Below are positions 1-64,000 of a stretch of 64,000 bases of DNA, in pieces. Under the pieces are notes generated by a model. It did not search any database, was not told where the DNA came from, and saw nothing but the letters and a program-made list of their open reading frames with translations. Each line of letters begins with the position of its first letter. The first letter of the stretch is position 1. A program made the position numbers and the translations under genes. The DNA comes from Acidobacteriota bacterium (GTDB lineage: Bacteria > Acidobacteriota > Vicinamibacteria > Vicinamibacterales > UBA2999), in the NCBI GenBank assembly GCA_020851325.1, contig JADZCY010000279.1:1-64000 (forward strand), in the 5' to 3' direction.

Positions 1-26
1 CGGCCGCCTTTCGCACCGAGTAAGCC

Positions 27-614
27 ATGGCACAGTACGAAGACAAAGTCCTGCACGAGCTCGACGGCATCAAGGAGTACGACAACCCGATGCCGGGGTG
101 GCTGATGGCCATCTGGTGGGGCTCGCTCATCTTCTCCGCCGGCTACCTGATGTTCTACGCCCTCTCGTTCGGCGAGGGGACGATGGAGGCCGAGTATCGC
201 CAGCAGACCGCCAGCGACGTCGCCGCCGTGCAGGCGTATTTCGACGCCAACCCGCTGGTGCCGCCCAAGGCGATGGAACTGTTGTCCGGCGCGCGCGACA
301 GCGCCGTGCTCGATGTCGGCGCCGCCCGGTTCACGCGCTCGTGCGCGCCCTGCCACGGCGAGCAGGCCCAGGGGCTGATCGGTCCGAACCTCACCGACGA
401 TCGCTGGCTGCATGGCGGCTCGGTCGAGCAGGTGTTCCAATCGGTCGCCAAGGGATGGCCGGCGAAGGGCATGCCGCCCTGGGGTCGCGCGGTCGCCCCG
501 GAGGAACTGGCCGCACTCGTCTCGTACATCCGCAGCGTGCAGGGCACGCAGCCGCCCAACCCGCGTCCCGCCGAGGGAGATCCCGTTGCGCCGGAGGCGC
601 TCCCCGAGCGGTAA
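27..614 (+). CDS. ccoP: cbb3-type cytochrome c oxidase subunit III (CcoP/FixP), apparently mono-haem
   Basis: N-terminal YDNPMPGWL plus TM segment typical of CcoP; one CxxCH (CAPCH); followed by ccoG/fixH/ccoI/ccoS. Confidence 0.88.
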   Translation: MAQYEDKVLHELDGIKEYDNPMPGWLMAIWWGSLIFSAGYLMFYALSFGEGTMEAEYRQQTASDVAAVQAYFDANPLVPPKAMELLSGARDSAVLDVGAARFTRSCAPCHGEQAQGLIGPNLTDDRWLHGGSVEQVFQSVAKGWPAKGMPPWGRAVAPEELAALVSYIRSVQGTQPPNPRPAEGDPVAPEALPER

Positions 615-617
615 ACC

Positions 618-2087
618 ATGGCGTCCCCCTCTTCATCCAAGGCTGTCGTCCAGTCGTCCGGTGGCGACGGGCACCACGAACGTCTGTTCGAGGTCGCGCC
701 GGCCGAGGAACTGCTCTACAGCCTGTCGGCCGACGGCAAGCGCCGCTTCATGCACCCGGTGGTCCGCAAGGGCCACTACTGGGCCATCCGGCGGCGCATC
801 GCCTATGCGTTGATGGTGCTGTTCGTCGCGCTGCCGCTGATTCCGGTGGGCGATCACGCGGCGGTGCTGCTCGACATCGCGACGTGGCGCTTCCATCTCT
901 TCGGCACCACCTTCCACCCGACCGACAACCTGCTGCTGGCGGCCCTGGGCTTCGGCGTCGTGGTCACGGTCTTCTTCGTCGGCTCGACGTTCGGGCGCGT
1001 GTGGTGCGGCTTCGGCTGTCCGCAGACGGTGTACCTCGAGTTCCTGTTCCGTCCGGTCGAGGCGTGGATCGAAGGCGGGCCGACCAATCAGCGTCGGCTC
1101 AACAAGGCGCCGTGGAACGCGGAAAAGATCCGTATCAAGGCCACCAAGTGGATCGTGTTCACGGCCATCGCGCTGCTGATGGCCGCCACCTTCGTCGCCT
1201 ACTTCACCGGCTGGTCGGCGCTGGCGCCGGGTCTGCTGAACAACCCGGGCCAGTGGAAGGGCTCGATGTTCACCATCGCGTTCGTCACCGCGATGATCGT
1301 CTTCGACTTCGGCTGGTTCCGCGATCAGATGTGCACGATCGCGTGTCCGTACGGCCGGCTGCAGAACGTGCTGTCGGACAAGGACACGCGGCTGGTCGCC
1401 TACGACGTCGGCCGCGGCGAACCGCGAACGCGCGCGCGCGTCCAGTTGCCGGGCGCCGGCGACTGCATCGACTGCGGCGCCTGCGTCAGCGCGTGCCCCA
1501 CCGGCGTCGACATCCGGCGCGGCCTGCAGGTCGAATGCATCGGCACCGCCCAGTGCGTCGACGCCTGTGACGACGTCATGCGCAAGCTCGGACGTCCAAC
1601 CGGCTTGATCAAGTTCACCTCGGAGCGCGAGCAGCAGGGCGGGACGCGGCATCTGTGGCGGCCGCGCAACCTCGTCTACCTGGTGCTGATGCTCACCGCC
1701 TGGGGCACGCTCGGCGCGCTGGTGCTCACGCGTGCCGATGCGCTGGTCGAAGTCGTGCGCGGCGGCCGCGAGCCGTACCGGCTGCTCACCTCGGGCGAGG
1801 TCGCCAATCAGCAGCGCCTGCGCATCACCAATCAGCGCGATGTGACGCAGCAGTTCACCGTCACCGTCATCGACCCGCCGGAGCTGTCACTCGTCGTCAG
1901 CGAATCGCCGATCGTCGTCGGGCCCGAGGCCGTCGTGACCGTCAACCTCGTCACCACCGTGCCCCGCCATCTGTTCGTCGACGGCCAGGCCACGGCGCGC
2001 TACCTCGTCACCTCGGATCAGGGCTACCGCGAAGAAATCGAGTTCCTGCTGCTCGGACCATACGGAACGGGAGGGAACACGCCATGA
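618..2087 (+). CDS. ccoG: cytochrome c oxidase accessory protein CcoG/FixG
   Basis: Polyferredoxin-like membrane protein with CGFGCPQTVY, CTIACPYGR, CIDCGACVSACPTG motifs; operon context. Confidence 0.93.
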   Translation: MASPSSSKAVVQSSGGDGHHERLFEVAPAEELLYSLSADGKRRFMHPVVRKGHYWAIRRRIAYALMVLFVALPLIPVGDHAAVLLDIATWRFHLFGTTFHPTDNLLLAALGFGVVVTVFFVGSTFGRVWCGFGCPQTVYLEFLFRPVEAWIEGGPTNQRRLNKAPWNAEKIRIKATKWIVFTAIALLMAATFVAYFTGWSALAPGLLNNPGQWKGSMFTIAFVTAMIVFDFGWFRDQMCTIACPYGRLQNVLSDKDTRLVAYDVGRGEPRTRARVQLPGAGDCIDCGACVSACPTGVDIRRGLQVECIGTAQCVDACDDVMRKLGRPTGLIKFTSEREQQGGTRHLWRPRNLVYLVLMLTAWGTLGALVLTRADALVEVVRGGREPYRLLTSGEVANQQRLRITNQRDVTQQFTVTVIDPPELSLVVSESPIVVGPEAVVTVNLVTTVPRHLFVDGQATARYLVTSDQGYREEIEFLLLGPYGTGGNTP

Positions 2088-2626
2088 AGAAGCTGTTCCG
2101 CCTGGTGTCGGAGTACCGCTGGCCGATCTACATCGGCGGTCACCTGACGATGTCGGTGGTCGCCTGCGGCGTGCTGGTGTGGGTGGCGACACGGCCTGAT
2201 GTGCCGCGGCCGATCGAGGGCTATTACGAAGCGGCGCGGACGTGGGATGTGGACGAGGCCGTGCAGGCAGCCAGTCGCGATCTGGGCTGGGACGTCCGCT
2301 ACGAGTTGCCGGACGGCATCCCCCACTACCCCGGCATGCCGCGTCCGGTGGACATCACCGTGCGGGACCGCAGCGGTGATCCGGTGTCCGGACTGACGGG
2401 CCGACTGCTGGCCATCCGCCCGTCCGACGCTCGACTCAACCAGCGCGGCGAACTCGTCGCCGTGCCGGCTGCCGCCGGCGTCTACCGCACGCTCGTGCGT
2501 CTCGACGAACCTGGCGCCTGGGAACTGCGGCTCGATACCCACCAGGGTGCAATGCGCTTCGTCCACGCCGCCCGCTTCACCGTACCGGCCGACACGTCCG
2601 CCATGCGGAGGGACGGGAGGCCATGA
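2084..2626 (+). CDS. fixH: FixH family protein
   Basis: N-terminal TM, then FixH-like beta domain (DITVRDRSGDPVSGL); ATG at 2084 overlaps ccoG stop; the ORF-track start at 1655 is too far upstream. Confidence 0.82.
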   Translation: MKKLFRLVSEYRWPIYIGGHLTMSVVACGVLVWVATRPDVPRPIEGYYEAARTWDVDEAVQAASRDLGWDVRYELPDGIPHYPGMPRPVDITVRDRSGDPVSGLTGRLLAIRPSDARLNQRGELVAVPAAAGVYRTLVRLDEPGAWELRLDTHQGAMRFVHAARFTVPADTSAMRRDGRP

Positions 2627-5103
2627 GCGCGAGCGTTCCACGTTCGGTCCGCGGCTCGACGGCCTGCGCCCATTGCGGCCTCGCCGTTCCCGCCGGCCTC
2701 ATGCGTGCTGGCGACGAGTCGCAGTTCTGCTGCTCCGGCTGCCGTCAGGTGTACTCGCTGGTCCACGAGTGGGGATTCAACCAGTACTACCAGTTGATCG
2801 AGCGACAGCGTGGCGCGCTCGAGCCAGCCCGCGTGTCCGGCCGCAGCTTCGACGACTTCGACGATGCCGCGTTGCAGGCGTCGGCGAGCGAGGCGGTTGC
2901 CGGCGGACGCTTCCGCACGCGGTTGTATCTGGAAGGCGTGCACTGCGCCGCCTGCGTGTGGCTGGTCGAGAAGCTGCCGTCCGTGCTTGCCGGCGTCGAC
3001 GAGGTGCGGCTCAATTACGGCAACGCCGTCGCCGAGGTCACCTGGCGTCCGGACCACACGCGGCTATCGGCGGTCGCCCGCGCCCTCGATCGCCTCGGCT
3101 ACACGCCGCATGTCCACCAGGCTTCGCGGCTGCAGGATGCGCGCCGCGCCGAGGACCGCGCCAGCCTCGCCCGTCTCGGCGTCGCCACCGCCTGCGCCAT
3201 GAACCTGATGTTCATGTCGGGGGCGCTCTACGCCGGCGAGTACCAGGGGATGGCCACCCGCTTCGAGGTGTTCTTCCGCTGGTTCTCGCTGGTCGTCGCC
3301 GCGCCGGTGTTCCTCTATTCCGCGCGGCCGTTCTTCCAGACGGCGATCGCCGGCCTGCGGACCGGCCTGATTCACATCGACCTGCCGATTGCCGTCGCGA
3401 TTGCGATCGCCGGCGCCGCCAGCGCGTGGAACGTCATCGTCGGCCACGGCCATCTCTGGTTCGATTCGCTGGCGATGCTGATTGCGGCGCTCCTGGCCGC
3501 GCGGCAACTGCAGCGCGGCGCCCAGCGCGCGGCGCTCGAACGCGCCGACAGCCTGCGCGGCGTGGCGTTTCTGGAATTCGCGCGGCGGCTCGATGGCGAC
3601 GGCGCCAATACCGCGGTCGCCGAAGTGCCGCTGACGGCCCTGGCGCAGGGCGACCGTGTCGAAGTCCGGAGCGGCGAGCTGATCCCGGTCGACGGGCTCG
3701 TGCTCACCGGCCGCTCGATGCTGAACAACGCCGTCCTCACCGGCGAGGCGGTGCCGTGTCCCGTCGAACCCGGCGACGCCGTGCACGCCGGCGCCACCAA
3801 CCTGGGCGCCCGGCTCATCGTCCGCGTCGAGGCGGCGGGCGCACGCACACGCGTCGGTGCTCTGCTCGCCATCGTCCAGGAGGCGCTGTCGCGCAAGCCG
3901 GCGATGCTGCACGTCACCGACGTGCTGGCGCGCCGCTTCGTGGTGACGCTGCTGCTGGCAGCCACCGCGACGCTGGGCCTCGGCTGGTGGTGGCTCGGAC
4001 CCGAAGTCGCGTTCACGCGCGTCGTCGCCCTGCTTGTCGTGTCGTGCCCGTGCGCGCTTGGCCTGTCGGTGCCGCTCGCGCTGTCGGTGACGCTGATGCG
4101 CGCGGCGCGAGCCGGGATCTTCGTGAAGAACCCCGATGCGCTGGAACGCCTCCGCCGCGTCGAGACGGTGCTGCTCGACAAGACCGGCACGCTCACCGAA
4201 GGCCGGGCCACGGTGGTCCGCTGGCACGGCGGCGAGCGCACGCTGCAACTGGCGCGGGCGCTCGAAGCGGAGTCGTCGCACGGCGTGGCGCGAGCGTTTC
4301 AGCAGACCGACACGCGCGGCCTGCACCTCGTGCCGATGATCGCCGAGGTGGTGGAGGAACCTGGACGCGGCATCCGCGGCCGGCTCGACGGCCACGACGT
4401 GCGTGTCGGCACGCGCGCGTTCGCGGTGGCGGATGGCGCAACGATGTCGCCGCCGCTGGCCACCGCCGCTGCCGAGATGCTGGCCGCCGGGTTGAGTCCG
4501 GTGTTCGTCGCGATCGACGGACGCCCGGCCGGCGTCGCCGGCATCGGCGATCGTCTGCGGCCCGATGCGCAGCGCACCGTCGCCGCCCTGCAGGCTCTCG
4601 GCGTGCGCGTGCGGATCCTCTCCGGAGATCACGGCGCGATCGTCGCCCGCACGGGCGCCGAGTTGGGGCTGCCGCCTGCCGACGTGCACGGCGATCTCAC
4701 GCCCGAACAGAAGCGCGACTTCGTCGCCGACCTCGTCGCGCATCGCAGCGGCGGCGGCGCCATCGTGATGGTTGGCGACGGCGTCAACGACGCCGCGGCG
4801 CTGGCCCTCGCCGACGTCGGTGTTGCCGTCGATGGCGGCATGGGCGCGACCATCGTCGCCGCCGACATCGTGCTGACACGCGAAGGCGTGCGGCCGGTGC
4901 TCGCCATCCTCGACGGCGCGCGTCGCCTGCGCGGCGTGGTGCGCCGCAACATCGGCTTCTCGCTCGTCTACAACGTCGTCGCGTCGTCACTGGCGGTGTT
5001 CGGACTGATCGGGCCGCTGGCCGCGGCCGTGCTGATGCCGCTGTCGTCGCTCGCCGTTGTCCTCTCCTCGACGTTCACGCGCACATTCGCGCGGGAGGCC
5101 TGA
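2623..5103 (+). CDS. ccoI: Cu-type P1B ATPase CcoI/FixI
   Basis: N-terminal Cys-rich region, HMA CAAC, CPC motif (VVSCPCALGL), DKTGTLTEG, GDGVNDAAAL. Confidence 0.94.
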   Translation: MSASVPRSVRGSTACAHCGLAVPAGLMRAGDESQFCCSGCRQVYSLVHEWGFNQYYQLIERQRGALEPARVSGRSFDDFDDAALQASASEAVAGGRFRTRLYLEGVHCAACVWLVEKLPSVLAGVDEVRLNYGNAVAEVTWRPDHTRLSAVARALDRLGYTPHVHQASRLQDARRAEDRASLARLGVATACAMNLMFMSGALYAGEYQGMATRFEVFFRWFSLVVAAPVFLYSARPFFQTAIAGLRTGLIHIDLPIAVAIAIAGAASAWNVIVGHGHLWFDSLAMLIAALLAARQLQRGAQRAALERADSLRGVAFLEFARRLDGDGANTAVAEVPLTALAQGDRVEVRSGELIPVDGLVLTGRSMLNNAVLTGEAVPCPVEPGDAVHAGATNLGARLIVRVEAAGARTRVGALLAIVQEALSRKPAMLHVTDVLARRFVVTLLLAATATLGLGWWWLGPEVAFTRVVALLVVSCPCALGLSVPLALSVTLMRAARAGIFVKNPDALERLRRVETVLLDKTGTLTEGRATVVRWHGGERTLQLARALEAESSHGVARAFQQTDTRGLHLVPMIAEVVEEPGRGIRGRLDGHDVRVGTRAFAVADGATMSPPLATAAAEMLAAGLSPVFVAIDGRPAGVAGIGDRLRPDAQRTVAALQALGVRVRILSGDHGAIVARTGAELGLPPADVHGDLTPEQKRDFVADLVAHRSGGGAIVMVGDGVNDAAALALADVGVAVDGGMGATIVAADIVLTREGVRPVLAILDGARRLRGVVRRNIGFSLVYNVVASSLAVFGLIGPLAAAVLMPLSSLAVVLSSTFTRTFAREA

Positions 5104-5104
5104 C

Positions 5105-5305
5105 GTGGAAACGATCTTCGTCCTGCTTCCACTGGCGCTCCTGATCGCGGCCATCGCCGTGGCCTTCTTCATCTGGGCGGCGATGACCGGCCAGTTCGAC
5201 GACCTGGAGACACCAGCACTTCGCATGCTGTTCGACGATGACGCGCCGGCAACGGCGCGCCGGGACGCGGCAGCAGGCACTACCAGCAAGGGAGTTCACG
5301 AATGA
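5105..5305 (+). CDS. ccoS: cbb3 oxidase maturation protein CcoS
   Basis: Short single-TM protein with FFIWAAMTGQFDDLETPALRMLFDDD; GTG start at 5105 in frame with ORF 5057..5305. Confidence 0.9.
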   Translation: METIFVLLPLALLIAAIAVAFFIWAAMTGQFDDLETPALRMLFDDDAPATARRDAAAGTTSKGVHE

Positions 5306-5925
5306 CCGGCAGGAGATCCCCGGTGCGCCTGATTGCGCTTGTGCTCGCAGCAGTTGCGGCCGGGTCACTCGCCTACGCGTTCAGCAACGTGCGGAAAGGC
5401 TACGAGCCGCGCCAGCCGATTGCGTTCTCGCATCGCCGCATGGCCGGGCCGCCGGTGATGCAGGTGAACGCGCAGGGGCAGGAGGTCAACGTCGGCGGCT
5501 TCGGCATCGCCTGCGTCTACTGCCACACCATGCCCTACAAGGGCCGGCACTCGACGCTGCCGTCGACGGCGGTCTGCATGAACTGCCACTCCAACGTCGG
5601 CCTCGACAAGGAGTGGGTGCTGAAGATGAAGGACTACTGGGATCGCGGCGAGCCGATTCCGTGGGTGAAGGTGCACGACCTGGCCGACTTCGTCTATTTC
5701 GACCACTCGGCCCACCTCAACGCGAAGGATGCGTCGGGCCATCCGAAGCTGCCGGTGACCGACGAGGCGGGCCAGCCGATGCCGGCCTGCCAGACCTGTC
5801 ACGGCAAGGTCCAGGAGATGGAGATCGTCTCGGTGCAGCAGAACTTCAACATGCAGTGGTGCCTCGACTGCCACCGCAAGCCGGAGATGCAGGCGCCGAC
5901 CGACTGCATCACCTGCCACCGGTAA
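5302..5925 (+). CDS. actA: Alternative Complex III pentahaem cytochrome subunit ActA
   Basis: Five CxxCH motifs (CVYCH, CMNCH, CQTCH, CLDCH, CITCH); followed by actB-actF. Confidence 0.9.
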   Translation: MTGRRSPVRLIALVLAAVAAGSLAYAFSNVRKGYEPRQPIAFSHRRMAGPPVMQVNAQGQEVNVGGFGIACVYCHTMPYKGRHSTLPSTAVCMNCHSNVGLDKEWVLKMKDYWDRGEPIPWVKVHDLADFVYFDHSAHLNAKDASGHPKLPVTDEAGQPMPACQTCHGKVQEMEIVSVQQNFNMQWCLDCHRKPEMQAPTDCITCHR

Positions 5926-5934
5926 GGGAACTGT

Positions 5935-9043
<3,109 letters not shown>

Positions 9044-9057
<14 letters not shown>

Positions 9058-10537
9058 GGTGAGTCCGTACGCCACCGTCATGGATGACGGCCAACTGACC
9101 GGCCGGGCGATCGTCGTACCGGGCGCCGGCCCGTATGGCGGCGATCTCGAAGTGGCCGAACCGCTGGTCACCGGCAACAAGCGCTGGACGGATGTCGATC
9201 ACGACATCTGCACGCCGGCGGAACAGTTCCCGACCCGGCGCTGGTGGCTGGCCTTCGGCGTGTCGGTGTCGCTGCTGGCGGTGCTGGTCTTCTCGCTGAT
9301 CACGCTGCTCTACGCCGGCATGGGCATCGTCGGCGTGAACTCGCCGGTCGGCTGGGGCTCGTTCATCATCAACTTCGTCTTCTGGATCGGCATCGGCCAC
9401 GCCGGCACGCTGATCTCGGCGGTGCTCTACCTGTTCCGGCAGCAGTGGCGCACCGGCATCAATCGCGCCGCCGAAGCGATGACGCTCTTCGCCGTCGTCT
9501 GCGCCGCGATCTATCCGATCATCCACCTCGGGCGGCCGTGGTTCGCCTACTGGCTGATGCCGTATCCGAACGCGCGCGGGCCGCTGTGGATCAACTTCAA
9601 CTCGGCGTTGGCCTGGGACATCTTCGCAATCTCCACCTACGGCACCGTGTCGTTGGTGTTCTGGTATCTCGGCCTGCTACCTGATCTCGCCACCGTGCGC
9701 GATCGCGCCACGCACCCGTGGCGGCGCCGCCTCTACAACGCGATGAGTTTCGGCTGGACCGGATCGCAGCGCGCGTGGCGGCACTACGAGTCGGCCTACA
9801 TGGTGCTGGCCGCCCTGGCAACGCCGCTCGTCTTTTCCGTGCACACGATCGTGTCGTTCGACTTCGCCACCTCGGTGATGCCCGGCTGGCACACGACGAT
9901 CTTCCCGCCCTACTTCGTCATCGGCGCCATCTTCTCGGGCTTCGCCATGGTCATCACGCTGATGACCTTCATGCGCGGCTACTTCGGGATGACGAACTAC
10001 ATCACCCTGAACCACATGGAGAACATGGCGAAGATCCTGATGCTCACCGGCATGCTGGTGGGCTTCGCCTACTCCACCGAGTTCTTCATGGCCTGGTACT
10101 CGGGCAACGAGTGGGAAGGGTTCGTGTTCAGGAACCGCGCCTTCGGTCCGTACTGGTGGGCCTACGCGATCATGTTCACCTGCAACGCCATCGTGCCGCA
10201 GGTGTTCTGGGCCAAGTCGATGCGGCGCAACACCTGGGTGCTGTTCGCCGTGTCCATCCTGGTCAACGTCGGCATGTGGTTCGAGCGCTACGTCATCGTC
10301 GTGACGTCGCTGCACCGCGATTACCTGCCGTCGTCGTGGGGCATGTATTCGCTGACGTTCTGGGACCTGGCCATTCTGGTTGGCACCTTCGGGTTGTTCT
10401 TCACGCTCTTCCTGCTGTTCGTCCGGCTGCTGCCGGTCGTCGCCATCTCCGAGGTGAAGGGCGTGATGGATCCACAGGTGGCCCATGGCGGGCCGCGGCG
10501 TGACGCGATACCGACCGCCGTGCTGCAGGAGGTATGA
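9044..10537 (+). CDS. actC: Alternative Complex III quinol-interacting membrane subunit ActC (NrfD/PsrC family)
   Basis: Polytopic NrfD-like protein; position after actB. Confidence 0.9.
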
Positions 10538-11091
10538 CCATGATGCCAACCTCGACTCGTGGCGTGCTCGGCGCCTTCTACCTGCCCGACGAAGCCAAAG
10601 CGGCGGCGGCGAAGGTGCGCGCCGCCGGATGGACGCATTTCGACATGCTGACACCCTTCCCCGTGCACGGCATGGAAGAGGCCATGGGACAGGAGCGCTC
10701 GTGGGTGCCGTGGGCCACCGCTGGCCTGGCGCTGACCGGCGTGCTGTTCGCGCAGGCGCTGCAGAACTACGTGATGGTTTACGACTGGCCGATGAACTTC
10801 GGCGGCAAGCCGCACGCCGCGTGGCCGGCGTTCGTGCCGGTGACCTTCGAGTTGATGGTGCTCTTCGCCGCGGTTGGCAGCGCCATCATCGCCGTTGTCG
10901 CCGGAAAGAAGGACACGGTGCCGCAGCCGCCGCCGATGCTGGTGAAGACCGGCGCCACCGGTGATCGTTTCGTGCTGTGGATCTCGGCCACCGACCCGCA
11001 GTGGCGCGCCGAGGCCGCCGAGCGGTTCGTGCGCGACCTTGGCGCCGACGATGTCCGGCTGGTGAACGTGGATGGAGGCCGCGATGCGTAA
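10534..11091 (+). CDS. actD: Alternative Complex III subunit ActD (DUF3341)
   Basis: [36 protein letters not shown] and two TMs; position after actC. Confidence 0.9.
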
Positions 11092-11695
11092 CCGGGTAAC
11101 GAGAACCCTCTCCGGCGCGGTGCTGATCGCCGCCGTGAGCGTGGGGCTGGCCGGCTGCGACGTCGGGCTGCCCGCGGGGCGCGCGCCGCACCGCGAAGGC
11201 AACCGGCTCGACATGATCGACCAGCCGAAGCCCAAGCCGCAGCGCGGCGACCTGTTCGGCAGGCGAGCCACCGGCGGGTTCGAACCGCCGGTTGGTGCGG
11301 TCGCGATCGACGAGCAGCCGTATCGATTCACGCAGGCGGAGGCCGCGCAGGCTGGCGCCGAACTGATCAATCCCCTGCCGGACACGACCGATGTCGTCGC
11401 GCACGGCCGCTTCGTCTGGGACAACGTCTGCATCACCTGCCACGGGCCGGTCGGCGCCGGCGATGGACACCTGACCTCGCTGTTTCCGAAGCCGCCCAGC
11501 CTGATGACGCAGAAGGTGCGCGACTGGCCCGATGGCGAGCTGTTCCATCGACCGATGCGCGGCCAGGGCTCGATGCCGAGCCATGCGCGTCAGATCGACG
11601 CCCGCGATGCCTGGTCGGTTGTGCGCTACATCCGCCACCTGCAGGCCGAGCAGCCGGTGGCGCCGCCGCCGCCGACGCCAGGAGTTACGCAATGA
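11084..11695 (+). CDS. actE: Alternative Complex III mono-haem cytochrome c lipoprotein ActE
   Basis: Lipobox-like LAGC signal and CITCH motif; start at 11084 preferred over 11072. Confidence 0.87.
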   Translation: MRNRVTRTLSGAVLIAAVSVGLAGCDVGLPAGRAPHREGNRLDMIDQPKPKPQRGDLFGRRATGGFEPPVGAVAIDEQPYRFTQAEAAQAGAELINPLPDTTDVVAHGRFVWDNVCITCHGPVGAGDGHLTSLFPKPPSLMTQKVRDWPDGELFHRPMRGQGSMPSHARQIDARDAWSVVRYIRHLQAEQPVAPPPPTPGVTQ

Positions 11696-12906
11696 GCGCC
11701 GCACATTCTCATTCCCTGCCGCACGCCCCGGAACGACTTGCCTTGCCGGCGTCGCTGCGGGCGGCGTCCGGCCTGATGGTGATCGCCGGCGTCCTCGGGC
11801 TCGGCTGGGCCTTCCTGCAAGGCGACGCCGCGCTGGCCTGGAGCACGTATCTGATCGGCGCCTTCTTCGCCCTCGGGCTCGGCGTCTTCGGTCTGGCCTG
11901 GATCGCCATGCTGCACCTGACCGGTGGCGCGTGGTCGGTGACGATGCGCCGCGTGCCTGAAGCGATGACGGCGTGGATCGTGCCGGGCGGCGTGCTCGCG
12001 ATGTTCGTCACGCTCGGCGCGCACACCCTGTATCACTGGTCCGATGCCACCACGGTGGCCGGCGACGAACTGCTGTCGCACAAGGCGCCGTTCCTCAACC
12101 TGACGATGTTCGTGGTGCTCGGCGTCATCAGCGTGGTGCTGTGGGCGGCGTTCACCGCCATCATCGTCGGCGCGTCGCGGCGCCAGGATCGCGAGGGCGG
12201 CATTGCCGCCACGCGCTCGAGCCGCGCGATGTCGGCGCTGTTCATGGTCTTCTTCGCGATCACCTTCAGCATCGTCAGCTTCTACTTCCTGATGTCGCTC
12301 GACGCGCACTGGTTCTCGACGATGTTCGCGGTGCTGGTGTTCACCGACGTCATGCAGACGGGCACCGCGTTCGTCGCGTTGATGGTGGCGCTGCTCGTCA
12401 GCGCCGGCATGCTCGAAGGGTTCGTCACCGAGCATCACCTGCACAGCCTCGGCAAGATGCTGTTCGCGTGGACGGGCTTCTGGGCCTACATCTACTTCTG
12501 TCAGTTCATGCTGATCTGGTACGCCAACATCCCGGAGGAAACGGCGTACTTCCTCAAGCGCGCCGAGAACGGCTGGCTGCCGTATCTGCTGGTGTTGCCG
12601 CTGCTGAAGTTCGTCGTGCCGTTCATGGCGATGCTGCCGCGCGATGCCAAGCGGCTTCCCGGTCGGCTGATCCCGGTAGCGCTGCTGGTGCTGTTCGCGC
12701 AGTTCTGGGAGCTGTTCCTGATGGTCGCGCCGGCGGTCGGCCACGGAGAGACGATGGCGCACGGGCATCTGCCGATCGTCGAACTGGCGGGCACGCTGGG
12801 GTTCCTCGGCCTGTTCACGCTGGTCTTCGGCTGGGCGCTGGCGCGGCACGACGCGGTGCCGCTGAAGGATCCCGCGCTCGCCGAGTGCCTCGCGTATCAC
12901 TCGTGA
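11692..12906 (+). CDS. actF: Alternative Complex III membrane subunit ActF
   Basis: Polytopic protein with SFYFLMSLDAHWFSTMFAVLVF; last gene of the act operon. Confidence 0.88.
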   Translation: MSAAHSHSLPHAPERLALPASLRAASGLMVIAGVLGLGWAFLQGDAALAWSTYLIGAFFALGLGVFGLAWIAMLHLTGGAWSVTMRRVPEAMTAWIVPGGVLAMFVTLGAHTLYHWSDATTVAGDELLSHKAPFLNLTMFVVLGVISVVLWAAFTAIIVGASRRQDREGGIAATRSSRAMSALFMVFFAITFSIVSFYFLMSLDAHWFSTMFAVLVFTDVMQTGTAFVALMVALLVSAGMLEGFVTEHHLHSLGKMLFAWTGFWAYIYFCQFMLIWYANIPEETAYFLKRAENGWLPYLLVLPLLKFVVPFMAMLPRDAKRLPGRLIPVALLVLFAQFWELFLMVAPAVGHGETMAHGHLPIVELAGTLGFLGLFTLVFGWALARHDAVPLKDPALAECLAYHS

Positions 12907-12934
12907 TTCCACGATTCACTGGCGTTGAGAATCC

Positions 12935-12970
12935 ACCTGCTACCTGCTATCTGCTTCCTGCTTTCTACTG
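12935..12970 (+). repeat. CTGCTAY heptamer array
   Basis: CCTGCTACCTGCTATCTGCTTCCTGCTTTCTACTG, period 7, directly before the 12991 ORF. Confidence 0.75.
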
Positions 12971-12990
12971 ACTGAGCTGAAGGTCCCCCA

Positions 12991-13692
12991 ATGACGGAAC
13001 ACGCCCACGGCGTCGGCCTGATCGCCTCCAGCGGTCCGCTGGATCTGCTGGCGTTCCTGTCGCTGGGACTGCTCGGCAGCGCTGCTCACTGCGTCGGCAT
13101 GTGCGCGCCGTTCGCGATGCTGGTGTCGCGCCGCTACGGCGTGCCGCTGGGGCAGCACGCGCCGCTCGTGGCGCAACTGTGGTACTCGGCCGGTCGCCTG
13201 ACCACCTACGCCACGCTCGGCGTCATTGCCGGCGGCCTGGGCGGACTCGTGCAGTTGGCCGGCGCCACTGTCGGACTGCAGCGTGCCGCGGCGCTCCTGG
13301 CCGGCGCGGTGCTGGTGGTGTGGGGCGTGACGAGCCTGTTCCCCGGCCTGGCCGTCGCCGCCGCGGGCAGCAGCCGCGTTTCGCGCGTCGTGTCGCACCT
13401 GCACCGGCGGATGCCGGCGCACCCGCTGACGATGGGCCTCATGCTCGGACTGTTGCCGTGCGGCCTGCTCTACACCGCACTCGTCGCGGCGATCACTACC
13501 GGCAGCGCCCTCGCCGGCGGCGCGGCGATGGCGGTCTTCGGTCTTGGCACCGTCCCGGCGCTGATGGGCGTCTCGCTCGCCGACACGCTCCTGCTCCGCC
13601 GCCGCCCCGCCCTCAACCGAATCGCACAGCTCTTCGTCCTGGCCATGGGTTTCTGGTACTTGTGGCGGGGCCTGGTTCCGCCGCCTCATTGA
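12991..13692 (+). CDS. SafE/TauE-like (UreH-like TM domain) membrane protein, probably linked to cbb3/copper handling
   Basis: LGLLGSAAHCVGMCAPFAML typical of the sulfite exporter TauE/SafE-like family found near cco genes. Confidence 0.8.
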   Translation: MTEHAHGVGLIASSGPLDLLAFLSLGLLGSAAHCVGMCAPFAMLVSRRYGVPLGQHAPLVAQLWYSAGRLTTYATLGVIAGGLGGLVQLAGATVGLQRAAALLAGAVLVVWGVTSLFPGLAVAAAGSSRVSRVVSHLHRRMPAHPLTMGLMLGLLPCGLLYTALVAAITTGSALAGGAAMAVFGLGTVPALMGVSLADTLLLRRRPALNRIAQLFVLAMGFWYLWRGLVPPPH

Positions 13693-13724
13693 GGCCACGG
13701 ATGGCGCAGAGCAGGAAAACGCCC

Positions 13725-13830
13725 CGTGGCGCACCCCCGTGCAGCACCCCCGTGCCGCACCCCCGTGCAGCACCTCCGTGCCGCACCCCCGTGCCGCCAC
13801 CTTCGTGGCGCACTTTCGTGCCGCACCCGC
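13725..13830 (+). repeat. 13-bp array (GTGCNGCACCYCC), CAGCACC orientation, upstream of the M14 peptidase gene
   Basis: CGTGCAGCACCCCCGTGCCGCACCCCCGTGCAGCACCTCC read directly. Confidence 0.9.
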
Positions 13831-13860
13831 GTTAAACTGGCCGCTTCAAGGAAGGCTTCC

Positions 13861-16707
13861 ATGCGATTGACCCTCCGTTCCCTCGCCCTGCTGCTCCTTT
13901 CGCTCACGCTGGCCGTCGAGACGCCGCGCGCCCAGGCCACCGCGACCGCACCCCGGCCGGCCGCCGCCCTGAAGGTGACCTCGCCGGAGCAGTTCTTCGG
14001 CCACCCCATCGGCGCCGACTTCGTGCTGCCGAACTACACGAAGTTCACCGAGTACGTGCGCAAGCTCGACACCGAGTCCGATCGCATGGTCGTGCAGAGC
14101 ATCGGCAAGACCGCCGAAGGCCGCGATCAGCTGATGGCGATCATCACGGCGCCCGAGAACTTCAAGCGCCTCGACCGCTATCGCGAGATCGCGCGCCGCT
14201 TGTCGAGGGCCGAGAACCTCACCGACGACTCGGCGCGGGCGCTGGCCATCGAAGGCAAGGCCGTGGTGTGGATCGACGGCGGCCTGCACGCCACCGAAGT
14301 GCTCGGCGCGCAGCAGTTGACCGAAACGATCTATCAGTTCGTCAGCCGGACCGACGAGGAAACGACGCGCATCCTCCGCGACGTGATCATCCTTGCCGCG
14401 CACGCCAATCCCGACGGCATGGAACTGGTGTCCGACTGGTACATGCGCAACACCGATCCGAAGACGCGCAGCACCGGCAACCTGCCGCGGCTCTACCAGA
14501 AGTACGTCGGCCACGACAACAACCGCGACTTCTACATGATGAACCAGCCGGAGTCGGTGAACATCAACCGGCAGCTCTATCGCGAGTGGTTCCCGCAGAT
14601 CGTCTACAACCACCACCAGACGGGCCCGACCGGCACGGTGATGTTCTCACCGCCCTTCCGCGATCCGTTCAACTACGTCTACGACCCGCTCGTCATCAAC
14701 ACGCTCGATCAGGTCGGCGCCGCCATGCACGCGCGCTTCGACGCCGAAGGCAAGCCCGGCGTCACCACGCGCTCGGGCGCCAACTACTCGACGTGGTGGA
14801 ACGGCGGCCTGCGGACGATGCCGTATTTCCACAACCAGGTGGGCCTGCTCACCGAGACGATTGGCAACCCGACGCCGGAACGCATCGAGTTCGTGCCGGA
14901 TCGTCTGCTGGCGCGCGGCGATCTGCCGGCGCCGATCGCGCCGCAGGTGTGGCACTTCCGCCAGTCGGTGGACTACTCGATCACCGCCAACTACGCGGTG
15001 CTCGACTTCGCGCAGCGCTATCGCGAAACGCTGCTCTACAACACCTATGTGATGGGGCGGAACTCCATCAAGAAGGGCAGCACCGACTCCTGGACGATGT
15101 ATCCGCGCCACATCGCCGACGTGAAAACGGAAATCGCGCGGACGATGAAGACCGAGTCGACGGATCCGCGAACGCAGATCGGCGGGCGGGCGACGCCGGT
15201 GCCGGCGCAGTACTACGACCTGCTGCGCAAGCCCGAGTGGCGCGACGCGCGCGCCTATGTCATCCCGGCCGACAAGGGCGACTTCCTCACCGGCACCAAG
15301 TTCGTCAACATCATGATCAAGTCGGGCCTCACGGTGCACCGCGCCACCGGACCGCTCACGGTGGCCGGCAAGACGTATCCGGCCGGCTCGTTCGTGCTCA
15401 AGGCGGCGCAGGCATATCGTCCGCACCTGCTCGACATGTTCGAACCGCAGGATCACCCGAACGACACGCAGTTCCCCGGCGGTCCGCCGATTCCGCCGTA
15501 CGACAACGCCGGCTGGACGCTCGCCTATCAGATGGGCATCACGTTCGATCGCCTGCTCGAAGACGTCAACGGTCCGCTCGAAGTCGTGCCCGACATCGTC
15601 AAACCGACGCCGGGACAGGTGACGAGCGCCACCGGCGCGGTGGGCTTCACCGTGCCGCACCGGTTGAACGACGCGTTCACCGCCGTCAACCGGCTGCTGA
15701 AGGCGGGTGAAGACGTGTTCTTCGTCGGCGATCGCTCGTGGCAGAGCACCGACGGCACCGGCGTCATCTTCGTCGCCGCGAAGGCGTCGACGCTGCCGCT
15801 GCTGCAGAAGGCCGCCACCGATCTCGGCGTGTCGTTCACCGGCGTGACGACGCGGCCGCAGGGCACGCTCTACAAGCTGGCGGCGCCGCGCGTGGCGCTG
15901 TGGGATCAGTACGGCGGATCGATGCCGTCGGGCCACGTGCGCTGGCTGCTCGAGCAGTTCGAGTTCCCATTCGAGGTGGTGTATCCACAAACGCTCGACG
16001 CCGGTAACCTGCGCGCGAAGTACGACGTCATTCTCTTCCCCGATGGCGGCATTCCGGAAGGTGACGGCGCCGCTGGCGGCTTCTTCGGACGTCAGCCGGC
16101 GGCGACCGAGATCCCCGAGGAGTATCGCAACCGGCTTGGACGCGTGACGGCGACGACCACCGTGCCGCAGCTTCGCCGCTTCGCCGAAGAAGGCGGCACC
16201 ATCGTCGCGTTCGGTGGATCGGCCGTGCTCGGCCACATGCTGAAGCTGCCGGTCGAGGATCATCTCGTCGAAGCCGACGCCATCGGCGCCGAGCATCCGC
16301 TGCCGCGGACGAAGTACTACATCCCGGGTTCGGTGCTGCGCGTGGCGGTGGACAACACCGCGCCGCTGGCCTTCGGCCTCGAGAAGCAGATCGATGTGTT
16401 CTTCGACAACAGCCCGGTGCTGCACCTGACGCCGGATGCCGGCCTCAAGGGCGCGCGCGCGGTGTCGTGGTTCGACTCGCGCGAGCCGCTGCGATCGGGC
16501 TGGGCGTGGGGCCAGCACTACCTCTACAATGGAACGGCGGCGGTGGACGCCGCGCTCGGCAAGGGCAAGGTGTTGCTGCTCGGGCCGGAGATCACGTTCC
16601 GCGCGCAGCCGCACGGCACGTTCAAGTTCCTTTTCAACGGCATCCTCTACGGCGCGTCGACGCGCATCGAGGGTAGCGGGGGAGCGCCGACCGCGGAGCG
16701 GCGCTGA
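13861..16707 (+). CDS. M14 family zinc carboxypeptidase, secreted
   Basis: Signal peptide; M14-like region IDGGLHATEVLGAQQL with HANPDGMEL; ATG at 13861, in frame with and inside ORF 13726..16707. Confidence 0.85.
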   Translation: MRLTLRSLALLLLSLTLAVETPRAQATATAPRPAAALKVTSPEQFFGHPIGADFVLPNYTKFTEYVRKLDTESDRMVVQSIGKTAEGRDQLMAIITAPENFKRLDRYREIARRLSRAENLTDDSARALAIEGKAVVWIDGGLHATEVLGAQQLTETIYQFVSRTDEETTRILRDVIILAAHANPDGMELVSDWYMRNTDPKTRSTGNLPRLYQKYVGHDNNRDFYMMNQPESVNINRQLYREWFPQIVYNHHQTGPTGTVMFSPPFRDPFNYVYDPLVINTLDQVGAAMHARFDAEGKPGVTTRSGANYSTWWNGGLRTMPYFHNQVGLLTETIGNPTPERIEFVPDRLLARGDLPAPIAPQVWHFRQSVDYSITANYAVLDFAQRYRETLLYNTYVMGRNSIKKGSTDSWTMYPRHIADVKTEIARTMKTESTDPRTQIGGRATPVPAQYYDLLRKPEWRDARAYVIPADKGDFLTGTKFVNIMIKSGLTVHRATGPLTVAGKTYPAGSFVLKAAQAYRPHLLDMFEPQDHPNDTQFPGGPPIPPYDNAGWTLAYQMGITFDRLLEDVNGPLEVVPDIVKPTPGQVTSATGAVGFTVPHRLNDAFTAVNRLLKAGEDVFFVGDRSWQSTDGTGVIFVAAKASTLPLLQKAATDLGVSFTGVTTRPQGTLYKLAAPRVALWDQYGGSMPSGHVRWLLEQFEFPFEVVYPQTLDAGNLRAKYDVILFPDGGIPEGDGAAGGFFGRQPAATEIPEEYRNRLGRVTATTTVPQLRRFAEEGGTIVAFGGSAVLGHMLKLPVEDHLVEADAIGAEHPLPRTKYYIPGSVLRVAVDNTAPLAFGLEKQIDVFFDNSPVLHLTPDAGLKGARAVSWFDSREPLRSGWAWGQHYLYNGTAAVDAALGKGKVLLLGPEITFRAQPHGTFKFLFNGILYGASTRIEGSGGAPTAERR

Positions 16708-16729
16708 CCCGACGGGAGTTCGTTCGCAG

Positions 16730-18685
16730 TTGAGGCACTCAGCATCGGACAGGGACACGCACCGGCCGCCGCCGCTCGTCGGCGGCGACAGCCTGTTGCA
16801 TCACGTCCTCACCGACGTCGCCGGTGACGTCGTCGCGCTGCTGCGATTCGATCCGCCCGAGGTGGTGTATGTCAGCGACAGCGTCGCGGCGCTGACCGGC
16901 TACACCGCCGAGCAGTTCTACGCCAATCCGTCGCTGTTCTTCACGCTCGTCCACGCCGAGGATCGCGGCGTGTTCGTCGAGATGCCGCAGGCGTCGGGCG
17001 AGCCGCACGTCGAAGTGCGGCTCGTGCACCGCGACGGGCGCGCCGTGTGGACCGAGGTGGCGCGCGGGCTCACCACTGGTGAAGACGGCACGCCGCTGGT
17101 GCTGGCGATCTTCCGCGACGTCAGTCACGGCCGCCAGCAGGGCGCGGCCCGCGCCGCCGCCGACCTGCGGTATCGGCAGTTGTTCCTCAGCAACCCGGTG
17201 CCGATGTGGGTGTACGACCTGGCGTCGCTGCGGTTCCTCGCCGTCAACGACGCCGCCGTGCGGCGCTACGGCTACTCGCGCGAGGAATTCCTCGCCATGG
17301 ACGTCACCGAGATCCGCCCGCCCGATCAGGTCGAGCTGTTCAAGGCGACGATTGCCTCGGTGGGCAGCGATGCCTACACATCGTCCGGCTGGCATCACGT
17401 GGCGCGCGACGGCACGCGCGTCGATGTCGAGATCACCTCGCACGGCATCGATTACAACGGCCGGCTCTGTCGCGTCGTGATGGCGTACGACGTCACCGAG
17501 CGGCGCCGTGCCGCCGAGCAGCGCGAGGCGCTCGAGCGGGCGCTGCAGCAGTCGCAGAAGATGGAGTCGGTGGGCCGGCTCGCCGGCGGCATCGCGCACG
17601 ACTTCAACAACATGCTGACGGTGATCGCCGGCTTCGCGGATCTGATCTCGATGGATCTCGAGGAGAGCGATCCCGACATGGCCGATCGCGCCCGCGAGAT
17701 CGTCAAGGCCACCAAGCGCGCCACCGAGCTGACGAAGAAGCTGCTGATCTTCAGCCGGCGGCACCCCTACGAGCCGCGCACCTTCGAGCTCGACGTGTTC
17801 GTGCGGCAGGAATGGACGCTCATCGCCCGCGTCATCGGCGAAGAGATCCGCATGGACACGGCGCTCGGCGCGCCGGGCGTGCACGTGCGCATCGACCCGA
17901 CGCAACTGTCGCAGGTGGTGATGAACCTCGTCGTCAACGCGCGCGACGCGATGCCCGAAGGTGGATCGCTCACCATCGCCACCGAGGCGCAGGACGTGGA
18001 CGATCGCCGGCTGGCGCTGCATCCGGGTACGACGAGCGGGCAGTACGTCTGCCTGCGCATCACCGACACCGGCCACGGCATGGACGCGCGCGTGCGCGAG
18101 CATCTCTTCGAGCCGTTCTTCACCACCAAGGAAGCCGGCCGCGGCACCGGTCTCGGCCTGCCGCTCGTCTACGGCATCGTGCGCCAGGCCGGTGGCTTCG
18201 TCGAAGTGCAGAGCCAGGAAGGCGCCGGCACGACGATGGCGGTGTGGCTGCCGAGGACGGAGAAGGAACGCGAGGCGCCGGAGAGCGAGGCCGAGATCGC
18301 GGCGCGCCAGCGCGGGCACGAGACGGTGCTGCTGGTTGAAGACGAGGCCAGCGTGCGGCAGCTCAGCTCGAGCCTGCTGCGACGCTATGGCTACACGGTG
18401 ATCGAAGCCGCCGCCCCCGACCAGGCGCTGGCGCTCGTCGCCAACGGCACCGCCTTCGACGTCGTCGTCACCGACGTGGTGATGCCGGTGATGAACGGGC
18501 GGCGGATGATCGAAGAGATCGCCCGCCTGCGCGGCGGCCCCGTGCGCGTGCTCTACGTGTCGGGCTACGCCGACACCGGCGCCGCCGACGCCGCGGACCT
18601 CGTCGGTCGCTACGCGCGGTTCCTGCAAAAGCCCTTCACCCCGCGCGGGTTGGCGGGGAAGCTCAGGGAAGTGCTGGGAGCCTGA
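16730..18685 (+). CDS. PAS-PAS hybrid histidine kinase with C-terminal receiver domain
   Basis: GGIAHDFNNMLTVI H-box, VVNARDAMPEGG N-box, RGTGLGLPLV G-box, VLLVEDEASVR receiver; TTG start at 16730 tentative. Confidence 0.9.
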   Translation: MRHSASDRDTHRPPPLVGGDSLLHHVLTDVAGDVVALLRFDPPEVVYVSDSVAALTGYTAEQFYANPSLFFTLVHAEDRGVFVEMPQASGEPHVEVRLVHRDGRAVWTEVARGLTTGEDGTPLVLAIFRDVSHGRQQGAARAAADLRYRQLFLSNPVPMWVYDLASLRFLAVNDAAVRRYGYSREEFLAMDVTEIRPPDQVELFKATIASVGSDAYTSSGWHHVARDGTRVDVEITSHGIDYNGRLCRVVMAYDVTERRRAAEQREALERALQQSQKMESVGRLAGGIAHDFNNMLTVIAGFADLISMDLEESDPDMADRAREIVKATKRATELTKKLLIFSRRHPYEPRTFELDVFVRQEWTLIARVIGEEIRMDTALGAPGVHVRIDPTQLSQVVMNLVVNARDAMPEGGSLTIATEAQDVDDRRLALHPGTTSGQYVCLRITDTGHGMDARVREHLFEPFFTTKEAGRGTGLGLPLVYGIVRQAGGFVEVQSQEGAGTTMAVWLPRTEKEREAPESEAEIAARQRGHETVLLVEDEASVRQLSSSLLRRYGYTVIEAAAPDQALALVANGTAFDVVVTDVVMPVMNGRRMIEEIARLRGGPVRVLYVSGYADTGAADAADLVGRYARFLQKPFTPRGLAGKLREVLGA

Positions 18686-18692
18686 CGACGAT

Positions 18693-18841
18693 GGTGCGGC
18701 ACGATCGTGCTGCACGAGGGTGCTACACGGGGGTGCTCCACGGAGGTGCTGCACGGAGGTGCTGCACGGAGGTGCTCCACGGAGGTGCTGCACGAGGGTG
18801 CTCCACGGAGGTGCTGCACGGCGGTGCGGCACGGACCTGCG
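18693..18841 (+). repeat. 13-bp array GGTGCTGCACGGA (post-stop orientation)
   Basis: GGTGCTCCACGGAGGTGCTGCACGGAGGTGCTGCACGGA read directly after the kinase stop. Confidence 0.92.
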
Positions 18842-18849
18842 GCTCTGTC

Positions 18850-18893
18850 CGCACCTCTCGGCACCCGTCAGCACCTTTCAGCACCTTTCAGCC
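18850..18893 (+). repeat. 10-bp CAGCACCTTT array (pre-start orientation)
   Basis: CACCCGTCAGCACCTTTCAGCACCTTTCAGCC. Confidence 0.85.
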
Positions 18894-18919
18894 CCCCCTC
18901 CCGTAAGCTATTCTTTGCC

Positions 18920-19435
18920 ATGCCTTTTGGCGCCTCCCAACTCGCCGACAGCTTCCGCACCGTCCGCAAGAACACCGTCATCATCGCGCAGGACATTCCC
19001 GAGGATCAGTACGGCTTCCGTGCGGTCGAGGGCGTGATGTCGGTGGCGGAGATGCTGGCGCACCTCGCCGTCTCGACGGCGTGGGCCGAGGAGCTGCACT
19101 TCGTCGAGCGCAAGACGGAAGTTACCTACGAGGACTTCAGCCGCTACATGACGCTGCGCCAGGAGGCGGAACGCGCGCTGACGACAAAAGCGGCGATCGT
19201 CGACGCGCTCAGCACAAAGGGCGAGACGTTCGCGGCGCAGATTGCGGCGATGACCGACGATCAACTGGCCGAGACCGTCACCTTCCCGCCGCCGGTGCAG
19301 CCGCCGTCGAAGACACGCTTCGAGATGCTGCTGTCGGTGAAGGAGCACGAGATGCACCACCGCGGACAGCTCATGCTCATCGAGCGCCTGCTCGGCATCG
19401 TCCCGCACCTGACGCGGGCGAGGCAGAAGAGATAG
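18920..19435 (+). CDS. DinB family protein
   Basis: AEMLAHLAVSTAWAEELH and VKEHEMHHRGQLMLIERLLG metal-ligand His pattern; ATG at 18920. Confidence 0.88.
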   Translation: MPFGASQLADSFRTVRKNTVIIAQDIPEDQYGFRAVEGVMSVAEMLAHLAVSTAWAEELHFVERKTEVTYEDFSRYMTLRQEAERALTTKAAIVDALSTKGETFAAQIAAMTDDQLAETVTFPPPVQPPSKTRFEMLLSVKEHEMHHRGQLMLIERLLGIVPHLTRARQKR

Positions 19436-19602
19436 GACAGGACGGGACCGCCGCTTGGCGGCGGTGGGGGCATCAGGATTTCGGGACCGCCGGCCTTCGC
19501 GCTGAAGATCCGCGCGCGCTTTACTCTCGTCGAGCCGACGAACCTCGACGGGTTTGGTCACGCCGGCACGCGGCGGTTCGTCACAACAGAAGAGAGGTCC
19601 CC

Positions 19603-19899
19603 GTGTACGGATTGATCGGCAAGATGTCGTCGCTGCCCGACAAGCGCGACGAGTTGATCGCGGCGCTGCTCGAAGGCATCGGCGCCATGCCCGGCTGCCT
19701 CAGCTACATCGTCTCGACGGATCCGAGTGATGCGAATGCCATCTGGATCACGGAGGTGTGGCAAGACCAGGACAGCCACAAGGCGTCGCTATCGCTACCG
19801 GCCGTACAAGAAGCGATCCGCAAGGGCCGGCCGCTGATCGCCGCGTTCGATCAGAGCACCGTGGTCACACCCGTCGGTGGCGTCGGCTTGCGCGGATAG
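19603..19899 (+). CDS. antibiotic biosynthesis monooxygenase (ABM-fold) protein
   Basis: YGLIGKMSSLPDKRDELIAALLEG...CLSYIVSTDPSD...WITEVWQDQDSHKAS; GTG at 19603. Confidence 0.85.
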   Translation: MYGLIGKMSSLPDKRDELIAALLEGIGAMPGCLSYIVSTDPSDANAIWITEVWQDQDSHKASLSLPAVQEAIRKGRPLIAAFDQSTVVTPVGGVGLRG

Positions 19900-19914
19900 G
19901 CGACGAAGGCACAG

Positions 19915-19981
19915 GCATTGGCGATTGACGGATCGGGGGATTGCGCGATTGTTGTTGAAGGGCGATGGCTGATTGGGTGAT
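19915..19981 (+). repeat. GATTG-rich repeat (ATTGACGRATCGGGGGATTGCGCGATTGTT)
   Basis: Near-identical to 24755-24785; reverse-complement relatives at ~46495-46562. Confidence 0.8.
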
Positions 19982-19995
19982 TGGCCAGGTCTGAG

Positions 19996-20076
19996 CGGAG
20001 GACTGGCGGGCTGGAGGACTGGAAGGCTGGAGGGCTGGTGGGCTGGCGGGCTGGAGGACCGGAGGACTGGTGGCCG
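19996..20076 (+). repeat. CTGGAGGAC/CTGGAGGGC 9-bp array
   Basis: GGACTGGCGGGCTGGAGGACTGGAAGGCTGGAGGGCTGGTGGGCTGG. Confidence 0.9.
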
Positions 20077-20106
20077 GAAGCCCATGCCTTATCTGCGCAT
20101 CTGCGG

Positions 20107-20202
20107 CTTGTTTTGTGTCTGTGCCATCTGTGCCATCTGTGGCATCTGTGCCATCTGTGGCCTGTGCCATCTGTGGCCTGTGGCCTGTGTTATCTGTGGC
20201 CC
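20107..20202 (+). repeat. CATCTGTGSC 9/7-bp array
   Basis: CTGTGCCATCTGTGCCATCTGTGGCATCTGTGCCATCTGTGGCCTGTGCC, up to the start codon at 20203. Confidence 0.9.
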
Positions 20203-20631
20203 ATGGATCTCGAATCCGTGTTCACGCTCTGCACCACCGCGGCGATGGCCGGCTGGCTGCTGCTCATCGTCGCGCCTCGGTGGCCGGTGACGCGCTGGGC
20301 GGCGGGCCTGCTGATTCCCGTTGCCATCTCGGCCGTCTACCTGGCCCTCATCGCGGCGCACATGCCCGGCGCGCGCGGTGGGTTCGGGGCGCTGGCCGAA
20401 GTCACCGAGCTGTTCTCGCAGCCGCCGCTCCTGCTCGCCGGCTGGGTGCACTACCTGGCCTTCGACCTGTTCGTCGGCGCGTGGGAAGCGCGCGACGCGC
20501 AAAGGCACGCCATCCCGCATCTGCTGCTCGTGCCGTGTCTGCTCATGACGTTCATGCTCGGCCCGATCGGCCTGCTCGCGTACATCGCCATCCGCGCCGC
20601 CACGCGGCGCGTCGTGGCCATCGAGGTCTGA
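20203..20631 (+). CDS. ABA4-like family membrane protein
   Basis: FGALAEVTELFSQPPLLLAGWVHYLAFDLFVGAWEARDA is characteristic. Confidence 0.85.
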   Translation: MDLESVFTLCTTAAMAGWLLLIVAPRWPVTRWAAGLLIPVAISAVYLALIAAHMPGARGGFGALAEVTELFSQPPLLLAGWVHYLAFDLFVGAWEARDAQRHAIPHLLLVPCLLMTFMLGPIGLLAYIAIRAATRRVVAIEV

Positions 20632-20632
20632 C

Positions 20633-21430
20633 ATGCGGCGCCTCTTCGACGAACTGCTGCGGCGCGATCGCGTGCTGACGCTCACCGGCGCGGGGATGTT
20701 CGCCGCGCTGGCCATCGGATTCGTGCTCGCCGCTGTCGACACCCGAGTGATCCTCGGCATCAATCCGTGGATCAAGCCGATGAAGTTCGCCGCGTCGATC
20801 GGCATCTTCCTGTGGACGCTGGCGTGGCTGTGGCCGGAGGCGGATGCCAGATTCGAGCGCCGGCTGCGATGGATCAGGCGCGTGATCGTCATGGCGCTGA
20901 TCGGCGAGATCACGCTGATCTCGCTGCAGTCCGCGCGCGGGACGACATCACACTTCAACGTCGCCACGCCCATCGACGGGCTGATCTTCCAGACGATGGG
21001 CCTGATGATTGTCGCCAACACCATCGCGGTCGCGGTGTGGTTGGCGACGCTGCGGCGGCCGGTGTCAAGGGAAGCGATGGGCTATCGCAGCGGGATCGTG
21101 CTTGGCACGCTCATCTTCATCCTGGGCAGCCTGCAGGGCTTCGTCATGGTGGCGCGCCTCGGGCATGCCGAGCCGGGCCCTGACGGCGGCGCCGGACTCC
21201 CCTTCGTCAACTGGTCCACCACCGGTGGCGACCTGCGCATCGCGCACTTCCTCGGCCTGCATGCCCTGCAGGCGCTGCCACTCGCCGGCTGGTGGCTGGA
21301 CCAGCGCGCGTCGCTCACGCCTGCGTCACGCCGTTCGTTGATCGGCGCCGCCGGCGCGGCGTGGCTCGTCGTCTGTGTCGTGGCGCTGATGCAGGCCCTG
21401 GCCGGAACGCCCGCGGCCCGACTGAACTAA
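20633..21430 (+). CDS. hypothetical polytopic membrane protein
   Basis: Intact ORF 1 nt after the preceding stop; multiple TMs. Confidence 0.75.
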   Translation: MRRLFDELLRRDRVLTLTGAGMFAALAIGFVLAAVDTRVILGINPWIKPMKFAASIGIFLWTLAWLWPEADARFERRLRWIRRVIVMALIGEITLISLQSARGTTSHFNVATPIDGLIFQTMGLMIVANTIAVAVWLATLRRPVSREAMGYRSGIVLGTLIFILGSLQGFVMVARLGHAEPGPDGGAGLPFVNWSTTGGDLRIAHFLGLHALQALPLAGWWLDQRASLTPASRRSLIGAAGAAWLVVCVVALMQALAGTPAARLN

Positions 21431-21442
21431 CGCGCGGCAGGG

Positions 21443-21606
21443 CGCCGCACCTCCGTGAAGCACCTCCGTGAAGCACCTCCGTGAAGCACCATCGTGCCGC
21501 ACCTCCGTGTAGCACCCCCGTGTAGCACCTCCGTGTAGCACCTCCGTGTAGCACCTCCGTGCAGCACCTCCGTGCAGCACCCCCGTGTAGCACCCCCGTG
21601 TAGCAC
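21443..21606 (+). repeat. 13-bp array CACCTCCGTGTAG, CAGCACC-like orientation
   Basis: CACCTCCGTGAAGCACCTCCGTGTAGCACCCCCGTGTAGCACC, about 12 units. Confidence 0.93.
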
Positions 21607-21618
21607 TACAATCTGCTC

Positions 21619-22281
21619 ATGCGCGCTCTCCTCCGCTTCGCAATCCTGACGTTCGGTTTCTCTCTCGTCCTGCCTCTGGCCGCCGCTGCCCAGCGCCCGT
21701 ATGTCGGCGCCTCGCTCACCGGCAACACGCTCCGCTGGTCCGGCGTGTCGGGCGACATGCCTGGCAACGGCACTTCGCTCGGTGCCGGCTTCCGTGTCGG
21801 CACGGCCATCGGCGACCGCTGGGGGCTGGACGCCGAGGTTGTCGTTCCCGGCTGGATCGAGTCGAACTACAGCTACGAGTCGACGGTCGGCTCGTTCACC
21901 GGCTCGCTGATCGGCGGCGGTCCGGCGGTGCTCATCCTCCAATCCAACTACGTCCAGAAGAGCCGTCAGAACACACTCGCCGCGTCGCTGTGGGTGCGGC
22001 AGCGGCCGTTCGAGCGCGTCGACCTCGTGTACTCGGCGGGGCTCGCCTTTCTCCGGAGCGATCAGCGAACGAGCTACACGCCGCCACAGTTTCCCGGCCT
22101 GCCGTTGCCTGTCGAGGGATTCGAGCGGGAGTACAGCTCGTACTCCGCGGGCGGGGCGATGGGACTCGATGTTCCGGTGCACGTGACGAATCATCTGCGC
22201 GTCGTGCCGGCGATGCGGCTGATGATCTTCGGCACCGCCCTGGTCGCGCGCCCGTCGATTGGCCTGAGTTGGAACTTCTGA
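21619..22281 (+). CDS. outer-membrane beta-barrel-like protein
   Basis: Signal peptide and alternating barrel pattern ending WNF. Confidence 0.6.
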   Translation: MRALLRFAILTFGFSLVLPLAAAAQRPYVGASLTGNTLRWSGVSGDMPGNGTSLGAGFRVGTAIGDRWGLDAEVVVPGWIESNYSYESTVGSFTGSLIGGGPAVLILQSNYVQKSRQNTLAASLWVRQRPFERVDLVYSAGLAFLRSDQRTSYTPPQFPGLPLPVEGFEREYSSYSAGGAMGLDVPVHVTNHLRVVPAMRLMIFGTALVARPSIGLSWNF

Positions 22282-22438
22282 CCCCTCAGCTCACTTGAGT
22301 GGAGTATCCATCTGCGCGCTGATTCGACGGAGACCGGCATCAGTGGGGGTTGTTCGTGCGGATGGACGCTCAACACAAGTGAATCGTGGGGCTAGCCGCG
22401 AAGACGCGCCGCGTCGTGTCGAGCCGTCGGCGACGCGC

Positions 22439-24733
22439 ATGATCATGCGTTTCGCCGCCATCTACGACGGGTGGCACCGTGCTGCACGCGTGGCGGTGCT
22501 GCTGCTACTCGCCAGCACACCTGCCGCCGCGCAAGCGCCGCCGGACCCCGCGGTCGCAAGCGCAGACGCGCCGTCGCTGGTGTCGCGCGTCGCACCGGAT
22601 AACGTCACCGTTCGCGCCGTTCGTCTCGACGCGCCGCTGACGCTGGACGGCCGGCTCGACGAGTCGGTCTACACCGCCGTGCCGGCGATCACCGACTTCA
22701 TCCAGCAGGAACCGCGCGAAGGCCAGCCGGCGACCGAGAAGACCGAGGCGTGGATCCTGTTCGATCGCGACACGCTCTACATTGCCGCGCGCAACTGGGA
22801 CAGCCATCCCGAACGCGAGATCGCCAACGAACTGCGCCGCGACAACGGCAACATCCTCGGCAACGAGAACCTGACCTTCGTCATCGACACCTTTCACGAC
22901 AAGCGGAACGGCTATCTGTTCCAGACCAACCCGCTCGGCGCGCTGCGCGACATGACCGTCACCGACGACCAGCAGAACTCGGCGTGGAACGGCATCTGGT
23001 ACGTGAAGACCGCCCGCTTCGATGAAGGCTGGACGGTCGAGATCGCCATTCCCTTCAAGAGCCTGCGCTACAAAGGCAACGGTCCGCAGACCTGGGGCAT
23101 CAACCTGCGGCGGCTGGTGAAGTGGAAGAACGAGTTCTCGTATCTGTCGCTCGTGCCGGCGGCGCTCGGCACCAGCGGTGTCAGCCGCATGGCCTCGGCG
23201 GCGACGGTGATTGGCCTCGAGACGCCCTCCGAGTCGAAGAACATCGAACTGAAACCGTACGCCGTCACCTCGTCGACGACGAACCGCACCGGCGCGGCGC
23301 CGTTCGACAATCATCTGGATGCGAACGGCGGTTTCGATTTCAAGTACGGCTTGACGCGCAGCCTGATCCTCGACGCCACCTATCGCACCGACTTCGCGCA
23401 GGTGGAAGAGGACCTGCAGCAGATCAACCTGACGCGCTTCAGCGTCTTCTTCCCGGAGAAGCGCGAGTTCTTCATCGAGGGGCAGGGCATCTTCGACTTC
23501 GGCGGCGTGCAGGCCGGCAACAGTCCCGGCGACGTGCCGATCCTGTTCTTCAGCCGGCAGATCGGCTTGAGCAGCGGTCAGGCCGTGCCTGTCGTCGGCG
23601 GCGGGCGGCTCACCGGCCGGCAGGGGCCGTACAGCATCGGCCTCCTCAACATTCAAACAGACGACGAGCCGGCGGCCAATGCGGCGTCGACGAACTTCTC
23701 GGCGGTGCGGTTCAAGCGCAACGTGCTCGGACGGAGCAACATCGGTGTGATCGCCACGCGTCGCGCGCCCGGCGCGCCAACGGCGACCAGCAGCGGCGAT
23801 CCGGGCTACAGCGTCGGCGTCGATGCGACGCTGCTGTTCCTGAAGAGCATCAACCTCACCGGCTACTACGCGCGCACGATGAAAAACACCGCCATCGGCG
23901 AACGCGTCGACGGCGCCAGTTACCGCGGCCGCTTCGACTTCACGACGGATCGCTACGGCGCCTCGGCCGAGCACATGTTGATCGACGGTAACTTCCAGCC
24001 GGAAGTCGGCTTCGTCCGCCGCACCGACGTCCGCCGCACCTTTGGTCAGCTTCGCTTCAGCCCGCGCCCGCGCCGCAGTCGTGTCGTTCGCAAGCTGACG
24101 TTCCAGGGCAGCGTCGACTACCTCACCGATGCGCGTGCCACCGCGGTGCAGGCGCGCGAGATGAACGGGCTGTTCCGCCTCGACTTCCAGTCGAGCGATC
24201 AAGCGTCGATCGAACACTCACGCGAATACGAACTGCTGCCGGCGCGCTTCACCATTGCCACCGGCGTGCACGTGCCGGCCGGCGGCTACGACTTCCAGAC
24301 GACGCGCGTCAGTTATGTGCTGGGGCAACAACGCCGCGTGTCGGGACGATTGTCGGCGGCCACCGGATCGCTCTACGACGGCACGCGATCGGAAATCGGC
24401 TACAGCGGCCGCTGGGGCGTGGTGCCGCGCTTTTCGATCGAACCGACGATCACGCTCAACTGGGTAAGCCTGCCGTACGGCGACTTCGCGGCACGGCTCG
24501 TCAGCACGCGCTTCACCCTGACGCCAACGCCGCGCATGGTGATCAGCAGCCTGGTGCAGCTGAACGTCGACGCGAAGAACCTCAGCTCCAGCGTACGCCT
24601 GCGCTGGGAATACACCGGCGGCAGCGAACTCTTCGTCGTCTACAGCGACGGCCGCGACACGCGCACGAGCGGCCTTCCTGCACTGCTGAACCGCACGTTT
24701 GCGGTGAAGCTGACAAGACTATTCAGGTACTGA
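22439..24733 (+). CDS. DUF5916 domain-containing protein with N-terminal CBM9-like domain
   Basis: LDGRLDESVYTAVPAITDFIQQEPREGQPATEKTEAWILFD and FFPEKREFFIEGQGIFDFG. Confidence 0.85.
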   Translation: MIMRFAAIYDGWHRAARVAVLLLLASTPAAAQAPPDPAVASADAPSLVSRVAPDNVTVRAVRLDAPLTLDGRLDESVYTAVPAITDFIQQEPREGQPATEKTEAWILFDRDTLYIAARNWDSHPEREIANELRRDNGNILGNENLTFVIDTFHDKRNGYLFQTNPLGALRDMTVTDDQQNSAWNGIWYVKTARFDEGWTVEIAIPFKSLRYKGNGPQTWGINLRRLVKWKNEFSYLSLVPAALGTSGVSRMASAATVIGLETPSESKNIELKPYAVTSSTTNRTGAAPFDNHLDANGGFDFKYGLTRSLILDATYRTDFAQVEEDLQQINLTRFSVFFPEKREFFIEGQGIFDFGGVQAGNSPGDVPILFFSRQIGLSSGQAVPVVGGGRLTGRQGPYSIGLLNIQTDDEPAANAASTNFSAVRFKRNVLGRSNIGVIATRRAPGAPTATSSGDPGYSVGVDATLLFLKSINLTGYYARTMKNTAIGERVDGASYRGRFDFTTDRYGASAEHMLIDGNFQPEVGFVRRTDVRRTFGQLRFSPRPRRSRVVRKLTFQGSVDYLTDARATAVQAREMNGLFRLDFQSSDQASIEHSREYELLPARFTIATGVHVPAGGYDFQTTRVSYVLGQQRRVSGRLSAATGSLYDGTRSEIGYSGRWGVVPRFSIEPTITLNWVSLPYGDFAARLVSTRFTLTPTPRMVISSLVQLNVDAKNLSSSVRLRWEYTGGSELFVVYSDGRDTRTSGLPALLNRTFAVKLTRLFRY

Positions 24734-24743
24734 CGGCGGCCGA

Positions 24744-24815
24744 CACATCGGCAATTGACGAATCGGGGGATTGCGCGATTGTTGACGAAGGCTGATTGGG
24801 CAATTGTCGATTCGG
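24744..24815 (+). repeat. GATTG-rich repeat beginning ACATCGGCAATT
   Basis: ACATCGGCAATTGACGAATCGGGGGATTGCGCGATTG; related to 19915, 46495 and 53056. Confidence 0.8.
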
Positions 24816-24927
24816 TGCGATGGCTAGCCAGAGCCGAACATGCGCTCCACGATCCGCAAATCGGAGTCCGTCAGCAACGTCACCGCCACGCAGAACCACA
24901 CCGGCACCGTCATCGCCGTTTCGCGAA

Positions 24928-25647
24928 TCAGGGCGGGCCTGCGAGCCAGCTCGCAGCGGCAGGCACGTTCACGGACGAGTACTTCGGATCGCCGGTCACC
25001 CAGCCGAGGAAGAGCGGGACGGTTGTCGGTGCCCCCGCACGAAACACCGTCCCTTTCTCCACACTGGCACCCACCAGCGCCGCGAATGCGGCGAAGTCGT
25101 CGAACCACGAGTTGCTGGGACTGAACGAGTGGACGATCAGGACCGCCATGCTGGCGTGCACCTCCTCGGCAAAGAGCAGCACCGAGGCTGCACGATGCAG
25201 CAGTTGATAGCGGATGAGATCGGCGCACGGCGCTTCGAGCCGAAGTGTGGTTTCCAAAAAGCGTAGCCGCTCCACTTGCCCCGCTGAGGAGTCGCGGCGC
25301 TTCTCACCGACCGTCGGCCCAAATGGCTCTTCGACCTTGCCCTCGACACCGACGACCACTGTGGCTCGGTCGTTTCTGGCCAGAACCATGAGATCCGTTT
25401 GCGACGCCCGCGTTCCTCCCGGAAGCGGAACCCGGAATTCCGGGATCGCGAAGACCACCTGCAAGTCGGGTAGTTCATCGGCAGCGCCGAACGCGCGAGC
25501 TACTTCTGTCGGCCAGCCGGGCGCCGCGTCTTCCCAGCACGCGGCGAGAGACATCGCCGACGCGCCGCTCTTCCAGTGCAACTGAGGTTGTGCGAGCAGA
25601 CCGGCCCAATCGCCCGCGTCACGAGTTGGGATCAGGATTCGTTTCAT
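24928..25647 (-). CDS. hypothetical protein (possibly DUF6946-like)
   Basis: Intact ORF with conserved-looking WAGLLAQPQLHWKSGASAMSLAACWE; family call from memory. Confidence 0.6.
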   Translation of the reverse strand: MKRILIPTRDAGDWAGLLAQPQLHWKSGASAMSLAACWEDAAPGWPTEVARAFGAADELPDLQVVFAIPEFRVPLPGGTRASQTDLMVLARNDRATVVVGVEGKVEEPFGPTVGEKRRDSSAGQVERLRFLETTLRLEAPCADLIRYQLLHRAASVLLFAEEVHASMAVLIVHSFSPSNSWFDDFAAFAALVGASVEKGTVFRAGAPTTVPLFLGWVTGDPKYSSVNVPAAASWLAGPP

Positions 25648-25726
25648 GCGTTGACAGCGGCTCCGATCATCCGCGAATCGTGCGCCAAGACTACGGTCGA
25701 GTCAATGGATGACGGTGAGGCTTGAA

Positions 25727-25800
25727 GGGCTTGGGGGCTGGCGGCGACGGATTGAAGGGCTTGGGGCTTGAAGGGCTGGAGGGCTGGAGGACTGGAAGCG
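25727..25800 (+). repeat. GGCTTGAAGGGCTGGAGG 9-bp array
   Basis: Same word set as 19996 and 26632 arrays. Confidence 0.85.
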
Positions 25801-25841
25801 TTGTCTGCGGCCCACGCTCACCCGGGCTTCTGCGGCCTGCC

Positions 25842-25970
25842 TTTTATGTCTGTGCAATCTGTGCAATCTGTGGCCTGCGCCATCTGCGGCCTGTGTCATC
25901 TGTGCCATCTGCGGCCTGCCCTTGTGTCGGTGTCTGCCATCTGCGGCCTGTGTCATCTGTGGCCCGCGAA
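25842..25970 (+). repeat. CATCTGTGGC/CATCTGCGGC array overlapping the 3' end of the PIN-domain gene
   Basis: CTGTGCAATCTGTGCAATCTGTGGCCTGCGCCATCTGCGGCC. Confidence 0.88.
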
Positions 25971-26369
25971 CGGATCAACCACACGCACGCCGGCCTTCCG
26001 AAAATCTGCGGCGTTGCGAGTGGCGACGGTCAGACCGTAGGTGAGCGCCGTGGCGGCAATGAGGCTGTCCTTGATCGGCATGGCCTCGCCCTTCGTGCGG
26101 AGGCGGGCCAGCAGCGCCGCCCAGGTGAGGCCGCTGTCGCGCTCCCACGGCAGGCAGTGCAGGCGCTGGATGCCGGCGTCGAACCAGCGCTCCAACGCTG
26201 TTCGCTTCTTCCCTTTCGGCAGCAGCAGAATCCCGAATCGCAGCTCGCCAAGGATGACGGGATCGATCGCCAGCTCTCGTTCGTTCTCACGCAGCCATGC
26301 GATCACGGCCGGCGCGGGCGCCGGCTTGGTCGGCTCACTGAGCACATTGGCGTCGACGAGGAACGTCAC
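25953..26369 (-). CDS. vapC: PIN domain ribonuclease toxin (VapC-like)
   Basis: MTFLVDANVLSEPTKPAP plus conserved acidic residues; overlaps the adjacent antitoxin gene by 4 bp. Confidence 0.88.
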   Translation of the reverse strand: MTFLVDANVLSEPTKPAPAPAVIAWLRENERELAIDPVILGELRFGILLLPKGKKRTALERWFDAGIQRLHCLPWERDSGLTWAALLARLRTKGEAMPIKDSLIAATALTYGLTVATRNAADFRKAGVRVVDPFAGHR

Positions 26370-26596
26370 AGCGCGTCGGTGGATTCGGATGCCACCGCGA
26401 CGAAGTAGCCCTTCTCGGGACAGTCCAGCAACCAGTCGATGACGCCGTCGTTGGGCAGCGGCGCGCGGCGCACGAGGCGATACTCGCCGCGATCCAGCCG
26501 CTCGACGTCGAATTCCTCACCCGCTTCGATGTCGTCCATGCGACGAAACTCGGCCGGCAGCACGATCTGGCCCTTGGAAGAGACGGTCGTCTTCAC
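26366..26596 (-). CDS. vapB: AbrB/MazE-type (SpoVT-AbrB) antitoxin, VapB-like
   Basis: MKTTVSSKGQIVLPAEFRRM is a classic AbrB N-terminus; GTG start. Confidence 0.9.
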   Translation of the reverse strand: MKTTVSSKGQIVLPAEFRRMDDIEAGEEFDVERLDRGEYRLVRRAPLPNDGVIDWLLDCPEKGYFVAVASESTDAL

Positions 26597-26600
26597 ATGG

Positions 26601-26617
26601 GTAAGATAGTGTCTTAC
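26601..26617. promoter_or_regulatory. putative TA autoregulatory operator, perfect palindrome GTAAGA-TAGTG-TCTTAC
   Basis: Inverted repeat 4 nt upstream of the vapB start, overlapping a TATCTT -10-like hexamer on the minus strand. Confidence 0.65.
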
Positions 26618-26631
26618 TTCTGCACTGTCAA

Positions 26632-26770
26632 AGGCGGGGAACGGCTTGGAGGGCTTGGGGGCTTGAAGGGCTGGAGGGCTGGCGGCGACGGCTTGGAGGG
26701 CTTGGGGCTTGAAGGCTTGGGATTCGTCCTAAGACCTAGGACTTAGGACCTAGGACCTGTGTGTGTGTGT
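26632..26770 (+). repeat. Composite: GGAGGGCTTGGGGG 9-bp array, CCTAGGT-family heptamers, then a short (GT)n
   Basis: GGCTTGGAGGGCTTGGGGGCTTGAAGGGCTGGAGG...CCTAAGACCTAGGACTTAGGACCTAGGACCTGTGTGTGTGTG. Confidence 0.88.
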
Positions 26771-26810
26771 GCGGCGCGCGCCACGAGCGTGACGCGCGCC
26801 CACTCGATTG

Positions 26811-29114
<2,304 letters not shown>

Positions 29115-29292
29115 TCAAAGATATGGATTGTGTCGCCGCGATAGGCCCAGCCTTTCGATTCGACGGGAATCCGACAGGACGACGCCTCGATCGATGACAT
29201 CGGATGACAGCGCGAGCGAATCGAACGCGATCGCCAGAATCCCGTCGCGCCACTGCCGACGATCCGCCCGCCTTCGCGCTTCGCGCACTCCT

Positions 29293-29402
29293 CAGCACCA
29301 TTCAGCACCGGTCAGCACCGGTCAGCACCGGTCAGCACCTTTCAGCACCTTTCAGCACCTGTCAGCACCCGTCAGCACCCCTCAGCACCTTTCAGCACCC
29401 TT
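29293..29402 (+). repeat. 10-bp CAGCACCNNT array, pre-start orientation
   Basis: CAGCACCATTCAGCACCGGTCAGCACCGGTCAGCACCTTT, about 11 units. Confidence 0.93.
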
Positions 29403-29418
29403 CGATCTAGACTTCCCC

Positions 29419-30765
29419 ATGCCGCGTCCTGCCTTGCGCTTCCTGTCATTGGCGTTTGTCCTCTTCACCAGCGTTGCGTCCGCGTCGGCGCAACCGCCAG
29501 TCGCCTATCCCGATCCCACCGTGCGCGTGCTGACGCATCGCGAGCAGAACGATCTCGTCACGCCGTGGATCAAGAAGCGCTTCGACACCGTGCTGCCCGG
29601 CCTGATGACGCGCGAGGGGATCGACATGTGGATCATCCCGTCGCGCGAATACAACGAAGACCCGGTGTTCGCCTCGATGTCGCCGATGACCTACTTCGCG
29701 TCGCGGCGCCGCACCATCCTCGTCTTCTACAACCCCGGCGGCGGCCAGCCCGTCGAGCGCTACTCGATTGGCCGCTTCGACTACGACCGGCTCTACACGA
29801 TGGTGCCGACACCGAACGACGGCCAGCACGAGGGGCTGCGCAAGCTCGTCGAAGAGAAGCAGCCGAAGGTAATCGGCATCAACGAATCCGACGCGTGGAA
29901 TCACGCCGACGGCATCACCGCCAACGAGAAGCGTCGTCTGATGGAAGCGCTCGGGCCGACTTACGCGTCGCGCGTGAAGTCCGCCGAGATGCTCGCGGTC
30001 GGCTGGCTCGAAGTGAAGCTGCCCGAGGAACTCGAGGCCTACCGGCACGTGATGAAGGCGGCGCACATGATCATCCGCGAAGCCTTCTCCAACAAGGTGA
30101 TCACGCCCGGCAAGACCACTTCGCAGGATGTGGTGTGGTGGATGCGGCAGCGCGTCGCCGAACTCGGACTCGGCTCGTGGTTCCAGCCGTCGATCACCAT
30201 CTGGCGCAAGGGCGGCAACCTCACCACCATGCAGGGTGTCATTCAACCCGGCGACATGCTCCACACCGACTTCGGCATCGTCTACCTGGGATTCTCGACG
30301 GACACGCAGCACAACGCGTATGTGCTGCGGCCGGGAGAAACCGACGCGCCGCAGGGCTTGAAGGACGGACTGAAGAAAGCCAACCGCCTCCAGGATCTGA
30401 CGATGCAGTTCGCGAGGTTGGAGCGGACGGGGAATCAGGCGCTGGCGGATGCGCTGGGACAGGCGAAGAAGGAAGAGATCATCCCGTCGATCTATTGCCA
30501 CCCGATCGGTTACCACGGCCACGCCGCCGGTCCACCGATTGGCATGACGGATTATCAGGACGGCGTGCCCGTGCGCGGCGACTACGTGTTCCGTCCCAAC
30601 ACCTGGCACTCGATTGAACTGAACGGCACGCACAGCGTCCCCGAGTGGGACAACCTCGCCGTCCGCTTCGCGCTCGAGGAAGACGCGGCAATCATGCCCG
30701 GCGGCAAGTGGGACTGGATCGACGGGAGGCAGACGGAGTTCTATCTCATAGGTCCTAAGTCCTAG
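29419..30765 (+). CDS. M24 family metallopeptidase (Xaa-Pro aminopeptidase-like), secreted
   Basis: HTDFGIVYLGFSTDTQHNAYVLRPGE, PIGYHGHAAGPPIG; ATG at 29419. Confidence 0.85.
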   Translation: MPRPALRFLSLAFVLFTSVASASAQPPVAYPDPTVRVLTHREQNDLVTPWIKKRFDTVLPGLMTREGIDMWIIPSREYNEDPVFASMSPMTYFASRRRTILVFYNPGGGQPVERYSIGRFDYDRLYTMVPTPNDGQHEGLRKLVEEKQPKVIGINESDAWNHADGITANEKRRLMEALGPTYASRVKSAEMLAVGWLEVKLPEELEAYRHVMKAAHMIIREAFSNKVITPGKTTSQDVVWWMRQRVAELGLGSWFQPSITIWRKGGNLTTMQGVIQPGDMLHTDFGIVYLGFSTDTQHNAYVLRPGETDAPQGLKDGLKKANRLQDLTMQFARLERTGNQALADALGQAKKEEIIPSIYCHPIGYHGHAAGPPIGMTDYQDGVPVRGDYVFRPNTWHSIELNGTHSVPEWDNLAVRFALEEDAAIMPGGKWDWIDGRQTEFYLIGPKS

Positions 30766-30927
30766 GTCCTAGGTCCTAGGTCCTAGGTCCTAGGTCCTAG
30801 GTCCTAGGTCCTAAGGAAGAGCTCTTGTTCACGAAAACAACGAGGGCTTTGGCTCGAGGGCTTGCCGGCTCGAGTCGTGGGCAAGAGTTTTTCCTAGGAC
30901 CTAAGACCCAGGACCTAGGACCTTCCT
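30747..30927 (+). repeat. CCTAGGT heptamer element: nine tandem heptamers (30751-30813), core hairpin, inverted heptamers
   Basis: (GGTCCTA)9, CTCTTGTTCACGA...TCGTGGGCAAGAG, then CCTAGGACCTAAGACCCAGGACCTAGGACC. Confidence 0.92.
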
Positions 30928-30964
30928 TTGAACTTTCCTGCCGTTCCTCCCGTCTAGCGAGCCG

Positions 30965-33445
30965 ATGCTGTCCAACCTTCGGCAGGCGGTGCGTCAGTTC
31001 CGGTTGAGCCCGATCTTCAGCGCGACGGCGGTGCTGTCGGTGGCGCTGGGGATTGCCGCCAGCACCACAATCTTCGCGCTGGCGGATGCGCTGCTGCTGG
31101 CGCCCACCGCGGGTGTGCGCGATGCCGATGCGGTGCTCGATATCGGGCGGTCAACGACGGGCCGCCGCGACAGCGGCCGCGCGCAGACGCCGGGCGGGTT
31201 CGACAACATGTCGCATCCCTCCTTCCTCTATCTGCGCGAACACACGCAGACGCTGAGCGGCATGGCCGCCGTGCAGTTCGGCGGCTCGGCGCTCAGCCTC
31301 ACCACCGACGGCATCAGCGAACGCATCACCGGGACGATGGTCTCCGGCAACTATTTCGATGTGCTCGGCACGCGGCCGGCGCTCGGACGGTTCTTCACGC
31401 CGGATGAAGATCAGATCCCCGGCGCGCGCCCCGTCGTCGTGCTCACGCACAAGCTGTGGACGAGCCGGTTCGGCAGTCGCGCCGACATCCTCGACACGCC
31501 CGTTCGCATCAACAACCGCGAGTTCACGGTCATCGGTGTTGCCGAGCCCGGCTTCGCCGGCACATCGATGGTCGGCACCGATCTGTGGATGCCGATGGCG
31601 ATGATCGCCGAGGCGTGGGGACTGGCTAACACGCGCATGCTCACCGACCCGGCGGCGGTATGGCACGTGGCCATCGGCCGTCCGAAGCCGAACGTCACGC
31701 GCGAGCAGGTGCAGGCGGAACTCGTCACGCTGATGGAGGCGTTCAAGGCGCAGGCGCCGGGCGCCAATCCCTCGCACAGCATCGCGGTAATTCCGCTCAG
31801 CCGCGTGCCGGGTCCAGTGCGAACGCCCTTCCTCGGCTTCATCGGCGCGCTGTTCGTGCTAACCGCGGCGCTGCTTGCGATCGCCTGCAGCAACGTCGCC
31901 GGCATGCTGCTGGTGCGGGCCTCGGCACGTCGCCGCGAGATGGCGACGCGTCTGGCCATCGGCGCCAGCCGCGGCCGTCTGCTGGCGCAGCTCCTCACCG
32001 AGGTCGTCGTGCTGTTCCTCGTCGCCGTCATCGTCGCGCTGCCACTGACGATGTGGCTGACGCGCATGCTGATGCTGTCGATACCGGCGCTGCCGATGCC
32101 GCTCAATCTCGAACTCGTGGTGAACGGGCGCGTGATGGCGTTCGCGTTTGCCGCCGCGCTCCTCACGGCGGTGATCTTCGGTCTGGCGCCGGCACGCCAC
32201 GCGCTCGGCAGCAATCTCGCGCCGATGCTGCACGGCGCCAATGCGACGACGGATCGATCGCGCCTGCGGCTGCGTCACGGTCTCGTCGTCGCGCAGGTGG
32301 CGCTGTCGCTGATGCTCGTCGGCGTCGCGCTGCTGTTCGTGCGCACGCTTGACAACGCCAGCCGCATCGACCCCGGGTTTCGGGTGGCGAATGTCGATCT
32401 CGCCAGCGTGGATGTCGCGTTGGCCGGCTATCGCGATCAACAGGCCGTGGCGCTGCTCGATCGTTTTCACGAGCGGCTGTCATCCATCAGCGGCGTCACG
32501 CACGTGGCCGCGGCGCGGGTGATTCCGCTGCAGGGCTCGTCGATGGGCCTTGGCTCTGTTCACATTCCGGGACGCCAGCAGGGTCCCGATGGCAGCGACG
32601 AACTGGCCGCCGACTGGAACGGCGTGACGGCGGACTACTTCGCGACGATCGGGATGCGCGTCGCCGACGGGCGCTCCTTTACCAGCGCCGATCGCGACGG
32701 CGCGCCGATGGTGGCCGTCGTCAACGAGACGTTCGCGCGCCAGGCGTGGCCGGATCGTTCAGCGGTCGGGCAGCGGTTCATCCAGCGGGACCGCAATGAG
32801 AGCGATCGGACGCTCGAGGTCGTCGGTGTCGTCGCCGACGCGAAGTATCGCTACATCAGCGAGGAGCCGCATCCGCACGTGTTCGTGCCGCTGGCGCAGC
32901 AGCCGGCGTCTGAGGTGACCTTCTTCGTGCGTCACGAACCTGGACGCTCCGTGGCGGCGGACGTGCGGCAGACGATCGCGCAGGTGGAACCGGCGGTGCC
33001 GGTGTTGTTCGTGCAGCCGCTCGAAGACGCGGCGGCCATCGGGCTGCTGCCGCAGCGACTCACGGCGTGGATTGCCGGCGGTGTCGGCGGCATCGGCACC
33101 TTCCTCGCCGCGCTCGGCCTCTACGGCCTGATGGCCTTCATCGTCTCGCAACGGACGCGCGAGATCGCCATCCGCATGGCGCTGGGGGCATCGACCGCTG
33201 CCGCCACGCGCCTGGTGCTGATGCAGGCGGCACGGCTCACGCTCGCCGGCGTGATCATCGGCGTGGTGCTGTCTGCGGGTGCCGGCACCGTGCTGGCCAG
33301 CATGCTCGTCGGCGTTACGCCATTCGACCCGGTGACGACGGTGATGACCACGGCGCTGATCGTCGCCGTGCTCGGCGTCGCCTGCTGGCTCCCTGCGCAG
33401 CGAGCGGCGCGAACGAATCCAGCGGCCGCGCTAAGGGCGGAATAA
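30965..33445 (+). CDS. ADOP-type (acidobacterial duplicated orphan permease) FtsX/MacB-like permease
   Basis: MacB_PCD plus two FtsX regions; LGIAASTTIFALADALLLAP and GLMAFIVSQRTREIAIRMALGAS. Confidence 0.9.
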   Translation: MLSNLRQAVRQFRLSPIFSATAVLSVALGIAASTTIFALADALLLAPTAGVRDADAVLDIGRSTTGRRDSGRAQTPGGFDNMSHPSFLYLREHTQTLSGMAAVQFGGSALSLTTDGISERITGTMVSGNYFDVLGTRPALGRFFTPDEDQIPGARPVVVLTHKLWTSRFGSRADILDTPVRINNREFTVIGVAEPGFAGTSMVGTDLWMPMAMIAEAWGLANTRMLTDPAAVWHVAIGRPKPNVTREQVQAELVTLMEAFKAQAPGANPSHSIAVIPLSRVPGPVRTPFLGFIGALFVLTAALLAIACSNVAGMLLVRASARRREMATRLAIGASRGRLLAQLLTEVVVLFLVAVIVALPLTMWLTRMLMLSIPALPMPLNLELVVNGRVMAFAFAAALLTAVIFGLAPARHALGSNLAPMLHGANATTDRSRLRLRHGLVVAQVALSLMLVGVALLFVRTLDNASRIDPGFRVANVDLASVDVALAGYRDQQAVALLDRFHERLSSISGVTHVAAARVIPLQGSSMGLGSVHIPGRQQGPDGSDELAADWNGVTADYFATIGMRVADGRSFTSADRDGAPMVAVVNETFARQAWPDRSAVGQRFIQRDRNESDRTLEVVGVVADAKYRYISEEPHPHVFVPLAQQPASEVTFFVRHEPGRSVAADVRQTIAQVEPAVPVLFVQPLEDAAAIGLLPQRLTAWIAGGVGGIGTFLAALGLYGLMAFIVSQRTREIAIRMALGASTAAATRLVLMQAARLTLAGVIIGVVLSAGAGTVLASMLVGVTPFDPVTTVMTTALIVAVLGVACWLPAQRAARTNPAAALRAE

Positions 33446-33451
33446 AGAGAA

Positions 33452-33500
33452 GACTGGAGGACTGGAGGACTGGAGGACTGGGGGACTGGAGGGCTGGGGG
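33452..33500 (+). repeat. CTGGAGGAC 9-bp array, post-stop orientation
   Basis: GACTGGAGGACTGGAGGACTGGAGGACTGGGGGACTGGAGGGCTGG starts 7 bp after the ADOP stop. Confidence 0.92.
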
Positions 33501-33539
33501 CAAATCGCCAGTCGTCAATACTCCAATGCCTCCGGCCCG

Positions 33540-34019
33540 CTAGTCCAAGTCCGACAACTCCTCGTCGATGCGGTTCTTCATCGCCGCGTCCTCGACGTCG
33601 CGCGCGGGGTGCGCGTCGTCGTCGGGCTGGCGTGAGCGATTCGTGGCGCGGCGGAGGAACAGCGCGAGGGCGGTGGCGGCGAGCACGGAGAGCACGATCG
33701 GCACACCCCAGACGATGGAGCCGATCGGTGTGCCTGAAGGGTCGGCGAGGATCTGCGCGCCGTATTTGGTGACGAGTTCCTGAACGATGGCGTCCTGCGG
33801 TTCGCCCTTCTCGAGGCGCGCTTCGATCTCGCGGCGCATCTCGAAGGCGGCGGGCGACGGACAATCCGCGAGCGTGAGTCCCGGGCAGAATGGGCTCATC
33901 ACGACGCGGAACAGCACCGCGGCCTCCTTCTGCGCGTCAGTCTGCGCCTGCTGCGCCAGCAGCGGCGACACGCACAGCAGAACAACGCAGATGAAGCTGA
34001 GCCAGCGAAACTTCGCCAT
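33540..34019 (-). CDS. ccmH: cytochrome c-type biogenesis protein CcmH
   Basis: SPFCPGLTLADCPSPAAFEMRREIEARLEKG, LVTKYGAQILADP. Confidence 0.9.
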   Translation of the reverse strand: MAKFRWLSFICVVLLCVSPLLAQQAQTDAQKEAAVLFRVVMSPFCPGLTLADCPSPAAFEMRREIEARLEKGEPQDAIVQELVTKYGAQILADPSGTPIGSIVWGVPIVLSVLAATALALFLRRATNRSRQPDDDAHPARDVEDAAMKNRIDEELSDLD

Positions 34020-34027
34020 TGGACGAT

Positions 34028-34054
34028 GCTATCTGCTATCTGCTACCTGCTGAT
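34028..34054 (+). repeat. CTATCTG heptamer array overlapping the 3' end of the SCO gene
   Basis: CTATCTGCTATCTGCTACCTGCTGATC; minus-strand reading encodes DQQVADSR and the stop. Confidence 0.8.
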
Positions 34055-34649
34055 CCGCGTTCAACAACTGGCGGATGTTGCGCACGACGAGATCGACGCT
34101 GGCTTCGTAATCGATGAGCAGCCGCGTCTGCCCTTTGGCATCGAGGCCGAAGATCGACACGGTGTGCGACATCAGGTAGCCGGCAGCCGTCTTCTCCTGC
34201 GACTTCTCGAAGTGCGCGCCGAAACGCCGCGCGACGTCGGACACCTGCTCCACCGTGCCGGTGAGGCCGACGGCGTCAACGCCGAAGTAACTGAGGTGAT
34301 CCTTCATCACCTGCGGCGTGTCGCGCTCGGGGTCGATGGAGATGTAGACCGCCTTCACGCGCGACCGCTCCTCGTCCGTCAGTCGTGAATACGCCGTACT
34401 CAGCTTCGACAACGTCGTCGGGCAGGCGTCCGGGCACATCGTGTAGCCGAAGAAGATCAGCACGACGTTGCCACGCAGCGACGAGAGCGAGAAAGGCTGA
34501 CCATCCTGGTTGGTCAACTCGACATCGCCGCCGATCGGCAGCACGGGCAGTTCTTCAGTGGTCGTGTCCTCCGCCGGTGCACGTCCCGACGGCGCGCAGG
34601 CGCCGACAAGCGACAGCAGCGCGACGGCGATCAATATGCGGCGTCGCAT
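34029..34649 (-). CDS. SCO1/SenC family copper chaperone
   Basis: GYTMCPDACPTTLSKL, SIDPERDTPQVMKDHLSYF; lipoprotein-like N-terminus. Confidence 0.92.
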   Translation of the reverse strand: MRRRILIAVALLSLVGACAPSGRAPAEDTTTEELPVLPIGGDVELTNQDGQPFSLSSLRGNVVLIFFGYTMCPDACPTTLSKLSTAYSRLTDEERSRVKAVYISIDPERDTPQVMKDHLSYFGVDAVGLTGTVEQVSDVARRFGAHFEKSQEKTAAGYLMSHTVSIFGLDAKGQTRLLIDYEASVDLVVRNIRQLLNADQQVADSR

Positions 34650-35146
34650 CACTGCCCCATCGGTGCCTTCTTCACCGCGGCCTTCGTCTTCACGGTCGCG
34701 CCCGCGTCGGTGGTGAGGGCCACTTCCACCGAGTCGCCGTCCTTGAGCGGCTTCTTCAACGAGAACAGCATCAGGTGCAATCCGCCCGGCTTGAGTTCGA
34801 CCTTGCCCTTGGCGGGAACGGTGATCGACTTCACCGGCGACATCTTCATCATGTCGCCGCTCCTGACCATCTCGTGCATCTCGACGGTGCCAGCCACATC
34901 GGCGCTGGCGGAGACGATGCGGAGTTCGGTGGCACCGGGGTTCTCGACGACGACATACGCGGCAGTGACGTCGCGGCCGGGCACCGGCTCGCGGACCCAC
35001 GCGCCGGACAGCGACGGTGACGTCTGCGCGTTCAGCGTCGCCGGCCTCGCGCCCGCGACCATGGCGAAGACGACGATGATGACCAGCCAGGCGCGCGCGG
35101 CGACGGCGATGGTGTTGTCGCGAGCGGCGGCGGATGAGTTACTCAT
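34649..35146 (-). CDS. copper chaperone PCu(A)C
   Basis: ATELRIVSASADVAGTVEMHEMVRSGDMMKMSPVKSITVPAKGKVELKPGGLHLMLF. Confidence 0.93.
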   Translation of the reverse strand: MSNSSAAARDNTIAVAARAWLVIIVVFAMVAGARPATLNAQTSPSLSGAWVREPVPGRDVTAAYVVVENPGATELRIVSASADVAGTVEMHEMVRSGDMMKMSPVKSITVPAKGKVELKPGGLHLMLFSLKKPLKDGDSVEVALTTDAGATVKTKAAVKKAPMGQ

Positions 35147-35525
35147 GAGTGGCTCCTGTCGGGGATTCCCGAAGCGAGATGACGAAGCGCGCCAGCAGGT
35201 AGCGCTCGCGATCCGAAAGATGGAAGTAGGACTGCATCTGCCCGCCGTCGCGGGTGAGGCCGGTGGCCAGCGTGTTGGCGATCGATCCGGGATCGACGCC
35301 GTTCTTGAACGCGCCCTCGTCGCGGAAGTCGCGCGGCGGCGGGTTCAGCGTTTTCGCCACCGGACCATCGCCGCGGCCGGTCATGCCATGGCAGGTGCCG
35401 CAGCCGTTGGCCGCGTACAAACGCTGCCCCGCCGTGATCTCGTCAGCCATCGACGCCGCCTGCCGATCGGGCAGACACGCCGAGGCGGCCAGGATCGGAA
35501 CGATCAACAGCAGTCCGGCGCGCAT
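35139..35525 (-). CDS. cytochrome c (single haem), lipoprotein-like
   Basis: CGTCHGMTGRGDGPVAKTLNPPPRDF. Confidence 0.88.
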   Translation of the reverse strand: MRAGLLLIVPILAASACLPDRQAASMADEITAGQRLYAANGCGTCHGMTGRGDGPVAKTLNPPPRDFRDEGAFKNGVDPGSIANTLATGLTRDGGQMQSYFHLSDRERYLLARFVISLRESPTGATHE

Positions 35526-35659
35526 CCTTCTTAGCCTACAAGACGCGACGACGGCGCCGACCGCGGCAATTCGACGCACGACCTTCCCGGGGCTGGAGAG
35601 TGTGGATAGATGGTGGAGCGCGCAACCCGGCTCGCGGGCCCGGGGACGGAGTGGCTGCC

Positions 35660-35737
35660 GCAAGCCCTTCAAGCCCTCCAAGCCCTCCAAGCCTTCGTCC
35701 TCCAGTCCTCCAGCCCTCCAAGCCCTTCAAGCCCTCG
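35660..35737 (+). repeat. AAGCCCTCC/CAGCCCTCC 9-bp array
   Basis: CAAGCCCTTCAAGCCCTCCAAGCCCTCCAAGCC...CCAGTCCTCCAGCCCTCC. Confidence 0.9.
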
Positions 35738-35753
35738 GGGATCAGCGTCAGCG

Positions 35754-37007
35754 TCAGTCCCCACTCAGATTCGTCGCGACGTCCGTGCGATACGCCTTGA
35801 GTGCCGGGATGACGCCGGCGAGCATGCCAATCGCGATCATGCCGAGGGGCGTCAGCCACAGCGCGGCGTCGGCGCGCCAGATGTCCAGCACGACGCCGGT
35901 CTGCCCGCGGACGACGAAGTAGGCGGCGCTGACGATGGCGGCGTAGCAGAGGAAGCCGGCGAGCACGCCGAGCGTGGCGATGGCCGTGGACTCCAGCACG
36001 ATCGCCGCGAAAACGGTGGCGCGCCGCGCGCCCAGCGCGCGCAGGATTGCGAACTCGCGCCGGCGTTCGTTCATCGTGTTGTAGAGACTCGCCAGGATCG
36101 TCCCCGCCGCGACGACCACCACGAGATACGCGACGAGTTCGAGCACGCGGTTCGCCCAGCCGAGCTTCTCGAACAGGTCCGCCATCGAGCGGCCGATCGG
36201 CCAGGCCAGCGTCGCGCGCGTGCCCTGTCGATTGATCGCCTGATCGAGATAGATGCCGGCCTGCGGGTCCTTCAGCTTCAGCATCACCGCGCTCACTTCA
36301 CGATGCTCGTCGGGAATCGGCTGATCCACTTCGGGCCGGAAGTTGCGCCCGGCGCCTCGTAGCACGTGGCCGCTCATGCGATAGACGCCGTCGATCGGAA
36401 TCCACACCACGCGGTCCATCGGACTGTTCGTCGCCTCAAGGATGCCAACGACGGTGTACTCGTCCTCGTGATCGCGCTCCTCAGCGAAGGCGATGCCGTG
36501 GCCGGGATGAAACGTCTGCCCGACGCGCAGCCCGGTGCGCGCGGCGACGACGGCGCCGACAACCGCTTCGCGCGAGTCGGCCGCGAAGACGCGCCCACCA
36601 TTGCTCATGCGGATGCCCTGCTCGCCCGGAAACCTCGTGAACAACTCCGGCGTCGTGCCGACGATGCGGTAGCCCTGGTAGTTGTCGCCGAGCGCGTAGG
36701 GCACGGCGAGATCGACGCCGGCGTCCTGCTGCATCGCCTGATACATCGACCACGGGATGTTGCCGGGCGACGTTTCGAGGTGGAACACGGTGTTCAGCAC
36801 GAGCTGCAACTGACTACCGCGCGCGCCGAGGACGGCATCGAAGCCGTTGGCGCCGCCGGTGAACGCGGCATACGTCTGGTTCTTGATCGCGAACACCGCC
36901 ATGACCAGTCCGCAGGCGAGCCCGACCGACAGCACGGTGATGGCCGTGGACAGCAAGTGCTGGCGCAGGCTGCGCCGCACGATGAGCGACAGGCCCGGAC
37001 GCGTCAT
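35754..37007 (-). CDS. FtsX-like ABC transporter permease
   Basis: MacB_PCD-like N-terminus; NERRREFAILRALGARR. Confidence 0.88.
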   Translation of the reverse strand: MTRPGLSLIVRRSLRQHLLSTAITVLSVGLACGLVMAVFAIKNQTYAAFTGGANGFDAVLGARGSQLQLVLNTVFHLETSPGNIPWSMYQAMQQDAGVDLAVPYALGDNYQGYRIVGTTPELFTRFPGEQGIRMSNGGRVFAADSREAVVGAVVAARTGLRVGQTFHPGHGIAFAEERDHEDEYTVVGILEATNSPMDRVVWIPIDGVYRMSGHVLRGAGRNFRPEVDQPIPDEHREVSAVMLKLKDPQAGIYLDQAINRQGTRATLAWPIGRSMADLFEKLGWANRVLELVAYLVVVVAAGTILASLYNTMNERRREFAILRALGARRATVFAAIVLESTAIATLGVLAGFLCYAAIVSAAYFVVRGQTGVVLDIWRADAALWLTPLGMIAIGMLAGVIPALKAYRTDVATNLSGD

Positions 37008-37729
37008 GCGTGCGTCACGGCGCCGGACGCGCCGATACCGTCGGTGGCGGCGAGGTTGATGTGCGCGAGGTCGTCGACGCGATCGAACTGATCCAGCACC
37101 GCGGGATCGTGGCTGACGAGCAGCAGCGCGGCGCCGGCTTCGCGGCACATGTCGCGAATCAGCGTCAGCGCTTCGCGGGCGTGACGCGCGTCCAGGTTCC
37201 CCGTCGGTTCATCGGCAAGCACCAGCGCCGGACGATTGGCGAGGGCGCGCGCCACGGCCACACGCTGTTGCTGGCCAACGGACAGCTGTCGCGGCCGATA
37301 GCGCAGGCGATCGCCAAGACCGACACGACGCAGGAGCGCGGTCGCCGCGTCGGCATCCGCGCCGGGACCGAACATCATGCCGAGCATCACGTTCTCGAGC
37401 GCGCTGTAAGCCGGCAGCAGGTTGAATGTCTGGAACACGTAGCCGATGCATTCGGCGCGCAGGCGATCCCGCGCTGGTTCGGCGAGGCTGGTGATGTCGC
37501 GGTCGAGAATCCACACGCGGCCCGCATCCGCCTGAAGGATGCCAGCGACGATGTGGAGCAGCGTGGTCTTGCCGGAGCCGCTGCTGCCGCGCAGCGCGAT
37601 CTGCTCGCCGCGGCCGAGCGTAAACGCGGGAATGTGCAGCACCGGCGTCACCTCGCCATCGGGCGAGCGATACGACTTGCGCAGACCGTCGATGCGAAGG
37701 GCCGGCCCCGGCGTGCCGGCCGTGGTCAT
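37004..37729 (-). CDS. ABC transporter ATP-binding protein (LolD/MacB-like)
   Basis: Walker [42 protein letters not shown]. Confidence 0.93.
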
Positions 37730-38196
37730 CGGCCGTCCTCGATCTCCACGCTGTCGGCTTCGAGCCGATACAGGCTGGCGACGCGGCCGTTCTTCATCTC
37801 TTCGCCAACCTCGAGCCGCCCCTTGACGATCATCCCGAGGTGCGTGAACTTCGCCCGCTTGCCGGTCTTCATGCGGACGAGGATCCACTCGTTCATCCGC
37901 ACCGGCGCGCCGAAGTAGCACATGTCGATGCTGGCGTTGAGCATGAACAGCGAGACGCCTTCCTGGTTCAGGTCGAGCGGCAGCATGAAGCCGTCCACCG
38001 ACACCATCTTGCCGTGCAGCGCCTTCACCGACGCCGGGATGACGTTGGCCACCGACACCGGCTTCGGGTCCAGCGGATCAGGCAGTTCGTACTCGTAGTT
38101 GCTGAGCGCGTTGAACGACACGCGCTGATAGCCCTGCGCCGACACCAGCGTGCCGACGGCCACCGCGAGCAAGAGGGTCCAGAACCGGAGGCGCAT
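37726..38196 (-). CDS. DUF3299 domain-containing protein, secreted
   Basis: KMVSVDGFMLPLDL...LMLNASIDMCYFGAPVRMNEWILVRM. Confidence 0.82.
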   Translation of the reverse strand: MRLRFWTLLLAVAVGTLVSAQGYQRVSFNALSNYEYELPDPLDPKPVSVANVIPASVKALHGKMVSVDGFMLPLDLNQEGVSLFMLNASIDMCYFGAPVRMNEWILVRMKTGKRAKFTHLGMIVKGRLEVGEEMKNGRVASLYRLEADSVEIEDGR

Positions 38197-38212
38197 GGGG
38201 TAACTGTAAACG

Positions 38213-38310
38213 AAAGGTGCGGAAGGGTGCTGACAGGTGCTGAAGGGTGCTGAGGGGTGCTGACAGGTGCTGACGGGTGCTGACGGGTGCTGACGGGTGC
38301 TGATAGGTGC
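38213..38310 (-). repeat. 10-bp CAGCACC array (minus strand), pre-start orientation for the DUF3299 gene
   Basis: Plus strand GGTGCTGACAGGTGCTGAAGGGTGCTGAGGGGTGCTGACAGG. Confidence 0.93.
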
Positions 38311-38311
38311 T

Positions 38312-38420
38312 TACGTGGGAGGCGGGAGGCCGAGAGAGGGCGAAGCCTCGCCGTAGCGCGAAGCGCGAAGGCGGGAGGCGGGAGGGCGAGACAGGGCGAA
38401 GCCTCGCCGTCGCGCCGAGC
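38312..38420 (+). repeat. GGGAGGC heptamers with duplicated GGGCGAAGCCTCGCCGTMGCG hairpin segment
   Basis: GAGGCGGGAGGC plus two copies of AGGGCGAAGCCTCGCCGT. Confidence 0.75.
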
Positions 38421-38422
38421 GA

Positions 38423-39936
<1,514 letters not shown>

Positions 39937-39940
<4 letters not shown>

Positions 39941-40800
39941 CGCTGCGGCGTCCGCACGCTGCCTGCAGGCCGCACACGAAACACGCGCTGCACGGCGCCA
40001 TCGTCACCAAGACCGAGCGCGTTGAGAATCGGCGTGCACTCGCGATCGTCGCGGCTCGACATACAGCCGGCCGCCGTCTTTTCCTGGTTGACGTCGACGT
40101 TGGCGTCGGCCAGCAGCGTTGCCAGATCGAACTGAATCACATCGCGCTGCGGCACGAACGGCGTCAGGCTCACGGCGGCGCGATTCGGATGCTTGCAGGC
40201 AATCGGCGCCGTGCTCGGTCCATCCGCCGGTTCGCACCCGGTGCTGCCGAGATGAATCATCCAGCCCTTCGGCTGACCGGTTGTGCGCAGATCGATCCGC
40301 GCGAACTTGTAGCCGGCGTTCCACGACCAGAAGAGACGCGTGAGATTGAGCGGCGATGAAGCGACCGTCGCCTCGCGATGATTGGCCGCGAACGGCACGC
40401 CGAGATCGAACTTCACGCTGGCGTAGTCGCCCGGCGGCACGTGGCCTTCGACGATGTTGCGCAGTTCGGGCGTGCCGCTCGCGCAGGTGCCTTCGCCGTT
40501 CTCGAAGTCGAGCAGCGCCACGTCATCCGTCTGCCAGAGGCCGTCCTGCACGAGCGCCACCGGCACGTCGGCGCCGGCGCGCGTGACGAGTCGGATGTTG
40601 GAGACGTAGAAGCGGAAGTCCGTGAAGCGGATCGCGGACTGCGTCGTGCCGATGTCCGCGTAGCGCTCAGCGCACGACACCGGCTTCCCGCCGACGACGG
40701 CGTCGAAGGTGAGCGTGACGGGCGTAGGTGATTGACCTGCGGCGGTTCGGAACGCGAGCAGAGTGAAGACGATGGCGGCGACGGTGACTGAACGAAACAT
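39937..40800 (-). CDS. MbnP family (four-Cys 'metallo-mystery pair') copper-binding protein
   Basis: SCAERYADIGTTQSAIRFTDFRFYVSNIRLV, GDYASVKFDLGVPF, GCMSSRDDRECTPIL. Confidence 0.88.
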
Positions 40801-40843
40801 GCGCGCTCCTTGCCTGATGAGCTGGAGCGGACAGTCTGCGTGC

Positions 40844-41698
40844 TCAGTGCGCAGGCGGCAATGCGGCGAATCGTCGCAGCCAGTCGATGACGTCGGCAAG
40901 AATCCGCGGGCCTTCGGGCTCGTTGTGCAGTTCGTGCCGCAACCCCGGATACGTCCGCCGCGTCACCTGCGGCGCGCCGTCGAACACCGCCGACGCCGCC
41001 GGCGGCACGAGTCCATCGTCTTCACCGTGCAGTACGAGTGCCGGCATGGTGAAGCCGCGCGGGGCCAGCGCCCGCATGCGGGCCTGCTCACGCAGACCGG
41101 CCGCGGCGAACCTCGTCGTCGAGTGCCGCACGCAGAGCGGGTCGCGTGCCGTTCGGGCGCCCACCTGGTCGTCGCGCGACAGCGTGCTGCGGTCGATGCC
41201 GTTCGGCAGCCGCAACTGCGGCGCGATCCGCGCGAGGACGGGCGCCGCCAGCTTCTTCCATCGCGCCAGCGTCGAGTCCAGCGCCGGAGAGGCCAATACG
41301 ATCGCCGCGGGCTGCGGGCAACGTCCATCGAGCGCATAGCCGGCAACGACCAGCGCGCCCATCGAGTGGCCGTAGAGCACCAGCGGCAGTGCCGGCGATG
41401 CGGCCGCGACCGCCTCGCAGCGTGACTGCAGGTCGTCGTGCAGCAGCGACCAGTGCGCGACGTCTCCGCGTGGTCCGCCGGAGCCGCCCGTGCCGCGGTG
41501 ATCGTAGGCGTGCACGTCGAGTCCGGCCGCGGCCATCTGCGTGCCGACGTGGTCGTAGCGCCCGCTGTGCTCGCCCAGACCGTGGACGAGCAGCACCGCC
41601 GCCCACGGCGTCCCCGCCGCCGGCCAGTGCCGCGTGAGTAGATCGGTGCCGTCAGGCGCGCGAGCGACGGAAGTACTCGAAGACACCAACTGAACCAT
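40844..41698 (-). CDS. alpha/beta hydrolase, monoacylglycerol lipase-like
   Basis: LLVHGLGEHSGRY, DHRGTGGSGGPRG, GHSMGAL, LHGEDDGLVP. Confidence 0.92.
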   Translation of the reverse strand: MVQLVSSSTSVARAPDGTDLLTRHWPAAGTPWAAVLLVHGLGEHSGRYDHVGTQMAAAGLDVHAYDHRGTGGSGGPRGDVAHWSLLHDDLQSRCEAVAAASPALPLVLYGHSMGALVVAGYALDGRCPQPAAIVLASPALDSTLARWKKLAAPVLARIAPQLRLPNGIDRSTLSRDDQVGARTARDPLCVRHSTTRFAAAGLREQARMRALAPRGFTMPALVLHGEDDGLVPPAASAVFDGAPQVTRRTYPGLRHELHNEPEGPRILADVIDWLRRFAALPPAH

Positions 41699-41717
41699 GC
41701 GGCGCTAGACTAACAAG

Positions 41718-42338
41718 ATGCGGCGCCATCGAGGCCGGGAGAAACCCCGCCGCAATCGCGGCCGTCCAATGAGTATGACCATGCAACACTCCCCCGTCGC
41801 CTCCGCGCTGTTGGTGTTCACGCTGCTTTTTGCGCCGGCGCCGCTGCTCGCGGACGATCGCGACGACGACGCACCGGCCGAGCGCTTCGTGCAGATCGAG
41901 GACAACCTCTACCGCGGGGCGCAGCCGGACGAAGATGGCTTCCGCCGCCTCCGCGACCTCGGCATCCGCACCATCGTCAGCTTCAGGAACGACGCGTCGG
42001 AGCAGGCACTCGTCGAGTCGCTGGGCATGCGCTTCGTCAACATCCCGATCACGTTCCGCGTGTTCGGCTGGGGCGACGACTTCGACTTCGAGCACGTGCA
42101 GCAGTTCATGGAGGTGGTGGACGATCCGTCCGCCGGCCCCATCTTCTTCCACTGCAAGCGCGGCGCCGACCGCACCGGATCGATCGCCGCGATCTACCGC
42201 ATCGCCCGTCAGGGCTGGGACGCCGAAGCGGCGTACGACGAGGCGCGCGATCGCGGCATGCGCTGGTGGTACTTCCCGGTTGAGGGTAAGATTCGCGAGT
42301 TCGCGCGGCAGTTGCAGCAGTCGGCAACTGAACAGTAA
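41718..42338 (+). CDS. secreted dual-specificity/tyrosine phosphatase
   Basis: FFHCKRGADRTG (HCxxGxxR motif); true start may be ~41770. Confidence 0.87.
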   Translation: MRRHRGREKPRRNRGRPMSMTMQHSPVASALLVFTLLFAPAPLLADDRDDDAPAERFVQIEDNLYRGAQPDEDGFRRLRDLGIRTIVSFRNDASEQALVESLGMRFVNIPITFRVFGWGDDFDFEHVQQFMEVVDDPSAGPIFFHCKRGADRTGSIAAIYRIARQGWDAEAAYDEARDRGMRWWYFPVEGKIREFARQLQQSATEQ

Positions 42339-42363
42339 CGTCGCTCCTCTCCGGATCACACCC

Positions 42364-43542
42364 ATGAACCCCACATGCCTCAGCCTGGCGCTGGTGGCGG
42401 GGCTGGCCACGGCCGCCTCCGCGCAAACCAACGCGCCTGTTCTTCGCTCCGCGCTCCACGACTTCCGCGTCGTCACCGTTGTTCCCGAGATGGTGCAGCC
42501 GTGGGCGATCGCGTTCCTGCCCGGCGGCGACATCCTGATCACCGAACGCCCCGGCCGCCTGCGCATTCTGCGTAACGGCGCGCTGCTGCCCAAGGCTGTG
42601 GAAGGCGTGCCCGCGGTGTCGAGCGCCAACTCGCAGGCCGGTCTGCTCGAGGTGGTGCCGCATCCGGACTTCGCGACCAACCGGCTGCTCTATATCAGCT
42701 ACTCGAAACCGCTCGGCGGAGACGACACCACCACCGCGCTCATCCGCGCGAAGTTCGAGAACGATCGCCTGACGAACGTCGAGGAACTGTTTCAGTCGGT
42801 GTCGAAGGGCCGCGGCCACTACGGCGGCAAGATCGCGTTCGACGGCAAGGGCCATGTGTTCCTGTCGCTCGGTGATCGCCAGGTGCTGCCCGAAGGCGAC
42901 GAAGCGGCACTGCTGAAGCATCCGGCGCAGGACCTGAGCAATCATCACGGCACCATCGTGCGGCTGCACGAGGACGGCCGCGTGCCCGCCGACAATCCGT
43001 TCGTCAACAACAAGAGCGCCAAGCCCGAGATCTGGAGCTACGGCCACCGCAACGTGCAGGGCCTGGTCGTCCATCCGCAAACCGGCGACGTGTGGGCCAA
43101 CGAGCACGGACCGATGGGCGGTGACGAGTGGAACCGCGTGCTGCCGGGCCGCAACTACGGCTGGCCGGTGGTCGGCTTCGGCGTGAACTACGTCACCGGC
43201 AAGGCGATTCATCCGGGGACGATGCGCGAGGGGATGGAAGCGCCGAAGCACGTGTGGGTGCCGTCGATCGGCATCTCGGGCGCGATGATCTACACGGGCG
43301 ACAAGTTCCCGCAGTGGCGCGGCAGCGCGTTCATGGGCGGAATGGCCGGTCAGCGGCTCGAACGTCTCGTCATGCGCGGCGACAATGTGATCGCGCACGA
43401 AAGCCTGGTGCCCGGCATGGGTCGCATCCGCGACGTGCGTCAGAGCCCCGACGGGTTCATCTATCTCGTCGTCGACGATCGCGACGGGAAGCCGACGCCG
43501 ATCTACCGGTTGGAGCCCGTGGATCGGACGACGGTCAGATAG
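42364..43542 (+). CDS. PQQ-dependent sugar dehydrogenase (Gdh/Ylii family)
   Basis: VVPEMVQPWAIAFLPGGDILITERPGRLRI, SYGHRNVQGLVVHPQTGDVWANEHGPMGGDEWN. Confidence 0.93.
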   Translation: MNPTCLSLALVAGLATAASAQTNAPVLRSALHDFRVVTVVPEMVQPWAIAFLPGGDILITERPGRLRILRNGALLPKAVEGVPAVSSANSQAGLLEVVPHPDFATNRLLYISYSKPLGGDDTTTALIRAKFENDRLTNVEELFQSVSKGRGHYGGKIAFDGKGHVFLSLGDRQVLPEGDEAALLKHPAQDLSNHHGTIVRLHEDGRVPADNPFVNNKSAKPEIWSYGHRNVQGLVVHPQTGDVWANEHGPMGGDEWNRVLPGRNYGWPVVGFGVNYVTGKAIHPGTMREGMEAPKHVWVPSIGISGAMIYTGDKFPQWRGSAFMGGMAGQRLERLVMRGDNVIAHESLVPGMGRIRDVRQSPDGFIYLVVDDRDGKPTPIYRLEPVDRTTVR

Positions 43543-43580
43543 GACCGCTCGCCTTCGCGCTACGGCGGATATCGCCCACC

Positions 43581-46133
43581 ATGAGATGGCTTCGTAGCCT
43601 CGCGGTGGCCGTAGTTCTGGCGGCGGCGTTCTCCACGATCCCGTCGAGCGCGGTGACGCGGCTGGCGTCGGCCGACGGACAGTTCTGGGACATCCAGGAC
43701 ACGTCGCCGTGGGCGACCGACAGCGGCGGCATCGCCACCGGCGGCGGCGCCAATCCGTTCAACGGGTTCGGATACCTGAAGCTCTCGCTCTCGCCCGGAG
43801 CGCAGCGTGCGGACGGACCCGCACCGCGCCAAGTCGATGGGTCGGGTCCCGCCACCCGTCTCACGCTTCCCGACGCCATCTACCTGCGCGGCTTTGGTCT
43901 CGCGCACGACGGCAGCGAACGCTTCGACAGCCTCACGCCCGTGCTGCACGACGGCATCGTCGTGGCGCGGGCGATCTACGCGCCGCGCGACACCAACTAC
44001 CTGCGTTATTACGACAGCTTCACCAACGCGACGACGACGCCGCGCGAGATCGAGGTCGCGTGGGGCGGCGCCGCCGGTGTGTACGAGGACGGCGGTCGCG
44101 TCGCCGTGGCCGTCACGTCGAGCGGCGATCGCACGATCGATCGCGGGGACACGTTCGTCACCGTGATGCAGAACGCGAGCGCCGTGGCGGATCTCCAGCA
44201 GGGCCCGTCCGGCCACGGGCCGTCGGCGCATGTGCTCGGTGATGCAAACGCCACCGTGTTCGCGCGCGCCGGCGACATGTATGCGAATCCCTTCACCGAC
44301 GCGTATCCCGGCTTTGATCCGGCGCACATCGGCTACGTCTATCGCCTGTCGCTCGCGCCGGGCCAAACAGCGGCGCTGGTCACCTTCGTCGTCAAGGGCC
44401 TGAGTGAGGTGTACGACCCGCGCGGCGGTTATCCGATTGCGGCGCGCGACGCGCTGCTGTCCAACTGGTCGGCGCCGGTTTATGCGGGCGCGGATCGCAA
44501 GGTTCCGGCCGCCGGCACCGAGATCGCACGCGTCACCGAGCAGGCTCGGCGTCTCGTCGCCGAACCGGATCTGCGCGGTCTCACCACCCGCCAGCGCGCG
44601 GCAATCGTCAACTGGTCGTCGGCGCGCGTCTTCGGCGCCAGTGGAGCGCCGACGATCGCCGAGTTCTCGGTGGTCGAGAAGACCGTGAACGAACTCGCCG
44701 AGGCGATGCGCACCGGCGCGACGACGAGCGAGGACATCGTTCGCGAGTATCTCGTGCGGCAGACGCTGCACGATCGCCACGGTTCGACGCTGCGCGCCGT
44801 GTTATCGCTGAACCCACGCGCCATCGCCGATGCTCGCGCCCGCGATGCCGAACGCGCGGCCGGACGCGTGCGCGGTCCATTTCACGGCGTGCCGATTCTG
44901 CTGAAGGACAACATCGACGCGACGGAACTGCCGACGACGGGTGGGGCGCGTGCGTTGATCGATCATCGACCGCGGGTGGATTCGCGCGTCGCCGCCGGGA
45001 TGAAGGCGGGCGGCGCCATCATCCTCGGCAAGGCGAACCTCGACGAGTTCCCCTTCGGCGACTTCGGCGTCAGCACCCTCGGCGGCATCGTCGGCAACGC
45101 CTATGACCCGACGCTCAGCACCGCGGGATCGAGCGGCGGCAGCGCGACGAGTGTCGCCGCCAGTCTCGTTACGCTGGCCTTTGGCACCGACACGTGCAAT
45201 TCGCTGTCGAACCCGGCCGCGTTCGCGTCGCTGGCGACGATGAGGGTGACGCGCGGGCTGGTGAGCCGGGCGGGCGTGATGCCGCTCAATCCCTACAACG
45301 ACGCCGTTGGTCCGATGGCGAAGTCGGTGCGCGAAGTGGCGCAGGCACTCGACCTCGTCGCCGGCACCGACGCCGACGATCCCGCGACCGCCGAGGCCAA
45401 CGCGCACATCCGTGGCTCGCTCGCTGCCGATCTCGACACCGCGACGCTGAAGGGCAGGCGCATCGGCATCTTTCGTCAGCGCTTTGTCGGCATCACCGGC
45501 GAACGCGAAGTGGCCGACGCGATGGCGCGTGTCGTGAAGGAACTGCAGGCCGCGGGCGCCATCACGGTGGATGTCGCCATTCCCGACTACGACGCGAAAT
45601 ACGCGGCCGCACGCGGCGCCGCACCGGGCTCTCTGCGCGACGCGTGGACGGCCTATCTCTCACGCGGCGCCAAGCCTGGCGAACGGGTGTTGACGATTCA
45701 GGATCTGATCGACTCCGGCAAGATGGCGCCGGCCGGTCAGCGCCGGCTGGAGGGCATGCTCGCGCCAACGCCGGCAGGCGCCGAACTCGCCGCGGCCGTG
45801 CAGCGCTTCGAAGACGCGCGCGCGACCTTCCGCCAGCACTTCGTCGATCTGATGGACCGCGAACGCCTCGACGCGTTGATGTATCCGGCCAATCACGCGC
45901 GCCCGGCAACGCATGAAGGCGGCGCGGAGCGGTATGGTTCGGAGCCCGGCACGTGCCAGGAAAGCGCGGCCACAGGGTTGCCGCAGATCACCGTCCCGGC
46001 CGGCTTTCTCGCCGGGCGTTATCCGGTGGGCGTGTCGTTCCTGGGCCGCCGATGGGCCGACCGTGAACTGCTTGGCATCGGTTACGCGTACGAGCAGGCC
46101 ACGGGCCACAGGCCACAGATGGGGCACAGATAG
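43581..46133 (+). CDS. amidase (amidase-signature family) with about 340-aa N-terminal extension
   Basis: GPFHGVPILLKDNI, TAGSSGGSATSVAASL; C-terminal ATGHRPQMGHR encoded by the repeat array. Confidence 0.85.
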   Translation: MRWLRSLAVAVVLAAAFSTIPSSAVTRLASADGQFWDIQDTSPWATDSGGIATGGGANPFNGFGYLKLSLSPGAQRADGPAPRQVDGSGPATRLTLPDAIYLRGFGLAHDGSERFDSLTPVLHDGIVVARAIYAPRDTNYLRYYDSFTNATTTPREIEVAWGGAAGVYEDGGRVAVAVTSSGDRTIDRGDTFVTVMQNASAVADLQQGPSGHGPSAHVLGDANATVFARAGDMYANPFTDAYPGFDPAHIGYVYRLSLAPGQTAALVTFVVKGLSEVYDPRGGYPIAARDALLSNWSAPVYAGADRKVPAAGTEIARVTEQARRLVAEPDLRGLTTRQRAAIVNWSSARVFGASGAPTIAEFSVVEKTVNELAEAMRTGATTSEDIVREYLVRQTLHDRHGSTLRAVLSLNPRAIADARARDAERAAGRVRGPFHGVPILLKDNIDATELPTTGGARALIDHRPRVDSRVAAGMKAGGAIILGKANLDEFPFGDFGVSTLGGIVGNAYDPTLSTAGSSGGSATSVAASLVTLAFGTDTCNSLSNPAAFASLATMRVTRGLVSRAGVMPLNPYNDAVGPMAKSVREVAQALDLVAGTDADDPATAEANAHIRGSLAADLDTATLKGRRIGIFRQRFVGITGEREVADAMARVVKELQAAGAITVDVAIPDYDAKYAAARGAAPGSLRDAWTAYLSRGAKPGERVLTIQDLIDSGKMAPAGQRRLEGMLAPTPAGAELAAAVQRFEDARATFRQHFVDLMDRERLDALMYPANHARPATHEGGAERYGSEPGTCQESAATGLPQITVPAGFLAGRYPVGVSFLGRRWADRELLGIGYAYEQATGHRPQMGHR

Positions 46134-46240
46134 CACAGGCCACAGATTGCACAGATGACACAGATGGCACAGGCCGCAGATTGCACAGATGACACAGGCC
46201 ACAGATGGCACAGATGACACAGATAAGGGGTAGGCGGCAG
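46097..46240 (+). repeat. CACAGATGGC array (reverse complement of CATCTGTGGC family) overlapping the amidase 3' end
   Basis: CACGGGCCACAGGCCACAGATGGGGCACAGATAGCACAGGCCACAGATTGCACAGATGACACAG. Confidence 0.92.
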
Positions 46241-46344
46241 ATGCGCAGATAACCGACGGGAAGAACGGCCGCAGACGTCACAGGGCGAAGAACAGCCGCA
46301 GATGCGCAGATATGCATACAAGGCTTTCAGTTTGAAGCCGGGCA

Positions 46345-46462
46345 AGCCCTCCAAGCCCACCAAGCCCTCAGCCCGCGAGCCCCCAGTCCTCCAGCCCTCC
46401 AGCCCTCCGGCCCTCCAGTCCTCCAGCCCTCCAGCCCTCCAGTCCCCCAGACGGCCAGACCG
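46345..46462 (+). repeat. AAGCCCTCC/CAGCCCTCC 9-bp array
   Basis: CAAGCCCTCCAAGCCCACCAAGCCCTC...CCAGTCCTCCAGCCCTCCAGCCCTCC. Confidence 0.92.
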
Positions 46463-46494
46463 CCAGACGTGACGAGCGGCACAGCGACAGGTGA

Positions 46495-46562
46495 ATCGGC
46501 GATCCGCCAATCATCAATCGTCAACAATCGCCCACTCCCCCGATCGTCCAATTGCCGATGTA
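46495..46562 (+). repeat. Reverse-complement GATTG-family repeat ending AATTGCCGATGT
   Basis: CCGCCAATCATCAATCGTCAACAATCGCCCACTCCCCCGATCGTCCAATTGCCGATGT. Confidence 0.8.
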
Positions 46563-46627
46563 TTGGCCTCTACGGCCCCCTGCGCCGGCGACCGATACGA
46601 AGAGCGCCACTGCCGACGGGACGAACC

Positions 46628-47722
46628 ATGAACTTGCGCGCTCTTGCACTGATCTTCACACTCGCGTTCGCTGCTCCTGCCTTTGCCGCGCAAAGCGATC
46701 AGGGCCGCTTCACCGGTCGCGTCACCGACGGCTCGGGCGGCGCGCTGCCGGGTGTCACCGTGACGATCACCGGCGCGCGCGGGTCGAAGCCCGTCGTCGT
46801 GACCACCGACAGCGTCGGCCAATACCAGTCGCCGCCACTTCCCGACGGCAGCTACGCGGTCAGCTTCGAACTCACCGGCTTCGAGACGCGTGCCAACCCG
46901 ACGGTGCTGCTGCGAGGCGGCGAGGTGTTCGTGCTCGACCGGCAGTTGGCCATTGCCGCACTGAGTGAGACCGTCGAAGTGACCGGCGCCGCGCCACCGC
47001 CGCCCGTCATTGCGCCGCCGCCCCCGCCGCTGCGCGTGCAGCCGAAGACGATTCCCATTCCGAAGGTCGTGCTCGCCTCGGTGTGCGCACCGACCCGGCC
47101 TGGCGACGTGGACCAGACGGTGGCGCACATCCTCGGCCACCGCTACGACACACGACGCGAACTGTTCAGCCAGGGCGATGTGCTGCGCATCGACGTCGGC
47201 GCCGACATGGGCATCGGCGTCGGCCAGAACTACGTCGTTCGGCGTCGCGTGCAGATTGGCGAGCGGCGCGCCCAGGCGAAGGACGCCACGTTCGGCGAAC
47301 AGACGGCGGGACTGGTGCAGGTGGTCGAGACCACGCCCGACGCGGCGGTCGTCGTCGCCGTCTACGCCTGCGGCGAGTTCATGCCCGGCGACAGCCTCGA
47401 GCCCTTCGACGCGCTGCCGGTGGTGCAGGCGCAGGCGCCCGGCACGCCGCAGTTCGACGAACCGGCGCGCGTCGTCTTCGGCGAACAGGGCCGCATGCTC
47501 GGCGCCGGTGGACAGATGGTGGTGATCGATCACGGCTCGGCGCACGGCGTCACGCGCGGCCAGCGCGTCACGATCTTCAAGCGCGCCCAGGGCAGCGACG
47601 GCCCCGTCATCGCCCTCGGCGATGGCATCGTCTCGGTGGTGCGCCCGCAGTCGTCCACCATCCAGATCACGCGCACGACCGAGGCCGTCGAAATCGGCAC
47701 GCTGATGGCGCTGCACAAGTAA
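46628..47722 (+). CDS. carboxypeptidase-regulatory-like (beta-sandwich) domain protein
   Basis: Signal peptide; GRVTDGSGGALPGVTVTITGARG...GQYQSPPLPDGSYAVSFELTGFET. Confidence 0.82.
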   Translation: MNLRALALIFTLAFAAPAFAAQSDQGRFTGRVTDGSGGALPGVTVTITGARGSKPVVVTTDSVGQYQSPPLPDGSYAVSFELTGFETRANPTVLLRGGEVFVLDRQLAIAALSETVEVTGAAPPPPVIAPPPPPLRVQPKTIPIPKVVLASVCAPTRPGDVDQTVAHILGHRYDTRRELFSQGDVLRIDVGADMGIGVGQNYVVRRRVQIGERRAQAKDATFGEQTAGLVQVVETTPDAAVVVAVYACGEFMPGDSLEPFDALPVVQAQAPGTPQFDEPARVVFGEQGRMLGAGGQMVVIDHGSAHGVTRGQRVTIFKRAQGSDGPVIALGDGIVSVVRPQSSTIQITRTTEAVEIGTLMALHK

Positions 47723-47726
47723 AAGT

Positions 47727-47766
47727 CTGGAGGGCAGGAGGGCTGGCGGACTGGAGGGCTGGAGGG
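47727..47766 (+). repeat. CTGGAGGGC 9-bp array, post-stop orientation
   Basis: TCTGGAGGGCAGGAGGGCTGGCGGACTGGAGGGCTGGAGGG. Confidence 0.88.
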
Positions 47767-47767
47767 C

Positions 47768-47969
47768 CGGGCGCGAAGGCGGTGCCGGCTGCTGGTGGCC
47801 CTTCGAGGTCGGCCGACGCACGCTGCCGACAAACGGCCCGCTGGTCGGCACTCGGCCGTGTTTGAGCTCGAAAAGGCAGGCGAGTTGGCCCAAGCGCTTG
47901 TTTGCCACAGCGGGGCGTTTGACCGGCCGACCGAGGGGCCACCGGCAGCCGGCACCGCCTTCGCGCCCG
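47768..47969. repeat. ~200-bp imperfect palindrome with ~48-bp near-perfect terminal inverted repeats
   Basis: CGGGCGCGAAGGCGGTGCCGGCTGCTGGTGGCCC... versus ...GGGGCCACCGGCAGCCGGCACCGCCTTCGCGCCCG; both strands encode GAKAVPAAGGPS. Confidence 0.9.
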
Positions 47970-48026
47970 TAATCACGCATCTTGTGCGCCCGGAACTTCC
48001 GCTGTGCGTTGACCGTCCTCCGATTC

Positions 48027-50558
48027 GTGAATGATCTGAAAGTTTCCTTCCGGCTCCTCGTCAAATCCCCCGGCTTCACCCTCGCCGCCATCGTCGTGCT
48101 GGCCCTCGGCATCGGGCTGAACGCGGCGATGTTCAGCGTGTTGCACGCGACGGTGTTCGCCGGCCGCGCCTTCCCCGACGCGGACCGCGTGGTGCAGATC
48201 TTCAGCCACGACACGCGCACGCAGGCCTATCGCGCGTTTGCGTATCCCGTCTATGCGGAGCTGTCTGGGCGCACGGATGTGTTCAGCGGCGTCCTCGCGC
48301 ACCGGCCCGTGATCGTCGGCGTCGGCGCGGACGCGGAATCGCGGCGATCGATGTCGGCCGTCGTCAGCCAGAACTACTTCGACGTGCTCGGCGTCGCGCC
48401 CGTGCGCGGGCGCGTCTTCACCGCGGAGGAATCGACGCCGGGCCGCGCCGCCATGGTGGCCATCGCGAGTCATGCGTATTGGAAGCGCACCGGCTTTGCG
48501 CCCGATATCATCGGCCGCACCGTTCGCATCAACGAACATCCCACCACGATCATCGGCGTGATGCCCGAGGGATTCACGGGGACGATGATGGTGTTCGGGC
48601 CGGAGTTGTATTTCCCGCTCGGCGCGTATGACGTGTTGTCGAACGATGTCGGCAGCGACGGCGCGCTTGGCATGCGGGCGCGTTCGTTGAGCGACCCACA
48701 CAGCGAAGCGCTGTTCGTCGTCGGGCGACTGCGCGACGGCGTCGCCTTTGCGGCGGCGTCACAAGCAGTGGCCCTGTACGGGCAGAGCATGGCGCGGGCG
48801 CTGCCAGCAGAGTACGAACATCAGATGCTCTCCATCGGTGCCCTGCCTCGCCTGTCCACCAGCACCGACCCTTCTGATGAATCCGTGCTGGGACCGCTGG
48901 CCGCTGTGTTCCTGGGCATGACGGGCGCCGTGCTGCTGACGGTGTGCCTGAACCTGGCGTCGATGCTGCTGGCGCGCGGGCGGGCACGCCGGAAGGAGTT
49001 TGCGGTACGCCTCGCGCTCGGCGGCGGTCGCGGCCGCCTCGTCCGGCAGTTGCTGATCGAAGGCTTCGTGCTCGCACTCGCCGGCGGTGCGCTCGGCCTG
49101 GCGCTCGGCAGTTGGGGCCTGCAACAGTTGGTCGCGGCGTTCTCGTCCCGCATCCCCATCACCATTGGCATCAGCGACAGCGTGTCGCCGGCACTGGCGG
49201 TGGCGACGATCTTCTTTTCGCTGGCGGCCACGCTCGGCTTCGCGCTCGGGCCCGCCCTCCGCAACACGCGGCTCGACCTGCTGACCGATCTCAAGGCGCA
49301 GCCGGGCGACGATGCGGCGCCGCGGCGATGGCGATTCGTGCCGAGGAACCCGCTGGTCGCGACGCAGGTGGCGCTGTCGCTGTGTCTGTTGATTGCCGCC
49401 GGCTTGTTCCTGCGCATGGCGCTTACCGGTGCATCCACCGACCTCGGCTACCGCGCCGACGACACCGTCCTCGCGGAAGTGGACAGCCAGCTTGGCGGCT
49501 TCACGAAAGCGCACAGCCTCGACCTGTATGCACGCATCGAGCATCGGCTGTCGGCGCTGCCGGGCGCGCCCGTCGTCAGCATCGGCGCGGTGGTGCCGAT
49601 GGGCATGGTCAACTACTTCAAGAACGTGCGCCGCGCCGGCATTGCGCCGCCGCCGGGCAGCAAGCCGACGACGCCGGAAGCCGGGCAGTCGTTCGGCGTG
49701 CCGCTCAACGCCGTGGGCACGAGCTACTTCGACGCCATGGGCGTGCGGTTGCTGCGCGGACGGACGTTCACGCCCGCCGAGACGTTCAGCGAGGGCGCGC
49801 CGGCCGTGTCGATCATCGACGAGGCGCTGGCGCTCGAGCTGTGGCCGGACGGCTCGGCGCTCGGCCAGCGGATCCAGTGGGCCAGCGACTCAGAGTCCGG
49901 CACCCCCGCCACGCCGATGGAAGTCGTCGGCATCGTCGCGTCGACGCGCGCGGGATTGTTCGAGAAGGAACCGCGCGGCGCCGTGTACGTGCCGTTTGCG
50001 CAGGGCTTCACCGGCAACGCGTTCTTCCATGTGCGGCCGTCACGGCCGGACGCGGATCTGCCGACCGCCGTGCGCCGCGAGATCCGTGATGCCGCCGCCG
50101 GTCTGCCGTTGTTCAACGTGCGCACGTTCAGCACGCACATGGCCGTGGCGCCGGAATACTGGGCGCTCAGCATGGCCTCCGCCGGGTTCGCCTTCTTCGC
50201 CGGCATGGCGATGGTGGTGGCGCTCGTCGGCCTCTACGGCGTCACCGCCTACACGGTGGAACGCCGCACGCGTGAAATCGGCGTCCGCGTCGCCGTCGGC
50301 GCCCGGCCGGTGGAAGTGATCCGCTTGATCCTCGGCGAGGGCATGGTGACGACGATGGCGGGCATTGGTGCGGGATGGGTGCTGGGCCTCGGCGTCGGCC
50401 GCGCGATGTCGAGCATCTTCGTCGACGTCGCCGCCTTCGACGGCTGGACGTTCGCTCTCGTCCCCGTTGCGTTCGTGGTGTCGTCAGCGATCGCGACGTT
50501 CGTCCCCGCCCGCCGCGCCGCACGCATCAACCCGGTCACCGCGTTACGTGCGGAGTGA
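48027..50558 (+). CDS. ADOP-type FtsX/MacB-like permease (second in window)
   Basis: FRLLVKSPGFTLAAIVVLALGIGLNAAMFSVLHATVF; GLYGVTAYTVERRTREIGVRVAVGA; GTG 48027 tentative start. Confidence 0.9.
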   Translation: MNDLKVSFRLLVKSPGFTLAAIVVLALGIGLNAAMFSVLHATVFAGRAFPDADRVVQIFSHDTRTQAYRAFAYPVYAELSGRTDVFSGVLAHRPVIVGVGADAESRRSMSAVVSQNYFDVLGVAPVRGRVFTAEESTPGRAAMVAIASHAYWKRTGFAPDIIGRTVRINEHPTTIIGVMPEGFTGTMMVFGPELYFPLGAYDVLSNDVGSDGALGMRARSLSDPHSEALFVVGRLRDGVAFAAASQAVALYGQSMARALPAEYEHQMLSIGALPRLSTSTDPSDESVLGPLAAVFLGMTGAVLLTVCLNLASMLLARGRARRKEFAVRLALGGGRGRLVRQLLIEGFVLALAGGALGLALGSWGLQQLVAAFSSRIPITIGISDSVSPALAVATIFFSLAATLGFALGPALRNTRLDLLTDLKAQPGDDAAPRRWRFVPRNPLVATQVALSLCLLIAAGLFLRMALTGASTDLGYRADDTVLAEVDSQLGGFTKAHSLDLYARIEHRLSALPGAPVVSIGAVVPMGMVNYFKNVRRAGIAPPPGSKPTTPEAGQSFGVPLNAVGTSYFDAMGVRLLRGRTFTPAETFSEGAPAVSIIDEALALELWPDGSALGQRIQWASDSESGTPATPMEVVGIVASTRAGLFEKEPRGAVYVPFAQGFTGNAFFHVRPSRPDADLPTAVRREIRDAAAGLPLFNVRTFSTHMAVAPEYWALSMASAGFAFFAGMAMVVALVGLYGVTAYTVERRTREIGVRVAVGARPVEVIRLILGEGMVTTMAGIGAGWVLGLGVGRAMSSIFVDVAAFDGWTFALVPVAFVVSSAIATFVPARRAARINPVTALRAE

Positions 50559-50559
50559 C

Positions 50560-50605
50560 TCGGAGGGCTGGAGGACTGGAGGGCTGGAGGACTGGAGGGC
50601 TTGAA
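50560..50605 (+). repeat. CTGGAGGAC/GGC 9-bp array, post-stop orientation
   Basis: GGAGGGCTGGAGGACTGGAGGGCTGGAGGACTGGAGGG. Confidence 0.92.
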
Positions 50606-50609
50606 GGGA

Positions 50610-50665
50610 CCGCCCGCTTCGCGGTCGGTAGGGCAAATCCAGGACCGCGCTGCGCGCGGTAGGGC
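50610..50665 (+). repeat. Two small REP-like hairpins (GACCGCCCGCTTCGCGGTC; GACCGCGCTGCGCGCGGT)
   Basis: Inverted repeats read directly, each followed by AGGGC. Confidence 0.7.
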
Positions 50666-50689
50666 GCGGGCCCGCGCTTCAGCCTTTCA

Positions 50690-50785
50690 GCCCCTCCAGC
50701 CCCCCAAGCCCTCCAGGCCCCCAGCCCTTCAAGCCCTCCAAGCCCTCCGAGCCCTGCCAAGCCCCAAGCCCCAAGCCCTTCAAGC
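50690..50785 (+). repeat. AAGCCCTCC 9-bp array (reverse complement of 50560 array)
   Basis: CCCCTCCAGCCCCCCAAGCCCTCCAGGCCCCCAGCCCTTCAAGCCCTCCAAGCCCTCC. Confidence 0.9.
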
Positions 50786-50804
50786 CGTCCTTTCAGCTTT
50801 CCGT

Positions 50805-50985
50805 GAGCCGTGCGCCGTAGGCCGTGGCCGTGGGCCGAGAGCCGTGAGTCGTGCGCCGTGAGCCGTGGCCGTGGGCCGAGAGCCGTGAGCCGTGAGCCGT
50901 GAGCCGTGGCCGTGGGCCGAGAGCCGTGGGCCGCGAGCCGTGAGCCGTGGCCGTGGGCCGAGAGCCGTGAGCCGTGAGCCGTGGA
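50805..50985 (+). repeat. GCCGTGA/GCCGTGG heptamer array, higher-order unit GCCGTGAGCCGTGGCCGTGGGCCGAGA
   Basis: GAGCCGTGGCCGTGGGCCGAGAGCCGTGAGCCGTGAGCCGTGAGCCGTGG read directly. Confidence 0.92.
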
Positions 50986-51037
50986 CAAGAGTTCTTGCCT
51001 AGGACCTAAGACCTAAGACCTAGGACCTAAGACCTTT
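50982..51037 (+). repeat. CCTAGGT-family half element (GTGGACAAGAGTTCTTGCC + heptamers)
   Basis: GTGGACAAGAGTTCTTGCCTAGGACCTAAGACCTAAGACCTAGGACCTAAGACC. Confidence 0.9.
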
Positions 51038-51128
51038 TCCAGTTTTCCATTCGCCCGCCGATTATGCCGGGGGACTCGCGTGAGCCGATGTGCACGGACC
51101 GGCGCGCGATGACCCTGGACCCTGGACC

Positions 51129-51773
51129 ATGAAACCCAGTCTGCTGCAGCGACTGCTCCACCCCGGCACCGCCGGCGCCGGAGGTGTGCGCGGCACCACC
51201 GTCGTCCGCGAAGAGCGGGGATCGGGCGCGGGCGCCGTGTTGTTTCAGCCCTACGCGGTGAAGGAGTTCATCCCCGACCCCGACGCGACGCCGACACCGG
51301 ACGAACCGCGGGAAGAGCGCCGCGCGCCGGCAAGCCGCGAAACCAACGAGCCGTCGCCGACCGCCGCTGAAACCGCGCCTGAATCGACACGCCGCGCGCA
51401 CGCGGTGCTCGAGCCGCGCCGCCCCAATCCGGTGGCCGAGGAGTGGCGCCGCACCAGCCCCGACGTATTTCTTTCTATCGCACAGCGATTCTGCGCCCGC
51501 GCGCCGAAGGCCGCCGAGGAACTGCGCGAGTATTGCCTCGCGGGTGAATCGCTGCGCCTCGGCAAGCTGGCGACGTCGTTGAAGCCGACGCTCAGCCTGT
51601 TCGACAGTACGGCCGGCGACGCGGCGGATCGCGTCGAGCGACTCGTCGCCGAAGGGCGCGTGGACGGCCTGCCGCTCGAAGTGCTCGCCCTCGAACACGA
51701 AGTGTGGCGCGTCGCCGCCGCGTGGGCCGACGCCGCGCGTGCGACCGCCGTCGCCAACCCGGTGGCATCGTGA
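51129..51773 (+). CDS. hypothetical protein
   Basis: Intact ORF overlapping the next start by 4 bp (GTGA); ATG at 51129. Confidence 0.65.
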   Translation: MKPSLLQRLLHPGTAGAGGVRGTTVVREERGSGAGAVLFQPYAVKEFIPDPDATPTPDEPREERRAPASRETNEPSPTAAETAPESTRRAHAVLEPRRPNPVAEEWRRTSPDVFLSIAQRFCARAPKAAEELREYCLAGESLRLGKLATSLKPTLSLFDSTAGDAADRVERLVAEGRVDGLPLEVLALEHEVWRVAAAWADAARATAVANPVAS

Positions 51774-53047
51774 ACATTCTTGTTGCCGACAGCGATCAGG
51801 GCATTCGCAACGCGTTGCGCCGCGTCCTCGAGCAGGCCACCGACTGCGTGGTGACCGAGGTGGACAACGGCCTCGACCTGCTCGAACAGCTCGAAGTGCA
51901 GCGATTCGATCTCGTCATCCTCGATCTCGTCATGCCCGGCCTCGACGGTCTCGAGGTGCTGCAGATCATCCGCAGCTCCGACGGCCTCCGCGACCTGCCC
52001 GTCATCGTCGTCACGGCGGTGAAGGACGAGCGCGGCGTCGCGGATGTGATTCGCCTGGGCATCACCGACTACGTCACCAAGCCGCTGCGCCCGGATCGCC
52101 TGGCGACGCGCCTTGGTCACGTGCTGCAGACGACGCTCGGCGGTGTGATGAACGAACGCCGCCTGCACTCGTCGTTGACGCCGGGCAAGTCGATCATGAT
52201 CGTCGACGCCAACGCCGAGTTCCGCGGGTTCTTCGCCAGCGTCATGGCCGTGCGCAATCCGGTGATCGAAGCCGCCAGCGGCGCCATCGCGCTGAAGCTG
52301 TGCCAACAGGAGCCGCCGGCCGCTGTCTTCATCGGCCCCGACACCGGCACGCTCTCGCCCGAAGCGCTGGTGCGAAAGCTGCGCGCCACCACCGGCGTCT
52401 CGATGACCTCCGTGCTCGGCGCCTGGCCGAAGGGCCGTCTCGATGCCGCGCGCGACAGCGGACTGTTCGACGAAGTCATCGCGCGCACGTTCGTGCCCGA
52501 CGTGCTCAAGGGCCAGCTCGAAGAGGTCTATACACGCAGCACCGCCACGGATGGCGGACGTGACGTCTCGGCCACCGCCGAAACCGTGCTGCGCCAGCTC
52601 GAACCACGCACGCGCTCGACGATCGAGCAGGTGTTCGGGATGATGCTGGCCACCGATCTGGTCAGCAGCCTCACGCCGCCGCCGTCTGGTCCCGCGGTGG
52701 TCTCCTCTGTCGACATCAGCCAGGGTAGCGGTCACCCGCTCGTCTTCCGCATGGTGATGCCGGTCGACCATGCCCGCCAGTTCGCCGCGCGCCTGCTCCT
52801 CATCGACGAGGCTTCCACGGACGATGCGATGTCGGGGATGAAGGAAGTGGCCAACGTCATCGTCGGGCGGATTCAGAAGACGCTCGTCGATGCCGGCACC
52901 AGCGTCACCTGCGGCGCGCCGCAGGTGCGCCTGGCCGACGTGCCGCCACGTTTCACCGAAACGACACCGACCCGAATCGTGCAGTTCTTCGAGACGGAAC
53001 ACGGCGAGCCACTCTTCGGCGTCGAACTGGATGGCACTGCCGCCTGA
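51770..53047 (+). CDS. response regulator with second degenerate receiver-like region and CheX-like C-terminus
   Basis: VNILVADSDQGIRNALRRVLEQ...LVILDLVMPGLDGLEVLQ; C-terminal MKEVANVIVGRIQKTL. Confidence 0.75.
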   Translation: MNILVADSDQGIRNALRRVLEQATDCVVTEVDNGLDLLEQLEVQRFDLVILDLVMPGLDGLEVLQIIRSSDGLRDLPVIVVTAVKDERGVADVIRLGITDYVTKPLRPDRLATRLGHVLQTTLGGVMNERRLHSSLTPGKSIMIVDANAEFRGFFASVMAVRNPVIEAASGAIALKLCQQEPPAAVFIGPDTGTLSPEALVRKLRATTGVSMTSVLGAWPKGRLDAARDSGLFDEVIARTFVPDVLKGQLEEVYTRSTATDGGRDVSATAETVLRQLEPRTRSTIEQVFGMMLATDLVSSLTPPPSGPAVVSSVDISQGSGHPLVFRMVMPVDHARQFAARLLLIDEASTDDAMSGMKEVANVIVGRIQKTLVDAGTSVTCGAPQVRLADVPPRFTETTPTRIVQFFETEHGEPLFGVELDGTAA

Positions 53048-53055
53048 CAGGACAC

Positions 53056-53108
53056 GGAACATCGGCAATCGGGGGATTCAATCGACCGATTAGAATTGCC
53101 GATGTTCC
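53056..53108. repeat. Perfect 14-bp inverted repeat GGAACATCGGCAAT/ATTGCCGATGTTCC around a GATTG-family core
   Basis: Read directly; arms match ends of elements at 24744 and 46562. Confidence 0.88.
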
Positions 53109-53131
53109 TGTCCCGTCCTCCCGGAGACCAT

Positions 53132-53707
53132 ATGACTCGCATGCTTTCGACAGCCTTCTTGTTGACCGGCCTGCTGTGCTCAGCAGTGGCTGCTGCACAG
53201 AACGTCACCGAATACCGCGTGCTGGCGACGAACAAGACGTCGACCATGCAGAAAGAGATGAACGAGGCGGCTGAAGCCGGCTTCCGCTTCGGCGGCGTCA
53301 TGGGCGGCGAGACGACGTTCGGCGGGTCGGAGGTGGCCGTGATCATGACGCGGTCGGCGGCGGCGAAGGGCCGTTTCGGCTATCGCCTGCTGGCGACGAG
53401 CAAGACGTCGACGATGCAGAAGGAGATGCAGGAAGCGGGCGACGCCGGCTACGAGTACAAGGGACAGACGGTCTTCAGCAGCACCTTCGGCGGCAAGGAA
53501 GTCGTCGTCATCCTGGAGCGAGACAACGACGCGCCGAAGGCCGGGCCGTTCGAATACCGCCTGATGGCGACGAAGAAGACGAGCACGCTGCAGAAGGAAT
53601 TGCAGGAAGCCGGTGCCGCCGGCTACGAGTTCGTCGGCATGACCGTCGCCGACACGCTGGTCGGTGGTTCCGAGCTGGTGGCGATTCTGCGACGCAGGCC
53701 GCAATGA
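53132..53707 (+). CDS. secreted protein with three tandem ~55-aa repeats (DUF4177-like)
   Basis: EYRVLATNKTSTMQKEMNEAAEAGF / GYRLLATSKTSTMQKEMQEAGDAGY / EYRLMATKKTSTLQKELQEAGAAGY. Confidence 0.75.
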   Translation: MTRMLSTAFLLTGLLCSAVAAAQNVTEYRVLATNKTSTMQKEMNEAAEAGFRFGGVMGGETTFGGSEVAVIMTRSAAAKGRFGYRLLATSKTSTMQKEMQEAGDAGYEYKGQTVFSSTFGGKEVVVILERDNDAPKAGPFEYRLMATKKTSTLQKELQEAGAAGYEFVGMTVADTLVGGSELVAILRRRPQ

Positions 53708-54342
53708 CGAGACGCTGGCTGTGGTCGTCCCTGGCGCTCGTCCTCGGCGCCGTAGCATTGGTGCAGGCACGGCAGACTGACGGAAGCCGGGCGTATCTCA
53801 CGTGGTCGGAGAGCGCCGCCAAGGCCATTGGCGAGCGCGCGTATCAGAGCGGACGCGTCGGAGGTTTCTTCGATTTCCGCGTGCTCAAGACGGAGCGCTC
53901 GTACAACTACAAGCTGGCAGCGACGCTGCTGTCGCGGCAGACGATCCGCGCCACGGCGCGGCTCCTCCAGCTTCAGAGCCGACTGCGCGACGACGCGGCC
54001 GCGGCGCTGGTGACCGAGGCAGAATCGGTGGACGGCCTGGTCGTGATGGTCGAGATCGATCCGCGCGAGGGATCAGGCGTGATCCCGCTGGAGTGGGAAG
54101 CGTTCCTGCAGCTTCCAGACGCGGAATCCGAAGCCGTCGCCGGCGTCAAGATGCCCGAACTGCGAGATCGCAAAGCGCTGGCCGGCACCAGGCGGCGAAA
54201 CTACGACTATGACCGCTTCTGGGTGGTGTTTCCGGCGAGAGACGCTGCCGCGATGGCTGCCGAAGGCAAGGGGCTGGAACTCGTGGTCCGAATCTACAAC
54301 CACGAAGGCCGGGTGACGTGGCCGGCGGGAGCGGTTCAGTAG
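53704..54342 (+). CDS. hypothetical protein, translationally coupled to the upstream repeat protein
   Basis: ATGA overlap at 53704; N-terminal signal-like sequence. Confidence 0.6.
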   Translation: MTRRWLWSSLALVLGAVALVQARQTDGSRAYLTWSESAAKAIGERAYQSGRVGGFFDFRVLKTERSYNYKLAATLLSRQTIRATARLLQLQSRLRDDAAAALVTEAESVDGLVVMVEIDPREGSGVIPLEWEAFLQLPDAESEAVAGVKMPELRDRKALAGTRRRNYDYDRFWVVFPARDAAAMAAEGKGLELVVRIYNHEGRVTWPAGAVQ

Positions 54343-54376
54343 GACGTTGCCCGGGAATATTGGGGTCTGGAAACAA

Positions 54377-54412
54377 CCCTCCAGCCCTCCAGTCCTCCAG
54401 CCCTCCAGCCCT
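54377..54412 (+). repeat. CCCTCCAGTCCTCCAG 9-bp array (post-stop for the minus-strand GGDEF gene)
   Basis: CCCTCCAGCCCTCCAGTCCTCCAGCCCTCCAGCCC. Confidence 0.9.
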
Positions 54413-55469
54413 ATCTCGCCTGCTTCTCCTTGACGACCACCCGGTTCTTGCCTTCGTGCTTGGCCGCATACAGCGCGCGGTCGGCACGTTCATACAGGCT
54501 GGTGGTGGTATCGCCGGTCGAGAACTCGGCCAGGCCGCAGCTCACCGTCGGCCCCGTGGGCAGCGGCGGTTCATCCGCGGGCGGGACGAAGAGCTTGCCG
54601 AGCGCGCCGACGAAGCGGGCTTCCGCCTGTTTCAGCGTCATGTTGCGGATCACCACCGCGAACTCGTCGCCGCCGAGGCGGGCGACGAGATCCTCGTCGC
54701 GCAGCATGCGGCGCAGGCCCTGGGCCAGCATCACCAGCACGCGATCGCCGACGGCGTGACCGTGCGTGTCGTTGATGCCCTTGAAGTTGTCGAGGTCGAG
54801 CATGGCGAGCACGAACCGCGAGTCGGCCAGGCGGACGCGCGTCATCAGCTCGCGATCGAGGGCGCCGCGGTTCGAGGCGCCGGTCAGCGCATCCTGCGAG
54901 GCTTCGCGCCGCGAGGCCTGCAGCTGCTGTTCGAGCTGCGTCACCTTGTCGTTGAAGGCGCGCTGCTTGGCGTCCCACGCGGCGCGGCGTTCCGCCGCCA
55001 CCTTCTTCAGCACCGCCACCTGCGACACCAGCAGGTTCTTGACGATCAGCGGATCGTCCAGCTCGGCGATCATCTCGAAACGGTTGGTCGAGGCGTCGAT
55101 GCTATCGTGCAGCGTGTTCATCTCGACGCCGACCGACGAGACGGCGTCGCGCACCAGCGCCACCAGGTCCATCATTTCGCGCTTGCGGTCGTTGCGGCGC
55201 TTGCGGATCCGCTGGCTGACGGCCTGGACGCGGACGAGGCACGAATGCGCGGCGTCACCCTGGCCGTCGGGCACGAGGCCGACCGACTGGGCCAGTTGTT
55301 CGAGCTCCGAGACGAGCGGCAGGTCCGCCGGATCGTCTTCGGCCGACACGAGTTCACCCATCACCACCAGCGCCCGGGCAACGAACCCACGCAGCCAGTC
55401 GGACTGGGGGGCAGAAGTCGGGCTGGCAGCCCGCTTCCAGTCGACGGTAATCAGTTCTTGTGAGGCCAT
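54411..55469 (-). CDS. GGDEF diguanylate cyclase
   Basis: DALTGASNRGALDRELM; LARLGGDEFAVVIRNM. Confidence 0.92.
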   Translation of the reverse strand: MASQELITVDWKRAASPTSAPQSDWLRGFVARALVVMGELVSAEDDPADLPLVSELEQLAQSVGLVPDGQGDAAHSCLVRVQAVSQRIRKRRNDRKREMMDLVALVRDAVSSVGVEMNTLHDSIDASTNRFEMIAELDDPLIVKNLLVSQVAVLKKVAAERRAAWDAKQRAFNDKVTQLEQQLQASRREASQDALTGASNRGALDRELMTRVRLADSRFVLAMLDLDNFKGINDTHGHAVGDRVLVMLAQGLRRMLRDEDLVARLGGDEFAVVIRNMTLKQAEARFVGALGKLFVPPADEPPLPTGPTVSCGLAEFSTGDTTTSLYERADRALYAAKHEGKNRVVVKEKQAR

Positions 55470-55524
55470 GACTCGTACCGCTCTGAATCGGCAGGCCCGG
55501 CCGGGTCTTGAGGCGGCACCCCTC

Positions 55525-55618
55525 CAGCACCTTTCAGCACCTGTCAGCACCCCTCAGCACCTGTCAGCACCTGTCAGCACCTGTCAGCACCCTTCAGCAC
55601 CTGTCAGCCCAGCACCTT
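55525..55618 (+). repeat. 10-bp CAGCACCTGT array, pre-start orientation
   Basis: CAGCACCTTTCAGCACCTGTCAGCACCCCTCAGCACCTGT, about 9 units. Confidence 0.93.
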
Positions 55619-55647
55619 TTTAAGTGTTCCAACATCTAATTAGCATC

Positions 55648-56685
55648 ATGGCGCAGACACTGGAACTTGGTCTCGATACCTTTGGCGACATCACGCACGA
55701 CGCCTCCGAACAACCCCTCTCCCACGCCCAGGTCCTTCGCAACATCGTCGACGAGGCCGTCCTTGCGGATGAGCTTGGGCTGGCGTTCATCGGCGTCGGC
55801 GAGCACCACCGGCCGGATTTCGCGGTGTCGGCGCCGGAGGTGCTGCTGGCGGCCATCGCCAGCCGGACGAAGCAGATTCACCTCGGCTCGGCGGTCACCG
55901 TGCTCAGTTCGGACGACCCGATCCGCGTCTATGAACGCTTCTCCACCATCGACGCCGTGTCGAACGGCCGGGCGGAAGTGATCGTCGGCCGCGGCTCGTT
56001 CACCGAGTCGTTCCCCCTGTTCGGCTTCGACATGTCGCAGTACGAACTGCTCTTCGAAGAGAAGCTGGAGATCTTCGCGGCGCTGGCCTCGGGCGAACCG
56101 GTGTCGTGGTCCGGCAAGACGCGGCCGCCGCTGACGGATCAATCGGTGTATCCGCCGCTCGAAGGCAAGCGGCTGAAGACGTGGGTGGGCGTGGGCGGCA
56201 GTCCCGAGTCGGTCATCCGCGCCGCGCGGCACGGCCTGCCGCTGATGCTCGCCATCATCGGCGGCGCCGCGTCCCGCTTCGCGCCGTACGTGGACCTGTA
56301 TCACCGCGCGTTGAAGCAGTTCGACCGCGAGCCGCTGCCGATCGGCGCGCACTCCCCGGGGCACGTCGCTGCCACCGACGAACAGGCGCGCGAGGAACTG
56401 TGGCCGGCCTACCGGGCGGTGATGTCGCGCATCGGCCGCGAACGCGGCTGGCCGCCGGTGACACGGGCGCACTTCGAACAGGAAGCCGGCCCCTTCGGCG
56501 CGCTCTATGTCGGGTCGCCGGCGACGGTCGCGGCGAAGATCGTCACGACGGCAAAGACGCTGGGCCTCAGCCGCTTCGACCTGAAGTACAGCAACGGCAC
56601 CCTGTCGCACGAGAAGATGCTCGAGAGCATCCGGCTGTATGGGACGGAGGTCGCCGAGGCGGTGAAGGAAGGACTTAGGACTTAG
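55648..56685 (+). CDS. LLM class flavin-dependent oxidoreductase (luciferase-like)
   Basis: LELGLDTFGDI, IGVGEHHRPDFAVSAPEVLLAAIA, VGRGSFTESFPLFGFD. Confidence 0.92.
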   Translation: MAQTLELGLDTFGDITHDASEQPLSHAQVLRNIVDEAVLADELGLAFIGVGEHHRPDFAVSAPEVLLAAIASRTKQIHLGSAVTVLSSDDPIRVYERFSTIDAVSNGRAEVIVGRGSFTESFPLFGFDMSQYELLFEEKLEIFAALASGEPVSWSGKTRPPLTDQSVYPPLEGKRLKTWVGVGGSPESVIRAARHGLPLMLAIIGGAASRFAPYVDLYHRALKQFDREPLPIGAHSPGHVAATDEQAREELWPAYRAVMSRIGRERGWPPVTRAHFEQEAGPFGALYVGSPATVAAKIVTTAKTLGLSRFDLKYSNGTLSHEKMLESIRLYGTEVAEAVKEGLRT

Positions 56686-57017
56686 GTCCTAGGTCCTAGG
56701 TCCTAGGTCTTAGGCAAGAACCTCCGCCCACGACATCCGGTCCGTTGGTTCTTCGTGGACAAGGGCCTTTGCTTAGGACTTAGGACTTAGGTCCTAGGTC
56801 TTAGGTCCTAGGCAAGAGCCTCCATCCACGAATCCCAGGACCGGCGAGTCTTTTGTGGACAAGAGTTCTCGCTTAGGACTTAGGTCCTAGGTCCTAGGTC
56901 CTAGGTCTTAGGTCCTAGGCAAGAACCTCTATCCACGAATCCAAGGACCGGCGAGTCTTTTGTGGACAAGAGTTCTCGCTTAGGACCTAGGACTTAGGAC
57001 CTAGGACCTAAGACCTA
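56673..57017 (+). repeat. CCTAGGT heptamer element with three hairpin-like core segments between convergent genes
   Basis: Alternating TAGGTCC/TAGGACC heptamers and conserved GGCAAGARCCTCYRYCCACGA...TTTGTGGACAAGAGTTCTCGC segments. Confidence 0.93.
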
Positions 57018-57893
57018 TTTCGCCGCCGCCGTGAGGTCGAAGCCGGTCAGTTCCGCGAGGCGGACGAGGGACAGGACCTCGGCGTAGCGCTGGCCCTTGA
57101 TGTCCCACGTCGGGTAGCTGGCAATGCCGGCGGTGCGGCATTCGGCGGTCTGCGGCGTCCCCGGGCCGCCGGTGCTGCACTCGATGTAGGGCAGGCGTTT
57201 CTGCGCCGGGCCGAACATGTCCTTCTGATCCGTGCAGTGCGGGCACCAGTAGGCGCCGTACATCTTCACGCCGGTGTCGGCGAGGTGCACGGCCAGCGCG
57301 CGCGACACCGGATCTTCCACCGACGGCGGATTGCCGATGACGCCGGTGTAGTTGAGGTGCAGCAGACCGATCAGCGCCAGCACGCCGACCGCGCGTTTCG
57401 TGATCCACGGCTGCCACGAGAACCGCGGCAGCGCCGGCCGCTGGATGGTGAGCAGCGCGAAGATCGCCGTCATCAACGCCAGCGAGGTGAGGCAGTACGG
57501 GCAGGCGCCGCCAAGGATCGTCAACGAGACGATGGTGAGATAGACGCTGTAGAGGACGCCGAGGAGTGCGATGGTCCACGCCCAGCGCCACTGCGTGTCG
57601 GCACGTTTGACGAACGCCAGCCCGGCCAGCGTGGCGTACGACAGGAAGCCCCAGAACGCCGTCGGCATGTCGAAGAGCGTCGCCCAGCGACTGCTCAGTA
57701 CCACGTCGCAGCCGCTGCCGGCGGTGCAGCCCTGCACCGCCTGACCGGCCATGCTGGTCCAGGTGAGGTAGCCGGCCAGCGCGCAGCCGACGAGGCTGAG
57801 CGCAAGCAACGGCCAGTTCGGCGCGTCCCGCAGCAGCGCCTTCGACGTGCCCTCACCGTAGCTGTCCCGCTTCGCATTCGACTTCCGGCCCAT
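57015..57893 (-). CDS. vitamin K epoxide reductase (VKOR) fused to thioredoxin-like domain
   Basis: GSGCDVVLSSRWA, GACPYCLTSLALM, Trx-like YWCPHCTDQKDMFG. Confidence 0.92.
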   Translation of the reverse strand: MGRKSNAKRDSYGEGTSKALLRDAPNWPLLALSLVGCALAGYLTWTSMAGQAVQGCTAGSGCDVVLSSRWATLFDMPTAFWGFLSYATLAGLAFVKRADTQWRWAWTIALLGVLYSVYLTIVSLTILGGACPYCLTSLALMTAIFALLTIQRPALPRFSWQPWITKRAVGVLALIGLLHLNYTGVIGNPPSVEDPVSRALAVHLADTGVKMYGAYWCPHCTDQKDMFGPAQKRLPYIECSTGGPGTPQTAECRTAGIASYPTWDIKGQRYAEVLSLVRLAELTGFDLTAAAK

Positions 57894-57923
57894 GCATGGC
57901 AGTGTAGACGAAAGACGTTCGGG

Positions 57924-58010
57924 GCGGGAGGCGGGAGGCGTAAGGCGGGAGGCGAATTAGATCGGGAGGCGGGAGGCGGGAGGCGTAAACGGGAGGCGGG
58001 AGGCTCAAGG
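57924..58010 (+). repeat. GGGAGGC heptamer array
   Basis: GGCGGGAGGCGGGAGGCGTAAGGCGGGAGGCG...CGGGAGGCGGGAGGCGGGAGGCG. Confidence 0.88.
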
Positions 58011-58011
58011 C

Positions 58012-58135
58012 CCTTCGACCCTTCGACGACCTCAGGGTCGCCCTGAGCACCGCCGAGGGGCGACTCGCCGCGAACAGCCTCCAGGGCTTCGCTCAGGGCA
58101 AGCCCTTCGACGAGCTCAGGGCAAGCGGAGCGGTG
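58012..58135 (+). repeat. REP-like palindromic repeats (CCCTTCGACGAGCTCAGGGC type)
   Basis: CCCTTCGACGACCTCAGGG, GCTTCGCTCAGGGCAAGCCCTTCGACGAGCTCAGGGCAAGC. Confidence 0.7.
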
Positions 58136-58166
58136 CACGGCCCTCGCGCGGGATATCGTTAAGGGG

Positions 58167-59789
58167 ATGGAGTCACGGCCGACGAGGCCCGCCTGGCGAT
58201 CGGCGATGCAACTGGCGGCGGCCCTGGCCCTGCTCAACGTCTCGGTCACCATCGTCAGCGTCTGGCCGACGCTGGCCGTGCGGCCAAGCCGCCTGCTGTC
58301 GGTGGATCTGGCGCTGCTCGTCCTGGCGCTGGTCGCGATCGGCGGCGCGGGACGAATCGCTCGACGCTGGCTCGCGGCGGTGTGGGTGATCCTGGTGTTC
58401 GCGCGCTACGTCGACATCTCGGTGCGATCGCTCTACGGCCGCGGCGTCAACCTCTATTTCGACCTCACGCTCGTGCCGGACGTCGGCGCGATGTTCGCCT
58501 ACGTCGCGCAACCACGCTTGCTGGGTGCGCTTGCGGTGCTCACCATCCTCGTGCCGCTGGCGATCTACGTGCCGAGCCGCTGGGCCATTGGCCGCGTCGC
58601 CGATGCCGCGGCAGCGGGCGTGACGCGCGCGGCGCTCGGCGTGCTGGCCACGATCGTCGTCATCGCCGGTGTGGTGGTGCCCGCGCCCGAGGGTGCGGCC
58701 CGCACCGGTATCGCGACGCCGGTGGTCGCCACGATCACCGGCGAGGTGATGGAGTTCTGGCACGACGCCACCGTCGCGGCGAAGCGACCGCTCGCCCCGG
58801 CGCCGGACGTGTCGAGCGATCTGTCCGCGGTGCGCGGCGCCGACGTGCTGCTGGTGTTCGTCGAGTCGTACGGCGTCACCAGTTGGGAACGTCCCGCCTT
58901 CGTCCGCACGCTCGACGCGCCACGCGAACGCCTGCGCGCCGCGATTGCCGACACCAGCCGCGCCGTCGTCAGCGGGCTAGTCACCTCGACGACCTTCGGC
59001 GGTGAGTCGTGGCTGGCGCACATCAGCCTGCTGTCGGGGACGGAGGTGCGCGACGCCGACATCAACCGCCGCCTGATGGCCGAGCGGCGCGACACGCTGG
59101 TCACCACCTTCTCGCGCGCCGGCTACTCCACCACGGCAATCATGCCGGGCCTGCACGCACCGTGGCCCGAGGGCCGCTTCTACGGCTTCGATCGCATCTT
59201 CGGCGCGCCGGACCTTGGCTACGAAGGGCCGCCGTTCGGCTGGTGGGACGTCACCGATCAATTCATCTTCGCCAAGCTCGACGCGATGCTGCTGGCGCCG
59301 CATCCACGGCGGCCGGCATTCGTCTTCATGCCGACGATCAGCACGCACGCGCCGTTCACGCCGGTGCCGCCGTTTCAACCGGACTGGTCACGCATGCTGA
59401 CGCCGTCGCCGTACGACACCGCCGACCTCGAGCGCGCCTACGACGTGCAGCCGGACTGGACCGATCTCGGTCCCGGCTACGCCGATGCTTTGGCCTACAC
59501 AACGGATACGCTGGCGTCGTTTCTTCGCCGCCGCGCTGATCTCGATCTGGTGATGGTGGTGCTCGGCGATCACCAGCCACCGGCGCTCGTGAGCGGCGAA
59601 GGCGCGTCGTGGGACGTGCCCGTCCATGTGATTGCCAGCCGTGCGGCGGTGCTCGATCGATTGCGCGGTCGCGGTTTCATCGACGGCCTGACGCCGCCGC
59701 GCGAGCCGTTGACGCGCATGGATGGCCTGCTGCCGTTCCTGCTCGACGCCTTCGGCGGCGCACCGGCCGCGCCGGACCCGGGACCGTAG
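58167..59789 (+). CDS. membrane-anchored sulfatase/alkaline phosphatase-superfamily protein (LTA synthase-like fold)
   Basis: N-terminal TMs then VLLVFVESYGVTSW, GFDRIFG, FVFMPTISTHAPFTP, VMVVLGDHQPPAL. Confidence 0.82.
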   Translation: MESRPTRPAWRSAMQLAAALALLNVSVTIVSVWPTLAVRPSRLLSVDLALLVLALVAIGGAGRIARRWLAAVWVILVFARYVDISVRSLYGRGVNLYFDLTLVPDVGAMFAYVAQPRLLGALAVLTILVPLAIYVPSRWAIGRVADAAAAGVTRAALGVLATIVVIAGVVVPAPEGAARTGIATPVVATITGEVMEFWHDATVAAKRPLAPAPDVSSDLSAVRGADVLLVFVESYGVTSWERPAFVRTLDAPRERLRAAIADTSRAVVSGLVTSTTFGGESWLAHISLLSGTEVRDADINRRLMAERRDTLVTTFSRAGYSTTAIMPGLHAPWPEGRFYGFDRIFGAPDLGYEGPPFGWWDVTDQFIFAKLDAMLLAPHPRRPAFVFMPTISTHAPFTPVPPFQPDWSRMLTPSPYDTADLERAYDVQPDWTDLGPGYADALAYTTDTLASFLRRRADLDLVMVVLGDHQPPALVSGEGASWDVPVHVIASRAAVLDRLRGRGFIDGLTPPREPLTRMDGLLPFLLDAFGGAPAAPDPGP

Positions 59790-59804
59790 GTCGAGACCGC
59801 CACT

Positions 59805-61247
59805 GTGCTGTTCACCGAACCGACGTTCCTCTTCGGCTTCCTCCCCGTGGTGCTGGCGCTCTATGCGCTGACGCCGGCACGCGGGCGCAACCTGCTCCTG
59901 GTCGTCGCCAGCGTCATCTTCTACGCCCGCGATGGCGGCACGTTCACGTGGGTCATCCTCGGCTCGATCGTCGTCAATGCCACCGCCGCGGCGTGGGTGG
60001 AGCGCCTGCGCGGCACGCCGGCGGCGCTGCACGTGCTGCGCGGTGTCATCGTCCTCAACCTGCTGTCGCTCATCACCTTCAAGTACAGCGGCTTCATCGT
60101 CGAGAACGTCAACGTGCTGATCGGATCGGCGGGCGGCACGCCGTTCACGCCGCCGTCGCTGCTGCTGCCGATCGGCATCTCGTTCTTCACCTTCCACTCC
60201 ATCTCCTACATCGTCGACGTGCACCGTCGTGACGCCGTGGCGCAGAAGGGACCAATCGGCGCGGCGCTGTATCTGCTGTTCTTCCCGCAGCTCATCGCCG
60301 GACCGATCATCCGCTACAAGGACATCGCGGCGCAGATTGCCAGCCGCACGCACACCTCGCAGGAGTTCGCCTACGGCGTCTGCCGCTTCGTCATCGGCCT
60401 GGCGAAGAAGTTGCTGATTGCCGGCATCATCGCGCGGCCGGTGGACGCGATCTTCGCCATGCCCGTCGATCAACTCACGGCGGCGCACGCGTGGCTGGCG
60501 GTGATCGGCTACACGCTGCAGATCTACTTCGACTTCTCCGGGTATTCGGACATGGCGATCGGACTTGGCCACATGTTCGGGTTCACGTTCCCCGAGAACT
60601 TCCGCCATCCATACGTGTCGACGTCGGTGCAGGAGTTCTGGAAGCGGTGGCACATCTCGCTCTCGAGTTGGTTCCGTGACTACCTCTACATCCCGCTCGG
60701 CGGCAATCGCGTTGCGCCGCATCGTGTCTACCTGAACCTCGCCACCGTCTTCTTCCTCTGCGGCCTCTGGCACGGCGCGGCGTGGACGTTCGTGGTGTGG
60801 GGCCTGCTGCACGGACTCTTCCTGATTGTCGAGCGCATCGGTCTCGGCCAGTGGCTTGCCGCACGGCCGCCGCTGGTCGGCTGGATCTACACGATGCTGA
60901 TGGTGATGATCGGCTGGGTGTTCTTCCGTGCCGACACGCTCGCGCACGCGCTCGGCATGTTGAAGGCGATGGCGGGGCTGGGCATCGCCGCGCCGACACC
61001 GCTCACCGCCGGCTGGTACCTGACTCCTGAGGTATGGCTGGCGATCATCGCGGGGGTGATTGGCAGTGCGCCGTGGGTGCCGGCGATCACCACGCGTCTC
61101 GTGCGGCGCGATCCGTCGGGCGCCGTCAGTATCATCCCCGGCCCGTGGGCCATCGGCGCGGTGGCCGCGATCGTGCTGCTGCTCGGCGTCTCGATCACGC
61201 AGGTATCGCTTGGTGCGTTCACGCCGTTCATCTACTTCCGCTTCTGA
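59805..61247 (+). CDS. MBOAT family O-acyltransferase (AlgI/DltB-like)
   Basis: FPQLIAGPIIRYKDI, YFDFSGYSDMAIGLGHMFGF, FWKRWHISLSSWFRDYLYIPLGGNR, FLCGLWHGAAWTFVVWGLLHG. Confidence 0.95.
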   Translation: MLFTEPTFLFGFLPVVLALYALTPARGRNLLLVVASVIFYARDGGTFTWVILGSIVVNATAAAWVERLRGTPAALHVLRGVIVLNLLSLITFKYSGFIVENVNVLIGSAGGTPFTPPSLLLPIGISFFTFHSISYIVDVHRRDAVAQKGPIGAALYLLFFPQLIAGPIIRYKDIAAQIASRTHTSQEFAYGVCRFVIGLAKKLLIAGIIARPVDAIFAMPVDQLTAAHAWLAVIGYTLQIYFDFSGYSDMAIGLGHMFGFTFPENFRHPYVSTSVQEFWKRWHISLSSWFRDYLYIPLGGNRVAPHRVYLNLATVFFLCGLWHGAAWTFVVWGLLHGLFLIVERIGLGQWLAARPPLVGWIYTMLMVMIGWVFFRADTLAHALGMLKAMAGLGIAAPTPLTAGWYLTPEVWLAIIAGVIGSAPWVPAITTRLVRRDPSGAVSIIPGPWAIGAVAAIVLLLGVSITQVSLGAFTPFIYFRF

Positions 61248-61248
61248 G

Positions 61249-62385
61249 ATGACGTTTCCTCGCCTGCCGTTGTCGATTGCGCGTCTGCTGGCGCTGACGT
61301 TCGTGCTGGCGCTGGCCGTGCCGCTTGCCGTCACGGTGATGGGCGAACAGCCGGACAACACGATCGAAGAAAACCGCGAACCGGCGCCGTGGCCCGAGCC
61401 GCCGCACGACTTGAAGTCGCTGGCGGCATGGCCCGACGCGTTCACCAGGTACTTTGCCGATCACGTCGCGTTCCGTTCGACGCTGGTGCGCTGGCAGGCG
61501 CTGTTCCGCGTCCACGTGCTCGGCACCTCGCCCTCGCCTGACGTGATCCTCGGGCGCGACGGCTGGCTCTACTACGGCACCGACGGCGCCATTCCCGATT
61601 ACTCCGGTGCCGATCGCTACGACACGGCATCCCTCGAGGTCTGGCGGACGACGCTGCAGCATACGCAGGACTGGTTGGCGTCGCAGGGGATCGCGTACGT
61701 GTTCGTGATCGCGCCGGACAAGCACACGGTGTATCCGGAACACCTGCCGGGCGGGATCGAGCGCGTCAGCCAGACGCCGCGCGCGCAACAGGTGGCGCGC
61801 TATCTCGCCACGCACTCAACGGTGAACGTCGTCGACCTCACCGAAGCCGTCACCGCCGCGAAGTCACTCGGCCGCGTGTATCACCGCACAGACACGCACT
61901 GGAACGAACTCGGCGCGTTTGCCGGCTATCGAGAGGTGATCCGCGCGCTGCCGCCGTCACTCGGCCTGCGACCGCACGACTTGAGCGACTTCGCCATCAC
62001 GACGGTGCCGCGGCCCGGCATGGACCTCGCCGGCATGCTCGGCCTTCGCGCTGTTTACACCGAGGACGACGTGCACCTCGATCCGTTGTTCACGCGACGC
62101 ACCCGCGTGCTCGAACCGGCGAACGCCAGCCGCGGCATGATGTACGTGCGCGTCGTCACTGAAGGCGACCCCGCCGCACCGCGCGCCGTCATCTTCCGCG
62201 ATTCCTTCGGCTCGGCGCTCGTGCCGTTCCTGTCGGATCACTTCAGCCGCGCGGTGTACGTCTGGCAGAACGAGTTCGACCCGCAACTCGTCCGCCGCGA
62301 AAAGCCCGCGGTGGTCATCCAGCAATGGGTGGCGCGGCACTTCTACACCGCGTGGCCGTATGACGCGATGGCGGAGGAAAGATAG
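61249..62385 (+). CDS. AlgJ/AlgX-like SGNH O-acetyltransferase-type protein
   Basis: RTDTHWNELGAFAGYREV and FRDSFGSALVPFLSDHF; adjacent to MBOAT gene. Confidence 0.88.
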   Translation: MTFPRLPLSIARLLALTFVLALAVPLAVTVMGEQPDNTIEENREPAPWPEPPHDLKSLAAWPDAFTRYFADHVAFRSTLVRWQALFRVHVLGTSPSPDVILGRDGWLYYGTDGAIPDYSGADRYDTASLEVWRTTLQHTQDWLASQGIAYVFVIAPDKHTVYPEHLPGGIERVSQTPRAQQVARYLATHSTVNVVDLTEAVTAAKSLGRVYHRTDTHWNELGAFAGYREVIRALPPSLGLRPHDLSDFAITTVPRPGMDLAGMLGLRAVYTEDDVHLDPLFTRRTRVLEPANASRGMMYVRVVTEGDPAAPRAVIFRDSFGSALVPFLSDHFSRAVYVWQNEFDPQLVRREKPAVVIQQWVARHFYTAWPYDAMAEER

Positions 62386-62386
62386 A

Positions 62387-62825
62387 GGTCCTAGGTCCTA
62401 GGTCTTAGGTCTTAGGTCTTAGGCAACAGATCGCTTGTCACGATCTTGTGCTTCGTGGGCAGAGGTTATTGCCTAGGACTTAGGACTTAGGACTTAAGTC
62501 TTAGGCAAAAGCCCTTGTCACGATCTCGGGTTTCGTGGGCAGAGGTTTGCTTGTCACGATCTTGTGCTTCGTGGACAAGAGTTCCTGCCTAGGACCTAGG
62601 ACCTAGGACTTAGGACTTAGGACCTAGGACCTAGGACCTAGGTCTTGGGTCTTAGGCAAAAGACCGCTTGTCACGATCTTGTGCTTCGTAGACAAGAGTT
62701 CCTGCCTAGGACCTAGGACTTAGGACCTAGGACCTAGGTCTTGGGTCTTAGGCAAAAGACCGCTTGTCACGATCTTGTGATTCGTGGACAAGAGTTCTTG
62801 CCTAGGACCTAGGACTTAGGACCTA
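62387..62825 (+). repeat. Large CCTAGGT heptamer element with several conserved hairpin cores
   Basis: Repeated GGCAAAAGACCGCTTGTCACGATCTTGTGCTTCGTGGACAAGAGTTCYTGCCTAGGACC between convergent genes. Confidence 0.94.
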
Positions 62826-63956
62826 TACGTATCTCCTTGGCGCATCGATCAGCACCCTTCTCCGTCGCAGTTCGGCGACATCGAGCGCCGGGGGCACATC
62901 GGCGAGGGGCGAGGTGAGGATCGCTTCAACGGTCACCGACTCGGGCAGATAGCGGCGGCACTCACCGAACTCCTCTTCGTATTGCGCGTTCGGGAAGTCG
63001 AGCGTCAGCGTCGTGCGGGAACCGTCGGCGGCCATGCGATAGAGCGGGTTGATGATCATCGCGCCGTCCGACGCCGCCGGATCCGCCGGCGCATACGCAC
63101 GGAACAGCGACCCGTCCCGGCTGGCGATCAGCGTGAACGAATTCTCGGTCGCCAGTTCATCGATCGACTGATCCTTCGACAGATCGATCCCGTCGCCCGA
63201 CACCGCCTGCGCCAGCAGCGGCGGATCGGCAAAGAGCCGCGGCTCGTGTGACGCAAAGAGTGCCGCGTACGACGCCGGCGTCAGCGTCATGCCAGCCGAG
63301 AAGTTCCAGCCGAGCGAGCTGTGCAGATGCGGCATCACGATCAGGCCATCCGGTCCGGCGAGGCGCGCCATCTCGTCGGCGAGCAGCCGCTTGTGCCAGA
63401 TGTACGGAAACGCATCGGACAAGACGACGCTCGGAAAGGCGCCGCGGCGGAACGGCAGCGGCTGATTGGCGTCGCAGCACACCTGGAGACTCGCCGGCGC
63501 CGTGTAGGTGCGCGCCAGCCACAACTTCCAGAAGAACATGTCGGCCACCACGACGGTCGGGTGCGCCGGCAGCGAGGTGAGCACGCGCGTCAGATGTCCG
63601 GATCCACCACACACATCCAGCACGTTCCCGCTGAGCGCCGGCGGGTGTTGCGCCAGCGCACGCAGGACGGCTTCGGCCATCACGAACGTCGGATCGGAGA
63701 ACCGATAGACGAAGTAGGTGCCTTCGGGGTCGGGGCTCAGCACCTCGATGGCCTCGCGATACGTCGTCTCCGGACCGTGCGCGAGCAGCGCGACGAAGGC
63801 CAGCTGCCGCGCTTCGTCGAGGCCGAGCATCGTGAAGAGCGCGGCCTCGTGCCGGCCGGCTTCGATGTGACCAAGCGCGGTGCGCGTCTGCTCGTCGGAG
63901 CGCAGCACCGGAATGCCGCTCACCACAGGGAACGCACAGCACTCACACCAGATCAC
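62823..63956 (-). CDS. class I SAM-dependent methyltransferase (N-terminus near window edge)
   Basis: GNVLDVCGGSGHLTRVLTSLPAHPTVVVADMFFWKL. Confidence 0.82.
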   Translation of the reverse strand: MIWCECCAFPVVSGIPVLRSDEQTRTALGHIEAGRHEAALFTMLGLDEARQLAFVALLAHGPETTYREAIEVLSPDPEGTYFVYRFSDPTFVMAEAVLRALAQHPPALSGNVLDVCGGSGHLTRVLTSLPAHPTVVVADMFFWKLWLARTYTAPASLQVCCDANQPLPFRRGAFPSVVLSDAFPYIWHKRLLADEMARLAGPDGLIVMPHLHSSLGWNFSAGMTLTPASYAALFASHEPRLFADPPLLAQAVSGDGIDLSKDQSIDELATENSFTLIASRDGSLFRAYAPADPAASDGAMIINPLYRMAADGSRTTLTLDFPNAQYEEEFGECRRYLPESVTVEAILTSPLADVPPALDVAELRRRRVLIDAPRRYV

Positions 63957-64000
63957 GCCATCGACGAGCGCGCCGGATTCGCGATGCGTCGCCGCATCTT

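Follow-up and report, generated by a model that had tools for sequence, protein, structure and literature searches.

The closest described counterparts of the element considered here are YPAL (RU-2, the Yersinia palindromic sequence, ~168 bp) and ERIC (RU-1, 127 bp), which resemble it as short non-coding extragenic repeats of similar length that form a long imperfect hairpin and occur in many copies per genome, and the Rickettsia palindromic elements (RPEs, 105-146 bp), which are likewise long stem-loop palindromic repeats (PMC2229807). Smaller in size are the REPs, 20-40 bp hairpins with a GTAG or CGTC tag at the foot, of which the CGTC type has no dedicated transposase and occurs in Bacteroidetes including G. 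forsetii (PMC3733652). REPs, REPINs and TIR repeats share with the present element their form as extragenic hairpins, and the CGTC REPs also the want of a dedicated transposase (PMC3733652). A precedent for a composite of a short intergenic element with a minisatellite is provided by the BrickBuilt MITE of Porphyromonas gingivalis, which is present in 19 copies (PMC4596501). Classical MITEs derived from DDE transposons are, like the present element, non-autonomous and dispersed and display inverted repeats.

We compared with these systems a locus in a 64,000-nucleotide stretch of an Acidobacteriota genome (assembly GCA_020851325.1, contig JADZCY010000279.1, positions 1 to 64,000; hereafter the window), where a first-pass annotation made from the sequence alone had described a near-palindrome with terminal inverted repeats at 47768-47969. 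The inverted repeat is real: the outer arms at 47768-47805 and 47932-47969 are complementary at 36 of 38 positions without gaps (33 of the outer 34), the best 38-nt arm pair in 40 dinucleotide shuffles reaching at most 26 matches, and the computed RNA fold of the element has an energy of -163.5 kcal/mol against -114.6 +/- 4.7 for shuffles (z = -10.5). The 48-bp arm length given by that annotation requires bridging a small asymmetric internal loop (TTCGAGG / CCGAGGG), as the ungapped match is 36 of 48; the partial inner pairing of GACAAACGGCCCGCTG with CAGCGGGGCGTTTGAC and the occurrence of GAKAVPAAGGPS on both strands are both present as claimed. The whole element (47768-47969) was delimited by the inverted repeat, the fold, the genome search and a structure model, R1, which scores the window copy at 174.7 bits (E 3e-40), this copy being among the model's own sequences. 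It is placed, with all its parts, on the plus strand, which is the strand reading TGTTTGAGC at the tip.

An alignment of the copies described below shows a layout that runs, from outside to inside, through the outer arms, inner stem 2, inner stem 3 and the tip. Inner stem 2 (GGTCGGCCG, 47807-47815; CGGCCGACC, 47924-47932) carries a conserved asymmetric loop. Inner stem 3 is conserved as GACAAAC.. / ..GTTTGAC (GTTTGACCG); its 5′ side, GACAAACGGCCCGCTG at 47828-47843, is a conserved block, and its 3′ side, CAGCGGGGCGTTTGAC at 47908-47923, ends within the conserved TTTGACCG (47918-47925), which comprises the end of this strand and the following CG. The tip, also recovered by pattern search, presents TGTTTGAGC (47859-47867), a variable stretch that can form its own small hairpin in several copies, GCGAGTT (47880-47886) and often then GCCCAAGYGCTTG.

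The element occupies most of a ~300-bp gap between a gene with a CarboxypepD_reg domain (46469-47722), just after the end of which it sits, and the ADOP gene already recognized in the first-pass annotation, which encodes an ADOP-type permease with MacB_PCD and FtsX domains (frame 47982-50558). The ADOP frame is listed from a TTG at 47982, and its start is probably further in, near 48026-48027 (VNDLKVSFRLL); with a start near 48027, the entire hairpin falls within the gene gap. In two genomes of the same genus (G003 and G004), both flanking genes are likewise present at this locus, but the element is missing. The interval in G004 instead holds reading frames that we take, from our own reading of the sequence and not from a family search, to be OsmC-, oxidoreductase- and MaoC-like, and G003 has only remnants. 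The element was, hence, either gained at the window locus or arrived with a rearrangement, as the interval in the relatives is rearranged and not a cleanly empty site; within the Acidobacteriota, we found no locus that is cleanly empty and shows exact ends.

On the first-pass annotation's own terms, a single copy without relatives and without expression would have weakened both a mobile and an RNA reading, and it proposed a search for further copies; these turned up in the same genome, in the same genus and in another genus. The window's genome (G000, a 4.46-Mb draft, 90% complete and 5% contaminated) contains about 12 further copies or fragments with 73-91% identity over most or part of the element, two of the 12 listed matches being a single copy split by a contig end (127-bp overlap). 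G003 and G004 have about 10 copies each at 70-79% identity, with other arms and the same core; the same-genus search found no copy in G001 and only a 30-bp arm match in G002. Another genus of the family (G035) has at least three copies, which were found by a pattern search and are recovered at E 1e-12, 7e-10 and 3e-6 by a covariance model from 17 copies. Among 396 sampled Acidobacteriota genomes, the tip pattern is present only in G000 and G035 and in none of the other 394, and the reversed pattern, used as a negative control, in 0 of 396. Plasmid and phage collections yielded no match to the element; one IMG/VR contig with a tip-pattern match was set aside, since the architecture is absent and the match is probably due to chance.

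The copies examined all lie between genes, and the element has no open reading frame of its own. At 29 Acidobacteriota places, where the neighboring genes were classified with a simple coding-bias caller, the context was same/same in 6, opposite/opposite in 8, convergent in 6, divergent in 3 and incomplete in the rest, with no tie to gene type, constant neighbor or gene orientation, a result that makes a terminator or a riboswitch less plausible. The dispersed intergenic copies, the absence at the orthologous locus and the lack of a reading frame support the earlier suggestion of a MITE-like, non-autonomous repeat.

Repeat analysis revealed an 8-mer minisatellite (CTGGAGGG, 5.1 units, 47727-47767) directly at the 5′ foot of the window element, where a 9-mer array had been reported before. 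Comparable arrays accompany other copies: in G000, seven copies have an array only on the 5′ side, two on both sides and none only on the 3′ side, and the corresponding counts in G003 and G004 are four, one and none, i.e., 11 to 0 for 5′-only versus 3′-only arrays over the copies examined. The units are 13-mers in nine other G000 copies, the 8-mer at the window and 7- to 11-mers in G003 and G004. Such 8-mer and 13-mer arrays would be companions outside the conserved unit, either carried along with the hairpin or grown by slippage beside it. This differs from BrickBuilt, whose 23-nt minisatellite is inside the element, whereas the array here is outside it, at the 5′ foot, with a varied unit length. 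Individual copies show further repeats: L004 (574-946) has its 3′ arm and tail in tandem with a 118-bp period (3.1 copies), and L010 and L012 contain 9-mer units (CATCTGTGC-like) within the hairpin near the tip, flanked by repeated CCGTGT. The window as a whole abounds in minisatellites whose units are 7-13 bp long (GTGCTGCACGGAG, GGTGCTGACG, CTGGAGGG, TCTGTGCCA, CCGTGAG and others), among them those at 13722-13832, 18688-18835, 21447-21606, 29292-29399, 38216-38315, 46123-46450, 50552-50983 and 55516-55608. It also contains TAGGTCC heptamer arrays in inverted pairs around short unique cores (30749-30923, 56670-57017 and 62379-62825). These arrays, in which higher-order repeats of 107 bp and 96 bp occur, give rise to large hairpins with the arrays as arms and resemble a second family of palindromic composites.

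The outer arms of the element, 30-40 nt in length, are strongly variable between copies, and their outermost sequence is the least conserved part. Copies L001, L009 and L011 have arms that are almost completely different from each other, yet paired within each copy; in most G000 copies the arms are still recognizably related, and in the orthologous copies of G003 and G004 (L029/L030 and L043/L040) they are shared. Given the related arms in G000, some copies could have spread via recombination or duplication together with the arrays. Across 17 copies, 90.6% of the cells are paired, 23 of the 49 pairs have changed on both sides, and cells with changes on both sides number 108, as against 40.8 +/- 4.6 in shuffles (0 of 500 reach the observed value) and 25-41 in slid controls. 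The arms thus diverge between copies by paired, compensatory changes. Where the outer arms depart from Watson-Crick pairing, there are 42 G.T against 11 A.C combinations, or 29:10 when each position and type is counted once per group (p = 0.003; p = 0.035 against arm composition), an excess that is modest once composition is corrected for and comes from copies that are not independent of each other. Such an asymmetry would be expected from folding of the strand reading TGTTTGAGC but not from a strand-symmetric process acting on duplex DNA, and suggests that one strand of the element is folded. The earlier proposal of a structured element thereby gains support from the strong covariation and from the strand-specific bias in tolerated mismatches.

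To look beyond the Acidobacteriota, we ran a 24-base pattern from the conserved Acidobacteriota blocks over 84,980 species genomes. It matched 15 stretches, of which 12 belong to Acidobacteriota of this family and the other three to Flavobacteriia (Flavobacterium amniphilum, F. palustre and Algibacter pacificus), against a chance expectation of about 0.6 by our simple uniform-base estimate. All three of the latter matches are at the tip of long hairpins, with a GTCAAAT / ATTTGACC stem in the corresponding place. In the two Flavobacterium species, the repeat is a ~170-bp hairpin with 12-18 copies per genome, which are intergenic, have sharp ends (..YG|TCCTTAG .. AAAAAAGAAA|A..) and bear a further small hairpin at their 3′ terminus. 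Copies that are 92-99% identical occupy other places in related genomes. The site of one copy (L149) is empty in a relative, G099, about 25 bp past a terminator-like hairpin, the junction being inexact as the sequences are 81% identical. This likely relative has been recently mobile. As for the target duplications and empty sites that the first-pass annotation proposed to look for, none of 14 F. palustre copies showed a duplication when swapped flanks served as the control for scoring, a site was empty at L149, and the window locus gave only a rearranged interval without the element. Since the link starts from a pattern taken from the Acidobacteriota copies, model R1 misses the Flavobacterium ones and the two sets are only moderately similar in pairwise comparison, we grade their kinship with the Acidobacteriota element as likely and not proven. 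Flavobacterium locus L128 was rejected as a clean empty site, since relatives carry other sequences there, some of them palindromic. The gap between genes in which the element lies in F. palustre is filled by other sequences in three relatives (L159, L160 and L161), some of them palindromic (ACCGCAGATTCGCAGATTT type). A split F. amniphilum copy was considered as an autonomous version and discarded, as it encloses a hydrolase-like gene and not a transposase.

We consider it probable that the element is a copy of a family of ~200-bp non-coding, non-autonomous extragenic mobile repeats that works through its fold. The terminator suggested earlier would fit a strong hairpin right after a gene end, but no T-run is present downstream of the window hairpin at 47970-47985, and copies are found between co-oriented, convergent and divergent genes alike and upstream of genes. 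A chance palindrome is likewise at odds with a multicopy homologous family that shows covariation and stands far outside the shuffles, and we give terminator or chance next to no weight; coding and single-copy readings were also rejected. The covariation, the tolerated G.U on one strand and the conserved unpaired tip motifs would also be accounted for if the element were a structured non-coding RNA, or a domain of one, that acts in trans or within transcripts and has several gene copies, its spread being secondary. We nevertheless hold this reading to be unlikely, because folded single-stranded DNA predicts identical covariation, there is no constant gene neighbor or orientation, the loci differ between species, and the window element has no match among the Rfam models, even at E up to 5. 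DNA-level quasi-palindrome correction, i.e., template switching between the arms that maintains the palindrome while the fold has no function, could explain why the arms are so well paired despite fast change. However, this process should erase internal asymmetries, which are conserved (TTGGAGG / ACCGA and the inner loops), and predicts equal G.T and A.C mismatches in place of the observed 29:10, leaving it very unlikely. The idea of a core inserted into pre-existing palindromes was dropped, since the arms of many paralogous copies are alignable and short arm-only genome matches show no empty palindromes.

The hairpin form, the extragenic placement and the absence of target duplication in the Flavobacterium relative would also suit a REP/REPIN or TIR repeat moved by RAYT/TIRYT (Y1 tyrosine transposases), and Y1 (RAYT-type) genes are present in the carriers G000, G003, G004 and G035 and absent from G001 and G002, which have no clear copy. 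Against this, none of the 29 Y1 genes in 11 carrier genomes has an element within about 1.5 kb: the seven in Acidobacteriota have neither an element nor a long inverted repeat within 1.5 kb, and the element adjoins none of the 22 in Flavobacterium. Further, the element (~200 bp, or ~170 bp in Flavobacterium) is much longer than the 20-40 bp REPs, and neither their GTAG/CGTC foot tag, for which the ends of the aligned copies were inspected, nor the RAYT association of GTAG REPs was seen. We therefore reject membership in the REP-RAYT system and consider mobilization of this kind quite unlikely. Two other candidate partners, the 23S-rRNA intervening-sequence protein (PF05635) and GIY-YIG genes, were excluded because no gene of either kind adjoins the element. 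In each of G000, G003, G004 and G035, matches to 23S_rRNA_IVP (four-helix bundle, PF05635) number six to fifteen, which is unusually many. A MITE in the strict sense was rejected as well: in classical MITEs the terminal inverted repeats are conserved between copies, whereas here the outer arms are the least conserved part, unlike the core, and no target duplication was seen in the Flavobacterium relative. As to a parent transposon with matching ends, none was found, the split F. amniphilum copy enclosing a hydrolase-like gene.

The mobile repeat is, therefore, best grouped descriptively with ERIC, YPAL and RPE, as a variant form in which the pairing of the arms is maintained and their sequence is not. 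It is under about 250 bp, non-coding, multicopy and intergenic, with a long stem-loop, and varies in presence at orthologous sites (the window locus in G003 and G004, with its rearranged interval, and L149, empty in G099). It departs from ERIC and YPAL, which are known in enterobacteria and listed with target-site duplications, in that none is seen in its Flavobacterium relative and in the changing sequence of its paired arms, and from RPEs, which are known for inserting inside genes, in its intergenic placement. Unusual in the present family is that the tip and the fold are conserved while the ends are free to change. We found no description of this hairpin family in the open-access papers searched, and a name in the subscription literature is possible.

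We posit that the strand reading TGTTTGAGC..GCGAGTT folds into the long hairpin, as single-stranded DNA or as RNA, and that its tip and inner stem are recognized by a protein acting in trans, probably a recombinase or transposase whose gene lies elsewhere, which disseminates the element to intergenic DNA. As the arms would need only to pair, their sequence could drift fast and the resemblance between copies be lost. More tentatively, the Acidobacteriota and Bacteroidota might have in common an undescribed dissemination system with one folded strand, a trans-acting enzyme that reads the tip and inner stem, insertion without target duplication and arms that are free to change if paired. If true, this would yield ends that are hypervariable yet self-complementary, the reverse of the way MITEs are built.

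Conserved ends or a conserved sequence define most families of small bacterial repeats, whereas what is conserved in the one described here is a fold with a conserved tip; ordinary similarity searches, consequently, reveal its copies only in close relatives. If the Flavobacterium link is true, the family joins two phyla and offers culturable hosts for finding the enzyme. The link would then also bear on what moves ERIC/YPAL-type elements, for which no transposase is known. The family further constitutes a natural data set for exploring whether selection acts on the folding of RNA or of single-stranded DNA in a mobile repeat.
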